From Bacteroidia bacterium (GTDB lineage Bacteria > Bacteroidota > Bacteroidia > Bacteroidales > Paludibacteraceae), in contig SAAO01000004.1 of assembly GCA_009929375.1 (NCBI GenBank), forward strand, positions 1-64,000: a stretch of DNA of 64,000 bases, read 5' to 3'. Below the pieces are notes generated by a model. That model saw only the letters and a list, made by a program, of their open reading frames with translations. It had not been told where the DNA came from and made no database searches. The position numbers were made by a program, and so were the translations under genes. Shown here piece after piece: positions 1-64,000 of this stretch. Numbering within the stretch: position 1 is the stretch's first letter; each line of letters starts with the position of its first letter.

Positions 1-38
1 CAAAGGAACTTTTAAATCAATTAGAACATGAATACTGA
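1..38 (+). CDS. C-terminal tail of an unidentified ORF (partial)
   Basis: An open frame enters from the left edge and ends in TGA at 36-38. The visible tail reads KELLNQLEHEY. It overlaps the next ORF by 11 bases, as in tightly packed small-gene clusters of mobile elements. Too little is present to name a family, and the frame could be fortuitous. Confidence 0.35.
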   Translation, partial: KELLNQLEHEY

Positions 39-189
39 AATAACACTAACAAAAGAGCAAAAAGTTTTGTTATTGCGTGTTTTGAAAAATGGCAAAATAA
101 CGAAAGAGCAAATTAATGAACTTTCAAAACTGATTCAATCAGATACACCCTTTGCAATTTTGCCCGATGGTAATGTGATACGATTATAA
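28..189 (+). CDS. Small hypothetical protein, 53 aa, paralogue of the next ORF
   Basis: The frame runs from ATG at 28 to TAA at 187-189. Its N-terminus, ITLTKEQKVLLLRVLKNG, aligns with IQLTKEAKVIMLHALKTG of the following ORF (about 10 of 18 positions identical), so the pair looks like a tandem duplication of one small gene. It is lysine- and leucine-rich with no membrane segment or signal peptide, and its first half should form a helix. The family is not recognised. Two paralogous small ORFs just beyond a tRNA 3' end resemble cargo or regulatory genes of an integrated element, but that is inference. Confidence 0.55.
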   Translation: MNTEITLTKEQKVLLLRVLKNGKITKEQINELSKLIQSDTPFAILPDGNVIRL

Positions 190-199
190 AATATTAAAC

Positions 200-418
200 A
201 TGAAAACAATTCAATTAACAAAAGAAGCCAAAGTAATAATGTTGCATGCTTTAAAGACTGGCACGATGGACGAACGCACAGCGCAAAAGCTGTTTGATAG
301 CTGGGGACTTATCGACCCTTTCAAACAAATGAGATTGAACGCTGGAATAATTGACGAACAGGGCAAAATAAATGTACCGTTCGCAAAGTGGGCAGATGAT
401 AAGAACCCGAATGAATAA
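200..418 (+). CDS. Small hypothetical protein, 72 aa, paralogue of the previous ORF
   Basis: This ORF starts 10 bases after the preceding one and shares its N-terminal LTKExKVxxLxxLKxG pattern, then diverges into a DSWGLIDPFKQMRL segment and a charged tail. It has no signal peptide or membrane segment. It is followed directly by a hairpin with a T-run (424-458), which fits the end of a short transcript. Function is unknown. The predicted helical N-terminal half could be a DNA- or protein-binding unit, but no defined motif is visible. Confidence 0.6.
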   Translation: MKTIQLTKEAKVIMLHALKTGTMDERTAQKLFDSWGLIDPFKQMRLNAGIIDEQGKINVPFAKWADDKNPNE

Positions 419-423
419 AAATA

Positions 424-458
424 AAAAAACCGTTTCATTAATTTGGAGCGGTTTTTTT
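424..458 (+). terminator. Rho-independent terminator after the small ORF pair
   Basis: An A-run and ACCGTTTC pair with GGAGCGGT and a run of seven T, giving a stem of about 12 bp with G-U pairs around an 8-nt loop. It begins 5 bases after the stop codon at 418. Confidence 0.7.
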
Positions 459-468
459 GTGCATAAAT

Positions 469-510
469 AAAGGGACTAAAGCGGAAATAGTCCCGTTTTT
501 AGTCCCTTTT
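469..510. terminator. Hairpin, probable tRNA-Ala terminator
   Basis: AGGGACTAAA at 471-480 is the inverse complement of TTTAGTCCCT at 498-507, and a second GGGACT/AGTCCC pair is nested inside. On the minus strand the hairpin lies about 35 bases beyond the 3' end of the tRNA-Ala gene, so it can end that transcript. On the plus strand it backs up the terminator at 424-458. Confidence 0.55.
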
Positions 511-542
511 GTTTTTAATAAACTGATTATCAATAATGATTG

Positions 543-616
543 TGGAGATTACCGGACTCGAACCGGTCACCTCAACACTGCCAGTGTTGCGCTCTAGCCA
601 GATGAGCTAAACCCCC
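543..616 (-). tRNA. tRNA-Ala (anticodon GGC)
   Basis: The minus strand folds as a complete 74-nt cloverleaf. The acceptor stem is GGGGGTT paired with AATCTCC (two G-U pairs), the D-stem GCTC/GAGC, the anticodon stem CAACA/TGTTG around loop CTGGCAG (anticodon GGC), and the T-stem ACCGG/CCGGT around TTCGAGT. Discriminator base is A; the CCA end is not fully encoded (ACA follows). The 3' end faces the small ORFs at 28-418, the arrangement expected if an element had integrated at the tRNA 3' end. Confidence 0.95.
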
Positions 617-792
617 AAAACGTGATTTTAAATTGCGGTGCAAAGATAAGGAAGTTTTCGAAATTATACGTACATTTGTATGAAATTTTTTGTTCCGAAG
701 CTGAATTTATTTACTGTTTCCGGGCTTTAAATTATACACGATTATTCAAACCCCAAAGTGCCGGAATCGAAGGCGCTGAAAACAATGTATTT

Positions 793-1101
793 ATGCTTAT
801 TTTCAATACAACATATCTTGTGCCTGACAAGGTTTATGGCAAATGGATAAAATGGATTCGCGAGGAAAATATTCCCTACATGCTGCAGAGTGGCTATTTC
901 GAAAAGCCACAGATTGCCAAAGTATATTCAAACGAGGAGCAGGAGGGGGAATCGTTTTCGGTGCAGTTTCACGTAGCAGGACTCGACGAACTGGAGCAGT
1001 GGCATCTGAAGTACGCCACCGAATTTCAGACAAATTTCAAATCAAAGTTTGGTGAAGAGGTGATGTTTTTTGCTACCATCCTTGAAATTATGGATTTATG
1101 A
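793..1101 (+). CDS. DUF4286-like family protein
   Basis: Small cytosolic protein of 102 aa starting [18 protein letters not shown]. The frame is open back to 622, but the upstream part nearly touches the tRNA gene and reads as low-quality sequence. The ATG at 793 gives the usual length of this small Bacteroidota family and an N-terminus beginning directly with a beta strand. It ends inside the ruvC start codon (ATGA overlap at 1098-1101), so the two are translationally coupled. DUF4286 is recalled from family pattern and not tested. The fold resembles a small alpha/beta ferredoxin-like unit, and no enzymatic motif is apparent. Confidence 0.75.
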
Positions 1102-1679
1102 CCGGTGAGCAAATCATATTGGGTATCGACCCCGGAACCACAGTAATGGGTTATGGAATTCTGAAAGTAACAGGAAACCGTACCGAATTGCTGGCTATGG
1201 GTGTGCTCGATTTGAAAAAGTATAAGGATCATTACCTGAAACTACAAAGGATTTTTGCACGGACGCTTTCGCTGATCGACGAGTTTCATCCCGATTGTCT
1301 GGCCATTGAGGCTCCTTTCTTTGGTAAAAATGTGCAATCGATGCTCAAACTCGGCAGGGCGCAGGGAGTGGCCATGTCGGCTGCTTTGTATCGCGATATA
1401 CCGATAACGGAATACGCTCCGCTGAAAATTAAAATGGCTATCACAGGTAGTGGAAGTGCATCGAAAGAACAGGTGGCCGATATGTTGCGACGATTTCTGA
1501 AAATTCCGCTGGAGAATATGCTTCCCCAGCTCGATGCAACCGATGGTCTGGCGGCAGCTTATTGTCATTTTTTACAAATGGGAAATCCAACTTCCGAGAA
1601 ATCGTTTTCAGGTTGGAAAGATTATATCAGCAAGAACAAGGAAAAGGTAAAGAACGATTCGCGCAAAATGCAGGAATAA
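1098..1679 (+). CDS. ruvC: Crossover junction endodeoxyribonuclease RuvC
   Basis: RuvC resolves Holliday junctions with RuvAB during recombinational repair. The 193-aa protein has the RNase H-fold signature in order: GIDPGTT near residue 9 with the first catalytic Asp, [22 protein letters not shown] near 70 with the catalytic Glu, and [13 protein letters not shown] near 143 with the last acidic pair. Length fits the family, with a lysine-rich tail. It overlaps the upstream DUF4286-like gene by 4 bases and is followed at once by a strong terminator, so the two form a short operon. ruvA and ruvB are not in this window. Confidence 0.96.
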
Positions 1680-1682
1680 TAA

Positions 1683-1716
1683 AAGGGCTATCCAAAACGG
1701 ATAGCCCTTCATTTTT
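1683..1716 (+). terminator. Rho-independent terminator after ruvC
   Basis: AAGGGCTATCC (1683-1693) pairs perfectly with GGATAGCCCTT (1699-1709) around a 5-nt loop and is followed by CATTTTT. It begins 4 bases after the ruvC stop. Confidence 0.92.
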
Positions 1717-1918
1717 CCTTAAAAAACTAATTCTAAAACTAAGTTACCTTATTACAAAACTATCATCTAATCTTTAGCAAACAACCTTTACTTTACAGTT
1801 GCAAAAATACAAAGTCAAAGGAAAAGCAGCGGTCAAATTTCAATCAAAAAAGTAGAACATTCGATTATCTGACCGCTTTATTGGCTTCAGTAACGATAGA
1901 CTGTTGTTTTAGAATTAA
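1717..1918. other. AT-rich intergenic region, no gene seen
   Basis: Spacer between convergent genes. The only structure noted is an 8-bp inverted repeat, AGCGGTCA (1828-1835) with TGACCGCT (1870-1877), across a 34-nt loop. This could be a weak terminator for the minus-strand gene, but it lacks a T-run. Confidence 0.4.
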
Positions 1919-4225
1919 TTATCTGATTACCTTCACAACGGTCTGGTTTACACGTACAAAGTACACTCCTTTGCCCAGATTAAAGCCTGTTTGATGGCTT
2001 GCAGCTACCTTTTCGGCCATTAACTGACCATTTACATTGTAAACGCTGATTTTGTTTCCGGCTTCAACACCACTTACAAGTAATTCCTGAGCTTTCGAAA
2101 TTACAGTGAATTTGCTGGCTGTGTTTTTATCCACAGATGTCTCAAGTCCGACAATTTCGAGATCGGCTACGGCTGCCAGAATTGTGGCATCACTGGCTAT
2201 GGTCAGGTAATAAATGCCTGTAGCAGGTACCGAGAATGCAAATTCGGCATTGTAAAGTTGTTGCAGTTTAGTGCTTTCAACAAAATAATCGTTTGACGAT
2301 ACAATGGTACCTGTGTTGTCGGCCAGTGAATTGAATCCAATGCTGAGTTTTGTAGTGGTTACGCCACTTGGCACAACTGAGTTCCATGCATATTTGCCTT
2401 TGAATGTATAGTTTTTGCCTTCCTGAAGCATTACAGGATAGCTGTAAACACCGGTAGTGGTCACATTTCCATCCCAGCGGATATACATGATTCTGCCTTT
2501 GTATTTTACAGTGTCGGTAGCTGTTCCGGTATTCAGGGTGTCGCCAATATAATAATATCCGGCAGGATTGTCGATATAGCGTACAGTTCCGGCAGCTGTT
2601 GAGTTAGCTCCAACCCAGCTTGCATTCGCACATTTCCAACCCCACTGACTTGGTACTGAGCGCGAAGCATTTGTTTCGCCACGGGCATTCCAGTCAAAAC
2701 CGAGTGCTTTGTAGTTGAAAGTGTAAGGAGTTGTGCTGTTGCCATCGCCCGATACTCCACTGATGACCACGCTTCCCGGTGTTGCTTCGAGCAGTGCATC
2801 GTTGTTGTCGATAATGGTTGCAAGCGAAGTGGCTTTTGCGCTAATGGTGATCTGATTTACATCCACAGGCGACAAAACTTCGTATGAGGTAACTTCGGGG
2901 CTGAAAACCGGATTGAGTAATCCTGCGCTGAGTGTTACAGCAGACAGACTCGAAATGGTTTCGTCGAACATATCATCGGCAGGTACAAAGAACCATTCAC
3001 TGTAAGGTTTTCCGGTCGCATTAAGCACAAAAGTCTTGTCGTCGTACAAACGGCTGTCCACAGTTGTTCCATCGGTACCGAGCCATTTGGTTGTTACATT
3101 GTTTTTTACTTCCCAGATACCATCAGTACGTTGATATACTTTCCATACAGATCCCGGAGAATAGTAACCCCATTCTACGTCCCAGTTGCTCGAAGGTACT
3201 TTACGCATCATTGCATAAGTTCCATCCTGCACAATATAGAACAAACTGTCGTTCACACCCGGATTTACTTTACGAAGCATTACTCTTTGCAGATATCCGC
3301 CTTCCTCAATGTTCGGGTTTAGTTCGGTAAGTGCAGGGTGATTTGCATTGGCCGAATGGTTTCCAACTACCAGATTGCTTGTTTTATGTTTCATGTAGAA
3401 GCGTTCGAAAATATCAACCGGGCGCATTTTAATTGTATCCAGATAAAGTGTTGCTCCGCCACGTTCGTAGCTGAATGTGAGTTCGTGCAACTGATCTCTT
3501 ACTGCATCGGTGAGTGCAAAAACATCTACTTTGACAGTGCCCGAACCGGCTGCAAAATCGGCAGGTGTGTAAGTGGTTTTATCCACATAGAAGCCTGCAG
3601 GTACATTTACCTTAATGTCGTAGTTGTGGTCTTTGCCAAATATTTTGACAGGGTAGGGGTTACCATCCACTTCAATTTCGTAAATCATGCCTTTTTCGAA
3701 TACAATAAATTCGGGGCGGTCGTCGATTGTAGCCACCTGAGCTTTAAACAAACCATTGGCATGATCCACAGCCTTGTCGGTATAAAGTGCAGATCCGTCG
3801 GTAATGTTGTCGGAAGCAAGATAAAGATTGTTGTAGCTTAATTTAAGGCGGAATCCGGCTTCGTTATCGCCTTCAATGGTCCATTCGGAGTAAAGGGCAT
3901 TGGTGGCTGTTTCAAAAACAGAAGTCCAGTAGTTGCCGGGATCAGTCGAAAACATGTTCAGGTACATACCTTCGCCATTCAGCATGTAATAAGTTCCGGG
4001 TTTTCCATCGACCGGAATAAATTCAAAAGCCTGCGATTTTTTGTTGGTAAGTGCTACCACTGAAGGCTGTGTGCTCGAAATTCCGGCACTAACCGATGGA
4101 CCTACTACCAATCCTGAAATAGTTTGTTTGAGATTGTAGAATACACCCGCTTCAGGTGTGAAGTTTTGGGCATTCCCAAAAAGCCAGGCCAAAGCCAGGC
4201 CTAAAGTAAGTAATAGTTTTTTCAT
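1919..4225 (-). CDS. Secreted multidomain protein with T9SS C-terminal sorting domain
   Basis: 768 aa, probably exported through the inner membrane and then by type IX secretion. A Sec signal peptide is clear (MKKLLLTLGLALAWLFGNAQ). Residues about 25-150 and 260-400 look like beta-trefoil/lectin-type segments rich in Trp and Tyr. About 430-520 is a cadherin-like beta-sandwich repeat (the LSPVFSPEVTSYEV pattern). About 530-690 is another beta-sandwich, possibly carbohydrate binding. The last roughly 70 residues (KFTVISKAQELLVSG ... NKISVYNVNGQ ... GVYFVRVNQTVVKVIR) are a type A T9SS sorting domain. No catalytic motif was found. It stands alone between convergent ruvC and the phosphatase operon. 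An adhesin or glycan-binding surface protein is the best guess. Confidence 0.8.
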   Translation of the reverse strand: MKKLLLTLGLALAWLFGNAQNFTPEAGVFYNLKQTISGLVVGPSVSAGISSTQPSVVALTNKKSQAFEFIPVDGKPGTYYMLNGEGMYLNMFSTDPGNYWTSVFETATNALYSEWTIEGDNEAGFRLKLSYNNLYLASDNITDGSALYTDKAVDHANGLFKAQVATIDDRPEFIVFEKGMIYEIEVDGNPYPVKIFGKDHNYDIKVNVPAGFYVDKTTYTPADFAAGSGTVKVDVFALTDAVRDQLHELTFSYERGGATLYLDTIKMRPVDIFERFYMKHKTSNLVVGNHSANANHPALTELNPNIEEGGYLQRVMLRKVNPGVNDSLFYIVQDGTYAMMRKVPSSNWDVEWGYYSPGSVWKVYQRTDGIWEVKNNVTTKWLGTDGTTVDSRLYDDKTFVLNATGKPYSEWFFVPADDMFDETISSLSAVTLSAGLLNPVFSPEVTSYEVLSPVDVNQITISAKATSLATIIDNNDALLEATPGSVVISGVSGDGNSTTPYTFNYKALGFDWNARGETNASRSVPSQWGWKCANASWVGANSTAAGTVRYIDNPAGYYYIGDTLNTGTATDTVKYKGRIMYIRWDGNVTTTGVYSYPVMLQEGKNYTFKGKYAWNSVVPSGVTTTKLSIGFNSLADNTGTIVSSNDYFVESTKLQQLYNAEFAFSVPATGIYYLTIASDATILAAVADLEIVGLETSVDKNTASKFTVISKAQELLVSGVEAGNKISVYNVNGQLMAEKVAASHQTGFNLGKGVYFVRVNQTVVKVIR

Positions 4226-4350
4226 GATATTAAATTTTAAAATAATTGTGAAGTGAATAACCAGACAAATTTATTTTAATTTAAAATGATCATGGGTGAA
4301 AATTAAATCAAATTGGCATATAAAACGTGTTAAAAGATTCTCGTGTGTCG

Positions 4351-4394
4351 ACTGTAAAAAAGTAAAGCTTCTGCCGGATAACCGGAGAAGCTTT
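4351..4394 (-). terminator. Terminator of the pfkA-phosphatase operon
   Basis: AAAGCTTCTGCCGG (4364-4377) pairs with CCGGAGAAGCTTT (4382-4394), with one bulged G. On the minus strand the T-run ACTTTTTTAC follows. It lies 22 bases after the phosphatase stop. Confidence 0.85.
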
Positions 4395-4416
4395 GTAATG
4401 ATTTGTTTGTCAGTGT

Positions 4417-4890
4417 TTATTTTTCGGTCAGACTGTTGAAAAGTCCATTACAGGCATCTTCGAGTAAGTCAATCACATTTTCGAAGCCCTGATCGCCGCC
4501 ATAGTATGGATCGGGAATATAGTCGGGATTGAGATAGCGCGAAAAACTCACCATTCGGTGAATCTTATTACGATGCTCCTCGGTGCGTGCAATGGATTCG
4601 AGACCGGCAATATTCTTTTCGTCCATACCAATGATCATGTCGTAATAATCGAAATCGGCACGGGTAACGGGGCGTGACAGATGTGTGAGTTCATATCCCC
4701 GCTTTGCTGCATGATATCGCATTCGTGAGTCAGACATTTCGCCCTGATGTACGCTGATAAGCCCTGCAGAATCTATCTCAAACTCATTTTCAACTCCGTT
4801 TTCCTTCACCAGACGTTTGAATACTCCTTCTGCCATTGGCGAACGACATATATTACCGAGACAAACAAAAAGTATTTTCTTTTTTGACAT
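4417..4890 (-). CDS. Low-molecular-weight protein-tyrosine phosphatase
   Basis: Cytosolic cysteine phosphatase of 157 aa. The P-loop CLGNICRSP follows the first strand (KKILFVCLGNICRSPMAEGVF), with nucleophile Cys and Arg in C-x5-R-S. The general-acid Asp is in the late PDPYYGGD motif. The frame extends 14 codons upstream, but the start at 4890 gives the standard N-terminus and length and leaves a 16-base spacer after the pfkA stop at 4907; the longer form would overlap pfkA. It is second in a two-gene operon with pfkA. Substrates are unknown; relatives act on tyrosine kinases of polysaccharide export or on small phosphoesters. Confidence 0.93.
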   Translation of the reverse strand: MSKKKILFVCLGNICRSPMAEGVFKRLVKENGVENEFEIDSAGLISVHQGEMSDSRMRYHAAKRGYELTHLSRPVTRADFDYYDMIIGMDEKNIAGLESIARTEEHRNKIHRMVSFSRYLNPDYIPDPYYGGDQGFENVIDLLEDACNGLFNSLTEK

Positions 4891-4906
4891 TATTACGACA
4901 GAATTT

Positions 4907-5890
4907 TTAAATCGACAGAATTTGTAAAACACCCAAAAGGTTTTCGTTTACAGGTTTATCGTCTTTAATAGCTTTTGTGAAAGGCACATGTACAATTTCA
5001 TTGTTTACAATACCAATCATAATGCTGCGTTGTTCGTCGAGCAATGCATCGATAGCTGCCACACCCATGCGGCTGGCCAGAATACGGTCGTAAGCAGTTG
5101 GGCTGCCTCCGCGCTGGATGTGTCCGAGAATGGTTACACGTACATCATAATCTGGATGCTCGTTGTGCATACGTTCGGCAAGGCCATTGGCTCCTCCTGT
5201 CACTTCACTTTCGGCCACGATTACAATACTACTATTTTTCGATTTGCGGAAACCGTTTTTTACAAGTTCTTCAAGCTGATCCACTTTGGTTTCGCGTTCG
5301 GGTATAATAGCAGCCTCAGCACCTGAAGCCAGAGCACTGTTCAAAGCCAGAAAACCTGCATCGCGCCCCATAACCTCGATAAAAAACAGACGTTCGTGCG
5401 AGGTAGCTGTGTCACGGATTTTGTCCACAGCATCCACAATGGTATTCATGGCTGTATCGTAGCCAATTGTAGAGTCAGTTCCGTAAAGGTCGTTGTCGAT
5501 GGTTCCGGGCAGGCCAATAATAGGCACATTAAACTCCTGAGCAAAAATACGTGCTCCGGTAAAAGTTCCATCACCGCCAATCACCACCAGCGCATCTATA
5601 CCTTCTTTTTTCATATTTTCGTATGCCAGCTGACGGCCTTCCTTTGTGCGGAATTCCTGACAACGGGCACTTTTCAGAATAGTACCGCCCTGTTGAATGA
5701 TATTACTTACATTTTGAGTCTGAAATTCTACAATTTCACCTGTGATTAAGCCTTTATATCCTCTGTAAATGGCTTTTACCCTGATGCCGTTGAAAATAGC
5801 AGCACGGGTTACCGAGCGAATGGCTGCATTCATTCCGGGGGCATCGCCTCCCGAGGTAAGTAAACCGATACATTTAATTCCGTATTCCAT
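4907..5890 (-). CDS. pfkA: ATP-dependent 6-phosphofructokinase
   Basis: Commits fructose 6-phosphate to glycolysis. The 327 aa match the bacterial PfkA length. The N-terminal ATP-binding strand-loop is [18 protein letters not shown], the GGDGT motif ([12 protein letters not shown], near residue 103) follows, then the catalytic [14 protein letters not shown] loop with its Asp pair, and the substrate segment [13 protein letters not shown] Gly-Gly-Asp-Gly-Thr motif points to ATP and not pyrophosphate as donor, by family knowledge. ispH upstream has its own terminator between the genes, so pfkA probably starts a separate transcript with the downstream phosphatase. Confidence 0.95.
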
Positions 5891-5920
5891 ATCTTATAAT
5901 ATTTTGATTTTCAATTATAA

Positions 5921-5979
5921 TAAAAAAACAAAGTTCCCTCAAGTGTCATTCAATAATAAATTTCACAGGAGGGAACTTG
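5921..5979 (-). terminator. Terminator of ispH
   Basis: On the minus strand CAAGTTCCCTC (5979-5969) pairs with GAGGGAACTTTG (5940-5929) across a 28-nt loop and is followed by seven T (the A-run at 5922-5928). It begins 17 bases after the ispH stop. Confidence 0.8.
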
Positions 5980-5996
5980 TATTGCATTTAATTGAT

Positions 5997-6869
5997 TTAT
6001 TGCTTACTCAGTTCAATAAGTTTTGCTTCGACCTGCTCCATTTGCCAGCGTGGGGTGGAAGTGGCTCCGCAAATACCGATTTTTTTACTGAAATCAAATT
6101 GTATATCATTCAGTTCACTGGCTTCCGATACCATGTAGGTATTTGGATTTATCGATTTGGCATGTTCATACAGAACTTTGCCGTTTGAGCTCTTTTTGCC
6201 ACTGACAAAAATTACTATATCATTTTCGCGTGCAAAGGTAGTAATATTTGGAATTCTATTGGCTACCTGACGACAAATTGTATCGGAATATTCAAAATTT
6301 ACCTTGTCGGCAGTGCGTTCTTTCACGGTTTCCACAAGATGATTGAAGCCATCGAGCGATTTGGTAGTTTGCGAAAATAAACGAACGTTTTTGCTGAAAT
6401 CCACTTTGTCGAGCTCTGTTTCATCTTCTATCACAATGGCTTTTCCTTCAGTCTGCCCCACGAGTCCATTCACTTCTGCATGTCCGTGATGTCCGTAAAT
6501 CACAATCTGTGTGTCTTTGTCAGCGGCTTCCACATAAGCCGTTTTGATGCGCGACTGCAGTTTAAGCACTACGGGGCACGAAGCATCTATCAGCGTTATG
6601 TTATTGGCTTTGGCCAGTTCGTAAGTGGAAGGTGGTTCGCCATGCGCACGCAGCAAAACTTTTACGTTGTGCAACTTTGCCATTTGCTCGTGATTAATGG
6701 TGATCATACCCATTTTTTCGAGCCGGCTTACTTCCTCGCCGTTGTGTACAATATCGCCAAGGCAGTACAGAGGCTCGCCTTTGGCAAGTTCTTCTTCGGC
6801 TTTGGTTATGGCTTTTACCACTCCAAAGCAAAACCCTGATTTTTTGTCAATTTCAATATTGGGTGTCAT
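5997..6869 (-). CDS. ispH: 4-hydroxy-3-methylbut-2-enyl diphosphate reductase
   Basis: Last step of the MEP isoprenoid pathway: an iron-sulfur enzyme reducing HMBPP to IPP and DMAPP. 290 aa from the ATG at 6869. The open frame reaches 6911, but the extra 14 residues sit on a palindrome (6896-6909) and the family starts near IEIDKKSGFCFGV. The three cluster cysteines are visible in SGFCFGV (N-terminal), DASCPVV (near 95) and SDTICRQVA (near 195). The substrate residues HxxxxE/HGHAEV and the C-terminal GATSTPRWQMEQ segment are present. In Bacteroides ispH is usually beside cmk and pfkA; here pfkA follows but cmk is not seen. Confidence 0.95.
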   Translation of the reverse strand: MTPNIEIDKKSGFCFGVVKAITKAEEELAKGEPLYCLGDIVHNGEEVSRLEKMGMITINHEQMAKLHNVKVLLRAHGEPPSTYELAKANNITLIDASCPVVLKLQSRIKTAYVEAADKDTQIVIYGHHGHAEVNGLVGQTEGKAIVIEDETELDKVDFSKNVRLFSQTTKSLDGFNHLVETVKERTADKVNFEYSDTICRQVANRIPNITTFARENDIVIFVSGKKSSNGKVLYEHAKSINPNTYMVSEASELNDIQFDFSKKIGICGATSTPRWQMEQVEAKLIELSKQ

Positions 6870-6925
6870 AAAAATGATTCGGTTTTTAATGTAAAGCCAT
6901 TTTAATGGCATTATGTGAGTATGAA

Positions 6926-6955
6926 CAAATAAATTGCTGAATAGTTTTTAAGCAA
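6926..6955 (-). promoter_or_regulatory. Possible promoter of ispH
   Basis: On the minus strand TTG (6955-6953) is followed after 19 bases by TTTATTTG (6933-6926), an imperfect match to the Bacteroidota TTG-N19-23-TAnnTTTG pattern. The predicted transcript would start close to the GCCATTTTAATGGC palindrome at 6896-6909. Confidence 0.35.
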
Positions 6956-7020
6956 CACATGCTTTAACGAATGATGATATTTGTTTGAAGTGAGTAATCA
7001 ACACTTCGTTATAAAATATA

Positions 7021-7190
7021 TTTTTTATCGCGCAAAGTCGCGAAGACGCGAAGAGAAACCGAAGGCTTCTCTTTAATGCGACTTAAAAAACACTCTGTAG
7101 CGCAGAAGTTTATATCAACTTTGCGACTCCGCGTCTTTGCGTGAAATAAATAAGGCGCAGAAGAAAACGATAAATCGTTTTCTTTAGTTA
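7021..7190. repeat. Structured intergenic repeat built on CGCAAAG units
   Basis: The 576-bp gap 6912-7487 has no credible gene but contains a compact structured stretch. The left arm (7029-7055) and right arm (7118-7141) carry variants of CGCAAAGwCGCG in opposite orientation. Between and beyond them are two more hairpins: AAGAGAA (7051-7057)/TTCTCTT (7067-7073), and a perfect 10-bp stem AAGAAAACGA (7161-7170)/TCGTTTTCTT (7175-7184). Repeats of this CGCAAAGACGC type recur between genes in many Bacteroidota, from memory. The spurious ORF reading through it (7009-7212) is rejected. Confidence 0.65.
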
Positions 7191-7487
7191 TCAGGCTGAT
7201 ATATTTAAACATAGTCTATTCTTCTACAACAACTAGTTAAATAATATTGACCAGAAAAATCCGAATGCAAAATTACAAAAAAATGCCTGTAGAGCATGTG
7301 CAGGAAGCCGATGCGGACAAAATTTGCAGTTTATTGCAGTTTGTTCTGTCAAACTGTCACACTATGTATGCTGGCATTTTTTTTGACAATAAAAGCCACT
7401 GAAAGATACTAACAGATTGTTTCTGTTGGAGATTTAATTGTGTATTTGACTAATAATCAATAATTATAACATAAATAATCAGATAAT

Positions 7488-9542
7488 ATGGCAAAAGGAA
7501 ACATCGGGGTGACGAGTGATAATATTTTCCCCGTTATCAAGAAATTTTTGTACAGCGATCACGAAATTTTTCTGCGTGAATTAGTGTCGAATGCAGTGGA
7601 TGCAAGCCAAAAGCTGAAAACGCTGGCTTCAGTAGGCGAATTTAAAGGCGAACTGGGCGAACTGAAAGTGTGGGTGAACATTGATAAGAAAAAAGGCACA
7701 CTTACCATTTCCGACCGCGGAATTGGGATGACTGCTGAAGAAATTGAAAAATACATCAATCAGATTGCTTTTTCGGGCGCTGAAGAATTCCTCGAAAAAT
7801 ACAAAAACGATGCGCAGGCCATTATCGGACATTTCGGACTTGGTTTTTATTCGTCGTTTATGGTTTCGAAAAAAGTGGAAATCTTCACTCTGTCGCATAA
7901 AGAAGGTGCTGTTGCTCAGCATTGGTCGTGCAAAGGCGATCCTGAATACACGCTCGAGGATACCATAAAATCAGATCGGGGAACTGATATCGTACTTCAT
8001 ATCGACGACGATAACAAGGACTTCCTCGAAGAATCGAAAATTCAGGAATTACTTACCAAGTACTGTAAATTCCTGCCTGTGGAAATTGCTTTTGGCAAGA
8101 AAAAAGACTGGAAAGATGGCAAACAAGTAGAAACCGACGAGGATAATATCATCAACAATCCGAATCCGGCATGGACACGCAAACCTGCCGATCTGAAAGA
8201 CGAGGATTATGCTGCTTTCTACCGCGAATTGCACCCAATGAGCGAAGATCCGCTGTTTCATATTCACCTGAATGTGGATTATCCGTTTAACCTGACAGGA
8301 ATTCTTTATTTCCCGAAAATAAAAAACAACATTGATATTCAGCGCAATAAAATTCAACTTTACTGCAATCAGGTGTTTGTAACTGATCATGTTGAAAATA
8401 TTGTTCCTGAATATCTCACACTTCTGCATGGAGTGATTGACTCACCGGATATTCCGCTGAATGTGTCGCGAAGCTATCTGCAAAGCGATGCCAATGTGAA
8501 AAAAATATCTGGTCATATTACCAAAAAAGTAGCCGATCGTCTGCAGGAAATTTTCAAAGCTGACCGTAAGAACTTTGAAGAAAAATGGGACAATCTCAAA
8601 ATCTTCATACAGTACGGAATGCTCAGCGATGAGAAATTCTACGAACGTGCAGAGAAATTTGCGCTGCTGAAAAATGTGGACGGCAACTACTACACTTTCG
8701 AAGAATATAAAACGCTTGTAGGAGAAAATCAGAAAGATAAAAATGGTGATCTGATTTATCTTTATGCTAACAATACGGACGAACAGTACAGCTATATTCA
8801 ACATGCCAAAGACAAAGGATACGATGTGCTTGTAATGGACGGACAATTGGATGTGCATGTGGTAAGTCAGCTCGAACAGAAATTCGAAAAAACACGCTTT
8901 GTTCGTGTGGACAGTGATGTGATTGACAAAATCATTGTAAAAGATGAAGTAAGTCAGGTAAATCTGAACGAAGATCAGCGCAATGCACTTGTGACTGTTT
9001 TCGAATCGCAGATTCCTGCAATGGAAAAGGCCAACTTCATTGTGACATTTGAACAACTTTCAGCTACTGCAAATCCTGTTTTTGTAACTCAAAATGAGTT
9101 TATGCGTCGTATGAAAGAAATGTCGGCACTGCAGGGTGGCATGATGAGTTTTTATGGCGAAATGCCCGACAGCTATAATCTGGTGGTAAATACCGCACAC
9201 CCGGTTGTTGAAAAACTTCTGGCTGAAGAGGAAGCTGCCTGCAGTACAGAAGTGGCTTCTGTGGCTACAGAACTTGCTGAGGTGAAAACCAAACATGATG
9301 CGCTGAAAGACAGTCAGAAAGGCAAAAAGGATGAGGAAATTCCATCTGCAGAGAAAGATGAACTCAGTGCTCTGGCTAAACAAATGGATGAGCTTGAAGA
9401 CAGAAAAAAAGCAGTGTACCGCAATTTTGCTTCAGACAACAAACAGGTGCGTCAGTTGATTGATTTGGCTCTGCTTGCCAATAATATGCTCAAAGGTGAA
9501 GCACTTGCTAATTTTGTAAAACGCAGTGTGGAAATGCTATAA
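7488..9542 (+). CDS. htpG: Molecular chaperone HtpG (Hsp90)
   Basis: ATP-driven dimeric cytosolic chaperone, 684 aa, typical for Bacteroidota. The N-terminal GHKL ATPase domain (1-230) shows the helix ELVSNAVDASQKL, the ATP lid and binding motifs SDRGIGMT and GHFGLGFYSSFMV. The middle domain carries the catalytic-arginine strand near NVSRSYLQSD (around 330), and the C-terminal dimerisation domain ends without the eukaryotic MEEVD. A charged linker is present near residues 590-635. It is monocistronic: a long AT-rich leader upstream and a strong terminator immediately after. A weak promoter match is TTG at 7417-7419 and TGTATTTG at 7441-7448. No CIRCE-type heat-shock inverted repeat was seen. 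Confidence 0.97.
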   Translation: MAKGNIGVTSDNIFPVIKKFLYSDHEIFLRELVSNAVDASQKLKTLASVGEFKGELGELKVWVNIDKKKGTLTISDRGIGMTAEEIEKYINQIAFSGAEEFLEKYKNDAQAIIGHFGLGFYSSFMVSKKVEIFTLSHKEGAVAQHWSCKGDPEYTLEDTIKSDRGTDIVLHIDDDNKDFLEESKIQELLTKYCKFLPVEIAFGKKKDWKDGKQVETDEDNIINNPNPAWTRKPADLKDEDYAAFYRELHPMSEDPLFHIHLNVDYPFNLTGILYFPKIKNNIDIQRNKIQLYCNQVFVTDHVENIVPEYLTLLHGVIDSPDIPLNVSRSYLQSDANVKKISGHITKKVADRLQEIFKADRKNFEEKWDNLKIFIQYGMLSDEKFYERAEKFALLKNVDGNYYTFEEYKTLVGENQKDKNGDLIYLYANNTDEQYSYIQHAKDKGYDVLVMDGQLDVHVVSQLEQKFEKTRFVRVDSDVIDKIIVKDEVSQVNLNEDQRNALVTVFESQIPAMEKANFIVTFEQLSATANPVFVTQNEFMRRMKEMSALQGGMMSFYGEMPDSYNLVVNTAHPVVEKLLAEEEAACSTEVASVATELAEVKTKHDALKDSQKGKKDEEIPSAEKDELSALAKQMDELEDRKKAVYRNFASDNKQVRQLIDLALLANNMLKGEALANFVKRSVEML

Positions 9543-9562
9543 AAAAGATTGTAATTTAATAG

Positions 9563-9598
9563 AAAAGCCCTGCAGAATTATTCTGCAGGGCTTTTTTT
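9563..9598 (+). terminator. Terminator of htpG
   Basis: A perfect 15-bp stem, AAAAGCCCTGCAGAA (9563-9577) with TTCTGCAGGGCTTTT (9581-9595), around loop TTA, running into a T-tract. It starts 20 bases after the stop. Confidence 0.95.
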
Positions 9599-9644
9599 AT
9601 ACTTAGCTTTGATCTTAAGTTCGTTGAAATAATTAATGATATAT

Positions 9645-9845
9645 TTCTAACACAATAGAACACATAGAGATTATGGAGGAAAAAGACTTAGTTCACATAG
9701 TAAAAGTATCTTACGATACTTTTATCTCTCTGAAATTATCCCGATATTCGGGATAATCCTATGTGTTCTTAGTATTTTCTTTTGTTTTCAAAACTATTGC
9801 GTACTATGTTTTGAAAACATATCAATAATAATTATCGGTTACTTA
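9645..9845. repeat. 201-bp structured dispersed repeat, copy 1
   Basis: This stretch fills most of the htpG-nfnB gap and matches 42377-42577 along the same 201-bp length with only scattered substitutions. GAACACATAG (9658-9667) can pair with CTATGTGTTC (9759-9768). Inside are two perfect hairpins: AAAAGTATC/GATACTTTT (9702-9723) and ATTATCCCGA/TCGGGATAAT (9735-9757). A third stem, TGTTTTCAAAA (9783-9793) with TTTTGAAAACA (9809-9819), follows. It has no ORF. The right edge reaches the stop codon of nfnB (9843-9845). It could be a MITE-like element or a structured RNA. Confidence 0.85.
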
Positions 9846-11306
9846 GTTTTTCTCTTTAATCCATTTGTCCATCGATGCAGCAGCTTTACGGCCGTCACCC
9901 ATAGCCAGGATGACTGTTGCTCCACCACGCACAATATCGCCACCGGCAAAAATCATCGGGATATCGCTTTGCATCGAATCCTGATTTACCACAATGGTTC
10001 CCCATTTGGTGACTTCGAGACCAATCACTGATTGCGGAATAAGCGGATTGGGCGATACACCCACGCTGACAATCACTTCGTCCACTTCAATGGTTTCGGT
10101 TTGTCCGGGCACTTCAACCGGTGCACGACGTCCCGAAGCATCAGGCTCGCCAAGTTCCATCACCTGAAGCACCATTTCAGTCACACGTCCCTGTTCATTT
10201 CCTCTGAATTCAATCGGATTGCGAAGTGTCATAAACTCAATACCTTCTTCTTTGGCATGTTTTACTTCTTCGAGTCGGGCAGGCATTTCTTCTTCGGTAC
10301 GACGATAGATAATCATGGCACGACTTGCACCTAAACGACGGGCTGTTCGCACTGAGTCCATGGCGGTGTTTCCACCTCCGATTACTGCCACATGTTTTCC
10401 GAGAAAAACTGGAGTGTCTGAATCTTCGCTGGCAGCATCCATCAGGTTTACGCGGGTCAGATATTCGTTCGACGACATTACGCCCACAAAGTTTTCACCT
10501 TTAATGTTCATAAAACGAGGAAGTCCGGCGCCACTGGCTACAAATACACCTTTGAAACCATCTTCTTTCAAATCTTCGATAGTGATGGTTTTGCCAATAA
10601 TGCAGTTGGTAATGAATTTTACACCCATTGAACGAAGGTTCTCGATTTCCACATCTACAATGGCATTAGGCAAGCGGAATTCAGGAATACCATATTTCAA
10701 TACGCCACCAATTTCGTGAAGTGCTTCAAAAACAGTGACATCGTAACCCATTTTGGCCATGTCGCCTGCAAATGAAAGTCCGGCAGGTCCTGAACCAACG
10801 ACTGCGATTTTAATGCCATTGGGTGCACCTATTTCGGGTACCGATATTTTTCCGCTTTCGCGCTCGTAGTCGGCTGCAAAACGTTCGAGGTGACCGATAG
10901 CTACAGCTTCTTTTTTCATTTTTACGTGAATACATTGTGCTTCGCACTGTTTTTCCTGAGGACATACACGACCGCAAACTGCAGGTAGCGCTGAAGTTTC
11001 CTTCAGTGTTTTGGCAGCACCCAGAAAATCGCCTACTTCAATTTGCTTTACAAATTTAGGAATATAAATTCCAACCGGGCAACCCTCCATACAGGTTGGA
11101 TTGGCACAGTCGATACAACGTTGTGCCTCAGCCATTGCCATTTCGGGAGTGAGTCCGAGGTTCACCTCTTCCACTCTGGTGTGGCTGCGATATTCCGCAT
11201 CAAGTTCAGGCATGTGTACACGCGTTTTAGCTGTACGATCCTTGGTTTTTATTTCGTTACGTAAGTCAGCTCGCCACTGTTGAGCTCTTTCTTCGTTTAA
11301 ATCCAT
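9843..11306 (-). CDS. nfnB: NfnB-type oxidoreductase subunit (GltD-like, FAD and two 4Fe-4S)
   Basis: Large subunit of the electron-bifurcating NADH-dependent ferredoxin:NADP+ oxidoreductase, by homology and gene pairing. 487 aa. The N-terminal region carries two cysteine clusters, CIDCANPTCMEGCP (near 65) and CGRVCPQEKQCEAQC (near 110), for two 4Fe-4S centres. Then comes a glutamate-synthase-small-subunit-type flavoprotein fold with dinucleotide motifs VVGSGPAGLSFAGDMA (FAD, near 168) and VIGGGNTAMDSVRTARRLGA (NADPH, near 310), and a C-terminal GGDIVRGGATVILAMGDGR FAD segment. A stand-alone GltD is the alternative, but the NfnA-like partner directly upstream and the absence of gltB favour NfnAB. 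The stop codon lies within the edge of the 201-bp repeat. Confidence 0.88.
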   Translation of the reverse strand: MDLNEERAQQWRADLRNEIKTKDRTAKTRVHMPELDAEYRSHTRVEEVNLGLTPEMAMAEAQRCIDCANPTCMEGCPVGIYIPKFVKQIEVGDFLGAAKTLKETSALPAVCGRVCPQEKQCEAQCIHVKMKKEAVAIGHLERFAADYERESGKISVPEIGAPNGIKIAVVGSGPAGLSFAGDMAKMGYDVTVFEALHEIGGVLKYGIPEFRLPNAIVDVEIENLRSMGVKFITNCIIGKTITIEDLKEDGFKGVFVASGAGLPRFMNIKGENFVGVMSSNEYLTRVNLMDAASEDSDTPVFLGKHVAVIGGGNTAMDSVRTARRLGASRAMIIYRRTEEEMPARLEEVKHAKEEGIEFMTLRNPIEFRGNEQGRVTEMVLQVMELGEPDASGRRAPVEVPGQTETIEVDEVIVSVGVSPNPLIPQSVIGLEVTKWGTIVVNQDSMQSDIPMIFAGGDIVRGGATVILAMGDGRKAAASMDKWIKEKN

Positions 11307-11309
11307 CTT

Positions 11310-11363
11310 ATAGAATTTACAATTTATTCATTTACAATTTCTCATCACCACATCATTACAGCA
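11310..11363 (-). repeat. Intercistronic repeat between nfnA and nfnB
   Basis: The 57-base spacer begins at the nfnA TGA with a GTGATGA-like stretch and ends in a 30-base core (11314-11343) that matches the aminotransferase/DAHP-synthase spacer (15027-15056) at 28 of 30 positions. Key words, in the direction of transcription, are GAGAAAT, GTAAATGAATAAAT and GTAAATT. The core stops about 7 bases before the nfnB start codon. Confidence 0.75.
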
Positions 11364-12200
11364 TCACTTTCTTGCTCCGCTTGCGCAACTTAGTTTTTCA
11401 AGTTCTTCGCGTTCAATATCCTTGTAGCCGCCAAGACGCATCAGCATTTCGTCGAAATCAACCAAATGTGCATCGAATTCAGGTCCATCCACACATACAA
11501 ATTTTGTTTTTCCACCAATACTTACACGGCATGCACCACACATTCCGGTTCCATCCACCATAATGGTGTTCAGCGAAGCTACAGTTGGCAATTCGTATTT
11601 TTTTGTGAGCAGACTTACAAATTTCATCATGATAGCCGGGCCAATGGTCACACATAAATCCACTTTTTCGCGGTTTATCACCATTTCCACACCATTTGTC
11701 ACCAGCCCTTTGTTTCCATACGAACCATCGTCAGTCATGACAATAACTTCGTCGGAGTATTGTTTCATTTGTTCTTCGAGAATAATCAGTTCCTTTGTAC
11801 GGGCTGCAATCACAGTAATTACTTTATTACCTGCTTCTTTCAGCGCAGCCACAATAGGAAGCATTGGCGCAGTGCCCACACCACCACAGGCGCAAACCAC
11901 AGTGCCGAATTTTTCAATGTGAGTGGCTTTACCGAGAGGTCCGACAAGGTCGGTGATATATTCGCCTTCGTTCAACTCACACAATTTTGTAGAAGACACG
12001 CCCATTTTTTGCACCACAAGCGTAATGGTTCCTTTCTGCAAATTGGCATCGGCAATGGTCAAAGGAATTCGTTCGCCCTTTTCGCCCACTTTTACCATCA
12101 CAAAATGACCGGCTTTGCGCGATTTTGCAATAAGCGGAGCTTCCACTTCAAACTTCACCACATTGGCCGAAAAATACTCTTTGCTGATAATCTTGTTCAT
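11364..12200 (-). CDS. nfnA: NfnA-type FAD/2Fe-2S subunit (PyrK/FNR-like)
   Basis: Small subunit of the NfnAB transhydrogenase, the FAD-bifurcating half that takes NADH electrons. 278 aa with an N-terminal flavin beta-barrel (1-95, RIPLTIAD flavin motif), an NAD-binding Rossmann half (100-220, with CACGGVGTAPMLPIVAAL), and a C-terminal 2Fe-2S site (MVDGTGMCGACRVSIGG, then KFVCVDGPEFDAH). The Asp/Cys ligand pattern resembles T. maritima NfnA. The two genes are adjacent in the order A then B, as in clostridia and Thermotoga. Older annotation calls the pair sulfide dehydrogenase SudBA. The complex balances NADH, NADPH and reduced ferredoxin in fermentation. Confidence 0.88.
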   Translation of the reverse strand: MNKIISKEYFSANVVKFEVEAPLIAKSRKAGHFVMVKVGEKGERIPLTIADANLQKGTITLVVQKMGVSSTKLCELNEGEYITDLVGPLGKATHIEKFGTVVCACGGVGTAPMLPIVAALKEAGNKVITVIAARTKELIILEEQMKQYSDEVIVMTDDGSYGNKGLVTNGVEMVINREKVDLCVTIGPAIMMKFVSLLTKKYELPTVASLNTIMVDGTGMCGACRVSIGGKTKFVCVDGPEFDAHLVDFDEMLMRLGGYKDIEREELEKLSCASGARK

Positions 12201-12229
12201 TTATTTAACTAAATTAAAGAATTGTGCGA

Positions 12230-12264
12230 CAAAATTACACAAAAAAAGTCAGTTCGATAGCAAA
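12230..12264 (-). promoter_or_regulatory. Probable promoter of nfnAB
   Basis: Minus strand: TTTG (12264-12261), 23 bases, then TAATTTTG (12237-12230), a full match to the TAnnTTTG -7 element of Bacteroidota. The predicted start lies about 25 bases before the nfnA ATG. The -33 element falls inside TAGCAAATTTGTTTT (12258-12272), which is repeated exactly at 12303-12317, so a regulator could bind both. Confidence 0.55.
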
Positions 12265-12317
12265 TTTGTTTTCATTACACTGAAATTGATGTTATTTTAA
12301 AGTAGCAAATTTGTTTT

Positions 12318-12570
12318 TTCTTTACAATAGAAAGGAAAAATGTGAGTAATACTGCAAATTATTAGTCCTACCTATAAAAAATTATGAATTTTGCTATAGA
12401 AAGATATAAAGTAGGAATAACAGCGTAATTAATAACTATAATCAGAAATAGTTACATAATGCCAGGGTAAATCTCAGAAAGACAAAAGAAAAAGTAAAAG
12501 CTGAAATGTGGTTTCGAACTCTTATTAAAACAGACCTCAAGACTACATTTTGAAATAATTTTCAACTTTT
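12318..12570. other. Intergenic region between divergent nfnAB and the aromatic operon
   Basis: AT-rich and without a credible ORF. A loose inverted pair, TCCTAC near 12371 and GTAGGA near 12412, may be an operator or chance. No RNA family was recognised. The promoter and attenuator of the aromatic operon follow downstream. Confidence 0.4.
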
Positions 12571-12579
12571 TTCTTGTTG

Positions 12580-12613
12580 TTTGCACAGTTTTCGCAAAAT
12601 TGTATTACTTTTG
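12580..12613 (+). promoter_or_regulatory. Promoter of the pheA leader transcript
   Basis: TTTG (12580-12583), a 22-base spacer, then TACTTTTG (12606-12613), an exact TAnnTTTG -7 element. Transcription would begin near 12620, about 19 bases before the leader-peptide ATG. Confidence 0.7.
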
Positions 12614-12638
12614 CTGCGAAATCAGAAACAGAAAAGAA

Positions 12639-12689
12639 ATGAATCGATTTTTTACATACTTTTATTTTTACTTTTACTTTAGCAGGTGA
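12639..12689 (+). CDS. Phe/Tyr-rich leader peptide of the aromatic operon
   Basis: A 16-codon ORF reads MNRFFTYFYFYFYFSR and stops at TGA 12687-12689. Ten of 16 residues are Phe (6) or Tyr (4), the codons expected for sensing charged tRNA-Phe and tRNA-Tyr before a prephenate dehydratase gene. It lies between a well-placed promoter and a factor-independent terminator that precedes pheA. The sequence right after its stop, GAGCAGGA (12690-12697), is the exact complement of the 5' arm of that terminator. A ribosome finishing the peptide would cover it; a stalled one would leave it free. Regulation is inferred from this architecture. Confidence 0.85.
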   Translation: MNRFFTYFYFYFYFSR

Positions 12690-12755
12690 GAGCAGGATAA
12701 TCGTATGTAAGCATAAAATGAAATAATGTAATACAAAATATGAAAAGTCCTGCTC
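12690..12755 (+). promoter_or_regulatory. Antiterminator pairing of the pheA attenuator
   Basis: GAGCAGGA (12690-12697) and TCCTGCTC (12748-12755) are perfectly complementary over 8 bp. The second segment is the 5' arm of the terminator at 12743-12780, so the two structures exclude each other. A weaker alternative, AGCAGG at 12681-12686 inside the leader ORF, can pair with the same arm. Confidence 0.75.
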
Positions 12756-12780
12756 ATTTGGTTGAGCGGGACTTTTTTTT
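12743..12780 (+). terminator. Attenuator terminator upstream of pheA
   Basis: AAAAGTCCTGCTC (12743-12755) pairs with GAGCGGGACTTTT (12764-12776) with one G-U, around an 8-nt loop, and continues into eight T. It ends 28 bases before the pheA ATG, so it must be bypassed for expression. Confidence 0.92.
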
Positions 12781-12807
12781 ATTCTAAACTTTTATTTTGA
12801 ACATAAA

Positions 12808-13653
12808 ATGAGGAAAGTAGCAATACAGGGAGGACTTGGAGCTTATCACGGCATAGCCGCCGAAAGATTTTTCGAAAACGAAGAGGTTGAAATCATTCCG
12901 TGTCCGGGTTTTATCGATATTTTTAAGACTATAAAAAAAGAACCTGAGGTAGTGGGCATTATGGCTATTGAAAACACTATAGCAGGAAGTCTGCTTCAAA
13001 ACTATGAATTGTTGAAGGAGCATAAACTGCCTGTGGCAGGCGAATATAAACTCAGAATTTCGCATTGTCTGGCTGCATTGCCCGGACAAACGATTCATGA
13101 TATACGCGAAATTCAATCGCATCCTATTGCACTGATGCAGTGTGGTAATTTTCTGGGTACTTTGCCGGGCGTAAAAGTGGTTGAACACGAAGATACAGCT
13201 CTTGCAGCGCGTGATATTGCACAACGTCAGTCTACTCAGATGGCCGCTATTTGCAGTGAGCGGGCTGCCGAGATTTATGGTTTGAATATTCTGGCCAAAG
13301 GAATCGAGACGAACAAACACAATTTTACCCGCTTCCTGATTTTTGGAAATGAATGGGTTGTGGACGAAATCACAAAGAACGATGACATTAATAAAGCATC
13401 AATTGTTTTCACACTGCCTCACTCTGAAGGAAGTTTATCCAAAGTGCTTTCAGTTTTTTCGTTTTATGATATCAACCTTACCAAAATTCAATCGCTACCA
13501 ATTATCGGACGCGAATGGGAATATCAGTTTTATGTTGATTTTAAGTTTAGCGATCATGAGCGTTACAAACAATGTCTGGTTGCCATTAAACCACTGATCA
13601 ATGAGTTTCGTTCGCTCGGCGAATATCCCGAAGGAGTGACTCCGGAGATATAA
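12808..13653 (+). CDS. pheA: Prephenate dehydratase
   Basis: Converts prephenate to phenylpyruvate in phenylalanine synthesis. 281 aa: a catalytic domain (1-180) opening with VAIQGGLGAYHGIAAERFF and containing the hallmark TRF triad in NKHNFTRFLIF (near 170), then a C-terminal ACT domain (200-275, SLSKVLSVFSFYDINLTKIQSLP) that binds Phe for feedback inhibition in relatives. Unlike the E. coli enzyme there is no fused chorismate mutase; that activity is on the third gene of the operon. It is the first structural gene behind the Phe/Tyr leader and attenuator. Confidence 0.95.
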   Translation: MRKVAIQGGLGAYHGIAAERFFENEEVEIIPCPGFIDIFKTIKKEPEVVGIMAIENTIAGSLLQNYELLKEHKLPVAGEYKLRISHCLAALPGQTIHDIREIQSHPIALMQCGNFLGTLPGVKVVEHEDTALAARDIAQRQSTQMAAICSERAAEIYGLNILAKGIETNKHNFTRFLIFGNEWVVDEITKNDDINKASIVFTLPHSEGSLSKVLSVFSFYDINLTKIQSLPIIGREWEYQFYVDFKFSDHERYKQCLVAIKPLINEFRSLGEYPEGVTPEI

Positions 13654-13654
13654 A

Positions 13655-13770
13655 AAAAGAACTCCTAACCCCCAAAGGGGAATAAAAATTGAATCGATTA
13701 TTACAATTATGATTATGAATAATATAGACAATACTAACCCGAACTCTCCTTCAGGAGTTGGGGGTAAAAC
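13655..13770. repeat. Inverted GC-rich repeat pair around the aminotransferase start codon
   Basis: ACTCCTAACCCCCAAAGGGG (13661-13680), in the spacer, and CTCCTTCAGGAGTTGGGGG (13746-13764), inside the coding sequence, are variants of one repeat type in opposite orientation. Each has its own small hairpin (CCCCAAAGGGG; CTCCTTCAGGAG). They flank the ATG at 13709, and the second encodes about residues 12-19 of the protein. Confidence 0.6.
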
Positions 13771-14926
13771 AATAAAACCTGCAGACCGTTTAAACTCGGT
13801 TTCGGAATACTATTTTTCGACCAAACTGAAAGAAGTGGCTGAGATGAATGCCCGCGGTCTGAATGTGATCAGTCTCGGAATTGGCAGTCCTGATATGCCA
13901 CCGTCAACCGAAACAGTGGAAGCTCTTAGCAAATCGGCTGCCGAAGCCACTGTACATGGCTATCAGCCTTATGTGGGTATTCCTGAATTGCGTAAAGCAT
14001 TTGCCAACTGGTATCAGAAATGGTTTGCTGTAACGCTGAATCCTGCTACAGAAGTACAGCCTCTCATTGGTTCAAAAGAAGGAATTCTGCATATTTCGAT
14101 GGCATTCCTGAATCCCGGTGATGGCGTATTGGTTCCCGATCCGGGTTATCCGACATATTCATCGGTAAGCAATCTGGTGCAGGCAAAAATCCATACTTAC
14201 GAACTGGATGAAGCCAATGGCTGGCAACCTGATTTCGATGCGCTCGAACAAATGGATTTAAGTAACGTTAAACTCATGTGGGTAAATTATCCTAACATGC
14301 CTACAGGAGCTCCGGCAACAAAAGAGTTGTTTGAAAAGTTAGTGGCTTTCGGAAAAAAACACGGAATTGTAATTGTAAACGACAATCCGTACAGTTTTAT
14401 ACTGAACGAAAATTACCTGAGCATTCTTCAGGTGGAAGGAGCAAAGGACATTTGTATAGAACTGAACTCAATGAGCAAATCGCACAATATGCCGGGCTGG
14501 CGTATGGGAATGCTGGCTTCGAATGCCGAATTTGTGCAATGGATTCTGAAAGTAAAAAGCAATATCGACAGCGGACAGTTTAAACCCATGCAGCTGGCAG
14601 CCATTGCCGCGCTTCAAAACAGTAAGGAATGGCACCGGAAAATGAACATTGAACTTTACAGCAACCGCAGAAATCTGGCTGAGGAAATAATGAAAACGCT
14701 CGGTTGTACTTTTGATGAAAAACAGGTGGGCATGTTCCTCTGGGGAAAAATTCCAGACAACTATGTTGATAGTGGCGAACTGGCGGATAAAGTACTTTAC
14801 AATGCCAAAGTATTTATCACTCCGGGTTTTATTTTTGGTGAAAAAGGAAAACGGTTTATACGCATTTCACTTTGTGCCAGCGAAAAAATGCTGAATGAAG
14901 CGCTGGAAAGAGTGAAGGTGATGTGA
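13709..14926 (+). CDS. Class I/II PLP-dependent aminotransferase (aromatic operon)
   Basis: Probably the transaminase for the last step to Phe and/or Tyr, from operon position. 405 aa of the fold-type I aspartate-aminotransferase family: substrate loop near PPSTETVEAL (60-75), cofactor motif VNYPNMPTGAP (near 195), NDNPYSF (near 225) and the Schiff-base Lys in NSMSKSHNMPGWRMG (near 255). The conserved part begins near residue 24 (IKPADRLNSVSEYYFS). The preceding residues, including NSPSGVGG, are coded by a GC-rich repeat that seems to have entered the gene's 5' end, so the true start is not certain. The enzyme is distinguishable from LL-DAP aminotransferase only by context. Confidence 0.88.
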   Translation: MIMNNIDNTNPNSPSGVGGKTIKPADRLNSVSEYYFSTKLKEVAEMNARGLNVISLGIGSPDMPPSTETVEALSKSAAEATVHGYQPYVGIPELRKAFANWYQKWFAVTLNPATEVQPLIGSKEGILHISMAFLNPGDGVLVPDPGYPTYSSVSNLVQAKIHTYELDEANGWQPDFDALEQMDLSNVKLMWVNYPNMPTGAPATKELFEKLVAFGKKHGIVIVNDNPYSFILNENYLSILQVEGAKDICIELNSMSKSHNMPGWRMGMLASNAEFVQWILKVKSNIDSGQFKPMQLAAIAALQNSKEWHRKMNIELYSNRRNLAEEIMKTLGCTFDEKQVGMFLWGKIPDNYVDSGELADKVLYNAKVFITPGFIFGEKGKRFIRISLCASEKMLNEALERVKVM

Positions 14927-15060
14927 TGATGTGTTGATGTGATGATATGATGATGTGATGATTTGAAAATTTGAAAATTTGAAGATTTGAAGATTTGAAG
15001 ATTTGAAAATTTGATTATCTGATAATGAGAAATAGTAAATGAATAAATAGTAAATTAGAA
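14927..15060. repeat. Compound tandem-repeat spacer between aminotransferase and DAHP synthase
   Basis: The spacer has three parts: GTGATGAT-like units from the stop codon to about 14958, about seven degenerate ATTTGAAR octamers (14959-15014), and the 30-base core (15027-15056) shared with the nfnA-nfnB gap. No ORF and no terminator hairpin, so the operon should read through. Confidence 0.75.
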
Positions 15061-15063
15061 TAT

Positions 15064-16125
15064 ATGGAATTAGAATCAATTTTGCTTCCGGGAATGGAAG
15101 ATAAACGTCCGATGATCATAGCAGGTCCCTGCAGTGCTGAAACGGAAGAACAGGTAATGGAAACTGCCAGAAGTCTGGCAGCGCGTGGAGTGAAAATTTT
15201 CCGCGCAGGTGTTTGGAAACCCCGTACAAAACCCGGAGGTTTCGAAGGTAACGGATCTATTGCTTTTCCCTGGCTGAAAAGAGTAAAAGCCGAACTTGGA
15301 ATGTATGTTTCGACCGAGGTTGCTACTGCGGCTCACGTGCGTGAAGCACTGGCCAATGACATCGACATGATTTGGATTGGTGCCCGTACTTCGGCTAATC
15401 CTTTTGCCGTGCAGGAAATTGCTGATGCGCTAGAAGGTGTGGATATTCCTGTACTGATCAAAAATCCGGTGAATCCTGATCTGGATTTGTGGATTGGCGC
15501 TGTGGAACGTATTTACAACGCAGGTATTCGCAAAATCGGAGCCATACACCGTGGTTTCAGCTCATACGACAAGAAAATTTACCGCAACCTGCCACAGTGG
15601 CATATTCCGATTGAACTGCATCGCCAGATTCCTAATTTACCGATTATTTGCGACCCGAGCCATATCGGAGGAAAACGTGAACTGATTGCACCCATATCGC
15701 AGCAGGCAATGGACTTAAACTTCGATGGACTGATTGTGGAATCGCACTGCAATCCTGAGAAAGCATGGAGCGACGCTTCGCAACAGGTAACACCCGAAGT
15801 GCTCGACTTTATTCTGAATACACTTGTCATCCGCGATATTACACAAACCACCGAAAGTCTTTCGGCACTTCGTCGCCAGATCGACGACCTCGACAATAGT
15901 CTGCTCGAACTTCTTGCCCGTCGTATGCGTGTGTCGCGTGAAATCGGTCAGTACAAAAAGGAGCATAATATGCCCATTTTACAGGCGCAACGATATGATG
16001 AAATTCTGCAAAAACGAATTTCGCAGGCCGAGCAAATGGGAATGGATACAGAATTCATGAAAACTGTACTGGTGGCCATTCACGAAGAGTCGGTTCGACA
16101 CCAGCAGGAAATTATGAAAGATTAA
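15064..16125 (+). CDS. Bifunctional DAHP synthase / chorismate mutase
   Basis: Catalyses the first shikimate-pathway step and the chorismate-to-prephenate branch. 353 aa: a type I-beta DAHP synthase barrel (1-255) with AGPCSAE, the phosphate/metal motif KPRTKPGGFEG, and IHRGFSSYDKKIYRN; the late DPSHIGGKRELI supplies the metal His. A type II (AroQ) chorismate mutase helix bundle occupies about 265-350 (LRRQIDDLDNSLLELLARRMRVSREIGQYKKEHNMP). Fused synthase-mutases of this order are known in Bacteroidota, where prephenate binding to the mutase can inhibit the synthase. Last gene of the operon; tyrA, often next in Bacteroides, is absent and a terminator follows. Confidence 0.95.
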   Translation: MELESILLPGMEDKRPMIIAGPCSAETEEQVMETARSLAARGVKIFRAGVWKPRTKPGGFEGNGSIAFPWLKRVKAELGMYVSTEVATAAHVREALANDIDMIWIGARTSANPFAVQEIADALEGVDIPVLIKNPVNPDLDLWIGAVERIYNAGIRKIGAIHRGFSSYDKKIYRNLPQWHIPIELHRQIPNLPIICDPSHIGGKRELIAPISQQAMDLNFDGLIVESHCNPEKAWSDASQQVTPEVLDFILNTLVIRDITQTTESLSALRRQIDDLDNSLLELLARRMRVSREIGQYKKEHNMPILQAQRYDEILQKRISQAEQMGMDTEFMKTVLVAIHEESVRHQQEIMKD

Positions 16126-16155
16126 AAAGCAACGGATTTTCCGGTAATATATGAT

Positions 16156-16197
16156 AGCGGAAACAGTGTAAAATCAGCACTGTTTCCGCTTTTTTTA
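16156..16197 (+). terminator. Terminator of the aromatic operon
   Basis: A perfect 13-bp stem, AGCGGAAACAGTG (16156-16168) with CACTGTTTCCGCT (16178-16190), around a 9-nt loop, followed by seven T. Confidence 0.95.
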
Positions 16198-16378
16198 TTT
16201 ATTTTTCCGGGCTTCAAAATGTGCTTTAAGTACTTTCTGACGGCTTTGTATGTATTTCTAGGCATTTGTACAAAATAACAGCATCGCCAAATAGTGGAAA
16301 ATGTACTTTTGCATTTGAAAAGTGCACATGCTATATGCTGCCACAATAAATGCTCATTTACCTTAAATTATAAATTTC

Positions 16379-18790
16379 ATGAAGAAATTGACGAAAATTC
16401 CTTTTCTCTTGTCGTTAATTATGCTGATAGCAGTTTCCTGTACCGACAAGGATGAGTACTATGAACGTCCGGGATGGCTCGAACCTCCCATTTATCAGGT
16501 ACTCGAAAAAGAAGGCCGTTTCAGCCAATACCTGAAATGTGTGGATCGAACCCTTTATGCAACCTCATTAAAAGGCAGCGGACTATATACCGTTTTTGCT
16601 CCCAACGATCAGGCTTTTGCAGCCTATCTTGCATCGAAAGGTGTAAATAGTGTCAGCGAACTTCCCGATTCGGTGGTGAACCGTATTGTAAGTTATTCTA
16701 TTCTTTATAATCAATATCCTTACGAAAGACTTACCGATGTGCTGAGTGGTGGCTGGGATACACTTAGTAGTATTAAAAAGAAAACTACTTATTACGAAAC
16801 TATTCACCGCGATACTTACAAGGGTAAGAGCATTTGGGTGTACGATTTGTCCAACTTCCGTGTGGGCGACAACAATTATAAGTATATGCCCATGTATCTG
16901 CGTCCGGTTTTCGAACGTTCGCGCTCAGCTGCTCAGGCTGCTCAGGATTACAACATTTTTTATCCAACCACTTATACCGGTGAAAATATTCAGAATGCCC
17001 GTCTTGTAAAAAAAGATATGTACTCTGAAAACGGTGTGGTACATGAAATTGACATGGTACTTGAACCACTGCCGAACATCGAAAATCTGCTCAACGATCC
17101 CGATTATTCATTGTTCAAAGCGATGATTAATAAAGCCGGAACTACCGGTGAACCATATTTTATCACTTATCAGTATAATAAGGAACTTACAAAATACATT
17201 CAGGAAGCTTATCCAGATAAAAACATCGACGAAGTATATATTAAATATTACAGCGGATTGGCCGTAAATATTAATGGCGAACGCTACGGAACAAACGACA
17301 AACAGGCCGAACAGGGAGGCTATACACTTTTTGCTCCGAATAATGCGGCTGTTATGAAGTTCTACAACGAGAGACTGAAAGATTATTTTCCAGATGGTGT
17401 AGAAACGCTCCCGATGGATGTACTTGGTTATTTTATTAATGCACAAATGATTGACGAACTTGTTTGGCCGGGCGATTTCAAGGGAAGTATGAACTCGCAG
17501 GGAGAATTCTTTAATGGAAAAGGAAACCGTGGCGATGCCTTCGACATCAACAAATACTCCAAAGTGGCTCCGGCAAGTAACGGATTTTTCTATGGTTCGA
17601 AAGATTATATCAAAAGCCGTTATTTCGAAACTGTATTCACCGAAATACTTCTGAATCCTGCTTACAGCTTGCTGAACAGGGCATTTATTGAATATTTCGA
17701 AAGTACACTCAAAGAAGAACTTTTGAAATGTGAACTCAATGGTTACACGCAGGAAAACTACACAGTACTTTTACCTTCCGACGAACTTCTGGCTGCCGAT
17801 GGTTTCAGCTGGCAATGGCTTGGCGGATCAAACAAATACGGATTTGCGCATTCACAATCGGGTAGTTCGCTGGGTAATTTCGACGTAACCACCCGCATGC
17901 AGCGCCTTGTCCGTTCGCATATTTTTAAACGGCTGAAAAACAATGATGTAAACTGTGCGCTGACCGATTTTGTGGTTGATCCGGCTTTCGCAACTGCTTA
18001 CGGCGGACATGGATATGCTGTAAACGAATACGGCGACATGATTCGATACAAAGATGGAAAAGTACAAATGCTTGGAAATTTTGATGAAAACGATTGGGTA
18101 ACAGTCACTCCATACAAAACTTTCAGTAACGGACAGGTTCTGAAAATTGATAAAATGCTTCAGTATTCGCGCAGAAACACAGCTCCAACCGAAGTTGAAA
18201 AGTACAAGAGTCAGGATTTGATTACCTATATTCTGAAAATGACTGCAGCCACGCAAAATCCGAATGTGGCAGTTTTTAAAAATTATCTGATTCAATGCTT
18301 AAAAGGTGATGAAAGTAATGAACTTGCCGGTATTTCCGCAGATATGACATTGACCTTATTAATGCCTACAAATGCAGCAATGAACAGGGCTGTCTCTGAA
18401 GGATATTTACCTGCTTACACTGCCGTTTCCACAGGCGATGTGCCCGCCCGACTCAAGGCCACAAAATTCATTTTGCATCATATTGTAAAGGGAAAGGTGT
18501 TTGTTGACGATGGATTGAATTACATAATGCCTAACAGAGAAGTGATTACCGAAGAAACATGGCCCACACTTTTAAAAGATGTGGTGGACGACACTTATTT
18601 ATCGATAAGCAAGGATGCAGAAGGTAAGTTAGTGGTTTCAACCAAATCGATTAGTACAGGCAAATTGTTTTCGAAGATTCACAAAACAGCAACTGTAACC
18701 CGTGGAATAAAACGAAGCAATTATTTCGGAGCCAAGAGTGTGATGCACGAAATTAATGATTTTATGGTTTACGAAAAAGTAACCGAGTAA
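16379..18790 (+). CDS. Four-domain fasciclin (FAS1) lipoprotein
   Basis: First gene of the outer-membrane locus. 803 aa with a lipoprotein signal ending LIAVSC (Cys near 21), so membrane anchored and probably surface exposed. Four FAS1-type units are marked by the conserved strand: YTVFAPNDQAF near 67, YTLFAPNNAAV near 314, YTVLLPSDELL near 460 and LTLLMPTNAAM near 657; the last is followed by the H2-like FILHHIVKGKVF. FAS1 domains act in adhesion or ligand display. It is 19 bases from the SusC gene. A lone TACTTTTG at 16304-16311 may be the -7 element, but no -33 match is present. Its ligand is unknown. Confidence 0.87.
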   Translation: MKKLTKIPFLLSLIMLIAVSCTDKDEYYERPGWLEPPIYQVLEKEGRFSQYLKCVDRTLYATSLKGSGLYTVFAPNDQAFAAYLASKGVNSVSELPDSVVNRIVSYSILYNQYPYERLTDVLSGGWDTLSSIKKKTTYYETIHRDTYKGKSIWVYDLSNFRVGDNNYKYMPMYLRPVFERSRSAAQAAQDYNIFYPTTYTGENIQNARLVKKDMYSENGVVHEIDMVLEPLPNIENLLNDPDYSLFKAMINKAGTTGEPYFITYQYNKELTKYIQEAYPDKNIDEVYIKYYSGLAVNINGERYGTNDKQAEQGGYTLFAPNNAAVMKFYNERLKDYFPDGVETLPMDVLGYFINAQMIDELVWPGDFKGSMNSQGEFFNGKGNRGDAFDINKYSKVAPASNGFFYGSKDYIKSRYFETVFTEILLNPAYSLLNRAFIEYFESTLKEELLKCELNGYTQENYTVLLPSDELLAADGFSWQWLGGSNKYGFAHSQSGSSLGNFDVTTRMQRLVRSHIFKRLKNNDVNCALTDFVVDPAFATAYGGHGYAVNEYGDMIRYKDGKVQMLGNFDENDWVTVTPYKTFSNGQVLKIDKMLQYSRRNTAPTEVEKYKSQDLITYILKMTAATQNPNVAVFKNYLIQCLKGDESNELAGISADMTLTLLMPTNAAMNRAVSEGYLPAYTAVSTGDVPARLKATKFILHHIVKGKVFVDDGLNYIMPNREVITEETWPTLLKDVVDDTYLSISKDAEGKLVVSTKSISTGKLFSKIHKTATVTRGIKRSNYFGAKSVMHEINDFMVYEKVTE

Positions 18791-18809
18791 CGAATTTTGA
18801 ATCAAGTAC

Positions 18810-21800
18810 ATGAAAATGAAACAGAATAACAGGATATTTTTATTGGTCATAGCGTCGTTACTTATTACTTTTACAGCGGCTGCTCAGGCTAAAATTATAC
18901 ACGGACAGGTTACTGCCAAGTCGGATAAACTTCCCATTATCGGGGTTTCGGTGGCCGAATATGATGCCAGCAATCGTATCCTGAATGGTACGATTACCGA
19001 TTTCGACGGAAATTACACATTGCGTATCAGTGGAACGCCAACTAACCGCGTAGTTTATTCTTATGTGGGTTATAAAACTGTTACACGCACAGCTGGCAAT
19101 GGTGGCAACATAAACATTGTAATGGAAGATGCCACACAAACGATAAAAGAGGTAAATGTGACAGCTCGCCGTCAGGTAAGCACCGGTAATATCAATATTG
19201 CCGAGCGCGACCTTACATTTGCCATGAGTAAAATTGAAACCAAAGAACTCGAAGGTTTGCAGGCAGCTTCAATTGATGAAGCTTTGCAGGGACGTATGTC
19301 GGGTGTGGATATTGTGGCAAACAGTGGAGAACCCGGTTCAGGTATGTCCATTCGTATTCGTGGTACTACTTCTATCAACAGTGGTTCCGATCCTATGATT
19401 GTGGTGGATGGTATTCCGTTCGAAACAAATATCGGCTCCGATTTCGACTTTGCAACAGCCGACGAAGAAAACTATGCGCAATTGCTGAATATCTCACCTG
19501 CGGATATCGAAGAAATTTCGGTATTGAAAGATGCGGCTGCTACCGCCATGTATGGAAACAAAGGTGCAAATGGTGTTTTACTTATCAAAACAAAACGTGG
19601 TACAATAAGCAAACCACGTGTAAGTTATACTTTTAAAGGTTCGCTGAATACGCCTGCCGATCCGATTAAAACATTAAATGGTGATCAGTACACCACTTTG
19701 ATTCTCGAAGCTGCTGCCAATGCCGGAAATCCGCTGAGCACAGCTGCTTATCCGCAATTCAGTTACGACCCCAACAATCCGTATTATTACTATAATTACG
19801 GACAAAATACCGACTGGTACGGAGCACTTACCCGCAACGGATTTACGCAGGATCATAATATCTCGCTTTCGGGTGGTGGCGAAAAAGCCATGTACCGTAC
19901 CTCGATTGGTTTCTACGATCAGGATGGAACTGTGATCGGACAATCGTATTCGCGTGTAACTGCTTCGCTGAACTACGATTACAATGTGTCTGATTATCTG
20001 AAATTTCAGGTAAGTCTTTCGTATACCCAGGGAACTCAGGATAAAAATTACACCACAAATCTGATGAATTCAGCATATACCAAAATGCCGAATATGTCGA
20101 TTTATGAGTATAATACGCTTGGGGTAATGACTCCAAACTATTTCTCGCCGGTTACCACACCACAGGGATATTGGTCGTCAACTTCAAATTCCGGTATTTA
20201 CAATCCTGTAGCAATGGCTAATAGTGGTTACTGGAAAGTGAAAAGTGAACGTATTATGCCAAAATTCAATCTGCAGTACTGGATTGTTCCTGAAGTGCTT
20301 AAATATCAGGTTGATTTGGCGTTTGACATCAATACTTCGAAAGATAACCGTTTCCTTCCACAAACTGCCACAGGTCGCCTTTGGCCGGAAATCAGTGTGA
20401 ACCGCGCTACCGACTTGTATACCGAAGCTTTTGTGGTGCAATCTTTCAACCGACTTTATTACACTCCAAAAATGGGTAAGGATCATGAGATTGTAGGTCT
20501 TCTGCAATTCAATACCTACGATGGTCGTTATTCGTCGTATCAGGAAGTAAGTGCGCTGAGTGCTTCCACAAATTTGCAGGATCCGTCAATCCCCGCCAAT
20601 ATTATTGGCAATGGTCTGGGTTTGAATTCAGGAAGTTCGCAGGCACGTACATTATCACTTTTGGGAATGCTTCAGTATAAATATCTCGACAGATATATTA
20701 TAAACGGAACAATGCGTCGCGATGGCGATTCGAAATACGGAACCAAAAACCGTTATGGCTATTTCCCAAGTGCTTCATTCCGCTGGAGAACCTCGAACGA
20801 GCCATTTATGAAAGATGTGAAATTTATTGATGATCTGAGTTTGCGTGCTTCCACAGGTATGAGTGGAAATCCGGTAAACAAAAATTATCTGTATTACAAT
20901 ACTTATGGCACTTACGAGTGGACATATCTCAACGATCAGGGGGTTTATTCAACCGGATTACAACTTGCCAATCTGCGTTGGGAAAAAGTGTCCGACTTCA
21001 ACATTGGAGCGAATCTTATTATGTTCGATAACCGTGTAAATATGGATTTCAACTGGTATAAGAAACGTACCAACGACCTTTATTTCCCGAATGTAGGTAT
21101 TTCGAGTGCTACAGGTTTCAATAATATCAATCAGAATGTGGGTGTAATGGATAACCGTGGCTGGGAGCTCAGCATATTTACCACACCTCTGAAAACAAAG
21201 GAATGGCAACTCGATTTCAATATGACTTTTGCCCGCTCGGAAAATGAGGTAATGGAACTTTCGGATAATATTCCGCTTATTTCTACCCCGACTGCTGCCA
21301 ATAACAAATATCTGACAAAGATTCAGGTGGGTAATCCTCTGGGATCGTTCTACGGTTATCGTTACGAAGGAGTTTATTTGAACGAAGAAGAAACTGTTGC
21401 ACGTGACAAGAAAGGTAATCCGATTTACACATACAATGAAAATGGCGAAAGAGAAGCCGTAAATATGCGTTTCTGGTATCCTTCGGTAGGTTATGAGTTT
21501 CAGGCAGGCGATGCCAAATATGCCGATATCAACCACGATGGTAATATCAACTCGCAGGACATTGTGTATCTTGGCGACGTAAACCCTACACTTACAGGTG
21601 GTTTTGGACCTACATTGCGCTGGAAAGGCAAACTCACAGTAAGTGCTTATTTCTATTATCGTTACGGTTTCGAAATTATCAATCAGACCCGTATTGACAT
21701 GGAAAGTATGCATGGATTCAATAATCAGAGTACTGCGGTGCTTAAACGCTGGCGTCATCCGTATGCCGATCCTTCCACAGCTCCTGACGATCTCTTGCCA

Positions 21801-22100
21801 CGTGCATTGCTCGGAAAAGGATATAATTTCCTTGGTTCGGATCGCTTTGTGGAAGATGGTTCATTCCTGCGTTTCAAATCGCTTACCGTGAACTATAATT
21901 TCAATCGCGATAAAGTAAAACGATTCGGACTTAACGAACTGAAAGTGTGGGCTACCATGCAGAATATTTATATCTGGACAAATTATTCGGGTATGGATCC
22001 TGAAGTGACACTGCGCGGAGGTATTGCCAGTCTTGGGTACGATACATCACGCTCGGGTCGTCCAATGGAATTCTCATTAGGAACAACAGTTAGTTTTTAA
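18810..22100 (+). CDS. SusC/RagA-type TonB-dependent outer-membrane transporter (1)
   Basis: Large outer-membrane import channel of 1096 aa. Signal peptide MKMKQNNRIFLLVIASLLITFTAAAQ, then a carboxypeptidase-regulatory-like beta domain (25-110, IIGVSVAEYDASNRILNGTITDFDGNYTL), the plug (about 130-260, with DEALQGRMSGVDIV, SIRIRGTTSI and the SusC motif VLKDAAATAMYGNKGANGV), and a long barrel ending in the terminal aromatic GTTVSF used in outer-membrane insertion. SusC pairs with SusD as a lidded bucket for large ligands and is energised by TonB. The SusD partner follows after 21 bases. Substrate cannot be told from sequence, and no glycan-degrading enzyme is nearby. Confidence 0.95.
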   Translation: MKMKQNNRIFLLVIASLLITFTAAAQAKIIHGQVTAKSDKLPIIGVSVAEYDASNRILNGTITDFDGNYTLRISGTPTNRVVYSYVGYKTVTRTAGNGGNINIVMEDATQTIKEVNVTARRQVSTGNINIAERDLTFAMSKIETKELEGLQAASIDEALQGRMSGVDIVANSGEPGSGMSIRIRGTTSINSGSDPMIVVDGIPFETNIGSDFDFATADEENYAQLLNISPADIEEISVLKDAAATAMYGNKGANGVLLIKTKRGTISKPRVSYTFKGSLNTPADPIKTLNGDQYTTLILEAAANAGNPLSTAAYPQFSYDPNNPYYYYNYGQNTDWYGALTRNGFTQDHNISLSGGGEKAMYRTSIGFYDQDGTVIGQSYSRVTASLNYDYNVSDYLKFQVSLSYTQGTQDKNYTTNLMNSAYTKMPNMSIYEYNTLGVMTPNYFSPVTTPQGYWSSTSNSGIYNPVAMANSGYWKVKSERIMPKFNLQYWIVPEVLKYQVDLAFDINTSKDNRFLPQTATGRLWPEISVNRATDLYTEAFVVQSFNRLYYTPKMGKDHEIVGLLQFNTYDGRYSSYQEVSALSASTNLQDPSIPANIIGNGLGLNSGSSQARTLSLLGMLQYKYLDRYIINGTMRRDGDSKYGTKNRYGYFPSASFRWRTSNEPFMKDVKFIDDLSLRASTGMSGNPVNKNYLYYNTYGTYEWTYLNDQGVYSTGLQLANLRWEKVSDFNIGANLIMFDNRVNMDFNWYKKRTNDLYFPNVGISSATGFNNINQNVGVMDNRGWELSIFTTPLKTKEWQLDFNMTFARSENEVMELSDNIPLISTPTAANNKYLTKIQVGNPLGSFYGYRYEGVYLNEEETVARDKKGNPIYTYNENGEREAVNMRFWYPSVGYEFQAGDAKYADINHDGNINSQDIVYLGDVNPTLTGGFGPTLRWKGKLTVSAYFYYRYGFEIINQTRIDMESMHGFNNQSTAVLKRWRHPYADPSTAPDDLLPRALLGKGYNFLGSDRFVEDGSFLRFKSLTVNYNFNRDKVKRFGLNELKVWATMQNIYIWTNYSGMDPEVTLRGGIASLGYDTSRSGRPMEFSLGTTVSF

Positions 22101-22121
22101 ACTCTTTAAGACAAAAATGGT

Positions 22122-23723
22122 ATGACTAAAAATCTGAAATATATAATTTTAGCAATTCTGGCTTTGCAATTGTCAGCATGTTCCGACTGGCTTACGCTCG
22201 AACCCGAGGATGGAGTAACCCGTGAAGAATTCTGGCAAACCAAAGAGCATGTAAATTCAGCTGTGGTTGGTTGCTATATGTCGATGCAGGCAAATACAAT
22301 CGAAAAAATGTTTGCCTGGGGTGAATTGAGAGCCGATATGCTCGAAAATGGTGCCATTATCGATAATGATATAAATAATGTTTTTGAGGGGGAAATATCG
22401 CCTGAAAATTCGATTGTAAACTGGGCCGGATTTTACAATGTGATAAACAACTGTAATACCGTGCTTAAATTTGCTCCTCAGGTTCGCAAAATCGATGGTA
22501 CCTTTACCGAAAAACAACTGAAGGAATACGAAGCAGAAGCGCTGACAATCCGTGCCATAATGTATTTTTATCTGGTTCGTGCTTTCAGGGATGTGCCTAT
22601 GACGCTCGAAGCTTATTATTCCGATGATCAGGATTTGTATCTGCCCACCACTCCGGGCGATGTAATTCTCGATACGCTTGTGCATGACCTTCGGATCGCT
22701 ATTGCCAATGCTCCTATAAGCTATCCAAGCAGCGAAAAAAACAAAAGCCGCATTACCAGTTGGGCTGCCAGAGCTTTGCTGGCCGATATTTTCCTGTGGC
22801 AGGAAAGATATGCCGAAGCTAATGCACTTTGTGATGAAGTAATCGGATCGAATCGTTTCAGTCTTATTCCGGTCGAAAAATTTGAAGTGGAAGTGGGCGA
22901 AGGCGGAATTATTGTGGACACAGTAACTGTGGCCAACGAATCGGATGCTGATAAAATGTTTGTGCAGACTTATGTGAATGGTCGCTCGGTGGAGTCGATT
23001 TTCGAAATTCCATTTACTACCGATTTTACAAATCCGTTCTATTATTTTATGGGTCCAACGATCAATCGCATTCGTCCCAAAACTGATATTGTAGATGGAA
23101 CTATTTTCCCTGAACCTGTATATGCTGCTGTTCCTGATGCAACTGACATTCGTGGTTTGGGTTGTTCGTACCGTGCAGGACTGGTTTGGAAATATGTGGG
23201 AACAAGTCGCACTGGCGATTCGCGTGCTGCGACAAACTACACCACACCATGGATTGTATATAAATATTCCGATATTTTGCTGATGAAAGCTGAAGCGTTG
23301 AATCAGATCGGATTACAAACCAATAACGAAACTGCTCAGAATTACTATAAAGGAGCGATCGACGCTATGAGTAAGGTGCGTAAGGCACGTAATGCTGTGG
23401 AAACATCTGATTATAAATTTATCGAAAATGATGTGGAAGGCAAAATGCTCGAAAAAGCTATTCTTCAGGAACGTGCCCGTGAATTTGCTTACGAAGGAAA
23501 ACGCTGGTTTGATGTATTGCGTTATGCCAAACGAAATGATTACGGCGACAATAATATCCAGTATCTGATTACGCTGGCTATCAACAGTGCTTCACCTGAA
23601 AAACTCGGAAGTCTGATGGCTAAATATCGTGATCCGAAACACAACAGTCATTACTGGCCAATTTATATTCACGAAATCGAAACAAATAAAAATCTGACTC
23701 AGAATGAGTTTTATGCAAAATAA
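22122..23723 (+). CDS. SusD/RagB-type ligand-binding lipoprotein (1)
   Basis: Surface lipoprotein that caps the SusC bucket and captures ligand. 533 aa with lipobox LQLSAC (Cys near 20) followed by SDWLTLEPED, typical of SusD N-termini. The TPR-like helical core is visible in TEKQLKEYEAEALTIRAIMYFYLVRAFRDVPM (near 140-170) and AARALLADIFLWQERYAEA (near 215). The C-terminal region carries the family signature ERAREFAYEGKRWFDVLRYAKR (near 450-470). Length fits. It is tightly spaced after the SusC gene and separated by 52 bases from the next FAS1 lipoprotein. Confidence 0.95.
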   Translation: MTKNLKYIILAILALQLSACSDWLTLEPEDGVTREEFWQTKEHVNSAVVGCYMSMQANTIEKMFAWGELRADMLENGAIIDNDINNVFEGEISPENSIVNWAGFYNVINNCNTVLKFAPQVRKIDGTFTEKQLKEYEAEALTIRAIMYFYLVRAFRDVPMTLEAYYSDDQDLYLPTTPGDVILDTLVHDLRIAIANAPISYPSSEKNKSRITSWAARALLADIFLWQERYAEANALCDEVIGSNRFSLIPVEKFEVEVGEGGIIVDTVTVANESDADKMFVQTYVNGRSVESIFEIPFTTDFTNPFYYFMGPTINRIRPKTDIVDGTIFPEPVYAAVPDATDIRGLGCSYRAGLVWKYVGTSRTGDSRAATNYTTPWIVYKYSDILLMKAEALNQIGLQTNNETAQNYYKGAIDAMSKVRKARNAVETSDYKFIENDVEGKMLEKAILQERAREFAYEGKRWFDVLRYAKRNDYGDNNIQYLITLAINSASPEKLGSLMAKYRDPKHNSHYWPIYIHEIETNKNLTQNEFYAK

Positions 23724-23775
23724 CATATCACTTTCTCAAAATAAAAAAGTCGGACTATTTTTAAAATAAAGCCTT

Positions 23776-25536
23776 ATGAACAAAATTTTTAACACTATAA
23801 AACTATCTCTGTGGTGTGCGATGGCTGTAGCGTTGATAACATTCAGCTCGTGCGACGACTACATGAAAGGAAAAACTTTCCTTACTTCTGACGAGGTGAT
23901 GGTCGACGAATATATAGAACAAAGGGACAATTCAATGTCGGAATTTCTGAAAGTGGCCGACAAAGCCGGATTTCGCGGAATGTTACATGCATACGGAACG
24001 AATACCTGCTTTATTCCAACCAACGAAGCCATTAGCGTGTATTGCAGCCGTATGGGTATCGATTCGCTTCAGCAATTGCCGGTGGAAGAACTTGAGAAAT
24101 TCATGAAATTTCACATTGTACGTGATACCATCAAAAGTGCCGATTTTGTTGACGGACGACTTGCCACAGCTACCATGCTTGGAAAATACCTGACCACACG
24201 CACTGTACAGGAAGGCAGTAATGAACCTGTTTTGCGTGTCAACCGTCAGGCTGATATCGTTCAGAAGGACATTCGCGTTGCCAACGGAATTATTCACAAA
24301 ATAAATTATGTACTTTCTCCGAATCCAAAAACAGTAGGAGAGATGATTCAGCTTTTACCAGAAAATTATACACTTTTTAAATCGGTAATGACAGAATCGG
24401 GCATACTCGATACGCTAACCAATAATAAGGCAGCAGGTGAATGGTTTACAGTGTTTGTGCAATCCGACGAGGCTTTTGCTTCTGCAGGTATCACCGACAG
24501 AACTTCGCTCATTGAAAAACTCAAAGTGGCTCAACCCGATTTTGCTACTGACGAAGCAGCACTGATCAATATTTTTGCCAGATATCTGGTAGTGAAACGA
24601 TTGGCTTATGTGGCCGATCTTTCGATGAGTAGTGCTGAGCTTACAATGGCTACCAATCAGGTGCTTACATTTAAAAACAGCAAAGATTCACTGATTGTAA
24701 ACGAATATCAGACTCTTACCAAGTTCGAAAAAGGAGTTCCGGTAAAAAAAGATTCTGAATGGACTGATTTGAGTTGTTTCAATGGAGTTATGATTGATCT
24801 CGAAGGATATATTCAGCCTGTGAAACGTGGGCCGGAAGCCATTTACTGGCAGCTTACCGACCAGCCTGAAATCAAAAAAATGAAAGAATACCGCAAAAAA
24901 GGTTCGTGGTATGTATTCCGTCCGGGCGATCTTTCGGAGCTTCAGTTTGGTGGAAAAAACAATCCGACCATTACTTATGTGGTGGACAATGCATTTGGTG
25001 AAAAAAACCAGTATGTAAACTACGATTATTTCGAAATACCAATGCGCCCGACACTTCTTCAGTGGATGGAAATTAAAACTCCGGTGCTTACCGAAGGTGT
25101 TTATAATGTATGGATTTGCTGGCGTCGTGGTGGTAGCAATAATAAATTTAAAACCACATTCCGTCAGGAAGGAAAAGAAGATCAGGTGTTACCAAACGTA
25201 TTCGACCTTGGCGAATATTTCAACACAGATAACACACCCGAGGTAAACCTGAACAATGGTATGAAACAATACAATGCAAAACAAAAAATCAGTGTATTCT
25301 GTAGCCGAAACTGTGGTGCAATTAAAGTGGAATATACAGGTCGTCACACGCTGCGTATCGATGCACTCAGCGGAAACAGTCAGGCTGCGTGGTGGGATAT
25401 GATTCAGTTTATTCCGGTGGATCAAAACCAGATATGGCCACGTTTCGATATCGAAGGTAATGCCATATATCCGGGCACAGCCTGCGAACTGATTGCTCCT
25501 GCTGATCAGGTTTGTGTTGGTGACTTATTGAATTAA
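23776..25536 (+). CDS. FAS1 lipoprotein with C-terminal beta module (DUF5108-like)
   Basis: 586 aa lipoprotein; the signal ends TFSSC and continues DDYMKG, an acidic stretch of the kind linked to surface export in Bacteroidota. Two FAS1 units (about 40-185 and 190-340) are marked by NTCFIPTNEAI and FTVFVQSDEAF. The last 240 residues form a beta-rich module: IKTPVLTEGVYNVWICWRR, then GRHTLRIDALSG and WDMIQFIPVD. That module recurs in the T9SS-secreted protein at 32853 (KTPWLNTGSYNIYISHR ... DMLQFIPVD). DUF5108 is the likely name from memory. A surface ligand-capture role beside SusD is inferred. Confidence 0.85.
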   Translation: MNKIFNTIKLSLWCAMAVALITFSSCDDYMKGKTFLTSDEVMVDEYIEQRDNSMSEFLKVADKAGFRGMLHAYGTNTCFIPTNEAISVYCSRMGIDSLQQLPVEELEKFMKFHIVRDTIKSADFVDGRLATATMLGKYLTTRTVQEGSNEPVLRVNRQADIVQKDIRVANGIIHKINYVLSPNPKTVGEMIQLLPENYTLFKSVMTESGILDTLTNNKAAGEWFTVFVQSDEAFASAGITDRTSLIEKLKVAQPDFATDEAALINIFARYLVVKRLAYVADLSMSSAELTMATNQVLTFKNSKDSLIVNEYQTLTKFEKGVPVKKDSEWTDLSCFNGVMIDLEGYIQPVKRGPEAIYWQLTDQPEIKKMKEYRKKGSWYVFRPGDLSELQFGGKNNPTITYVVDNAFGEKNQYVNYDYFEIPMRPTLLQWMEIKTPVLTEGVYNVWICWRRGGSNNKFKTTFRQEGKEDQVLPNVFDLGEYFNTDNTPEVNLNNGMKQYNAKQKISVFCSRNCGAIKVEYTGRHTLRIDALSGNSQAAWWDMIQFIPVDQNQIWPRFDIEGNAIYPGTACELIAPADQVCVGDLLN

Positions 25537-25582
25537 TTATCAGAGCTCTTTATTAATACCGAAAAGTAAAAAACATAATATT

Positions 25583-27265
25583 ATGAAACATCTCAGAAAC
25601 TGCATCTTATTACTGTCCCTGCTTCTAACCTCATTGTTCTGGCAGGGTTGTAACGAAAATGCATGGGAAAAGCGCCTGAATGGGGATTTAAATACCGACA
25701 AGGATTTGTATGAGGTACTTTCGGCAAAGCCTGAATTGTCAGTCTTTGTGTCAATGCTGAACAAAACCGGCTACAGCGAAATCCTGAAATCGGCTAATAC
25801 TTACACTGTGTTTGCACCGGCTAATCCTGCATGGACAGGCGTTGATACTGCCAATGTGGACTTAATGCGTAAAGCGGTGGGGATGATGATTGTTTACAAC
25901 AGTTATTTCACCGACAATAATGCACTCTACACTCAGATAAAGGCTGTAAATACAAAAAGTATTTTTTACGATGCTCAGCAAAAAACTTTCAATGGTGCTA
26001 AAATCAGCTCAGGCGATATACCTGCAGCTAACGGAGTTGTTCACATTACCGATAAACTGATTGAACGCAAGGAAAATATATGGGATTATCTGACTACAAA
26101 AACCGATAATCAGCAGTTTGTGTTTATCAATAAACTGAATACCCGTATCATGGATGAGGAGAAAAGTATTGCCACCGGTGTATATCCTGATGGAAAAACC
26201 AAATACGACACTGTCTGGAAAAATATCAATCATTTTCTGGAAAAATATCCAATTGACAATGAGGATTCAGCTTATACCTACCTTGTGCTCGACAATAGTA
26301 ACTTCGATTTAATTTACACAAAATACAAACCCTATTTTAATATGGGTACTGAGTTGCGGACCGACTCGGCTACACGTTTCAATGTTTGTCAGGATTTTGT
26401 GTTGAGTGGAATTGTGGATATTACCAAAACCGACTCGGTGACCAATGTGGATGGTGTAAAAATAAGTACACAGAATCTGCAAATTACAGGAACTTATGAT
26501 GCTTCGAACGGTAGGGTATATATGGTGAGCCAGATTGATGTTCGTCTGAAGAATAAAATCAGACCTATCAGGATAGAAGGTGAGCATTACAGCGGCTCGA
26601 GTAATTCAAACTATGTTTTAACACGCTACAAACGCTGGGCAAGTGGCGAACGCGATATCGCGGTGTCGGCTGCCGAAGCGCAAAGCGATTCACTGTGGCG
26701 TAAAGTACCTCTGGCCCCCGACACAGTGGTGAAACGCGATAGTGTGGCCACCAAAACTTACTTGATAAACAGTAATCTGGTCGCCAATATCAATAACTTT
26801 CATATTGAATATACGGCTAACGTGAATTCCTGCAACTACGATGTGTATTATGTGGCTTTCGACGATCTTGCCGATCATGCCGACAATACTTATACAAATT
26901 TCGGTGTTTATGATGTAATTCAGAAACTTTTCATTTCAATGCCGGGAGCCAAAAAACTAACCTTCGGTATCTCTGAAAATACGAGAGGTGTTGAAAATAA
27001 TTATCTCGGAACTTCGCAGTGCTTTGTGGGAAAAGGAAAAGCCGGAGTGCGGGAATTGACCAAACTGCGTCAGCATACATTACAGTTGCCTGCTCAGACA
27101 GTGCTCGAAGCTGTACCGGGTGATGCTGCTGAATTGCTGCGGGTGAATCGTACAGGCGAAATGACAATGTGGTTGTGTAATACAGCAAGAAGTAATACAG
27201 CCAGTCGTCAGGGCTTATTATTCCTCGATTATATATTGTTGGTGCCACGAATTACAGAACAATAA
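25583..27265 (+). CDS. FAS1 lipoprotein with C-terminal beta module
   Basis: 560 aa. The lipobox is FWQGC (Cys near 23), followed by an acidic and Trp-bearing linker. Two FAS1-type units lie at about 35-160 (YTVFAPANPAW) and 165-330 (TYLVLDNSNFD). A beta-rich C-terminal part (330-560) with IRIEGEHYSGSSNSNYVLTRY and a final FLDYILLVPRI may be a diverged copy of the module in the preceding gene. It is third of the FAS1 proteins, 46 bases downstream of the second and 126 bases before the second SusC. Close paralogy with the neighbour suggests local duplication. No catalytic residues seen. Confidence 0.83.
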   Translation: MKHLRNCILLLSLLLTSLFWQGCNENAWEKRLNGDLNTDKDLYEVLSAKPELSVFVSMLNKTGYSEILKSANTYTVFAPANPAWTGVDTANVDLMRKAVGMMIVYNSYFTDNNALYTQIKAVNTKSIFYDAQQKTFNGAKISSGDIPAANGVVHITDKLIERKENIWDYLTTKTDNQQFVFINKLNTRIMDEEKSIATGVYPDGKTKYDTVWKNINHFLEKYPIDNEDSAYTYLVLDNSNFDLIYTKYKPYFNMGTELRTDSATRFNVCQDFVLSGIVDITKTDSVTNVDGVKISTQNLQITGTYDASNGRVYMVSQIDVRLKNKIRPIRIEGEHYSGSSNSNYVLTRYKRWASGERDIAVSAAEAQSDSLWRKVPLAPDTVVKRDSVATKTYLINSNLVANINNFHIEYTANVNSCNYDVYYVAFDDLADHADNTYTNFGVYDVIQKLFISMPGAKKLTFGISENTRGVENNYLGTSQCFVGKGKAGVRELTKLRQHTLQLPAQTVLEAVPGDAAELLRVNRTGEMTMWLCNTARSNTASRQGLLFLDYILLVPRITEQ

Positions 27266-27356
27266 TTTTTGATTTAAAAAACAACTAATTTCTGTTTCCC
27301 CTGAAGGTTGGGACAATAAAAAAATACATGAAACATGCACTGTTACTTTGAGTGCC

Positions 27357-27391
27357 GTTCCATCTGACAATAAAAAATAAATAATATACAG
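27357..27391 (+). promoter_or_regulatory. Upstream motif shared with the second SusD gene
   Basis: GTTCCATCTGACAA begins 35 bases before the SusC start at 27392. Nearly the same word, GTTCCATTTGACAA, begins 33 bases before the SusD start at 30698. In both cases an A-rich stretch then leads to the ATG. It may be a regulator site or an mRNA-processing/translation signal. Confidence 0.4.
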
Positions 27392-30300
27392 ATGAAAAGA
27401 ATCAGATATTATATTGCATTATTCTGCTTCATGGCAGCATTTCAGTTACCCGCTTTAGCCCGCGATGTGGTAACCGATACCGAAATAAGCGGAATTGTAT
27501 ATCAAACGGCTACCGGAAAACCGCTGGCAGGTGCGCAGGTGTCGATACCCGGAGTTGCTTCGGCTACGACTTCTGAGGATGGAATGTACCGTTTGCGTCG
27601 TTCCTTTGGTTCGGCTGTGTTGCTGGTGAAAGCACCCGGTTTTGTGACCAAACAGATTCCTGTGAAAGGCCGTACAAATATCGATATTTGGATGATCGAC
27701 GATAGTTTCAATGATAATTATGGCGAAATTGTACTTCCATTTGTAAAAAAGGACAAACTGAAAACCACGCAATCAGTGTCAGGGCATGCTAATCGCCGCG
27801 ATTATCAGACCGGTTCGGTTACTGTGGAAAATATCCTTCAATCCAGTGTCAATGGTTTGAACACGGTTTCGCGGTCGGGAATGCCCGGAGCAGGTGCTAA
27901 TTTGTTTCTAAACGGAATAAACTCAATTCATAGTACCAATCAACCCCTTATTGTGGTGGATGGTTTGATTTACGATAATCAACCTTATTTTTCACTGATT
28001 GGTGGAAATGTAAATTCGGCTCTTTCCGATATTGCTGTACACGACATTGATAATATCACGGTGTTGAAAGACGGAACATCCATTTACGGCTCGAAGGGAG
28101 CTAATGGCGTGATTCTGATCAATACCATTCAGGCCCGTGAAGCCGCCACACGTATCGATTTTCATGCTTATTCAGGTGTGAATTTCGAACCGGACACCAA
28201 ATATAAAATGATGGATGCATGGTCGTACAAAACTTACCTGACCGATATGCTGCTTTCGCAGGGAATGAGTTCATCGGATATTCAGGCTTTGCCATATATT
28301 AATCAGGAAAAACCCGTCATCGAAAACTGGGGCGTTTCCGGAAACAAGGACTATTACCGTTACAATCAGCAAACTGATTGGCAGGACGAGGTATTTCGCA
28401 GTTCGATAAACAGCAATTACCATGTAAATATTACCGGAGGTAATGAAAACACGCTTTTTGCCTTTGGTGTGGGATATCTGGGCCACGAAGGACTTGTGGA
28501 AAATACTTCGTTCAACCGCTATTCAACACGTGCGAATGCTAAAATTAAAATGACCGATTGGTTCCGTTTGAATGCCAACGTAAGTTTTGTGTATTCTGAA
28601 CGCGATCTGAAATTCGAAGGTATGAGCAGGAATTATAATCCCGTATTGGCCGGATTAATTAAAGCTCCATTTACTTCGGCCTATGTTTATAATATGCTTG
28701 GTGAAGAAACTCCGAACTTTGAAGGCGTTGATGTGTTTAATATCTCGAATCCCAAAGTGCTGACCGATAACAGTTCGTCAGAAAACAACCGTTTCCGCTT
28801 TTTTGGTGGTTTGAATGCTGAAATCAGATTTAATCCTTATCTGAAAGCCGATTTGATTTTCGGTCTGACTTCGGATAAAGTAACCCGTGAACGTGTATTT
28901 TTACCCAATGCCGGTATTTATCATACTGCCCTGGCAAGTGGTGAAATCACAAATCAGTCGCAGCAACTGCGCAACAGCTTCTCGCTGGTGAATACAGAAG
29001 CTGTGCTGAGTTATACACGCAATTTTGATAATCTGCACGATCTGACAGCCCGTTTGGGTTCAAGAATTCTGAACGGAAAAAATGAACTCGACTGGGGTAA
29101 AGCTTATAATACATCGAGCGACGAAATGCAAACACTAGGCGACGGACGCAATACCCTGGCTCAGGTGGGTGGTATGCTTGGTAGCTGGACATCGATTTCG
29201 AATTATCTGAATGTGGAATATGGTTACAGCAACCGATATTTTCTCTCGCTCAATGCCGCACTCGATGGTTCTTCGCGATTTGGCAAAAATGCGGATGGAA
29301 TTCGTATTTCAAACAATGTATTCGGACTTTTTCCATCGCTCAATGGCGCCTGGATTGTGTCGGCTGAAGAGTTTATGGCCGATCAGAATTTCTTCGACCT
29401 GATAAAAGTGCGTGCAGGTTACAGCGTAAGTGGAAACGATGACATTGGCAACTATTCGGCACGTTATTACTACGAACCTCAGGTATTGTTGGGTGCTTAC
29501 GGACTTGTACGCGCCAATATCCCCAACGACCAGCTCAAATGGGAAACCAATCGTAAAGCTACTGTAGGATTCGATTTCGCCATGTTCCGCGAAAGACTTA
29601 ATCTGAGTGTCGATTTTTACAACTCCACAACTCACGATCTGATTGGCATTAACTCAATTTCACCAGCCACAGGCATGAGCATCACTTTGTCAAACGACGG
29701 TTCATTGCGAAATCGCGGTATCGATGTCAACATCAACGGACGAATCATTGATAATAAAGATTTCAAATGGGATCTTGGACTGAATATTTCACATTACAAA
29801 AATACTTTGTTATCCATCAGCAATAACGAAAAACTGACTGCTGCTGCCAATGGCTATGTGATAAGCAGGGTAGGAGCACCTGTGGCTCAGCTCTACGGAT
29901 ACCAAACCGACGGCATTCTGAATTCAACCGACGAAGCTACCGAAGCCGGACTATCGATTCAGAAATCAGACGGCACGCTTATTCCGTTCACAGCCGGCGA
30001 TGTACGTTTTGTGGATCGCGACGATAATAATATCATAAACGAAAAGGATATGACCGTAATTGGCGATCCTAATCCGGATGTGTTTGGTTCGCTCAACAGT
30101 CAGATTACCTGGAAACGTTTCAGTATGAATGCTGTGTTCACCTATTCTGTTGGTGGAGATGTGTATAATCTGATGCGTTCGGAAGTAGAATCGATGCGCA
30201 ATACCGACAATCAAACCATTGCAGCACAATATCGCTGGAAAACCAACGGACAGGAAACACTCGTTCCGAAAGCTGTGTGGGGCGACCCAATGCAAAACAG

Positions 30301-30562
30301 CCGTTTCTCCGATCGCTGGATTGAAGATGGATCGTATTTGCGACTCAAATCGCTTACATTTGCTTACGATATTCCTGTAAAAACAGCCATTCTCAATAAC
30401 TTGCAGGTTTACCTTACAGCCAACAATCTGCTGACTTTTACAAATTATCTGGGTTACGATCCTGAATTCAGCACAAGCCAGAGTCCTTTATTTGCCGGAA
30501 TTGATTCAGGAGTAAGTCCGCAACCGCGTACGCTTTTATTAGGAGTGAAACTCGGTTTGTAA
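27392..30562 (+). CDS. SusC/RagA-type TonB-dependent outer-membrane transporter (2)
   Basis: 1056 aa. Signal peptide MKRIRYYIALFCFMAAFQLPALA, then a carboxypeptidase-regulatory-like domain (30-105, AGAQVSIPGVASATTSEDGMYRL), the plug (about 135-250, FLNGINSIHSTNQPLIVVDG and VLKDGTSIYGSKGANGVIL) and a beta-barrel. The terminus reads LLLGVKLGL, ending in Leu and not the usual aromatic, though the alternating strand pattern is retained. It is only distantly similar to the first SusC, so the two pairs probably do not come from a recent duplication and may take different ligands. The preceding spacer is longer (126 bases) and has a motif shared with the next gene's leader. Confidence 0.94.
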   Translation: MKRIRYYIALFCFMAAFQLPALARDVVTDTEISGIVYQTATGKPLAGAQVSIPGVASATTSEDGMYRLRRSFGSAVLLVKAPGFVTKQIPVKGRTNIDIWMIDDSFNDNYGEIVLPFVKKDKLKTTQSVSGHANRRDYQTGSVTVENILQSSVNGLNTVSRSGMPGAGANLFLNGINSIHSTNQPLIVVDGLIYDNQPYFSLIGGNVNSALSDIAVHDIDNITVLKDGTSIYGSKGANGVILINTIQAREAATRIDFHAYSGVNFEPDTKYKMMDAWSYKTYLTDMLLSQGMSSSDIQALPYINQEKPVIENWGVSGNKDYYRYNQQTDWQDEVFRSSINSNYHVNITGGNENTLFAFGVGYLGHEGLVENTSFNRYSTRANAKIKMTDWFRLNANVSFVYSERDLKFEGMSRNYNPVLAGLIKAPFTSAYVYNMLGEETPNFEGVDVFNISNPKVLTDNSSSENNRFRFFGGLNAEIRFNPYLKADLIFGLTSDKVTRERVFLPNAGIYHTALASGEITNQSQQLRNSFSLVNTEAVLSYTRNFDNLHDLTARLGSRILNGKNELDWGKAYNTSSDEMQTLGDGRNTLAQVGGMLGSWTSISNYLNVEYGYSNRYFLSLNAALDGSSRFGKNADGIRISNNVFGLFPSLNGAWIVSAEEFMADQNFFDLIKVRAGYSVSGNDDIGNYSARYYYEPQVLLGAYGLVRANIPNDQLKWETNRKATVGFDFAMFRERLNLSVDFYNSTTHDLIGINSISPATGMSITLSNDGSLRNRGIDVNINGRIIDNKDFKWDLGLNISHYKNTLLSISNNEKLTAAANGYVISRVGAPVAQLYGYQTDGILNSTDEATEAGLSIQKSDGTLIPFTAGDVRFVDRDDNNIINEKDMTVIGDPNPDVFGSLNSQITWKRFSMNAVFTYSVGGDVYNLMRSEVESMRNTDNQTIAAQYRWKTNGQETLVPKAVWGDPMQNSRFSDRWIEDGSYLRLKSLTFAYDIPVKTAILNNLQVYLTANNLLTFTNYLGYDPEFSTSQSPLFAGIDSGVSPQPRTLLLGVKLGL

Positions 30563-30664
30563 TCTGTTTATTGAACGATATCAATTATAAAAATAAATCC
30601 TTTTTTACAATGAAACGGGCATAAACACAGAGTTTGCTAAATATGATAAAAATCTGATATGTAG

Positions 30665-30697
30665 GTTCCATTTGACAAAAAATTAAATTATTTACAC
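30665..30697 (+). promoter_or_regulatory. Upstream motif shared with the second SusC gene
   Basis: GTTCCATTTGACAA, one base different from the copy at 27357, placed 33 bases before the start at 30698 and followed by the same A/T-rich run. Confidence 0.4.
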
Positions 30698-32575
30698 ATG
30701 AAAATCATAAATAAAACTTCCATTCTGCTTTTTGCAGCATTTTCAATGCTTTCGCTGGCCTCGTGCGACGACCTGCTGAATCCGGATGCGACTCAGGTGG
30801 TGGAAGACAGCGAAAACTATCAAAATGTGTACGATGCCGACAATGCCATTTGGGGGCTGTACGGAAAATTTGCTGAGCTGGCCGAACATGTGGTGGTGCT
30901 AAACGAGCTTCGTGCCGACCTCATGGATGTGACTCCTAATGCAACGCCCGATCAGGTAGCACTTAACGAACACACTGCAACTGCCGAAAATGCATATTGC
31001 GACCCAACACCATTTTACAATGTCATTCTGAATGCAAACGACATGATTGCAAATTTCAATAAAATGCTGGCTGAAAATAAAATATCGCGCGAAAACTACG
31101 AACCCCGTTATGCCGATGTAGTGGCTGTACGTTGCTGGACATATTTTCAACTGGCCATGCATTTTAAAGATATACCTTATGTAACAAGTCCGCTCGAATC
31201 GGTTCAGGCTGTGTTGAATGCTGATAATTTTCCCAAAAAGAATATCGATGAACTGATCCCGTTGTTGATTGGCGAAATGCAGGCACTCCCCACACTTTCG
31301 GAAAATACCCTTTCGTCGTTTTACGGAAAAACCATTCAGGATAACAGTAAATCGTTTTTCCTGAATCTGCAGTTTTTGAACAAAAGGCTTTTGCTGGGCG
31401 ACTTATATCTCTGGAATAATCAATATGTGGAGGCAGCCACACAGTACAAAGCTTACATGAACGATGCTGATGTGTCGAGTGCTAAAACTCAGATCAAAAA
31501 TAAAGTGAGTGGTTGGGTGTGGGCAGGAAACAACGAACCACGTTTTCAGATTTGCTATCAGCGTTTCAAAGATCAGGACGTGTCGTCGTATCGCAATATG
31601 TGGAAAGAAATTTTCTCGCGCAATTCCACCGATGTCGGAAGTTCAGCTAATGTCGGTCTTCAGGACGAAATGATATGGATGATAAGCTACAGTGGTGCTG
31701 CCAACTCCTCAAGTCCGTTTGTAAAGCTTTTTGCTAATACCGGACAGGGCGAATATCAGCTGAAACCATCGGCTTATGCTATCGACAGTTTGTGGGAAAC
31801 ACAGGTTCAGCAATCCAATGGTTTCGTATTTGATGGCCGTGGTCGTGAATCGTCGTTCGATGTAATAAACGGACAACCCGTTGTGTTGAAATATCTTTAC
31901 GACTATTATAATAATCAGTCGGTTGATGGAAACAAAACCATTCACCTGAATTACGATCTCATTTCGAATCCTTATTCAAAACCGGGAAAATGGTTTTTGT
32001 ACAGAGCGGCTCTGCTTCATCTGCGTTTTGCCGAAGCTGCCAACCGTGCCGGATATCCGCGCTTAGCTTATGCGCTACTCAATAATGGTATTAAAGCCAA
32101 TTACGACTGGCCACGCTCCAATGGAAGTCTGCGTGTTGACAAAGAAGGTGTACAATATAGCAGTTTCCCGCCTGTGGACGATAATACAGCTGCCGAACCA
32201 TATCCCGAACCATTTTATCTGGATGCCCGTCAGAACGATGCTCCCTATACATTCCTTCGTTCACCCTGGCGCGATAATTCAGGTATTCGTGGCCGGGCAT
32301 ATCTGGTAAATATTCAAAAGCCAGACTGGGTTATCACCACAGCAGACTCTATTCAGTGGATCGAACAATCATTACTTAAGGAAGCTGCTCTTGAATGTGG
32401 TTTCGAAGGTCAGCGCTGGGGTGATCTGTTGAGAATTTCGAGACGTAATGCCAACGGAGATTTGAATAATACTGCCACATTTGTAAAACAATATGTGGAT
32501 AAAAAATTCGAAGCAGCAGGCAAGGGCAATGTAAATCTGACTTCTTCAAATCTGTTTCTTGAAATGAAGAAATAA
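30698..32575 (+). CDS. SusD/RagB-type ligand-binding lipoprotein (2)
   Basis: 625 aa, longer than SusD (1). Lipobox MLSLASC then DDLLNPDATQ, the common SusD N-terminus with acidic residues after Cys. Helical SusD features include AVRCWTYFQLAMHFKDIPYVT (near 145-165), LLGDLYLWNNQYVEAATQYKAYM (near 230) and the late KEAALECGFEGQRWGDLLRISRR (near 565-590). An extra segment around 260-400 accounts for the added length. It follows SusC (2) by 135 bases, and a terminator follows it. Confidence 0.94.
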   Translation: MKIINKTSILLFAAFSMLSLASCDDLLNPDATQVVEDSENYQNVYDADNAIWGLYGKFAELAEHVVVLNELRADLMDVTPNATPDQVALNEHTATAENAYCDPTPFYNVILNANDMIANFNKMLAENKISRENYEPRYADVVAVRCWTYFQLAMHFKDIPYVTSPLESVQAVLNADNFPKKNIDELIPLLIGEMQALPTLSENTLSSFYGKTIQDNSKSFFLNLQFLNKRLLLGDLYLWNNQYVEAATQYKAYMNDADVSSAKTQIKNKVSGWVWAGNNEPRFQICYQRFKDQDVSSYRNMWKEIFSRNSTDVGSSANVGLQDEMIWMISYSGAANSSSPFVKLFANTGQGEYQLKPSAYAIDSLWETQVQQSNGFVFDGRGRESSFDVINGQPVVLKYLYDYYNNQSVDGNKTIHLNYDLISNPYSKPGKWFLYRAALLHLRFAEAANRAGYPRLAYALLNNGIKANYDWPRSNGSLRVDKEGVQYSSFPPVDDNTAAEPYPEPFYLDARQNDAPYTFLRSPWRDNSGIRGRAYLVNIQKPDWVITTADSIQWIEQSLLKEAALECGFEGQRWGDLLRISRRNANGDLNNTATFVKQYVDKKFEAAGKGNVNLTSSNLFLEMKK

Positions 32576-32613
32576 TACAGAAAAAAAGATACGAAAATAC
32601 ATAGTTTTTTACC

Positions 32614-32657
32614 GGCGCCCGACAGGTTTTAACAGCCTGCCGGGTGCTGTTCTTTTG
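32614..32657 (+). terminator. Terminator of the SusCD/FAS1 operon
   Basis: GGCGCCCGACAGG (32614-32626 region) pairs with CCTGCCGGGTGC (32636-32647), with one mismatch and G-U pairs, then TGTTCTTTTG. It splits the SusCD genes from the secreted protein downstream. Confidence 0.75.
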
Positions 32658-32852
32658 TAATAAAATGGCTCGCTTTGTGCTGAAAATCAGATATAATTAA
32701 CTTGTATGTTTCTGCTTTGTTCTTTTATTAACCTATGTATATTTGTTCTGAACGAAATTACAAGAAATAATACGCTTTTACATTCCCTTAGTTGTTCATA
32801 CAGGGTATTTTTGCGAAATAATGATCAATTATAAACAACTAAATTTAATATC

Positions 32853-35639
32853 ATGAACGCAAAAAATTACTTTAAAAAGCTTTTCATGTTTATGGCAGCA
32901 ATAGCCATGACTTCGACTTTTGGGGCAAAAGCTGATTGGGTAAAGAATGTGCAGTTATCGTATTTCGATTTTCTGAGCGGAACACATTCATTTACCACTG
33001 CTAACTCAAATCTTTCCGGAAACAACGTTGGAGCACCAACTGTAGCTAACGGATATTTGTACACTGCAGCCAGCGGAAGTGGTGCGCGTGGAACAAAAAT
33101 CACCAACATGACTTCTACTGACGCACGTCAGGATACAGTGTATTATGAGTTCGACTGGAATCCGTATAAAGTGAACGGACAAGCTAATGCAACAGGAACT
33201 AATGGTATTGAACCTGCTTCATATGCAGTTTGTATCGTTCGTGGAAGTAACGACAGTATTGCATTCGGTTTGTGGTTCGAACGCTGGAGTCAGAAAGCCG
33301 GATCGAAATACAATTCAGTAGATGGTACTGAGCCTCTTGGCGATATCCACCTCATGAATCTAAGCACCGATCCCAACAACCCGGTTCCTGCTGCGATAGT
33401 ACAGCAACCCAAACCTGATTTGACCACATGGTCGTATTATACCAATACACTTGTACCATTTGCCATGCAGGATTTGAATTTTTCTTCTAACTTTTATGCT
33501 GTGAAGTGCGATAGTATTAATAAATCCACAGATCTTGGAGCTGCATTCAAAATGAATCGCTGGTATCATGTAAAAGCTATACTTGATTTCAAGAATAAAA
33601 AAGTGGCATCTTTTGAAATTTTCGAAGTAGATCAGCCCGCAAATAAGAAAACTTATACCGATCTTCCTTTTGTAAATACAGGTACAAATGATGTGTCGCG
33701 TTTTGAAGTGGCCAGTACACGTGGTAAAAAAGAAGGCGAAACAGGTAATGGTGTTAACACTGATTACGAACAACGTTTCGATAATTTTGACATCTACACT
33801 GTACGTCAGGCTGTGGCAGCTACTGTAACAATAAAATATGTGGATGCAAACGGTGTTGAACTGAAATCGGCCAGAACTATTCCAAGTATCGAAGTTGGTA
33901 CAACCTACACAGCATCTGCTGCCGATAAAGTAACCATTATTATTGGTGATGATTATTATGTATACGATCCTAATTCTGTGGATAATGTACTTGTTCAGGT
34001 TGGTGGAAGTGAAATTGTTCTCAAATTTATCAAAGCTGTTCCTTCGGTAACTACAGTTCAGCTTACTGCTCCGGCTACAACAGAATTATATAAAGATGTA
34101 AAACTGGATATTGCAGTAAAAGATGCCGCTAATAATGCTGTTCCATTTGGCGATGTATTGGTATTTGTAAATAAACTTGTGAAAAACCGCGTCACTCTTG
34201 ATGTACTTGGAACCGGTTCGGTGACATTCCCTAATCTTTTAGTTGGCGACGAAGAAATTTCAGCTGTTTATATTGGCGACCATATCAATTATTCGACCAG
34301 CGATACAGCCAAAACTACAGTTACCGTTACTGCTTCTACAAGTAATATAAAACCATATCCGGTATATTTCGATCTTGTTGATCAACCCGAAATTCAGGCA
34401 TGGGACAGAGCACGTGGAATGACAACTGCTACTCCGAGAGCTTATACTCATTACTTCAGAAGAGACTCCCTCGAAGGTATTTCAGTAACAGATACAATCA
34501 ATGAAAGTCATAAAGTAGGTTACTATTACGCAGGAAGTACTTACGATAAAATTGACAATGCCTACAACAGAGCCGACTTTGTTATGGTTCCTCTTGGAAG
34601 CGGACGTCCGACATGGGTGAAATTTAAAACTCCATGGTTAAATACAGGTAGTTACAATATTTATATTTCTCACCGTGTAAGTGGTGATGCCAAAACAAAT
34701 ATGACAACTATTCAGATGAATGATAAGGAATTATATTTCCCGAACGAAGAAATGTACGGACGTTGGTTTAAATCGTGGGTAGGTGTAAACAACCGTCGCC
34801 GCTGGAATGCAACCGGTCATTCAGGAAGTATGGGTATGAACTATATCGGATCTGTAAGCATTGACCAATCAGGTACTCACCAGTTGAAAATTAATGTGGC
34901 TTCGGAAAATGGTGCTACTTATAATCTGGATATGTTGCAGTTTATTCCTGTGGATATGGACTCGTTGAACATTAATCTTCCTGCTGCTGAAAGCATGGCT
35001 AAAAATTACTATCCTATGTTCGATTGGTTAGGATTTGCTCACCTCGATGGCACAACTACAGGTATGACTACTTATTCTGACTTTACCGAATTTGCAGTTC
35101 CATATCAGGTAGCCGATCCTACTGTTTATGAAAAGAATACAGGTAAAATTGAATCTCTGGGTATTAAAACCATCGTGGTTGATAATGCCGAAATGATTGC
35201 TAATTATGTAATTGTGTACAAAGCCGAAGATAAATGGACACGTGTTGCCGAAGGATCGATTACCGAAAATCACGACTTCAGCTACGAATTGCCTGCCGGA
35301 AATTATTACTATCAGGAAATCAATTATATCGATATGGGTATAGCAGGTGCTGCAGGTTACCGTACATTTATCAGCGATGGTACTTTCACAGTTGAAGCTC
35401 CTAATCAGGTTATCAATCAGGCTACTTCGAAAATCAAAGCATTCTCGCTGAATAGCACACTTGTGGTTCGTGGTATCGAAGCCGGTGCTGAAATTCTGGT
35501 TACCGATCTTTCAGGACGTATCATTGTGAACAAAAAATCTCAATCAACTTCATTCACTCAGGCATTACGCACAGGAGCATATCTTGTAAAAGTAATTTCT
35601 GAAGGTGAAACACTGAGAACCAAAGTAATCGTAAAATAA
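32853..35639 (+). CDS. T9SS-secreted multidomain protein sharing the FAS1-locus module
   Basis: 928 aa, Sec signal peptide (MNAKNYFKKLFMFMAAIAMTSTFGAKA). N-terminal beta-sandwich about 30-310; a MucBP-like unit near 318-390 (TIKYVDANGVELKSA); an Ig-like unit near 395-490 (VQLTAPATTELYKDVKLDIAVKD); a module near 500-715 with KFKTPWLNTGSYNIYISHR, a tail HQLKINVASENG and DMLQFIPVD that matches the C-terminal part of the FAS1 lipoprotein at 23776; and a type A T9SS sorting domain at the end (IKAFSLNSTLVVRGIE ... YLVKVISEGETLRTKVIVK). It has its own -7-like TATTTTTG (32806-32813) after a terminator. Possibly a secreted ligand-binding partner of the upstream receptors. Confidence 0.85.
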   Translation: MNAKNYFKKLFMFMAAIAMTSTFGAKADWVKNVQLSYFDFLSGTHSFTTANSNLSGNNVGAPTVANGYLYTAASGSGARGTKITNMTSTDARQDTVYYEFDWNPYKVNGQANATGTNGIEPASYAVCIVRGSNDSIAFGLWFERWSQKAGSKYNSVDGTEPLGDIHLMNLSTDPNNPVPAAIVQQPKPDLTTWSYYTNTLVPFAMQDLNFSSNFYAVKCDSINKSTDLGAAFKMNRWYHVKAILDFKNKKVASFEIFEVDQPANKKTYTDLPFVNTGTNDVSRFEVASTRGKKEGETGNGVNTDYEQRFDNFDIYTVRQAVAATVTIKYVDANGVELKSARTIPSIEVGTTYTASAADKVTIIIGDDYYVYDPNSVDNVLVQVGGSEIVLKFIKAVPSVTTVQLTAPATTELYKDVKLDIAVKDAANNAVPFGDVLVFVNKLVKNRVTLDVLGTGSVTFPNLLVGDEEISAVYIGDHINYSTSDTAKTTVTVTASTSNIKPYPVYFDLVDQPEIQAWDRARGMTTATPRAYTHYFRRDSLEGISVTDTINESHKVGYYYAGSTYDKIDNAYNRADFVMVPLGSGRPTWVKFKTPWLNTGSYNIYISHRVSGDAKTNMTTIQMNDKELYFPNEEMYGRWFKSWVGVNNRRRWNATGHSGSMGMNYIGSVSIDQSGTHQLKINVASENGATYNLDMLQFIPVDMDSLNINLPAAESMAKNYYPMFDWLGFAHLDGTTTGMTTYSDFTEFAVPYQVADPTVYEKNTGKIESLGIKTIVVDNAEMIANYVIVYKAEDKWTRVAEGSITENHDFSYELPAGNYYYQEINYIDMGIAGAAGYRTFISDGTFTVEAPNQVINQATSKIKAFSLNSTLVVRGIEAGAEILVTDLSGRIIVNKKSQSTSFTQALRTGAYLVKVISEGETLRTKVIVK

Positions 35640-35663
35640 TAATTCGATTTCTCTGAATACTTT

Positions 35664-35698
35664 AAGAGCTTTTTCCCAACCGGGAAAAAGCTCTTATT
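35664..35698. terminator. Bidirectional terminator between convergent genes
   Basis: A perfect 14-bp stem, AAGAGCTTTTTCCC (35664-35677) with GGGAAAAAGCTCTT (35682-35695), around a 4-nt loop. It serves the secreted-protein gene on the plus strand and the TolC gene on the minus strand. Confidence 0.85.
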
Positions 35699-35723
35699 AT
35701 TTGTGGAATATAGCAGCTGTTTT

Positions 35724-37067
35724 TTACTTTACAAACTCATTCATGTTTGCGCTTATTTGCAGCAATGAAATTTCGCAGAGTTTAGTGTTGTATTCAGCCT
35801 GCACAAGTCTTTCTTCAGCTTCGAGCAGACTGTTTTGCGCTTCACGAAGTTCGATACCCGATAAATCGCCAAGTTTGTATCTGTCGATTGCTATGTCATA
35901 GTTCTCTTTGGCGTTAAACAGATTTTCTTTTTCGAGTGCGGTGAGTTCCATATTGTTGCGGTATGCCATCCATAAATTGGCAAAATCACTCTTCAGACTC
36001 AGCTGCAATTCCTCCATTGCAAGTTGTTTGTTTTCGGTCTGAATACGTGCATTGCGTTGTTCGCGCACTCTGTTCATTCCATCAAAAATATTAAAGCCGA
36101 GCGTAACCCCAAAGTTTGGTCCCAGATTATCCTGACGGGTGTAGGTGGCAATTTCGTAATTGTTTTGAGTATAATTATAGCCTGCGTTTAACCGTACGTA
36201 TGGATAATTTTTGCTTTGAGAAGCCTTCAGGTCGAGCAAACTGAGTGTTTTTTCTTTTTCGGCCAGTTGCAGAAATACATTCGACGAAACGGTGCTTGAC
36301 CATAATTCATCTTTTGAAAGCAGGGCATTAAACATAATTGTACTGTCGGCTACTATCAGTTTTTTATCCACTTCGGGTACAGCCATTAATGTATTTAGCT
36401 TTACAGCCGAACTGAAAACCACTTCCTGCTGACGAATAAGTCTCGAACTGTCGGCATTGAAGTCAACACGTGCCTGCTGCAAATCGAGTCGCGACATAGA
36501 ACCAATATTGTAGCGGGCCTCTACGATTCGGAGTCTTTCTTTCGAAAGCCGGACAGCTGATTTCAGATTTTTGAGTCGTATTTGTTGCTGCACGTAGTTG
36601 AAGTATTCGGCACTGATACCGGCAATAAAATTCTCGATATTTAATCGTGTGTGCAATTCACCCATTTGATTCATTTCGCGCAGCTTGTCGTAGCTTACAA
36701 ACATTTTGAAACCGTCGAACACTGTCCAGTTCAGATTGATGCCTGCCTGCAATGTGCTGTTGTATAAATTCTGACTATTTACAACTGCACTGCCATCCGA
36801 AGGATATTGCTGTGTGTTATTTACGCTGCCCGAATATCCGGCATTCAGATCCACTGTAGGAAGAATCCCTGCATTGCCCGGAGTCATATTGTTTTCGGCT
36901 ACTTTTTGCTCGTTTCTACTGATACGAATGCTGTAGTTGTTTTCTAATCCGGTTTCGATACATTTTTTCAGACTCAGAATTTCCTGAGCCTGCAATGCAG
37001 GAATTGAAAATGCCAGGGCTGAGGCCAGAAACAGTTTTGTGATAATATTATTTTTTGATATATTCAT
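35724..37067 (-). CDS. TolC-family outer-membrane efflux protein
   Basis: Outer-membrane exit duct of the RND system encoded upstream. 447 aa with a signal peptide (MNISKNNIITKLFLASALAFSIPALQAQ) and the two-fold TolC repeat: long coiled-coil helices near 130-220 (RLSKERLRIVEARYNIGSMSRLDLQQARVDF) and 340-430 (NLFNAKENYDIAIDRYKLGDLSGIELREAQNSLLEAEERL). The length fits. Third gene of the operon, 31 bases after the pump gene. Confidence 0.94.
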   Translation of the reverse strand: MNISKNNIITKLFLASALAFSIPALQAQEILSLKKCIETGLENNYSIRISRNEQKVAENNMTPGNAGILPTVDLNAGYSGSVNNTQQYPSDGSAVVNSQNLYNSTLQAGINLNWTVFDGFKMFVSYDKLREMNQMGELHTRLNIENFIAGISAEYFNYVQQQIRLKNLKSAVRLSKERLRIVEARYNIGSMSRLDLQQARVDFNADSSRLIRQQEVVFSSAVKLNTLMAVPEVDKKLIVADSTIMFNALLSKDELWSSTVSSNVFLQLAEKEKTLSLLDLKASQSKNYPYVRLNAGYNYTQNNYEIATYTRQDNLGPNFGVTLGFNIFDGMNRVREQRNARIQTENKQLAMEELQLSLKSDFANLWMAYRNNMELTALEKENLFNAKENYDIAIDRYKLGDLSGIELREAQNSLLEAEERLVQAEYNTKLCEISLLQISANMNEFVK

Positions 37068-37098
37068 CTGTAAATAAAGTTTTTAAAATACCTGTAAA

Positions 37099-40000
37099 TC
37101 AGCTTTTCTGAACTTTTGTTTTACGGTTTGTAGATACAAATAAGTAAATAGCAGGTACCACAAACAAAGTGAGGAAAGTAGAAACGATAAGTCCGCCAAT
37201 AACTGCAACTCCCATTGCGATACGACCGTTAGCACCCTCTGCACTTGCAAATGCCAGTGGCAACAGACCGAGGATTGTGGAGAAACTGGTCATCAGAATC
37301 GGTCGTAAACGTTGTGTTGCAGCTCCTCTGATAGCTTCGAATTTATCCATTCCGGCTTCCTGGCGCTGATTGGCAAATTCTACAATCAAAATACCATTTT
37401 TAGCAACCAAACCAATCAGCATAATGATACCGATCTGGCTGAAAATATTCATTGTAATTCCAAAAACAAGCATGAAAACCAATGCTCCGGCCACAGCAAG
37501 CGGAACAGTCATCATGACCACAAACGGATCTTTGAAACTCTCGAACTGCGCTGCCAGAATCAGGAAGATAAGAACCAGAGCCAGCAAAAATGCAAACATC
37601 AGACTTGATGAACTTTCGCGGAATTCTTTCGAGTCGCCAGTCAGAGCAGTACGGAAACTGTCGTCGAGCGTTTCAGCTGCAATGCGATCCATTTCGTCGA
37701 GACCTTCGCCAATAGTAACGCCCGGCGCAAGTCCTGCCGATACAGTGGCCGAATTGAAACGGTTGTAACGATACAATTGCGGAGGGGCAACGGTTTCTTT
37801 CAGTTCCACCAGATTGTCGAGCTGAATCATATCTCCGGCCTGATTTTTCAGGTAAATGGATTTCAGATCGAGCGGCGTATTTCGTTGCTGGCGATTTATC
37901 TCACCCAGAATCTGGTATTGTTTTCCGTTCATGTAAAAATAACCCATACGTTGTCCGCTTAATGCGTATTGCAGCGTCTGTCCGATATCACGCGTACTTA
38001 CACCCAAAAGTGCAGCTTTATCACGGTCGATCAGAATACGGGTTTCAGGCTTGGTAAATTTCAGATTCACATCAGCCATTTCGAACTTTCCGCTCGCATT
38101 TACCTTTTCCATAAATAGCGGAATAAATTCTTCGAGTTTTTCAATATTAGGGGCCTGCAAAACGTACTGAATCGGCATTCCGCCACGACGTCCGCCAAAA
38201 GTTGATTGCTGTTGCACAAAAGTACGGGCTTCTGTTTCGCCACGCACAGCAGCTGTGACTGCATCGGCAATTTCCATCTGATTACGTTCACGTTTATCAA
38301 TGTCAGGTAAAACAAGCCGAACCATACCAAATGAACTTCGCATAATCGCAATGTTCGATTCACGTTCGGGAGCCACCGAATCGACAATGTCATAAATTTT
38401 TTCGGTATAATCCCGAACAAACTCGTATGTAGCACCTTCTGGTGCTGATGTACGCACTGTAATTGACGATCGGTCTTCGAGCGGAGCCATTTCAGCAGGC
38501 ACCGCATTCCACAGCACAAAAATGAGAATCATAGTGACAACAATGATAGGAATAGCCACCATTTTATGTTTCAGAAAACGGAGCAGTCCATTTTCGTAAG
38601 CACTGTTCATTTTTACAAAGAATGGTTCTGTTTTCCGGTAGAACCAGTTGTGTTTTTCGCGGTGTTTCAAAAGTTTTGTTGACATCATAGGGGTAAATGT
38701 CAATGCTACGAACGATGAGATTATGACTGCTCCCGATACCACAATACTGAATTCGCGGAACAAACGTCCTGTCATTCCCTCGAGAAAAACAATAGGAAAG
38801 AATACAGCCACAAGTGTAATTGTGGTGGAAATTACCGCAAAGAAAATTTCTTTCGAACCTTCGATTCCGGCTTCGCGGGGTTTCATTCCCTGCTCAATTT
38901 TCAGGTATATATTCTCAGTGACCACAATGGCATCGTCCACCACAAGTCCCACAGCCAAAACCACAGCCAGCATTGAAAGCACGTTGATAGAAAAACCGGC
39001 CAGATACATGATGAAAAATGAACCCACCAGCGACACCGGAATTACCACCACAGGCACAAGTGTGACGCGCCAGTCGCGCAGGAACATGAATATGATGAAA
39101 ATTACAAGAAGAAAAGCTATATAAATAGTTTCTTCCACTTCGCTGATGGAAGCGCGGATAAATTTTGTATTGTCAAATACCACTTCCACTTTCACATCTT
39201 TGGGAAGGTCTTTCTGCATTTGCTCCACACGCAGAGCTACTTCATCGGCAATTTCAATCTGGTTTGCACCGGGCTGCGGAATAATCACGGTGCTGACCAT
39301 CGGTGTTCCGTTTCGTTTCAGAATATTTTTTCGGTCTTCCGAATCGAGTTCAGCTGTACCAATATCCCCGAAACGTACTATGCGGTAATCATCTTCACGA
39401 ATGACGAGATTATTGAATTCTTCAGGAGTTTCCATTAATCCGAGTGTACGGATGGTGAGTTCAATTTTATCACCTTCAATACTTCCCGAAGGCAGCTCCA
39501 CATTTTCTTTGTCGATGGCATTTTTTACGTCCAGAGGTGTGACTCCGTAAGCAGCCATTTTTACAGGATCGAGCCACAGGCGCATAGAATAGCGGTTTTC
39601 GCCCCATATTTCCACAGCACTTACGTTCTGAATGGTTTGTAAACGTTCCTTTACGGTAAGTTCGGCTATTTCGGTAAGTTCGAGCAGTGAGCGTTTCTCG
39701 CTTTGTACTGTAATTTGTACAATCGGATTTGCATCCGCATCGGCTTTCGACACTGTAGGAGGATCACAATCGCGGGGAAGATAACGCTGCGCACGCGAAA
39801 CTTTATCACGCACATCGTTGGCAGCTGTTTCCAGATCCACACTTAGTTCAAATTCCACTGTGATACGGGAACTACCCTGACTACTCTGACTCGAAAGTGA
39901 ACGTATGCCCGGAATACCGTTGATGTTTTGTTCCAGAGGTTCGGTAATCTGATTTTCAATAATTTCGGCATTGGCTCCGGGATACGAAACGGATACGGAA

Positions 40001-40134
40001 ATAATTGGATTATCGACACTTGGAAACTCTCTGACACCGAGATATGTGTATCCGATGAATCCCATTAAAAGGATAATCAGTACAAATACTGTGGACAGAA
40101 CCGGACGTTTTATGCTTAATTCGGATATATTCAT
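37099..40134 (-). CDS. RND multidrug efflux pump, inner-membrane subunit (AcrB/HAE-1 type)
   Basis: Proton-driven exporter of 1011 aa with the standard layout: TM1 (LSTVFVLIILLMGFIGYTYL), a large periplasmic loop with the PN/PC porter regions, six TMs near 330-550 and six near 840-1000. The TM4 proton-relay Asp pair is present in VGLVVDDAIVVTENIYLKIE. The second half shows the matching VGLVAKNGILIVEFANQ. Substrate is not predictable. It is the middle gene of adaptor-pump-TolC, all on the minus strand; no TetR/MarR regulator adjoins the operon. Confidence 0.96.
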   Translation of the reverse strand: MNISELSIKRPVLSTVFVLIILLMGFIGYTYLGVREFPSVDNPIISVSVSYPGANAEIIENQITEPLEQNINGIPGIRSLSSQSSQGSSRITVEFELSVDLETAANDVRDKVSRAQRYLPRDCDPPTVSKADADANPIVQITVQSEKRSLLELTEIAELTVKERLQTIQNVSAVEIWGENRYSMRLWLDPVKMAAYGVTPLDVKNAIDKENVELPSGSIEGDKIELTIRTLGLMETPEEFNNLVIREDDYRIVRFGDIGTAELDSEDRKNILKRNGTPMVSTVIIPQPGANQIEIADEVALRVEQMQKDLPKDVKVEVVFDNTKFIRASISEVEETIYIAFLLVIFIIFMFLRDWRVTLVPVVVIPVSLVGSFFIMYLAGFSINVLSMLAVVLAVGLVVDDAIVVTENIYLKIEQGMKPREAGIEGSKEIFFAVISTTITLVAVFFPIVFLEGMTGRLFREFSIVVSGAVIISSFVALTFTPMMSTKLLKHREKHNWFYRKTEPFFVKMNSAYENGLLRFLKHKMVAIPIIVVTMILIFVLWNAVPAEMAPLEDRSSITVRTSAPEGATYEFVRDYTEKIYDIVDSVAPERESNIAIMRSSFGMVRLVLPDIDKRERNQMEIADAVTAAVRGETEARTFVQQQSTFGGRRGGMPIQYVLQAPNIEKLEEFIPLFMEKVNASGKFEMADVNLKFTKPETRILIDRDKAALLGVSTRDIGQTLQYALSGQRMGYFYMNGKQYQILGEINRQQRNTPLDLKSIYLKNQAGDMIQLDNLVELKETVAPPQLYRYNRFNSATVSAGLAPGVTIGEGLDEMDRIAAETLDDSFRTALTGDSKEFRESSSSLMFAFLLALVLIFLILAAQFESFKDPFVVMMTVPLAVAGALVFMLVFGITMNIFSQIGIIMLIGLVAKNGILIVEFANQRQEAGMDKFEAIRGAATQRLRPILMTSFSTILGLLPLAFASAEGANGRIAMGVAVIGGLIVSTFLTLFVVPAIYLFVSTNRKTKVQKS

Positions 40135-40247
40135 TGTTTGTGTTTTCTTTTTTTGTGAAGCTTATTTTACTGCTTCAGAATATGCTCAGAATGTGTTTTT
40201 GATGTTTTTTTGCAACTGAAATTATTCAGATTCTGCACTGTTGGAAA

Positions 40248-41336
40248 TTATTTGTTAATCACAACATCCATTCCATCACGAAGCTGCATCACACCGCTAA
40301 TAATCAGAGTATCGCCACTTTGAAGTCCATCGATTACCTGTAGTGACGAAGCAGTGCGCATTCCTTTTTTAATTTCAACCTGATGTGCTTTTCCTGATTT
40401 GTAAACATATACAATATCGCGACCCATTTCGGCAATGGAGGCAATGGCCGGAATCACAATGGCATTTTTGATTTCGCTCAGCTGAATTTCGATATTGGCC
40501 GATCGACCGGGTTTAAGTTTCCCACCGGGATTGCTGTAAAGTGCACGTGCTTTGAGCGAAAGTGTTTTTTCGTCGAGTTTCGATTCCACTGCATACACAG
40601 GAGCTTCGTAGGTATTCAGGTCGTTCTCGACAGTAAAGGAAACTTTTGTTCCGGCTTTTATATCATTGGCCTGACGTTCGTTTACCGAAAATTCAATTTT
40701 CAGAGGCGATAATTTTGTGAGTGTGGAAATCACTTGACTTGGCGAAGCATAAGCACCTTCACTGACCTGACGTAAACCGATAACACCATCGAAAGGTGCC
40801 CGAAGTTCGGTTTGAGCAATACGTGCTTTTACCAGTTCAATGTCGGCTTTCAGTTTGTCGAGCTCTGTGTTCACCGATTCGAATGCTTCCTGACTCACAG
40901 CATCCTTCGCCAGAAGTGCTTTCTGACGATAAACTCTGTCGTTTGCCAGTGGCAACTGTGCTTCAAGTTTTTTGAGTTCGGCTTGCAGTGGGCTGTCGTT
41001 TACTTTTGCAAGTAATTCGCCCTTACGAACCGAACTTCCTTCTTTAAAATAAATTTTTGTGATTTTACCAGAAGTTTCGAACGAAAGTGCCACTTCTTCG
41101 TCGGGAATCAATACCCCTTTGGTGCGGAAAATATCCTGAAGCGTTTCATTCCCAAGAACTTTTATGTTTATATTCAGTGGTGGACGTTTCTGGCCGTTGT
41201 TGCCAGACTTGCCTGCAGGAGCTTCTTTATCTGTGTCATTACCTGTAAAGCTACGTTTAATAGTGGGGTAAAATGCCATTCCGGCAATTAAAACAGCTAT
41301 CACAGCCAGCAAAATTATTTTTGTTTTTTTTGTCAT
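40248..41336 (-). CDS. RND efflux periplasmic adaptor (membrane-fusion protein)
   Basis: Links the RND pump and the TolC duct. 362 aa from the ATG at 41336 (MTKKTKIILLAVIAVLIAGMAF, an N-terminal membrane anchor). The open frame starts 18 codons earlier at 41390, but those residues precede the anchor without family support. Order of domains: lipoyl half near 85-115 (GKITKIYFKEGSSVRKGELLAKV), alpha-hairpin 115-170, lipoyl second half (RAPFDGVIGLRQVSEGAYASP), beta-barrel and membrane-proximal domain. First gene of the operon; the AT-rich 170-bp region upstream separates it from pirin and no regulator is seen. Confidence 0.93.
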   Translation of the reverse strand: MTKKTKIILLAVIAVLIAGMAFYPTIKRSFTGNDTDKEAPAGKSGNNGQKRPPLNINIKVLGNETLQDIFRTKGVLIPDEEVALSFETSGKITKIYFKEGSSVRKGELLAKVNDSPLQAELKKLEAQLPLANDRVYRQKALLAKDAVSQEAFESVNTELDKLKADIELVKARIAQTELRAPFDGVIGLRQVSEGAYASPSQVISTLTKLSPLKIEFSVNERQANDIKAGTKVSFTVENDLNTYEAPVYAVESKLDEKTLSLKARALYSNPGGKLKPGRSANIEIQLSEIKNAIVIPAIASIAEMGRDIVYVYKSGKAHQVEIKKGMRTASSLQVIDGLQSGDTLIISGVMQLRDGMDVVINK

Positions 41337-41558
41337 ATTGTATGATGGAGAGTTGATATTTTTACAGAAACCGTCTGCTAAGTTAGTCAAATTCTTAATA
41401 CTGAATTAAAACAGACAGACCAATTTTAAATATTTTGACAAAGAAAGAGATATGTTATAATGTGAAAAGAGAGGATGAAAAAATATAGAAAACCAGTTAA
41501 CCTTTTATAGACTAAGTATCGCCTGAAAGGTTTAAGAGGGCAAGAAAAATATGTGTAA

Positions 41559-42275
41559 TCAGATTTTGAGCGGAACTTCGATTACTAAAAAACGGGCAGG
41601 ATTTTTAGCGGTAAATGTCATTTCACTCACATTGCTTACAGCCATTCCATCGCGCTGAGCGAGTTCTTCGTTTTCACAACAGATGGTTCCTTCAATTACA
41701 AATACATATATACCGCTGCTTTTTGGCCTTTTCAAAGAGTAACGGAGTACAGTTTCAGTGGAGGTTATTTTGCCGATATTCATCCATACATCCTGATATA
41801 TCCACACTTTGTTTTGATGCAAATCCGACGATAGAATTTCGGTAAACTCATTGTCGGTGAGTATGTATGAAGTGTGGCTGTAACGGGGTTTTAGTTTTTG
41901 CAATTGTGGCAATATCCAAATGTTTATGTAGCGAACCGAATTGTCTTTACTTACATTCGTTTCTCTGTGAAAAATACCCGTACCCGCACTCAATGCCTGA
42001 ATATCGCCCGGTCCAATGATTGCTTTGTTGTTCAGTTCATCTTTGTACTCGAGTTCTCCTTCAAGCGGAATGGTTATGATTTCGATATTGCTGTGAGGAT
42101 GTGTGCCATAACCTTTTCCGGGAGCCAGCATTTCGTCGTTGAGAACCCGTAAAGCTCCGAAATGCAGTCGATTGGGATCGTAAAAATCCCCGAAACTGAA
42201 TGAATGACGGCTGTGTAACCAAACCTGATTGCTGGTTCCACGCGTTTCGGCTCTATGTATTACAACGTTTGGCAT
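41559..42275 (-). CDS. Pirin family protein (YhhW-like)
   Basis: Bicupin of 238 aa. The N-terminal cupin has the pirin metal motif GKGYGTHPHSNIEIITIPLEGELEYKDELN (His-x-His near 60 with a later His/Glu set) and the next strand GPGDIQALSAGTGIFHRE. The C-terminal cupin (130-235) ends LVIEVPLKI. Relatives include the quercetin 2,3-dioxygenase YhhW and proteins of unknown biological role. It is monocistronic between the efflux operon and a 201-bp repeat. Confidence 0.92.
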   Translation of the reverse strand: MPNVVIHRAETRGTSNQVWLHSRHSFSFGDFYDPNRLHFGALRVLNDEMLAPGKGYGTHPHSNIEIITIPLEGELEYKDELNNKAIIGPGDIQALSAGTGIFHRETNVSKDNSVRYINIWILPQLQKLKPRYSHTSYILTDNEFTEILSSDLHQNKVWIYQDVWMNIGKITSTETVLRYSLKRPKSSGIYVFVIEGTICCENEELAQRDGMAVSNVSEMTFTAKNPARFLVIEVPLKI

Positions 42276-42376
42276 TTGTAATTATAACAAATAAGATGAT
42301 AATTGGTTGAATGGTTAGGGATATTGTTGACCTGCAAAATGCCGGACGAATTAAGTAAGTTGAATTATTGTAATAC

Positions 42377-42577
42377 TTCTAACACAATAGAACACATAGA
42401 AGTTATTGAAGAATAAGACTTAGTTCACATAGTAAGAGTATCTGACGATACTTTTATCGCTCTGAAATTATCCCGAAAATCGGGATAATCCTATGTGTTC
42501 CTGGTCTTTACTTTGATTTTAAAAACTACTGTGGACTATGTGATGAAAACATATCAATAATAATTATCAGTTACTTA
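42377..42577. repeat. 201-bp structured dispersed repeat, copy 2
   Basis: Same length and orientation as the copy at 9645-9845. It keeps the GAACACATAG/CTATGTGTTC outer pair and both inner stems. In the ATTATCCCGA/TCGGGATAAT stem the loop changes from TAT to AAA while both arms are unchanged. In the other stem one A becomes G opposite T, keeping a G-U pair. The third stem (the TTTTCAAAA type) is less well preserved here. It lies between pirin and the ThrE-type exporter, just upstream of the exporter promoter. Confidence 0.85.
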
Positions 42578-42579
42578 TA

Positions 42580-42612
42580 TTGTTTATATTTCGGATTAAT
42601 GAAGTATTTTTG
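42580..42612 (+). promoter_or_regulatory. Promoter of the ThrE-type exporter
   Basis: TTG (42580-42582), a 22-base spacer, and TATTTTTG (42605-42612), an exact TAnnTTTG. Transcription would start near 42619, which rules out the earlier in-frame ATG at 42599 and supports the start at 42635. Confidence 0.65.
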
Positions 42613-42634
42613 TCTGTCAATAATTATCATTGCA

Positions 42635-43843
42635 ATGAAGAAAAACGAAAAATATAATTTTATCATTCTGCTGGGTAAATATCTGCATACCTACGGCATT
42701 CCTTCGTATCAGATTCAGTCCTATCTCTCTGAGGTGGCCAAAAAACTGGGACTGAAAGGTACTTTTATGGATTCGCCCACATGGATAAATTACGTGTTTT
42801 ACGATGACGATCATCAGGCGCAATCCTACAACTTTATCGATCGGATTCCCCCCGGAAATCTTAATCTGGGAGCTTATTCGCGTATCGTGGAGACTACTAA
42901 TCAGTTAATAGCAAATAAAATCGATATTTCGGAAGTGGAAGGTCGGCTTTTGAATATCGACCGGAAGGCTCAGAAAGTGAATCATCTTTTTCTTACAGGG
43001 GCTTATGCACTTGCTGCAGCCACTTTCAACCTGATGATTGGCTCTAACTGGACTTCGGTGTTTTTCTCGGCTCTGCTTGGCGCATTTGTATATTTGCTGG
43101 TTTATTTTTCTACAAAATTTGAGTATCTGAATTCCATTCTCGAATCGGGTGCTTCGTTTATGGTAACTATTATTGCCGGACTAATTTCGGTTGTTTTTCC
43201 GGAATTGAATGTCGGTCTCAGCATTATTTCGGCCATTATTATTTTTGTACCCGGGCTTTCGCTGACCATTGCGCTGGAGGAAATTACGTCGAAAAATCTT
43301 GTTTCGGGAACAGCCAAACTTTTTGATGCCATTATTTCGCTTTTTAAGCAGTTTTTTGGTGTAATTCTCGGACTTACATGCCTGAAGTTTGTGATTGATT
43401 TCGAAATTATAAATCACATGTCGAATACTCCTAACTGGGTTATTTTTATGGCTATACCTTTGTTTTCGCTGAGTTTATTCCCCATACTTCAGGTTCGGAA
43501 AAAAGATATGCTTTTTGGAATGCTTACTGGTGTAATTGGCTTCTACATCACCTATCTGTTTTCGGGAGCCGGAATGCTTTTCAGTACATTTATTGGTACA
43601 ATAAGCATTGTGGCCGCAGGACATTTATTCAGCAAAATGAACAAAACCCCCCGCACAGTTTTTATAACTCAGGGAATTATCATGCTTGTGCCGGGAAGCA
43701 AGTCGCTTTTCGGACTCAGCAATGTTTTTCTGGATACCACTATTGTAAACGTAGGGAATATCGGCGAACAGGTTGCTTATATTTTTATGGGAATTCTGGG
43801 CGGACTGTTATTTGGCGGCGTTTTCAAACCGGGTACTAAATAG
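42635..43843 (+). CDS. Threonine/serine exporter family protein (ThrE-like)
   Basis: Inner-membrane exporter of 402 aa from the ATG at 42635. The N-terminal cytosolic segment (ILLGKYLHTYGIPSYQIQSYL ... GTFMDSPTWI, 1-115) and about ten TM helices match the fused ThrE_1 + ThrE_2 layout: VNHLFLTGAYALAAATFNLMIGS near 120, LGAFVYLLVYFSTKF near 150, and a C-terminal membrane half with SGAGMLFSTFIGTISIVAAGHLF. Amino-acid export is the family role; the true substrate is unproven. nth begins 24 bases downstream and may share the transcript. Confidence 0.9.
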   Translation: MKKNEKYNFIILLGKYLHTYGIPSYQIQSYLSEVAKKLGLKGTFMDSPTWINYVFYDDDHQAQSYNFIDRIPPGNLNLGAYSRIVETTNQLIANKIDISEVEGRLLNIDRKAQKVNHLFLTGAYALAAATFNLMIGSNWTSVFFSALLGAFVYLLVYFSTKFEYLNSILESGASFMVTIIAGLISVVFPELNVGLSIISAIIIFVPGLSLTIALEEITSKNLVSGTAKLFDAIISLFKQFFGVILGLTCLKFVIDFEIINHMSNTPNWVIFMAIPLFSLSLFPILQVRKKDMLFGMLTGVIGFYITYLFSGAGMLFSTFIGTISIVAAGHLFSKMNKTPRTVFITQGIIMLVPGSKSLFGLSNVFLDTTIVNVGNIGEQVAYIFMGILGGLLFGGVFKPGTK

Positions 43844-43867
43844 TTATTTTCCTGATAATTTTTGCTT

Positions 43868-44518
43868 ATGGAAAACAAATGGGCCGAACCGCTTCGCTTG
43901 CTTATTCAGCAATATGCCGGACGAAAACATCCACTCGATTATAAAAGCCGTTATCAGTTGGTGGTAATGGTTATTCTCTCAGCACAGGATTCCGACAAGC
44001 ATATCAACGAACTGGCACCATCTTTTTTTGCTGTTTATCCTGATATGCAGACATTGGCACTGGCTCAGCCGGAAGATTTGTATCCTTTACTCAGTACGGT
44101 GCGTAATTTTGCAAACAAATGTGGCTGGCTCGTAAAACTGGCTCAAATCACGGCTTCGGATGCAGGAATTCCAACTACAATGACCGAATTGACAAAACTT
44201 CCGGGTATTGGCCGCAAATCAGCCAATGTAATTATGCGTGAGTCGGGCGTAAAAGCTGAAGGGATAATTGTCGATTTGCACGTGGTGCGCGTGGCTCCCC
44301 GCCTTGGCATTGCTACAGGTACAAATCCTGAGAAAATCGAAAAACAGTTGATGTCGATTATTTCTCCCGAACAATGGGGCGATGCAGGTATGGCTATTTC
44401 GTTTCTGGGTCGCGAAATCTGTCGTCCGACCCATCCGAAATGCGATATTTGTGTGATGAATAAAGTCTGCCACTATCGGAATCCGGATCAAAAGCAACTC
44501 GATCCTGAATTGTTTTAA
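43868..44518 (+). CDS. nth: Endonuclease III-type DNA glycosylase/AP lyase
   Basis: Base-excision repair of oxidised pyrimidines. 216 aa from ATG 43868; a TTG six bases earlier (43862) is possible. The helix-hairpin-helix is LPGIGRKSANVIM (near 115) with the Schiff-base Lys, the catalytic Asp is in VDLHVVRV (near 138), and the C-terminal 4Fe-4S cluster is C-x6-C-x2-C-x5-C in REICRPTHPKCDICVMNKVCHYR. It sits between the exporter and a conserved gene of unknown function with small gaps on both sides. Confidence 0.94.
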   Translation: MENKWAEPLRLLIQQYAGRKHPLDYKSRYQLVVMVILSAQDSDKHINELAPSFFAVYPDMQTLALAQPEDLYPLLSTVRNFANKCGWLVKLAQITASDAGIPTTMTELTKLPGIGRKSANVIMRESGVKAEGIIVDLHVVRVAPRLGIATGTNPEKIEKQLMSIISPEQWGDAGMAISFLGREICRPTHPKCDICVMNKVCHYRNPDQKQLDPELF

Positions 44519-44545
44519 AAAATTGAAAAGCCTAAAATCATTTAT

Positions 44546-45946
44546 ATGTCAGTATTAAGCACAAAGGAAAAATCAGTTCATATCAATCTCTATTCTAACT
44601 ATTACGGTTCAATCGCAGAAATTGGAGGAGGGCAGGAGACAGCACGTCATTTGTTTCAGGCCGGAGGAGCTTCAAATACTGTAGCCAAAACAGTTTCGGC
44701 TTACGATAAGTCGTTCAGCGACCATTTTTATAACAACGGACAACCTTCGCGATATGTAGCTCAGGAACGTTTGCTGAAGATGATTGATTATGAGTACAAC
44801 GAAATGGTTGAAGTGCTCGACAAAAAAAACGATCAGAAATTTTTTGCCTTTGCCAACACTGTCGAAATTCTTAATTACACAAAAACTAATCAGGGCAATG
44901 GCTGGCTTGGTATTGCAGTGGAAGGTTCGGAACGTTATAAGCCCAACAAAATACTCCTTCATATAAAGTTGCACGAAAACGATACACTGCTTCAGCAACA
45001 TACGCTGGGTACAATTGGCATTAATCTGATACATGCGGCACTGAACGAAAATCCGGATCCACGACAGATCATCAGTGCTTTGCTTGATAATCTGGACACA
45101 GATCGTGTGGAAGTGGATTTTGTGCATGTGGAAGGCCCTGATCTTGAATGGTGTGATAACCGCTTGCTCAATCTTTTTCTGGTGAGCAATAACATGACGC
45201 CTGCTGTAATGTTCGACGAAAATGGTCGCGTACAGCAACCTGCCGATATGCTTTACAAAAAAAATGTACTGCTTATGCGCGGGCATTTCAGACCGATCAG
45301 CAATCTGGTGCTCGAGTTTTTTGACGACAGTCTTGAAATGTTCAGGCGCGATGAGGATTACCGGCCCGATAATACAATCGCTTTTTGTGAAATATCACTG
45401 AAATACCTTTTTCAGAACGAAAAACTCGACGAAAAAGATTTTCTGCACCGCGTCGATTTGCTCAATATGGCTGGTAAATGTGTAATGGTGTCCAATTTTT
45501 ACCGTTATTTCAAACTGGTGGATTATTTTGCTCAATTCAAAATGATAAAGTTGCGTATTGTGTTGGGATTGAATACTTTCGATCGTATTTTTCATAGATC
45601 GCAGTACACCGACCTGAAGGGAGGAATGCTCGAGGCTATGGGTACACTTTTTCAGGAAAATGTAAAATTGTATTTGTACCCTTTTACGAATATCAACTCG
45701 GGCGATATTATTTATCCCGACGATGATCATTTTCATGAAGAATATAAACCATTGTGGCAGTATTTACGGGCAACCCGCAAAATTCTGGTGCTGAACGGTA
45801 TTCCGACCCATCATTTGCGTATTACGCCCGATCGTATTACCAAAATGATTCGAAAGGCTGATCCTGCGTTGAGCGAACATCTTCCGGCCAAAGTTTACGA
45901 ACATATCAAATCCGAAAAGCTTTTCGGATACGGAGATGAAATCTGA
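44546..45946 (+). CDS. Conserved protein of unknown function (often mislabelled TonB-box or NMN adenylyltransferase-like)
   Basis: 466 aa, no signal peptide and no membrane segment, so cytosolic. The N-terminus (INLYSNYYGSIAEIGGGQETARHLFQAGGAS) and the block TIAKTVSAYDKSFSD ... RLLKMIDYEYNEM, then ILHIKLHENDTLLQQHTLGTIGINLIHAAL and GPDLEWCDNRLLNLFLVSNNMTPAVMF, recall a family seen in cyanobacteria, proteobacteria and Bacteroidota. I recognise the pattern but no established function; public names for it conflict. No Rossmann or nucleotide-binding signature was found. It follows nth by 27 bases and overlaps the small downstream ORF by 11 bases. Confidence 0.7.
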   Translation: MSVLSTKEKSVHINLYSNYYGSIAEIGGGQETARHLFQAGGASNTVAKTVSAYDKSFSDHFYNNGQPSRYVAQERLLKMIDYEYNEMVEVLDKKNDQKFFAFANTVEILNYTKTNQGNGWLGIAVEGSERYKPNKILLHIKLHENDTLLQQHTLGTIGINLIHAALNENPDPRQIISALLDNLDTDRVEVDFVHVEGPDLEWCDNRLLNLFLVSNNMTPAVMFDENGRVQQPADMLYKKNVLLMRGHFRPISNLVLEFFDDSLEMFRRDEDYRPDNTIAFCEISLKYLFQNEKLDEKDFLHRVDLLNMAGKCVMVSNFYRYFKLVDYFAQFKMIKLRIVLGLNTFDRIFHRSQYTDLKGGMLEAMGTLFQENVKLYLYPFTNINSGDIIYPDDDHFHEEYKPLWQYLRATRKILVLNGIPTHHLRITPDRITKMIRKADPALSEHLPAKVYEHIKSEKLFGYGDEI

Positions 45947-46205
45947 ATATATGGAAACAAATCCTGAGTTTTACGGATTGCCGTCACGCGTGCAACTTGA
46001 AGCACTTGCCGAAAATCATCTGGCCATCCGCAAAGTTATCAAAAGCCGCATTATCCGGAAAGATGCTGAAAAAATAGCTGAAACAGCCCGGAAAATAAAA
46101 AGCGTAACACCCGGTGTGGAAGTTACGCTTATATGCACTACCAATATTTGCTCCAAATCTATCGCATTACTGGCTTCCGAAGGTGTTGGTATTCAGTATT
46201 TTTAA
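45936..46205 (+). CDS. Small hypothetical protein coupled to the preceding gene
   Basis: 89 aa if it starts at 45936 (MKSEYMETNPEF), which overlaps the upstream gene by 11 bases; the second Met at 45951 gives 84 aa and a 4-base gap. It is helical and basic in the middle (AIRKVIKSRIIRKDAEKIAETARKI) and then has a Cys pair, LICTTNICSKS. It has no signal or TM segment and its family is unknown. Converges with mutL 6 bases beyond its stop. The close coupling suggests a role together with the unknown 466-aa protein. Confidence 0.6.
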   Translation: MKSEYMETNPEFYGLPSRVQLEALAENHLAIRKVIKSRIIRKDAEKIAETARKIKSVTPGVEVTLICTTNICSKSIALLASEGVGIQYF

Positions 46206-46211
46206 TTTGCT

Positions 46212-48089
46212 TTAGCGGAATCTGCCTGCAATTTCGTCCTGTGAAAGTATCACGGTTATTGTTTTACCATCGGGTGTGCGGTTAGGATCACTACAGGCAA
46301 ACAATCGGTCGATCAGATCCGACATTTCAGCTGCACTAAGTGTTTGCCCTGATTTCAGAGCCGAAGCTTCGGCCAGCGAAAGGGCAATCATTTCGTGAAT
46401 GCTGTCGGCGCTGTCAGTGGCCGAGTGACGGGCATTTTCAAGCAAATTGTGAAGCAAAGGAACCACAGTTTGCGAATGAAAATGTGAGGGCACACCATTC
46501 ACCATTACATTTTCACTGCTTTCGTTTTCGAAATCGAAACCTACCGAACGTAAGCTTTCCTCAATCTGGGCAAACCAGAGTTTTTCCTCAGTGTTTAACT
46601 GCAACGACTCGGGGAAAAGCAACTGTTGTGAAGGAGTTTTGTGCTGCTTCATTCCAAGTAAAAATTCTTCGAAAAGAATTCGTATATGCGCTCTGTGCTG
46701 GTCGATAAGCAGCATACCCGATTTTACACCGGTAATAATATAACGGTTTTTAAACTGAAAATTTGCCGATTGAGCATCGCCAAGCTGCATTTCCTGTTGC
46801 TGAGGCTCTTCCTGAAAGACGGGTTCCACAGTTACAAATTCCTGAGCGGGTAATTCGTCGGTTTCCTGTTCTGGCTCAATTTCAAAATCAGTGATCCCGG
46901 TTTTCGGTTTTTCGTTTTCAAAGCCTCCGTAAAGTTTTTCCCAATCGAATGAAGGGCGTTTGTACGAACTGCTGTTGAACGGATTGTACGAAGGATTAAA
47001 GTTGGTTTGCGGCGGACGTACATTTTCCGGATTCGTTACGATAGGTATGTCGACAGCACCTTCCTGATCAAAATCGATGGATGGCACCACATTGAATTTG
47101 CCGAGCGATTCTTTTACAGTGGCATTCAGAATAGACCAGATAGCCTGCTCATTTTCGAATTTTATTTCGGTTTTGGTTGGGTGAATATTGATATCGATGG
47201 TTTGCGGATCGACTTCGAGATAAATGAAATAGCTCGGATTGTCGGTCGGCTGAATCATTTGGTGGTAGGCCATCATCACGGCTTTGTGAAAGTACGGATG
47301 ACGCATATAACGGTTATTCACAAAGAAATACTGATTGGCTGATTTCTGAGCAAACTCCGGACGACCCGTAAAACCATAAATATTGACCAGTCCCGTTTGA
47401 GTTTCAACAGGTAAAAGTTGTTGCTGAATTTTTTTCTTCTGATTTTTACCGAAGATATTATCAATTCTCACTTTTATATTCGAAGACGGAAGCCGGTAAA
47501 GTTCCTCATCGCCATCGTAAAGCGAAAATTCTACTTCATTGTTTACCAGTGCGATACGATAAAATTCGTTGAGTATATGCGATTTCTCCACATTGTCGCT
47601 TTTCAGAAAACGCCGACGTGCAGGCACATTAAAAAACAGATTTTTTACCTGAAAAGTGGTGCCTTTTTCGCATTGCACAGCTTCCTGACGAAATACGCGC
47701 GTACCCGCAATTTCAATCATTGTACCGAGTTCATCTTCAGCGCGTCGTGTACGCATTTCCACCTGAGCTACAGCAGCTATTGAAGCCAGCGCTTCACCGC
47801 GAAATCCCATTGTGCGCAGCGAAAAAATATCAGCAGCATCACGAATTTTCGATGTGGCATGACGCTCAAACGACATGCGGGCATCAGTTTCGCTCATGCC
47901 CTTGCCATTGTCGGTGACCTGTATCAGTGTGCGGCCGGCATCTTTTATCACAATCTGAATAAACTGAGCTCCTGCATCGATGGCATTTTCGACCAACTCT
48001 TTAAGTACCGACGCCGGACGTTGAATAACCTCGCCGGCTGCTATCTGGTTGGCTACCGCATCGGGCAGTAACTGAATTACATCACTCAT
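46212..48089 (-). CDS. mutL: DNA mismatch repair protein MutL
   Basis: 625 aa. The N-terminal GHKL ATPase is complete: LKELVENAIDAGA (motif I), VTDNGKGM (II) and TMGFRGEALASIAAVAQ (III), with the transducer domain to about residue 330. A Pro/Gln/Glu-rich linker (345-435) leads to a C-terminal dimerisation domain with MLLIDQHRAHIRILFEEFL. The canonical nuclease motif is DQHA-x2-E-x4-E; here the fourth position is Arg and the seventh is not Glu, so the C-terminal endonuclease may be weak or absent. Downstream of the small membrane protein, but a terminator-like hairpin lies between them. Confidence 0.95.
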   Translation of the reverse strand: MSDVIQLLPDAVANQIAAGEVIQRPASVLKELVENAIDAGAQFIQIVIKDAGRTLIQVTDNGKGMSETDARMSFERHATSKIRDAADIFSLRTMGFRGEALASIAAVAQVEMRTRRAEDELGTMIEIAGTRVFRQEAVQCEKGTTFQVKNLFFNVPARRRFLKSDNVEKSHILNEFYRIALVNNEVEFSLYDGDEELYRLPSSNIKVRIDNIFGKNQKKKIQQQLLPVETQTGLVNIYGFTGRPEFAQKSANQYFFVNNRYMRHPYFHKAVMMAYHQMIQPTDNPSYFIYLEVDPQTIDINIHPTKTEIKFENEQAIWSILNATVKESLGKFNVVPSIDFDQEGAVDIPIVTNPENVRPPQTNFNPSYNPFNSSSYKRPSFDWEKLYGGFENEKPKTGITDFEIEPEQETDELPAQEFVTVEPVFQEEPQQQEMQLGDAQSANFQFKNRYIITGVKSGMLLIDQHRAHIRILFEEFLLGMKQHKTPSQQLLFPESLQLNTEEKLWFAQIEESLRSVGFDFENESSENVMVNGVPSHFHSQTVVPLLHNLLENARHSATDSADSIHEMIALSLAEASALKSGQTLSAAEMSDLIDRLFACSDPNRTPDGKTITVILSQDEIAGRFR

Positions 48090-48150
48090 TCGGAAAATTA
48101 TTGTTTTTGCAGATTACTTTTTCGTGGTAACCATGCTGTTTTTAAAATAC

Positions 48151-48193
48151 AAAAATGCCGCAGGGTATAGCCTTGAGTGGTTTTATCCTGCGG
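48151..48193 (-). terminator. Probable terminator before mutL
   Basis: CCGCAGGGTA (48158-48167) pairs with TATCCTGCGG (48184-48193), with one G-U. On the minus strand CATTTTTG follows. It lies between the stop of the small membrane protein gene and the mutL start. Confidence 0.6.
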
Positions 48194-48249
48194 AATTTAT
48201 AAATAATGTTCAATAAAAATTACTCTGGAGCCGAAGTTGTTTCCCAAAT

Positions 48250-48528
48250 TTATTTCAACAGAAAATAAGCAATGGCAAACAACAACGCCATGATAATGAT
48301 CAGTCTGATATTTGACTGACGGGACATCTCCGAGCGGGCTTTGCTGTTTTGTTGAGCCATTTCGCGAAACGTTCCGCGGCGTATTGTGGGTTTATATTCA
48401 CCGCTCTCGGCCATTTTTTCTGCTGCTTCGCGTTGTTTCTCTCTTTCCTTTTGAGCTTCCTTTTTCGGATCGTAATAAATATACCGGTATTTATACTCTT
48501 TTGGTTTGTAAAGACTGAATAATCCCAT
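48250..48528 (-). CDS. Small single-pass membrane protein
   Basis: 92 aa. The N-terminal half is charged and tyrosine-rich (YKPKEYKYRYIYYDPKKEAQKEREKQREAAEKM), and the C-terminus is one TM helix (IRLIIIMALLFAIAYFLLK) ending one residue before the stop, so tail anchored. It resembles small conserved Bacteroidota proteins found beside mutL, from memory. Function unknown. It is 62 bases downstream of manC on the same strand. Confidence 0.75.
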   Translation of the reverse strand: MGLFSLYKPKEYKYRYIYYDPKKEAQKEREKQREAAEKMAESGEYKPTIRRGTFREMAQQNSKARSEMSRQSNIRLIIIMALLFAIAYFLLK

Positions 48529-48590
48529 TGTATTTTTCTTTTTTATATTTAAAAATCAGTGACCTGTCTGATTGAATTTCAGCTAAGAGC

Positions 48591-49664
48591 TTAAATATAA
48601 GCTCCTTCAAAATTCACACTCACATCGTTTACAAACTGACGGATGCGTTGTTCCTCCTCGAGTTTGCAAATCAGAAGCACATTGTCCGATTCGGCTACGA
48701 TATAGCCTTCGAGATCCTGAATCACAGCAAGTTTACCTGCCGGAAGCGCCACGATATTCGATTTGCTGTCGTAAAAACGGGTTTTACATTTCAAAGTTAC
48801 GTTTTTCGATTCGTCTTTGGGCGACATTTCGTAAAGCGAACCCCAGGTTCCAAGATCGGTCCAGCCAAAGTCGGAGCAAAGCACGTAAGTGTTTTCGGCT
48901 TTTTCCATAATGCCGTAATCTATTGAGATATTTGGGCATGTTGGGTACATTTCGTCGATAAATGCCTGTTCCTTTTCGGTGTTGAAGACTTCGAACCCAG
49001 CTTTAAACCGATTAGCTACATCCGGTAATAAACTGTTGAATGCCTGATCGATAGTTTGTAAATTCCAGAGGAAAATACCTGAATTCCAGTAAAACTCACC
49101 TGTTTCGAAAAATATCTGAGCCAACTCTGCATTGGGTTTTTCGGTAAATGTTTTTACTTTTCGCAGGTTGCTGCCACCTTCGTCGATCTGAATATAGCCG
49201 TAACCGGTTTCAGGACGACTGGGTTTTATGCCAAGTGTAAGCAGATTGTTGTTGTTCGATACAAATTCGAGTCCGGTGCGTATGGTTTCCAGAAAATCCT
49301 GTTCTTTGAGTATCAAATGATCGGACGGAGCCACTACAATATTCGCTTTTTCGGTTACAGATTTAATTCTGTTTACAGCATAGGCTATACAGGGAGCAGT
49401 ATTTCGTCGGTTGGGCTCAAGCAAAACCTGATTCGGTTTGAGTTCGGGTAATTGTTCGAGAATGAGGTCGCGGTAAATCACGTTGGATACAATCAGAATA
49501 TTTTCAGCAGGAACTACCTGACGGAACCTGTCGTATGTCATTTGCAAGAGTGAGCGTCCGGTGCCAAAAAAATCGAGAAACTGTTTAGGACGATCGTTAC
49601 GGCTGAAAGGCCAAAAACGGCTTCCCACTCCTCCGGCCATGATAATGCAATAATTGTTTTTCAT
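48591..49664 (-). CDS. manC: Mannose-1-phosphate guanylyltransferase
   Basis: Makes GDP-mannose from mannose 1-phosphate and GTP for fucose/mannose glycan synthesis. 357 aa, so only the nucleotidyltransferase and short linker and not the fused phosphomannose isomerase of the longer AlgA/ManC forms. Signatures: IIMAGGVGSRFWPFSR (GTP-binding loop), RPKQFLDFFG, the VAPSDHLI strand, KTFTEKPNAELA and FYWNSGIFLWNL. Starts with KNNYCIIMAGG. It sits in a minus-strand group with ovoA upstream and the small membrane protein downstream, 194 bp from ovoA. Confidence 0.94.
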   Translation of the reverse strand: MKNNYCIIMAGGVGSRFWPFSRNDRPKQFLDFFGTGRSLLQMTYDRFRQVVPAENILIVSNVIYRDLILEQLPELKPNQVLLEPNRRNTAPCIAYAVNRIKSVTEKANIVVAPSDHLILKEQDFLETIRTGLEFVSNNNNLLTLGIKPSRPETGYGYIQIDEGGSNLRKVKTFTEKPNAELAQIFFETGEFYWNSGIFLWNLQTIDQAFNSLLPDVANRFKAGFEVFNTEKEQAFIDEMYPTCPNISIDYGIMEKAENTYVLCSDFGWTDLGTWGSLYEMSPKDESKNVTLKCKTRFYDSKSNIVALPAGKLAVIQDLEGYIVAESDNVLLICKLEEEQRIRQFVNDVSVNFEGAYI

Positions 49665-49858
49665 CAGACTATTTGATAGTTGTTTATGTTTTGATAAGCC
49701 CGCAGACTTACTTTTAATGTGTTATTTCTGAATTTTCAATTGATTATCCGGTACTTTGATTTTCCGGATGTTTCCCATTAAAAATTGCACTAAGATAATA
49801 TTATTTTTCGTGACTCCGAAAACAATATCTCTTCGGCGAACTCATTATTTGCAAATTC

Positions 49859-51964
49859 TTAACCCTTCATTTTCCATACAGTCACTTCACAAATACGATA
49901 TTCGCTTGTGCGCGACGATAATGGCCTTATTTGCGTCAGGTTGACGGGTGGCACGATTTCGTTGAAGTGTGCGCTTAAAATTTCCTTTATACCTTCGTAC
50001 GAACTTACAGGTTCTCCATCGCGCTTGAAACCTCCGGGGCGTTCAGAGCGTTCAGTGTGGTTACGGTCCCAATCGTATGTGGATGCAATGACCAGTAAAC
50101 CACCCGGTAACAGGCGTTCGTGAATTTTCTGCAAAAAACCGACAGGCGATGTAAGTTCTTCGAGCAGTTGAGGCAACACAATCAGGTTATATCCGCTGTA
50201 AAGTGCCTTCAGATTGTTGGCATTGTCCTGCAGAAATTGTATTTTTTCGCTTCCGGAGATTTTTACTTTTTCGTTCAACACTATTTCACGATAGTGTAGC
50301 AGTTCGCATTCGTCGGTTACAATATAGCGCATGAAACCCTGTTCGAGCATTTGCACAGGCATACGAATAAAACGTGCCGAAAAATCGATGGCTGTTATAT
50401 TTTCGGCAAAAGGAGCGAGTTCGAAAGCCAATCGGCCGGTGTCGGCATTCAGATCGAGTACTTTTCCCGGTTTGCCATTTGTAATTTCAAGTAAATGTGC
50501 TGCCAGTTGCTGTGTGAAATTTTGTGTTTGTCCACCGGGATTTGTCCATTCGGTTTCGCAGGCAAGTGTCACTTCGCTGTCGGTTTCGTATTCGTTATTG
50601 CGAATGACAAGAGGCTGTTCCGACTCTACGATACGGAAACCTGCATGCTGGTAAAAATGCCTCCGGAAAGCATAACGTGAGTGCAATGTGGCTTCGTTTC
50701 CGGTTGAAATCCACGAACCACCTTTTATGATATTGTGTTTTCCATCAAAGGTAGGTGTGGAGAAGTCGTCGTACATAGGATGTACTTTGAAGCCTGCAAA
50801 GCCTGTAATGGGCGTTTCGGTCCATTGCCACACATTGCCCACCACATCGTAAAAATCGCCCTGAGGAAATTTGTCGACAGGACATGGTGAGCTGAATTTT
50901 TCAAGATTCAGATTGCCGGGAGTGCTATTTCGTTCGCTCACATCAGTTATTTTGCATTGTTCGGCCAATCGGTACCATTCGGCTTCGGTAGGCAGGCGAT
51001 AAGTTTTACCTTCGCGGGCCGAGCGCCAGTTGCAATAAGCTTTTGCTTCCAGATAATTTACTTCCACAGGCCAGTTCCACGGCATGGCAATTTCTTCGGC
51101 AACAAGTCGCAACCGGTATTCATTTCCGTCCTTTCGCCAGAAAAGCGGCATTTCAGCCTGTTTGAAGTTGCGCCAGTGCCAGCCTTCTTCAGTCCAGTAA
51201 CTTTGGGTTTCGTAGCCTCCGGCATTTATAAATTCCAGAAATTCGGCATTGGAACAAAGATATTTAGATGTTTTAAAATCAGCTACATTTTCGGTATGGC
51301 TTCCATATTCATTGTCCCAGCCATAAAAATGATGATCGGCCGGTTTTCCAAGTTTCATTTCGCCTCCGGGTACGGCCAGCATCTCGTTTGCAGGAGCGGT
51401 TCCAAATTCAGTACAGACAAAACCAAATCGGCCGGCCACTACTTCGTTGAGCGGCAACTGACGAATCAGTACGGAAGAGGTTTCGAGGTGGATGCGTTCG
51501 TGCTCAATGCCCATCATAACTATCCAAAACGGATCGTCCCATGCAACAGGAAGTTTGAGAGGAGCATTGTCGATTACATCGAGAATTACTGCTTTCGCTT
51601 TGTTGCGGTATTCACGTACTTCGCTTACTTTTGGCCAGTTGTAATGCCGTTCGTCGAGGTCATCCCAACTCATTTCGTCCACACCAATTGCAAAAATTGA
51701 TTCAAAAGCAGGATTGATGCGGTTGTCAATTATTTTAGCCAGAAAGAATTTATTGATATAAAATACAGCTGTATGTCCCAGATAAAAAAGCAACACATGC
51801 CGCAGAGGATCGCCGCGGTGGTAAAAAATCTCATGCGATTTTAGTTGAGTGTAGAGCAATTCGTCCACAGCCCATGTTTTCTCGAAATAATCTCTTATTT
51901 CACGACGTTTATCATTGATATTTCCGTTTTTTAAATCAATAGTGTGAGTGATGAGTTGCTCCAT
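49859..51964 (-). CDS. ovoA: Ovothiol synthase OvoA (5-histidylcysteine sulfoxide synthase)
   Basis: Oxygen-dependent non-haem-iron enzyme joining Cys to His C5 for ovothiol A. 701 aa in three parts: DinB-like helical domain (20-175), a formylglycine-enzyme-like sulfatase-modifying fold (190-455, e.g. LPTEAEWYRLAEQ, GNVWQWTETP, HAGFRIVES) and a C-terminal methyltransferase (475-700). The iron motif HERIHLE (H-x3-H-x-E, near 155) is intact. Methyltransferase motif I reads VLDLNADTGRLAFEL, with Asn in place of the usual glycine, so SAM binding may be altered. The beta-lyase OvoB is not nearby. GNAT is encoded 18 bases upstream. Confidence 0.92.
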   Translation of the reverse strand: MEQLITHTIDLKNGNINDKRREIRDYFEKTWAVDELLYTQLKSHEIFYHRGDPLRHVLLFYLGHTAVFYINKFFLAKIIDNRINPAFESIFAIGVDEMSWDDLDERHYNWPKVSEVREYRNKAKAVILDVIDNAPLKLPVAWDDPFWIVMMGIEHERIHLETSSVLIRQLPLNEVVAGRFGFVCTEFGTAPANEMLAVPGGEMKLGKPADHHFYGWDNEYGSHTENVADFKTSKYLCSNAEFLEFINAGGYETQSYWTEEGWHWRNFKQAEMPLFWRKDGNEYRLRLVAEEIAMPWNWPVEVNYLEAKAYCNWRSAREGKTYRLPTEAEWYRLAEQCKITDVSERNSTPGNLNLEKFSSPCPVDKFPQGDFYDVVGNVWQWTETPITGFAGFKVHPMYDDFSTPTFDGKHNIIKGGSWISTGNEATLHSRYAFRRHFYQHAGFRIVESEQPLVIRNNEYETDSEVTLACETEWTNPGGQTQNFTQQLAAHLLEITNGKPGKVLDLNADTGRLAFELAPFAENITAIDFSARFIRMPVQMLEQGFMRYIVTDECELLHYREIVLNEKVKISGSEKIQFLQDNANNLKALYSGYNLIVLPQLLEELTSPVGFLQKIHERLLPGGLLVIASTYDWDRNHTERSERPGGFKRDGEPVSSYEGIKEILSAHFNEIVPPVNLTQIRPLSSRTSEYRICEVTVWKMKG

Positions 51965-51982
51965 TTTGTATGTTGAATAAGA

Positions 51983-52507
51983 TTATTTATTATTCCTGAA
52001 ATGCAAATATACCTTTTCCATTTCAAATAATGTATTTCCGTCGGGTTTTGTTTTTGTTTCAGTAATCGTGGCCACTTCGGTAAATCCGGTTTTGAGATAT
52101 AACTGAAGAGCAGCCTCGTTTTTTCGCCATACACGAATCAGAAAATCATGTTCAGGAAAATTATTAAGCAAATTGTGGAGAAGTTTACGGGCCAAACCAC
52201 GTCCACGAAAATCTGTATCTACCATTAATTCTGCAATGTAAATGCTTTTGTCGTGGACCAAATGAATAATTTCCGGAGGAAAATGTGTGTGTAACCGTGC
52301 AGGGAAATACAACAGAGCTGCAATGGTTTTGTTATTGTCGGAGTATGTGGCGCATGTTCCTCCCTCAGCAATTGCCCGACTGAAATATGCTTCAGTTTCC
52401 TTATTGTCGATTAACTGGGCTGCGTCGCCCCGGCCAAAGCAGTTGGCGTACAAATGTACTATTTCGGTGAAATCGTGGTGGCTGTCTCTGATGTTTTTTT
52501 GAATCAT
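51983..52507 (-). CDS. GNAT family N-acetyltransferase
   Basis: 174 aa, single GNAT domain. The acetyl-CoA signature is AELMVDTDFRGRGLARKLLHNLL (motif A, R-G-x-G-L/A, near 95-118), followed by motif B NEAALQLYLKTGFTEV (near 140). The start at 52507 gives the family length. Its substrate is unknown. It is upstream of ovoA by 18 bases on the same strand, so probably one transcript, and a link to ovothiol or thiol metabolism is possible only by context. Confidence 0.88.
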   Translation of the reverse strand: MIQKNIRDSHHDFTEIVHLYANCFGRGDAAQLIDNKETEAYFSRAIAEGGTCATYSDNNKTIAALLYFPARLHTHFPPEIIHLVHDKSIYIAELMVDTDFRGRGLARKLLHNLLNNFPEHDFLIRVWRKNEAALQLYLKTGFTEVATITETKTKPDGNTLFEMEKVYLHFRNNK

Positions 52508-52778
52508 TTCCGTTGCTTTGGTTTATATTTAATAACAAATTGAAGACGGAAATGGTTTGTGGCGTCAAAAATGAGTTTCGTCTGGTAATGAATCCATTGT
52601 TTGTGAGCTTTCTTTTCATTACATCTACCCATTGAATTTACCGGATCATGAATGAAAACATTTCTTTTTAATCCAAACAAACTATTTCTTTGTTTTTTGC
52701 GTTGATTGGATATTAGTGTTTTTAATGTTTATATCCTGCATTGAGGGATGTTTTTACTGAAAATTAAAAATAAAAAGT
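52508..52778. other. Divergent promoter region, no gene seen
   Basis: 271-bp AT-rich gap between the minus-strand GNAT gene and the plus-strand beta-barrel gene. No clean TAnnTTTG pair or RNA gene was seen. Confidence 0.4.
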
Positions 52779-53231
52779 ATGAAGAAAATTGTTTTGTCTT
52801 TAGCCTTCTGGGCTGCAATTTCAGCATCTGCACTGGCGCAGGTGAAGGGAAATGCCATTGGTGTACGTGGCGGTATTGGTTCTGAACTTTCGTATCAGCA
52901 TAAGCTTTCAGGTGCCACTCGTATGGAGTTTGATCTTGGTTGGTATTTTAATCATGGTTTAAATGTTGCGGCAGTACATCACTGGGCGTTCGATTTGTCA
53001 GAACTGGCTACTGGTTTTAATTGGTATTTAGGTGTAGGACCTCAGGTGGGTTTCTGGACTTACAATAACGAAGGACTTGCTGTAGGTGTTGCCGGGCAAA
53101 TTGGTCTCGAATATAATTTTAATATTCCACTGCAGCTTTCATTGGATTATCGCCCCGGTTTCTATCTTGTTCCTGCCGGACATGGTGGTGCCTGGGAAGG
53201 CGCTGCCCTTGGTATCAGATACCGCTTTTAA
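52779..53231 (+). CDS. Small outer-membrane beta-barrel protein
   Basis: 150 aa with a signal peptide (MKKIVLSLAFWAAISASALAQ) and a barrel pattern of alternating residues, aromatic girdle and Gly-rich turns (GFNWYLGVGPQVGFWTY, LDYRPGFYL). It ends ALGIRYRF with the C-terminal Phe favoured by the BAM complex. Size suggests an eight-stranded OmpX/OmpA-like barrel. Function unknown; a terminator follows at once. Confidence 0.88.
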   Translation: MKKIVLSLAFWAAISASALAQVKGNAIGVRGGIGSELSYQHKLSGATRMEFDLGWYFNHGLNVAAVHHWAFDLSELATGFNWYLGVGPQVGFWTYNNEGLAVGVAGQIGLEYNFNIPLQLSLDYRPGFYLVPAGHGGAWEGAALGIRYRF

Positions 53232-53253
53232 ATAAATAGTCTTTTGTATGAAA

Positions 53254-53298
53254 AATCCGGAAAAGAATATGCTGAAATCAGATCTTCTTTTCCGGATT
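53254..53298. terminator. Bidirectional terminator
   Basis: AATCCGGAAAAGAA (53254-53267) pairs with TTCTTTTCCGGATT (53285-53298), a perfect 14-bp stem with a 17-nt loop, between convergent genes. Confidence 0.8.
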
Positions 53299-53335
53299 AA
53301 TTATTTATGCTTGTATGTCTGAAAAAATGAGTTTT

Positions 53336-54733
53336 TTATTGTCTCAAAAAGTTCAAACGGTTGAGGCGTCCTGTCCATACATCGGTAAAATAACCTGCCT
53401 GATTACGTCCGCCAATCACAATTATTCTCTTGTCGCGTACAATCGCCGAAGTGAAATATCGTGGTTCCATATATCTGTAGCTTGTGTCGGACGGGCTGTA
53501 AACCAACTCACGAATCTGAGTGTAAGTTGTATCAGTATTTTTCCAGCTCAATCCTTCGTCTTTCGATTCGAGGAACCAGCTTTCAGGTACTAGTCCGTCA
53601 TCGTTCATTCGGCCAATCATAAGCAGTTTGTCGTCGTAGCTTACAATGGTTGCACCGGCCAAATGTTCCAGATTTGTTTTTTCAGTACTGAAGTCAATCC
53701 AGTAAGATCCGTTTTCAGTGGACCATATATTGCGCATGATACTTTCGTCCTCAGTATAACCACCCACCACAATGGCTTTGGCAACTTTTGTACGCGAGAA
53801 AAACGAATGAGCAGCAAAACCTTTAACAGGAAATCCTGTGGGTACTTCATCTTCTTTTGCCCAATTTAATCCATCGTCAGAGTTTGCAAAATGATATTTC
53901 TTTGTGCCGGGCAAATATGCCACAGCCCATAGTTTATTGTTCATTTCGAAAAGCAGATTGTGGATATAAAAGTTTTCCGATCCGAATGATCGTTTGTTCC
54001 ACTGTATTCCGTTATCACTCCAGTAAAGTATACTGTCCTGATGGGCATAAAACAGTTTGTTTTTAAAACTCAGAATGTTTCGTAAATGTGCAAAATCAGG
54101 TAAGGAGCTGATATTTACAGGAGCTTTCCAACTTGCTCCGTCAACCGATTTGTAAAGCGTATTGTTTAAGCCGCTTCCCACATAAAAGAAAATTGAGTCC
54201 CTGAACAACAGCGCTTTTTGTTCGCTACCAGCGTGTGAGTAAATCGAACTGTTTATACGGTTCCATTGATAAAGCTCAGGTTCCACAGTGTGAACATTTA
54301 CTTTTACCACATATTTGGCGAAAGTTTTGCCATCGGCAGCATAGTTAAGAATGCGCACTCCCCAACGGTAATCAATGGTGTCGGCTGCGGTAGTGGCTGA
54401 AATATTAATGGTGTCGATACCACCAACCGAGTCGGTTACATATGCATAAGTAGTGCCCACACTTTTAAAACTGTAGGTACTCAATACTTTACTGATATCG
54501 GTTTTATAAGGCAATGAGTCTAAGTTTACAATCACCGAATCTTCGATACCTTCTTCTTTTACAAGCGTAAATGCTGCACTACTGACGCCCGAAGCTGATG
54601 AGGTAAATCTCAGCGAGACAAACGAAGGATTCGTCGAAACTTCTGTTTCTTCATTGTTGTCGAGCCAGTTACAGGATACAATCGTAAACATTGCAGCCAA
54701 AAGTATAAAGAATCTGAAAGGATTAAGTGACAT
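53336..54733 (-). CDS. DUF6242-like kelch/BNR-repeat lipoprotein
   Basis: 465 aa lipoprotein (signal MSLNPFRFFILLAAMFTIVSC). After a Ser/Thr-rich linker and an Ig-like section (30-150), residues about 150-460 show repeated W-Asp-box-like strands (LYWSDNGIQWNK, FANSDDGLNWAKE, IWSTENGSYWIDF, LESKDEGLSWKNTD), a propeller of sialidase/BNR type without visible enzymatic residues. DUF6242 is recalled as the family name. Monocistronic on the minus strand; a TAACTTTG -7-like element lies in the leader. Likely a surface or periplasmic binding protein. Confidence 0.82.
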   Translation of the reverse strand: MSLNPFRFFILLAAMFTIVSCNWLDNNEETEVSTNPSFVSLRFTSSASGVSSAAFTLVKEEGIEDSVIVNLDSLPYKTDISKVLSTYSFKSVGTTYAYVTDSVGGIDTINISATTAADTIDYRWGVRILNYAADGKTFAKYVVKVNVHTVEPELYQWNRINSSIYSHAGSEQKALLFRDSIFFYVGSGLNNTLYKSVDGASWKAPVNISSLPDFAHLRNILSFKNKLFYAHQDSILYWSDNGIQWNKRSFGSENFYIHNLLFEMNNKLWAVAYLPGTKKYHFANSDDGLNWAKEDEVPTGFPVKGFAAHSFFSRTKVAKAIVVGGYTEDESIMRNIWSTENGSYWIDFSTEKTNLEHLAGATIVSYDDKLLMIGRMNDDGLVPESWFLESKDEGLSWKNTDTTYTQIRELVYSPSDTSYRYMEPRYFTSAIVRDKRIIVIGGRNQAGYFTDVWTGRLNRLNFLRQ

Positions 54734-54850
54734 AAAATTCGGTTTTATTTAAACAGCTGACAAAGTTAATACATTTCGGCGCATACTAATCACCTGAATT
54801 CTGTTTTATTGTTTTTTAAAATTAAAAATCAGTTGTTTGCAGTGAAAAAA

Positions 54851-55612
54851 TCAGTCGATTTCCACAGTAACAGGGCAATGGTCGGAGTGCATAGCTTCGG
54901 TGAGGATAGCCGCACCTTTCAGACGATTACGCAAAGGTTCGCTCACCCAGTGATAGTCGATACGCCAACCTGCATTACGGAAGCGGGCACCGCCTCTGTA
55001 GCTCCACCAGCTGTATTTTTCGGCACTCTGGTCGAAAACGCGGAACGAATCGACCATACCTGTTGCTTCGAACCGATCGAGCCACTCGCGTTCTTCAGGC
55101 AGGAAGCCTGAAACACCGTTCTGACGTTCGGGATGATTGATGTCAATGGGTTTATGACAAATATTATAGTCGCCACACACTACCAGATTGGGGCGTGTTT
55201 TGCGTACTTCTTCGATAAAAGGCAAAAAGGCTTCGAGAAAATCCATTTTAAAAGCCTGACGCTCATCACCCGATGAACCGGAAGGAATATATACGCTAAT
55301 AACCGACAAGTCGCCAAAGTCGGCACGAATGACGCGACCTTCGGCATCGTAACGCGGGTGATTCATTCCAACCACAACATTGTCAGGAGCTGTTTTTGTA
55401 AGTATGGCCACACCGCTATAGCCTTTTTTCTCGGCTGAGTGCAGAAACGAAGTATAACCCATTTCAGCAAAAAGCATGGTGTCGATCTGGTCAGGTTGAG
55501 CCTTTGTTTCCTGCAGGCACAAAATGTCAGGATCTTCTGCCTGAAGCCATTCGGTAAAGTTTTTCGTCAGGGCTGCCCTGATACCGTTTACGTTGTATGA
55601 TATAATCTTCAT
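54851..55612 (-). CDS. xth: Exodeoxyribonuclease III
   Basis: AP endonuclease and 3'-5' exonuclease of the EEP family, 253 aa. Motifs: [16 protein letters not shown] (N-terminal Asn), [11 protein letters not shown] (metal Glu near 34), [10 protein letters not shown] (Asp/Asn near 150), [13 protein letters not shown] and [11 protein letters not shown] (catalytic Asp-His). ExoA/Xth type. It follows an orphan MlaF-type gene across a repeat-filled spacer on the same strand. Confidence 0.95.
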
Positions 55613-55614
55613 AA

Positions 55615-55757
55615 GTTGATAATTGATAGTTGATAATTGAGAATGAATAATTGAGAATTAAGAATGATGGATTTATAATTTATGAGTATCATTCTCATTA
55701 ACCAGAAATCTTCAAATCTTCAAATCTTCAAATCTTCAAATTTTCAAATCTCAAATG
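55615..55757. repeat. Low-complexity repeat block left of mlaF
   Basis: Two repeat types lie side by side. TTGATAATTGATAGTTGATAA-like units occupy about 55615-55670, and a tandem AAATCTTC array 55706-55757. Both occur in the opposite orientation right of mlaF (56582-56677). No ORF. Confidence 0.65.
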
Positions 55758-55767
55758 TTTTAATGTT

Positions 55768-56526
55768 TTACGAATTCGCTGCTTTTACTTTTTTGTAAAG
55801 ATTGGAAGCAAACACAAAATCGTTCAGATCTTCATTGTCAACATGGAAAATGTCTTCCTTGCTGCCCTGCCATGCTTTTTCTCCTTTATTGATAAAAATA
55901 ATATTTTCCCCGATTTCCATTACTGAGTTCATATCATGCGAATTGATAATGGTGGTAATATTAAATTCAATGGTAATATCATGAATCAATCGGTCGATAA
56001 TGAGCGATGTTTTTGGATCCAGACCTGAGTTTGGTTCATCGCAAAAGAGGTATTTGGGCTGCAATGCGATGGCCCGGGCAATAGCAACACGTTTCTGCAT
56101 TCCTCCACTGATCTCTGAAGGGGCAAGTTTGTAAGACTTTTCCTGTAAATCGACATGTTTCAGACAAAAACGAGCACGTTCCTCCATTTCTTCCTTTGTG
56201 GTACGCGAAAACATTTCGAGCGGGTACATTACATTTTCGAGTACCGACATGGAGTCGAAAAGTGCCGAACCCTGAAAGAGCATGCCCACCTCGCGACGTA
56301 GAACGCGGATGTCCTTCATGCGCATATCAGGCAAATTACGTCCATCGTATTCAATACGTCCGTTATCGATGCGGTGCAAACCAATGATGCTTTTCATTAA
56401 CACTGTTTTTCCCGATCCGCTGGCACCGATAATCATATTTGTTTTACCATCTTCGAATACTGCTGACACATTTTTCAGCACTTTATTTCCGTCAAAGGAT
56501 TTGTCTATGTTTTTTACTTCAATCAT
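55768..56526 (-). CDS. mlaF: ABC transporter ATP-binding protein, MlaF-type (orphan)
   Basis: 252-aa ATPase of the lipid-transport (Mla) type. Walker A GASGSGKTVLMKS (near 38), Q-loop LFQGSALFDSMSVLENV, ABC signature ISGGMQKRVAIARAIALQP, Walker B YLFCDEPNSGLDPKTS and the switch His in IINSHDMNSV. The ALFDSMSVLENVMYPLE segment is typical of MlaF-like ATPases in phospholipid or sterol uptake. Normally MlaE and MlaD adjoin it; neither is here. Both flanks are low-complexity repeats in inverted arrangement, so the operon may have been broken up or moved. Confidence 0.85.
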   Translation of the reverse strand: MIEVKNIDKSFDGNKVLKNVSAVFEDGKTNMIIGASGSGKTVLMKSIIGLHRIDNGRIEYDGRNLPDMRMKDIRVLRREVGMLFQGSALFDSMSVLENVMYPLEMFSRTTKEEMEERARFCLKHVDLQEKSYKLAPSEISGGMQKRVAIARAIALQPKYLFCDEPNSGLDPKTSLIIDRLIHDITIEFNITTIINSHDMNSVMEIGENIIFINKGEKAWQGSKEDIFHVDNEDLNDFVFASNLYKKVKAANS

Positions 56527-56549
56527 TTTCTCTTGTTACGTGTTTCGAG

Positions 56550-56682
56550 TTCCGGGTTTCAAAGTTTCAGGTTTCAGAGTTCAGGATTTGAAAATTTGAA
56601 AATTTGAGATTTGAAAATTACCGGACTCAGGAGACTATTCTTCATCGATTATCAACTATCAACTGTCCACTGTCAATTAAAT
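56550..56682. repeat. Low-complexity repeat block right of mlaF
   Basis: Three repeat types in series: a GTTTCAGGTTTC-like segment (about 56541-56585), an ATTTGAAA tandem (56587-56620), and TTATCAACTATCAACTGTCC (56649-56668) with its continuation. The latter two are inverted counterparts of the block at 55615-55757. Confidence 0.65.
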
Positions 56683-59600
56683 TCATTTCAAATAATACTC
56701 TTTCATAAATTCAAAATAAATGTTCATTGCATTTTGTTGCATCATCACATTCAGATTTCGTTGCGAGCCCAGCAGGTTGCGGTAATCGGTTCCTTTGAGT
56801 AGCTCCATCACGGCAGTCTCGCGTACGGTGCGGAACATGTATGACTTGGCCACATTGGCATCGACAAACGGACCGATAATTATTACCTGCATTTTATTTA
56901 CTGACTCTTTTTGAATTTTCAGATTCAGCATCGCATAATTCTGACTGTGATATTTGTCGAGTCCCGCTTTGAATTTATCGAAATCCAGATTCCCTGATAA
57001 AACAGCCACAGCCATATAATGTTCTTCTTTTTCACGATATGCGTACAGGTTTTTGAACAGTGGCACATCGTCCTGCACCACTGCAGGAGGTGTCTCGCGC
57101 ACAGGTGGAGTTACATTTGCTTGTGACGGAGTTTGATTTTGTGCAGTTTGTGGTTGCGCAATCTGTGTGGCCGGTTTGGTTTCAGCAGGTTTCTCTGGTT
57201 TTGTTTCAGGCTTCGTTACAGGTTTTACTTCCGGTTTTGTTTCCGGTTTATTCTGCGGTACGACTACTTCATTGTTTTGTTTTACAGCGCTTGTCGCTGG
57301 TTTGGATGCTGTTGTGACTTGTTTTACGTCTTTTTTAATGGCTAAGTTAGCAGTAGTATTACTTGCAACAGTGTTATTCGCCAGATTTTTTTGATGGAAC
57401 AATTGATAGTCCTCAAGAGTGAAAACAGTTCGCAACAATGCATAATTTTCTTCCGAAATAATCAGTTTCTGAGTATTGAAACTGTCGAAAAGAGTCCGCA
57501 AATCAGGATCGGTGCTTACTGAACTGAGATACCAGAGGGCTTCGTCGTACGAATCGAAATTGGTAACCGAAAGCGAACTGTTCAGACTGTCGATTTGATT
57601 CACCACCAAATCGAAATCCTTTACCATAAAACGTGTAAAGTTATAAGCTGCTACGTTGAAGAGCAGTTTATTCATGCCTTCCTTGTCGGCTGAAGTAATA
57701 AGTAAAAGTCTGTGTTTACTTTCTTTTTCAGTTGAAAACTGTTGGTCTTTGATTTCTGTTTCGGTGCTGGTGTTGCTTTCTTCACGACGCGAAAGCAAAC
57801 TTCCGTGAGTCGATCCGGTTTTGGCTTCACGCCCTTGTTTCATAAGTGCAATAATGTCTTTCGACATGGCACTCACATCGCTTTCCGGGTATTTCTCAAC
57901 CAGACTGTTCAGCTTTGTTTCAAAATTCGTCTGACTGTCCGATTTTCCGGTGCTCAGGGCATCCAGAAACAGAAATTTAGGCATAAGCGTCGAAAGCGGA
58001 TATTCAGCTTTCATAAATTCCACCTGTTTGCGAACTGTGGCAAAATCACTTCGGTTGTAGGCGTCGTAAGTCACACGATAAAGCGAATCCTGTGTGCGTA
58101 TCATTTTTTCCATTCGCCCACCATAGTTGGGTTGCGAGAGTATTTCGGCGTATTTTGATTTCGGAAATTGCGTGAGCAGCATGGTTTTATATTGTTGCGC
58201 AGCAGCTTCGTCGCTTAATCGTGTGCTTACAATATACGCATGGTAATAAGCGTCTTCCACGCGTTTGTCGGCAGGAAAACGCTTTGCAAACTCGTCGAAA
58301 GTACGAATGGCCATGGGGTAATCTTCCACTTTGTCTTTGTAAATCATTCCCATGTTGAAAAGTGCATCGGCAATTTCGCTGTTCGATTTTTTAATGGCAG
58401 CGGGCGTCATCGGAATTTGTTTCAGGTAAAATTCCGGTGATTTCGGATCGCTTGTGGTGCTTGTGGCTCCGGTTCCGGCTTCGTTTTCAGTACCTTCGGT
58501 TACTTCGGCAGGATTGTTTGTCGTGCCGGTTTCTTCGGCAAAAAGCGCCGAACTTTTATTTGTACGTCGCCAGTTATCTTCGAGTTTTCGGGTTCCCCAT
58601 TTTTTGCGGAAATCACGTTGTCCCGATTTTACAATGGAAGGATTGTAAAAATACCAGTCGCCGGCACCCTGATTGAAACCGATAGGTTGCATAAGTTCAG
58701 GTCCGTCGTCCTCCTGATTGAGTTTGGCCGTTTCAGCTTCGGCAGCTGCTTTTTCGTCAGCAATAAGTTTTTCAATTACTCTGTTTACTGCTTCCAGCCT
58801 TTTATCTTCGGGGAGTGAGGCTAATTTTTGAAGACTGTCCTGCAAGATCACAATTTCGTGCTGCACCACGAGTTCACTCAGAGTGATGGCGCGTTTTTCC
58901 ACACGGGCGTAATCTTCGTTATCCACGGTAATGATTTTCGAGGCCTCGTCGTAGCAGGGTTGCGCTTTAATGTAATTTTGCTTGTTGTAGTACAAATCGC
59001 CGAGAGTGATAAGTGTCAGCGCTTTGTCAAAACCATCACGGGTGCTGCTTTCGACCGATTTTTCGTATAATTTCATCGCCTGCACAGTATCGCCCTGAGC
59101 CATATAGGTTTTGCCAAGCGTGTAGTAAATCTGGTCGTGAAAATCCTTGTTGTTCACGTTTTTGAGCATTTTATTCAGCTCTTTTCTAACTGCGCTTACA
59201 TTCGGATTGAGTTCAGCACGGTAGATGCGTGCGTTGAAATCCATTTCGTAGGGCGGATTCATTTTCGTTACCTCTGTAAATGCTTTAAATGCATCGTTGG
59301 ATTTGCCTGTTTTGCGGTATAATTGTGCAAGCAAAAAGTTGATGCGTTGCTTTTGCAGTTTGTCCTTTTCGTTTTTAAGAGTGAGTTCCAGAAATGGAAT
59401 GGCCTCGCGGTATTGTTTTTTCTTAAGCAGCAAATCGGCATTGACCGAAGCATACAATCCGGTGTTTGTACTTTTCAGATCGTCCTGTTTTATTTTCGAC
59501 ATAACCTGCTCTTCTTCATATATCCAGCCCATTTCGCCGTACGCGCGGGCTATCCACAACTGGCATTGTGCCACAATATCCTTATCGTGTTTGTAGTATC

Positions 59601-60153
59601 GCGAAATATAGGTAAATGTGCCCACCGAACCAATGAAATCGGCTTTGTGAAATTCCGATTTGGCCAGCATCATCCATGCTTCTATCAGCGCGGGGTTAAA
59701 TTCGTTCTGATTGTACCACAGCTGATATTCAGGATCGCTCCATTTGCGGATATTGCGCTCGGGTTTTTGCTTAATGGAATACAGTTTAATGGCTTTGCGC
59801 GATTTTTCGATGGCTCTGTCCATTTGCGATTTACCCGAATTAGCATTTTCGTGCCGGCTGATAGGGTAGAGTGGTATAATGGCCGAATAATCTTCGGTAT
59901 GTGCCTGTGCAATAGCTTTCAAACCTTCTTCGTAGCTTGTGTTGCCGTTGTACCATACGTTGAAACGGGTGTTAAGAGCTTTGAAGTTACGGGTGCTCCA
60001 GGTGTTTTTTTTCATGGAACAACCGCCTGCAAGCACCACAAGTAATGACAAAAGGATGATATGTTGAATTTTCGCTTTCAAGAAGTCAGTTGATAGAAAA
60101 AGTGTTCTTAATAATAATTCAGAATTCAGAAGTACTAACTTAAAAAACTGCAA
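56683..60153 (-). CDS. sprE: T9SS lipoprotein SprE/PorW, TPR-rich
   Basis: Component of the type IX secretion machinery that helps link the motor and translocon. Up to 1156 aa. Lipobox LLVVLAGGC then SMKKNTWSTRNFKALNTRFNVWYNGNTSYEEG, the SprE/PorW N-terminus. TPR-like helices cover about 60-430 and 590-780; a long Lys/Pro/Glu linker near 985-1045 precedes a C-terminal domain (about 1080-1156) like a SPOR-type unit. The frame opens at ATG 60153, but a TTG at 60081 would give a compact signal peptide, MKAKIQHIILLSLLVV, and may be the true start. It serves the two T9SS-CTD proteins in this window. Confidence 0.88.
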   Translation of the reverse strand: MQFFKLVLLNSELLLRTLFLSTDFLKAKIQHIILLSLLVVLAGGCSMKKNTWSTRNFKALNTRFNVWYNGNTSYEEGLKAIAQAHTEDYSAIIPLYPISRHENANSGKSQMDRAIEKSRKAIKLYSIKQKPERNIRKWSDPEYQLWYNQNEFNPALIEAWMMLAKSEFHKADFIGSVGTFTYISRYYKHDKDIVAQCQLWIARAYGEMGWIYEEEQVMSKIKQDDLKSTNTGLYASVNADLLLKKKQYREAIPFLELTLKNEKDKLQKQRINFLLAQLYRKTGKSNDAFKAFTEVTKMNPPYEMDFNARIYRAELNPNVSAVRKELNKMLKNVNNKDFHDQIYYTLGKTYMAQGDTVQAMKLYEKSVESSTRDGFDKALTLITLGDLYYNKQNYIKAQPCYDEASKIITVDNEDYARVEKRAITLSELVVQHEIVILQDSLQKLASLPEDKRLEAVNRVIEKLIADEKAAAEAETAKLNQEDDGPELMQPIGFNQGAGDWYFYNPSIVKSGQRDFRKKWGTRKLEDNWRRTNKSSALFAEETGTTNNPAEVTEGTENEAGTGATSTTSDPKSPEFYLKQIPMTPAAIKKSNSEIADALFNMGMIYKDKVEDYPMAIRTFDEFAKRFPADKRVEDAYYHAYIVSTRLSDEAAAQQYKTMLLTQFPKSKYAEILSQPNYGGRMEKMIRTQDSLYRVTYDAYNRSDFATVRKQVEFMKAEYPLSTLMPKFLFLDALSTGKSDSQTNFETKLNSLVEKYPESDVSAMSKDIIALMKQGREAKTGSTHGSLLSRREESNTSTETEIKDQQFSTEKESKHRLLLITSADKEGMNKLLFNVAAYNFTRFMVKDFDLVVNQIDSLNSSLSVTNFDSYDEALWYLSSVSTDPDLRTLFDSFNTQKLIISEENYALLRTVFTLEDYQLFHQKNLANNTVASNTTANLAIKKDVKQVTTASKPATSAVKQNNEVVVPQNKPETKPEVKPVTKPETKPEKPAETKPATQIAQPQTAQNQTPSQANVTPPVRETPPAVVQDDVPLFKNLYAYREKEEHYMAVAVLSGNLDFDKFKAGLDKYHSQNYAMLNLKIQKESVNKMQVIIIGPFVDANVAKSYMFRTVRETAVMELLKGTDYRNLLGSQRNLNVMMQQNAMNIYFEFMKEYYLK

Positions 60154-60255
60154 TCTATTGTGTTTTTAACTCACAAAAATAAGCAAAATCGGCCATTAGG
60201 AGTTAACTTTGCAGCGAAAATTATGTTGTATTAAGATAAATCTCGTTTTAAATAT

Positions 60256-60651
60256 ATGTGGGTACTTGTTATTACGCTGATAGCGTTTGGATTGCTGATA
60301 TTTTTACTTACATTTTTCAATCGTAAGAATAAAAATGAAGAGCAGGAAATTGTGATTGAAAATAATCCCGAAGGTTGTTGTGGGGCACACGAAGTGTGTG
60401 AATCGGATTCTCTGCTGAACTCGAGTGATAAAATTGAATATTTCGATGACGAGGATCTTGATAAACTCGCAGGTATTGAAGCAGAAAGACTTACCGATCA
60501 GCAGCAAACACAGATTGCCGATGTGTTTTACACACTCAGAGAAAATGAAGTGGCTTCGTGGCTTAAAAGTTTGCAATTGAGAAATATACAACTTCCTGTA
60601 GCCATCCGTGATGAGGCATTGCTTATTGTAAGCGAACGTCGCGGACTTTAA
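60256..60651 (+). CDS. Small membrane-anchored protein with CCGAHEVC motif
   Basis: 131 aa with an N-terminal TM helix (VLVITLIAFGLLIFLLTFF) and a cytosolic or periplasmic tail. The cysteine motif PEGCCGAHEVCESDSLL near 36-52 could bind metal or a cluster. The rest is helical and acidic and ends AIRDEALLIVSERRGL. Similar proteins occur in Bacteroidales, sometimes labelled phospholipase without visible support. Divergent from sprE, it may share that promoter region; TAACTTTG at 60204-60211 is a possible -7 element. Confidence 0.78.
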   Translation: MWVLVITLIAFGLLIFLLTFFNRKNKNEEQEIVIENNPEGCCGAHEVCESDSLLNSSDKIEYFDDEDLDKLAGIEAERLTDQQQTQIADVFYTLRENEVASWLKSLQLRNIQLPVAIRDEALLIVSERRGL

Positions 60652-60675
60652 CATTCAAACACAAAAACAACATTC

Positions 60676-60717
60676 AGTATCCGTCGGGATTTTTCAACCG
60701 TACGGATACTTTTTTTA
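60676..60717 (+). terminator. Terminator after the small membrane protein
   Basis: AGTATCCGT (60676-60684) pairs with ACGGATACT (60702-60710) and is followed by seven T. Confidence 0.88.
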
Positions 60718-60740
60718 TATGTAAATCAAAACTGCTGTTG

Positions 60741-60772
60741 TTTGGCTCTTTAGCTAAAATTCAGTACTTTTG
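60741..60772 (+). promoter_or_regulatory. Promoter of prfC
   Basis: TTTG (60741-60744), 20 bases, then TACTTTTG (60765-60772): an exact match to the Bacteroidota consensus. Start is expected near 60779, about 20 bases before the ATG. Confidence 0.75.
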
Positions 60773-60799
60773 CACGCTCAAAAAAATTAAACATCACTT

Positions 60800-62374
60800 A
60801 TGTCATTAGTTTCAGAAATTCAGCGTCGTCGCACCTTTGCCATTATCAGTCACCCCGATGCGGGTAAAACCACTCTCACCGAAAAACTTTTGCTTTTCGG
60901 GGGTGCCATACATGTGGCAGGCGCTGTAAAATCGAACAAAATTAAGAAAACAGCCACGTCGGACTGGATGGAAATTGAAAAACAACGTGGAATTTCGGTA
61001 GCTACATCGGTGATGGGTTTCGAATACCGCGACTATAAAATCAATATCCTCGATACGCCCGGTCACCAGGATTTTGCCGAAGATACTTACCGCACACTTA
61101 CCGCTGTGGACAGTGTAATTATTGTGGTGGATACCGCCAAAGGGGTGGAAGCACAGACACGCAAACTGATGGAAGTTTGTAGAATGCGCAACACTCCGGT
61201 GATGATTTTTGTGAACAAAATGGACCGCGAAGGGAAAGATGCATTCGACCTGCTCGACGAACTTGAAGCAGAACTCAAAATTAATGTGCGTCCTTTGAGC
61301 TGGCCTATCAATCAGGGATTTTCGTTTAAAGGTGTATATAATATTTATAAGGATAATCTCGAACTTTACACACCCAACAAACAAATGGTGAGCGAAACCG
61401 TAAAAGTGGATGTGGACAGTGAGGAACTCGATAATCTGGTTGGAAGTACAGATGCAGCTAAACTTCGTGAGGATCTTGAACTTATCAACGGTGTTTATTC
61501 TGATTTTGATGTGAATAAATATCTGGCCGGCGAACTGGCTCCTGTGTTTTTCGGAAGTGCACTGAATACTTTCGGGGTGAAGGAATTGCTCGATTGTTTT
61601 GTGGAAATTGCTCCATCGCCACGCCCTGTGGAAACTCCGGAACGAGTTATTGATCCTTATGAAGAAGCTTTTTCGGGTTTTGTATTTAAGATTCATGCCA
61701 ATATGGATCCGAACCACAGAAGTTGTATTGCTTTTGTGAAAATATGTTCTGGAAAATTTGAACGAAATGTCAACTACCGTCATGTGCGTCATGCTAAAAT
61801 GATGCGTTTCTCGGCTCCGACAGCCTTTATGGCGCAGAAAAAAGAAACTGTGGACGAAGCTTATGCCGGCGATATTGTGGGTTTGCCAGATACAGGAACT
61901 TTTAAAATTGGTGATACCCTGACGGCAGGTGAAATTCTTCAGTTCAAAGGTATTCCGAGCTTCTCGCCCGAAATGTTTAAATATATTGAGAATGCCGATC
62001 CAATGAAAACCAAACAGCTGGAAAAAGGTATCAATCAGCTTATGGACGAAGGTGTGGCGCAGTTATTTGTGAATCAGTTCAACAACCGTAAGATTATCGG
62101 TACTGTGGGTCAGCTTCAGTTTGAGGTTATTCAGTATCGCCTTTTGCACGAATATGGTGCTCAGTGCCGCTGGGAGCCTATAAACCTGTACAAAGCCTGC
62201 TGGATTGAAAGTGACGATGCCACTGAACTCGAAAATTTCAAAAAGCGTAAATCACAATTTATGGCTGTGGATAAAGATGGTCGCGATGTATTTCTGGCCG
62301 ATTCAGGTTATGTGCTGCAAATGGCTCAAAACGACTTCAAAAATATCAGATTCCATTTTAGTTCGGAATTTTGA
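60800..62374 (+). CDS. prfC: Peptide chain release factor 3
   Basis: Translational GTPase that removes RF1/RF2 from the ribosome after termination. 524 aa: P-loop [16 protein letters not shown] (near 15), switch [18 protein letters not shown] (near 85), NKMDRE (near 140), then the domain II beta-barrel and domain III ([17 protein letters not shown]) of RF3 and not EF-G, with no domain IV. The [26 protein letters not shown] segment also fits RF3. Monocistronic with a well-formed promoter and a downstream terminator at 62451-62486. Confidence 0.96.
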
Positions 62375-62571
62375 GAATAGTAATTAGTTTCTTAGTTGGT
62401 AGTGAGTAGTAAGTAGTTTTTAAAAAAGAATAAGACCCATTCATTATTATATCCCTGTTTGAATTGAATTTCAGACGGGGATTTTTATTAATTTCTCCGG
62501 TATTTTGCAAATTGAAATTTGTTTTCTTATTTTGTGTCACTTTTCCAAATGATCAATTAACCTTTTCGTAC
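62375..62571. other. Intergenic region after prfC
   Basis: The first part (62380-62420) is low-complexity AGTAGTAAGTAGT sequence. A terminator follows. No gene seen, and no clean promoter match for the sensor gene that starts at 62572. Confidence 0.5.
62451..62486 (+). terminator. Terminator of prfC
   Basis: ATCCCTGTTTGAA (62451-62463) pairs with TTCAGACGGGGAT (from 62469), with G-U pairs, then five T. Confidence 0.75.
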
Positions 62572-64000
62572 ATGAATATAAGCCATCGCATTATCACTTT
62601 TTTTATTTTCCAAATGCTTTTGCAATGTGTGTTTTCGCAGGAATTTACGCCCATTGTAAAGCAATATAATAAAAAGGACTACGGCGCTGCCAATCAGAAC
62701 TGGGCAGTGGGGCAGGGTGCCGATGGTATGATGTACTTTGGGAATAACAATGGTCTGTTGCAATACGATGGTTCATCATGGGAATTGCACCGTATGCCTC
62801 AGAATAAAATTGTGCGTTCACTCCTGGTTTCGGGCGAAAGAATTTATGTGGGCTCGTTCGAAGAGTTTGGTTTTTTTCAGAAAGATGAACTTGGTCAACT
62901 TGCTTACACCTCACTTTCCGATAGTCTGAAAGCCTACGATATGCAGAATGATGAAATCTGGACCATTTTGCAACTGAAGGACCGCGTTATTTTCCAGTCC
63001 TTTACTTCATATTTTGAAATGAAGGATAATAAGGTTTACGGGTATCGTTTGCCTTATACTTTTCTGTTTTTCAATCAGTACCGCGATAAAATTTACACAC
63101 ATACCGAACAGATTGGTTTTGGCATTTTCGATATGCAAAAACGAAAACCAATCCCTGTTCAGCAAAATATGTTTGGCAGTCAGGTGTTTTCGGTACTTAC
63201 TTTCGATCCGCTACATGCACTTGTGGTGACAAAGTCGGACGGGCTTTTTCTGTTCGATGGAGCAACATTCAAACCTTTTAAAACGGCTGCTGATGCGGAA
63301 ATTAAACGGGCTGAGATTAACCGCGCGCTGATCACCACCGATGGAATTATTGTACTTGGAACAATCCTCAACGGAGTAACTGCCATCGACAAAAAGGGAA
63401 ATCATTTGTGGACGCTTAATACTTCGAATATTCTGCAAAACAATACGGTTTTAGGCATGTTTTACGATAAAGACAAGAATCTCTGGCTGGCTATGGACAA
63501 AGGACTTGCGTCGATTCAGCTCAATTCCTCTCTGCGTTACATTCATGCATTCAAACCCTCTATCGGAGCTGTATATTCATTAAATTACAATGCTTCAAAT
63601 TTGCTTATCGGAACTAATCAGGGACTTTACCGTGCGCGATATGACGAGAACCGGCGGTCTGTAAGTGACCTGAGGCTTGAACCAGCCTTAAAGGGACAAA
63701 TTTGGAATGTGAGCCGCTTCGATAATCAGGTGATTTGTGGTAACAACGAAGAAACCTATAATATAAATCCCTCGGGAGTTTCGTTTATGTCGCCTGTGCG
63801 CGGAGGCATTTGTATCCGGAAAGGTTTGGTGCAGGGACAGGAAATTCTGGTGCAGGGGACTTATACCGACCTCTGTATTTATACACGCGAAAACGGACAA
63901 TGGAAATTCAGCCATACCGTATCCGGTTTTGTAAATCCTGTGCGCTATATCGAAATTGATTATACAGGTACTATATGGGCCAGTCACCTGCATCAGGGAC
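62572..64000 (+). CDS. Two-component-regulator propeller sensor protein (partial, runs off the right edge)
   Basis: The frame is open from ATG 62572 to the window end, 476 codons, without a stop. After a short signal peptide (MNISHRIITFFIFQMLLQCVFSQ) it has repeated short propeller blades, e.g. ADGMMYFGNNNGLLQYDG, FYDKDKNLWLAMDKGLASI, LLIGTNQGLYRAR, of the periplasmic sensor type found in hybrid two-component systems and in LuxR-type regulators of Bacteroidota. The output domain is outside the window, so kinase and LuxR-type regulator cannot be separated. Only the propeller part is seen. Confidence 0.8.
   Translation, partial: MNISHRIITFFIFQMLLQCVFSQEFTPIVKQYNKKDYGAANQNWAVGQGADGMMYFGNNNGLLQYDGSSWELHRMPQNKIVRSLLVSGERIYVGSFEEFGFFQKDELGQLAYTSLSDSLKAYDMQNDEIWTILQLKDRVIFQSFTSYFEMKDNKVYGYRLPYTFLFFNQYRDKIYTHTEQIGFGIFDMQKRKPIPVQQNMFGSQVFSVLTFDPLHALVVTKSDGLFLFDGATFKPFKTAADAEIKRAEINRALITTDGIIVLGTILNGVTAIDKKGNHLWTLNTSNILQNNTVLGMFYDKDKNLWLAMDKGLASIQLNSSLRYIHAFKPSIGAVYSLNYNASNLLIGTNQGLYRARYDENRRSVSDLRLEPALKGQIWNVSRFDNQVICGNNEETYNINPSGVSFMSPVRGGICIRKGLVQGQEILVQGTYTDLCIYTRENGQWKFSHTVSGFVNPVRYIEIDYTGTIWASHLHQG

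Follow-up and report, generated by a model that had tools for sequence, protein, structure and literature searches.

Leader-peptide attenuation has long been known, with pheA of E. coli among its examples, and the leader peptide of enterobacterial pheA is rich in Phe and is not known to contain Tyr. Bacteroid-trp RNA is a Trp attenuator, and attenuation of amino-acid operons in bacteria was reportedly treated in a comparative study by Lopatovskaya et al. in 2010 (Mol Biol 44:128), which may cover Bacteroidetes. Attenuation of E. coli pheA is named in PMC1183508, and Bacteroid-trp (RF01692) is a candidate cis-regulatory RNA of Bacteroidetes, named for trp (PMC2864571). Bacteroidota are described in the text of PMC9723704 as lacking Shine-Dalgarno sequences; the same source reports strong clues that amino-acid operons of the phylum are preceded by leader-peptide attenuators, and a structured element 5' of pheA in Flavobacteriaceae that is conserved in other genera of that family and had no Rfam hit. 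Short ORFs reminiscent of leader peptides occur in the 5' UTRs of B. thetaiotaomicron (PMC7366714), and in Salmonella the mgtCBR operon carries two leader ORFs with attenuators in series, which sense ATP and proline (PMC3641672).

The window, by which is meant the whole stretch of 64,000 nucleotides that was analysed, comes from a member of the Paludibacteraceae and holds a pheA gene preceded by a short ORF, a complementary arm and an intrinsic terminator (Table 1). These parts very probably form a ribosome-mediated transcription attenuator of pheA and the two genes that follow it, for an aminotransferase and a DAHP synthase-chorismate mutase fusion, a reading backed by the fact that the genes are those of aromatic amino-acid synthesis. 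Together, the leader and the RNA stop signal very probably let the cell make more Phe and Tyr only when these are short. Among the papers listed by the literature search, none has a title or abstract opening that describes a Phe/Tyr leader of pheA, and four features are provisionally regarded as new: the Phe/Tyr code, the covariation of the antiterminator, the existence of two stop architectures and the tandem units.

The leader region of pheA

The sequence-only reading of the window had proposed a leader ORF with 6 Phe and 4 Tyr in 16 codons, a sequence just after its stop that pairs perfectly with the 5' arm of a terminator, and a strong terminator shortly before pheA. All three were borne out. 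Read base by base, 10 of the 16 sense codons between the ATG and the TGA (12687-12689) are for Phe or Tyr, and GAGCAGGA and TCCTGCTC are perfect complements. The terminator stem has 15 pairs (12742-12777, -22.8 kcal/mol), the T8 tract follows, and 27 bases separate its end from the ATG of pheA. The interval given in that reading began at 12606, the first base of TACTTTTG.

Table 1. Positions of the leader, its RNA elements and the genes downstream in the window
Feature	Position	Strand	Basis
Probable promoter -7 box TACTTTTG, TAnnTTTG type	12606..12613	+	Consensus named in PMC9723704
Leader ORF MNRFFTYFYFYFYFSR and stop, 6 Phe and 4 Tyr codons	12639..12689	+	Base-level reading and conservation; translation predicted
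Leader hairpin: ACATAC (12654-12659) pairs with GTATGT (12703-12708), pyrimidine-rich codons onto purine arm	12654..12708	+	Fold
Antiterminator 5' arm GAGCAGGA, directly 3' of the stop codon	12690..12697	+	Covariation with terminator 5' arm
Intrinsic terminator	12742..12780	+	Terminator scan, fold, covariation
Terminator 5' arm, holding TCCTGCTC	12748-12755	+	
Terminator 3' arm GAGCGGGA	12764-12771	+	
Terminator T8 tract	12773-12780	+	
pheA, monofunctional prephenate dehydratase	12808..13653	+	Pfam PF00800, E 6.5e-54; closest solved structure 2qmx (prephenate dehydratase), E 3.2e-47
Class I/II aminotransferase, probably same operon	13709..14926	+	Pfam PF00155, E 3.8e-64
DAHP synthase-chorismate mutase fusion, probably same operon	15064..16125	+	Pfam PF00793 and PF01817

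The terminator was one of four sites listed by the terminator scan, against 0.4 in shuffles, and the other three were short, on the minus strand and within pheA. The fold of the leader region was better than those of all 200 dinucleotide shuffles (z -5.4), and the leader hairpin was predicted at -19.3 kcal/mol for 12639-12735. A scan for sigma-70 promoters gave no excess (3 sites, against 2.9 in shuffles); a TAnnTTTG box at most 60 nt upstream of the leader start was present at 121 of 145 loci, compared with 9 of 422 control stretches and 4% of shuffles. For the aminotransferase, no NCBIfam cut-off was reached among the matches listed. Upstream of the leader lies a divergent gene pair on the minus strand (9843-12200), one member specifying an FAD/NAD-binding protein with a dihydroorotate dehydrogenase B-type iron-sulfur domain and the other a pyridine nucleotide-disulphide oxidoreductase with a Fer4_20 domain.

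In the proposed mechanism, transcription would begin just past the TACTTTTG box, and a ribosome would translate the 16-codon leader behind RNA polymerase. Should charged Phe- or Tyr-tRNA be short, the ribosome would stall on the run and cover the pyrimidine-rich codons that otherwise fold onto GAGCAGGA; the freed arm would pair with TCCTGCTC as this is transcribed, no terminator would form, and polymerase would continue into pheA. With Phe and Tyr both plentiful, the ribosome would reach the UGA and mask GAGCAGGA, so that TCCTGCTC would pair with GAGCGGGA and transcription would end before pheA.

In principle a switch between terminator and antiterminator might be driven by sensors of any kind, including a tRNA- or ligand-sensing RNA such as a T-box or riboswitch, for which translation would be unneeded. 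This is scarcely credible here, as the conserved part is the ORF and the arm stands at a fixed distance from the aromatic codons; moreover, no Rfam family reached its gathering score in the leader, no T-box or riboswitch family did so anywhere in the window, and no T-box was among the matches listed for the leader at E values up to 10. The 29 matches to the leader at E up to 10 were all below their gathering scores. The best was ncr1575, a Bacillus sRNA (37.7 bits against a gathering score of 60, E 0.00025), taken to reflect a resemblance to a U-rich leader plus terminator. RF01859 (Phe_leader) scored 22.2 bits, below its gathering score of 55, and RF01692 was absent both at the gathering score and among the 29. 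There being no Rfam model for the element, automatic annotation would miss the leader.

Conservation of the aromatic codons and of the pairing

Upstream DNA of pheA relatives came from four sources: 60 genomes including that of the window (46 with a match), 80 named contigs with mostly Bacteroidales titles, a class sample, in which 42 of 149 genomes had a match, and a phylum sample, in which 102 of 118 did, the last two again including the window's genome. The class sample contributed 40 of its 41 other matching loci (G081 was left out), and other classes contributed 27 of 77 matching genomes, with 50 left out and only 215 nt upstream at locus L211. Loci with less than 120 nt upstream were skipped in the detection of leader, arm and terminator; those with less than 300 nt were skipped in the comparison of ORFs with shuffles, from which 15 duplicates were also taken out. 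All three parts were found at 147 loci, one of them spurious (L033) and removed, leaving 146. Three more loci (L089, L098, L121) have a Phe/Tyr ORF and failed the terminator rule, while three with weaker leaders, of 4 Phe/Tyr in 8 codons (L135, L146, L166), were added by eye only. An earlier detector had found 106 of 126 loci, missing among others four pheA leaders that seemingly start with GTG (L053, L054, L088, L124).

Of 191 non-duplicate pheA upstream regions (300 nt), 138 contained a short ORF in which 6 or more of 8 codons were for Phe or Tyr. The same criterion picked out 33 of 3820 dinucleotide shuffles and 4 of 684 stretches taken from elsewhere in these loci, so that the pattern exceeds what chance would give. 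In close relatives RFFTYFYFYFYF is nearly unchanged; in farther ones the peptide is altered yet still Phe/Tyr, such as MKSFTYAYYFFFYFYF in Bacteroides and MFYYYFFYYP in L045. Because T makes up 69% of the tract, which is paired with the arm in the leader hairpin, it could be argued that a U-rich RNA was selected, as a protein or Rho site or as a pairing element, with the ORF a by-product. The codons make this very unlikely. Over the last 8 codons of the run, 91.7% were Phe or Tyr, a value raised by the selection of the 146 loci for at least 5 Phe/Tyr in 8 codons, against 48% predicted by the run's base composition; the other two frames lack the pattern (means of 2.45 and 1.48 Phe/Tyr per 7 codons, against 6.36 in frame), 142 leaders begin with ATG and 4 with GTG, and distant leaders differ in sequence while remaining Phe/Tyr.

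Both amino acids appear in 145 of the 146 runs, with an average of 3.9 Tyr per leader, and both Tyr codons are common (TAC 279, TAT 185). These counts make it unlikely that the attenuator senses Phe only, as at enterobacterial pheA, with Tyr codons tolerated for the A that pairs with the purine arm. Such a view would suit a first gene that serves Phe synthesis, and pairing of the run with the arm could favour UAC at the RNA level, but the step of the third gene, DAHP synthase-chorismate mutase, serves Tyr synthesis also. Sensing of both Phe and Tyr is preferred. Trp codons are present as well in 19 leaders (for example L150, L155, L158, L180, L182, L183 and L185), which suggests from codon content that some lineages may sense all three aromatic amino acids; Trp codons would fit an operon with a DAHP synthase.

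By script, the complete arrangement was found at 43 of the loci L001-L046, 67 of 80 named loci, 25 of 40 class-sample loci (28 once the three leaders seen by eye are counted, the other 12 being without a Phe/Tyr leader) and 2 of 27 loci of other classes. Named loci with a leader include Bacteroides, Phocaeicola, Parabacteroides, Alistipes, Dysgonomonas, Petrimonas and Muribaculaceae. The two from other classes (L169, L174) are likely cases of transfer or of an odd class boundary, because in the tree their enzymes nest within the leader-bearing clade. The prephenate dehydratases on two contigs titled Planctomycetaceae (L101, L102) branch inside Bacteroidales, a placement suggestive of misnamed bins or of transfer, and L101 carries a Phe/Tyr/Trp-rich ORF besides. 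A covariance model of 34 leaders, that of the window included, gave one match in the window's own genome (E 2.9e-22; the next, at 0.006, was partial) and matched 54 of 81 genomes of the family, some of which were also rows of the model. The tyrA gene and a second DAHP synthase gene of this genome sit on other contigs, and no Phe/Tyr leader was seen in the 450 nt upstream of either.

The arm is complementary to the terminator 5' arm in each locus's own letters: besides GAGCAGGA/TCCTGCTC in the window, the pairs are GAGCGGGA/TCCCGCTC in B. fragilis (L069), GGGCTCAA/TTGAGCCC in L045 and GAGGCTT/AAGCCTC in L170 and L171. Among 75 representatives, pairing within the locus averaged -13.3 kcal/mol, against -8.8 (sd 0.30) with partners swapped, and none of 10,000 permutations was as good. 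Arm and terminator had first been picked jointly, a possible source of bias in this test; choosing the terminator blind to the arm gave the same pick at 146 of 146 loci and the same result. In the 34-row alignment 94.8% of antiterminator cells were paired and 26 cells were changed on both sides, each equalled in 0 of 500 shuffles; on the same alignment, neither pairs with a double change (124 of 500) nor further pair types (500 of 500) were in excess over shuffles. For the outer helix, ACATA:TATGT, a rough per-locus count gave 7.5 pairs against 5.5 in shuffles, and the helix was left uncounted on alignment A2, where its 3' side was judged out of register.

The likeness of GAGCAGGA to GAGCGGGA could be taken to mean that the arm is a relic duplicate of the terminator 3' arm, the terminator itself either attenuating constitutively or closing an upstream transcript. 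This is extremely improbable, given that at one column pair the U or C of the terminator is answered without exception by A (21 rows) or G (13 rows) in the antiterminator, whereas the terminator 3' arm forms G-U in 11 of 34, so that the arm is matched more strictly there than the terminator's own 3' arm; the neighbouring upstream gene, moreover, is on the opposite strand. The expectations of the sequence-only reading thus held among relatives, where the Phe/Tyr codons are conserved in the 138 regions, both amino acids recur together, and the mutually exclusive pairings are maintained by covariation.

Ribosome position, stop codons and spacing

The ribosome was modelled as a block of unpaired bases extending 11, 13 or 15 bases past the P site, on RNA folded to just past the terminator 5' arm, and the outcome for the window was common to all three footprints. 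Placing the A site on any one of the ten Phe/Tyr codons gave the antiterminator a modelled probability of 0.86-1.0; placing it on the stop gave 0.0. The spacing provided by the two codons Ser-Arg after the run would thus let a ribosome at the stop just cover the arm. The arm was also predicted to pair with the leader codons before the terminator is made, with a probability of 0.85 in the window and a median of 0.80 over the 146 loci (mean 0.71, against 0.47 with the leader letters shuffled).

Spacing between the last aromatic codon and the arm is nearly fixed, at 5-16 nt in 144 of 146 loci, and the stop codon occurs in two architectures. It lies before or at the arm in 69 loci, and in 66 of these a modelled ribosome at the stop blocks the antiterminator. 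The ORF of 72 loci continues across the arm (in Bacteroides, for example, it ends in YFYFSNKVEREFVCIK), and a ribosome at the later stop blocks the antiterminator in only 34. Classic attenuation, as put forward in the sequence-only reading, therefore agrees with the model for the window and for those 66 relatives, but a simple stop-codon model explains the read-through ORFs only partly. The switch may be set by how far the arm lies from the last aromatic codon and its basal level tuned by the stop, which would agree with the trp/his model of PMC1183508, where release of the ribosome at the stop determines basal read-through.

For ribosome-free RNA ending after the terminator 5' arm, the predicted equilibrium antiterminator probability was 0.99 in the window, with a median of 0.90 over the 146 loci, and a modelled stall raised it by more than 0.2 above the free RNA in only 45 of 146. 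Since this equilibrium favours the antiterminator, an untranslated RNA would terminate by default only if the leader hairpin acted as a kinetic trap.

The leaders of L149 and L152, which belong to one genus, are nearly identical except that L152 has an in-frame TAG before the arm where L149 has CAG. A programmed frameshift was considered for the read-through ORFs, as an out-of-frame stop triplet often stands just before the arm, and was rejected by eye because the frame of the triplet varies from lineage to lineage and its bases are also those that pair with the pyrimidine run.

Leader-peptide attenuation requires a ribosome close behind RNA polymerase. Retention of a Phe/Tyr attenuator at 67 of the 80 named loci, which are mostly from Bacteroidales and include gut Bacteroides, and at 28 of the 40 in the class sample would therefore imply working transcription-translation coupling in a major phylum, for which the leader could serve as a native reporter in testing.

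Enzyme clade, tandem units and comparison with known systems

In the ACT domain, ESRP is the ligand-binding motif (PMC10845154). The enzyme of the window has QSLP at that position (residues 228-231), while 2qmx has ESRP. QSxP was found at all 146 leader-bearing loci; ESRP was found at 21 loci, all of other classes, none with a leader. In a quick tree of 89 enzymes the QSxP rows made up one starred clade of 69, in which L163 (TSIA), L164 (QLIP) and 15 rows without a leader are also placed. The Phe/Tyr leader is confined to one prephenate dehydratase clade without ESRP, although, as a single event on the tree, the link between QSxP and leader is a correlation beyond the reach of a statistical test. 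We tentatively consider an evolutionary history, rather less probable than its alternatives taken together, in which control shifted from enzyme to RNA at the origin of the Bacteroidia-type enzyme: ESRP would have been lost (now QSxP), and perhaps Phe feedback inhibition with it, and an attenuator for Phe and Tyr, and in some lineages Trp, would have been gained and later tuned by shifts of the stop and by tandem duplication. If true, this would be a trade of enzyme feedback for RNA control within the QSxP clade, and it is testable.

Two Phe/Tyr leader-terminator units stand in series before a single pheA at seven loci (L037, L045, L118, L133, L162, L241, L242). The script had flagged 8 of 203 loci, one of which (L008) was discounted for its TTG start on an inverted repeat; L160 appears tandem by eye and was unflagged. 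In the two that were tested, L241 and L242, the best partner of each arm is that of its own unit, though the second arm can also pair with the partner of the first unit (-9.6 and -8.0 kcal/mol, against -12.8 and -12.9). A steeper response would be expected from two serial units.

Attenuation may be general in the window's own genome, because a Leu/Ile-rich short ORF, MNRSFLHIILLGIIILLQNKTK, and then a terminator precede a leuA-type gene on another contig (L221, contig C76). The gene there is HMGL-like (44931-45731, minus strand), and an overlapping Tyr/Ser-rich ORF in another frame weakens the Leu/Ile leader reading.

Among described systems, the pheA 5' element of Flavobacteriaceae precedes the same gene in the same phylum and is likely the same element as that of the window, a comparison made from descriptions, as the text of PMC9723704 gives no leader sequence, codon content or antiterminator. 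Bacteroid-trp is likewise a candidate cis-regulatory RNA of Bacteroidetes, but differs in giving no match to the window leader at E up to 10. The mgtCBR leader of Salmonella resembles the seven tandem relatives in having serial units before one operon; its two units, however, respond to unlike signals, whereas those of the relatives are both rich in Phe and Tyr, and the window has one unit. The pheA attenuator of E. coli and Salmonella (RF01859) shares with the window locus its gene, a short ORF rich in codons for the end product, and antiterminator and terminator structures that exclude one another, while the leader of the window differs in bringing Phe and Tyr codons together.
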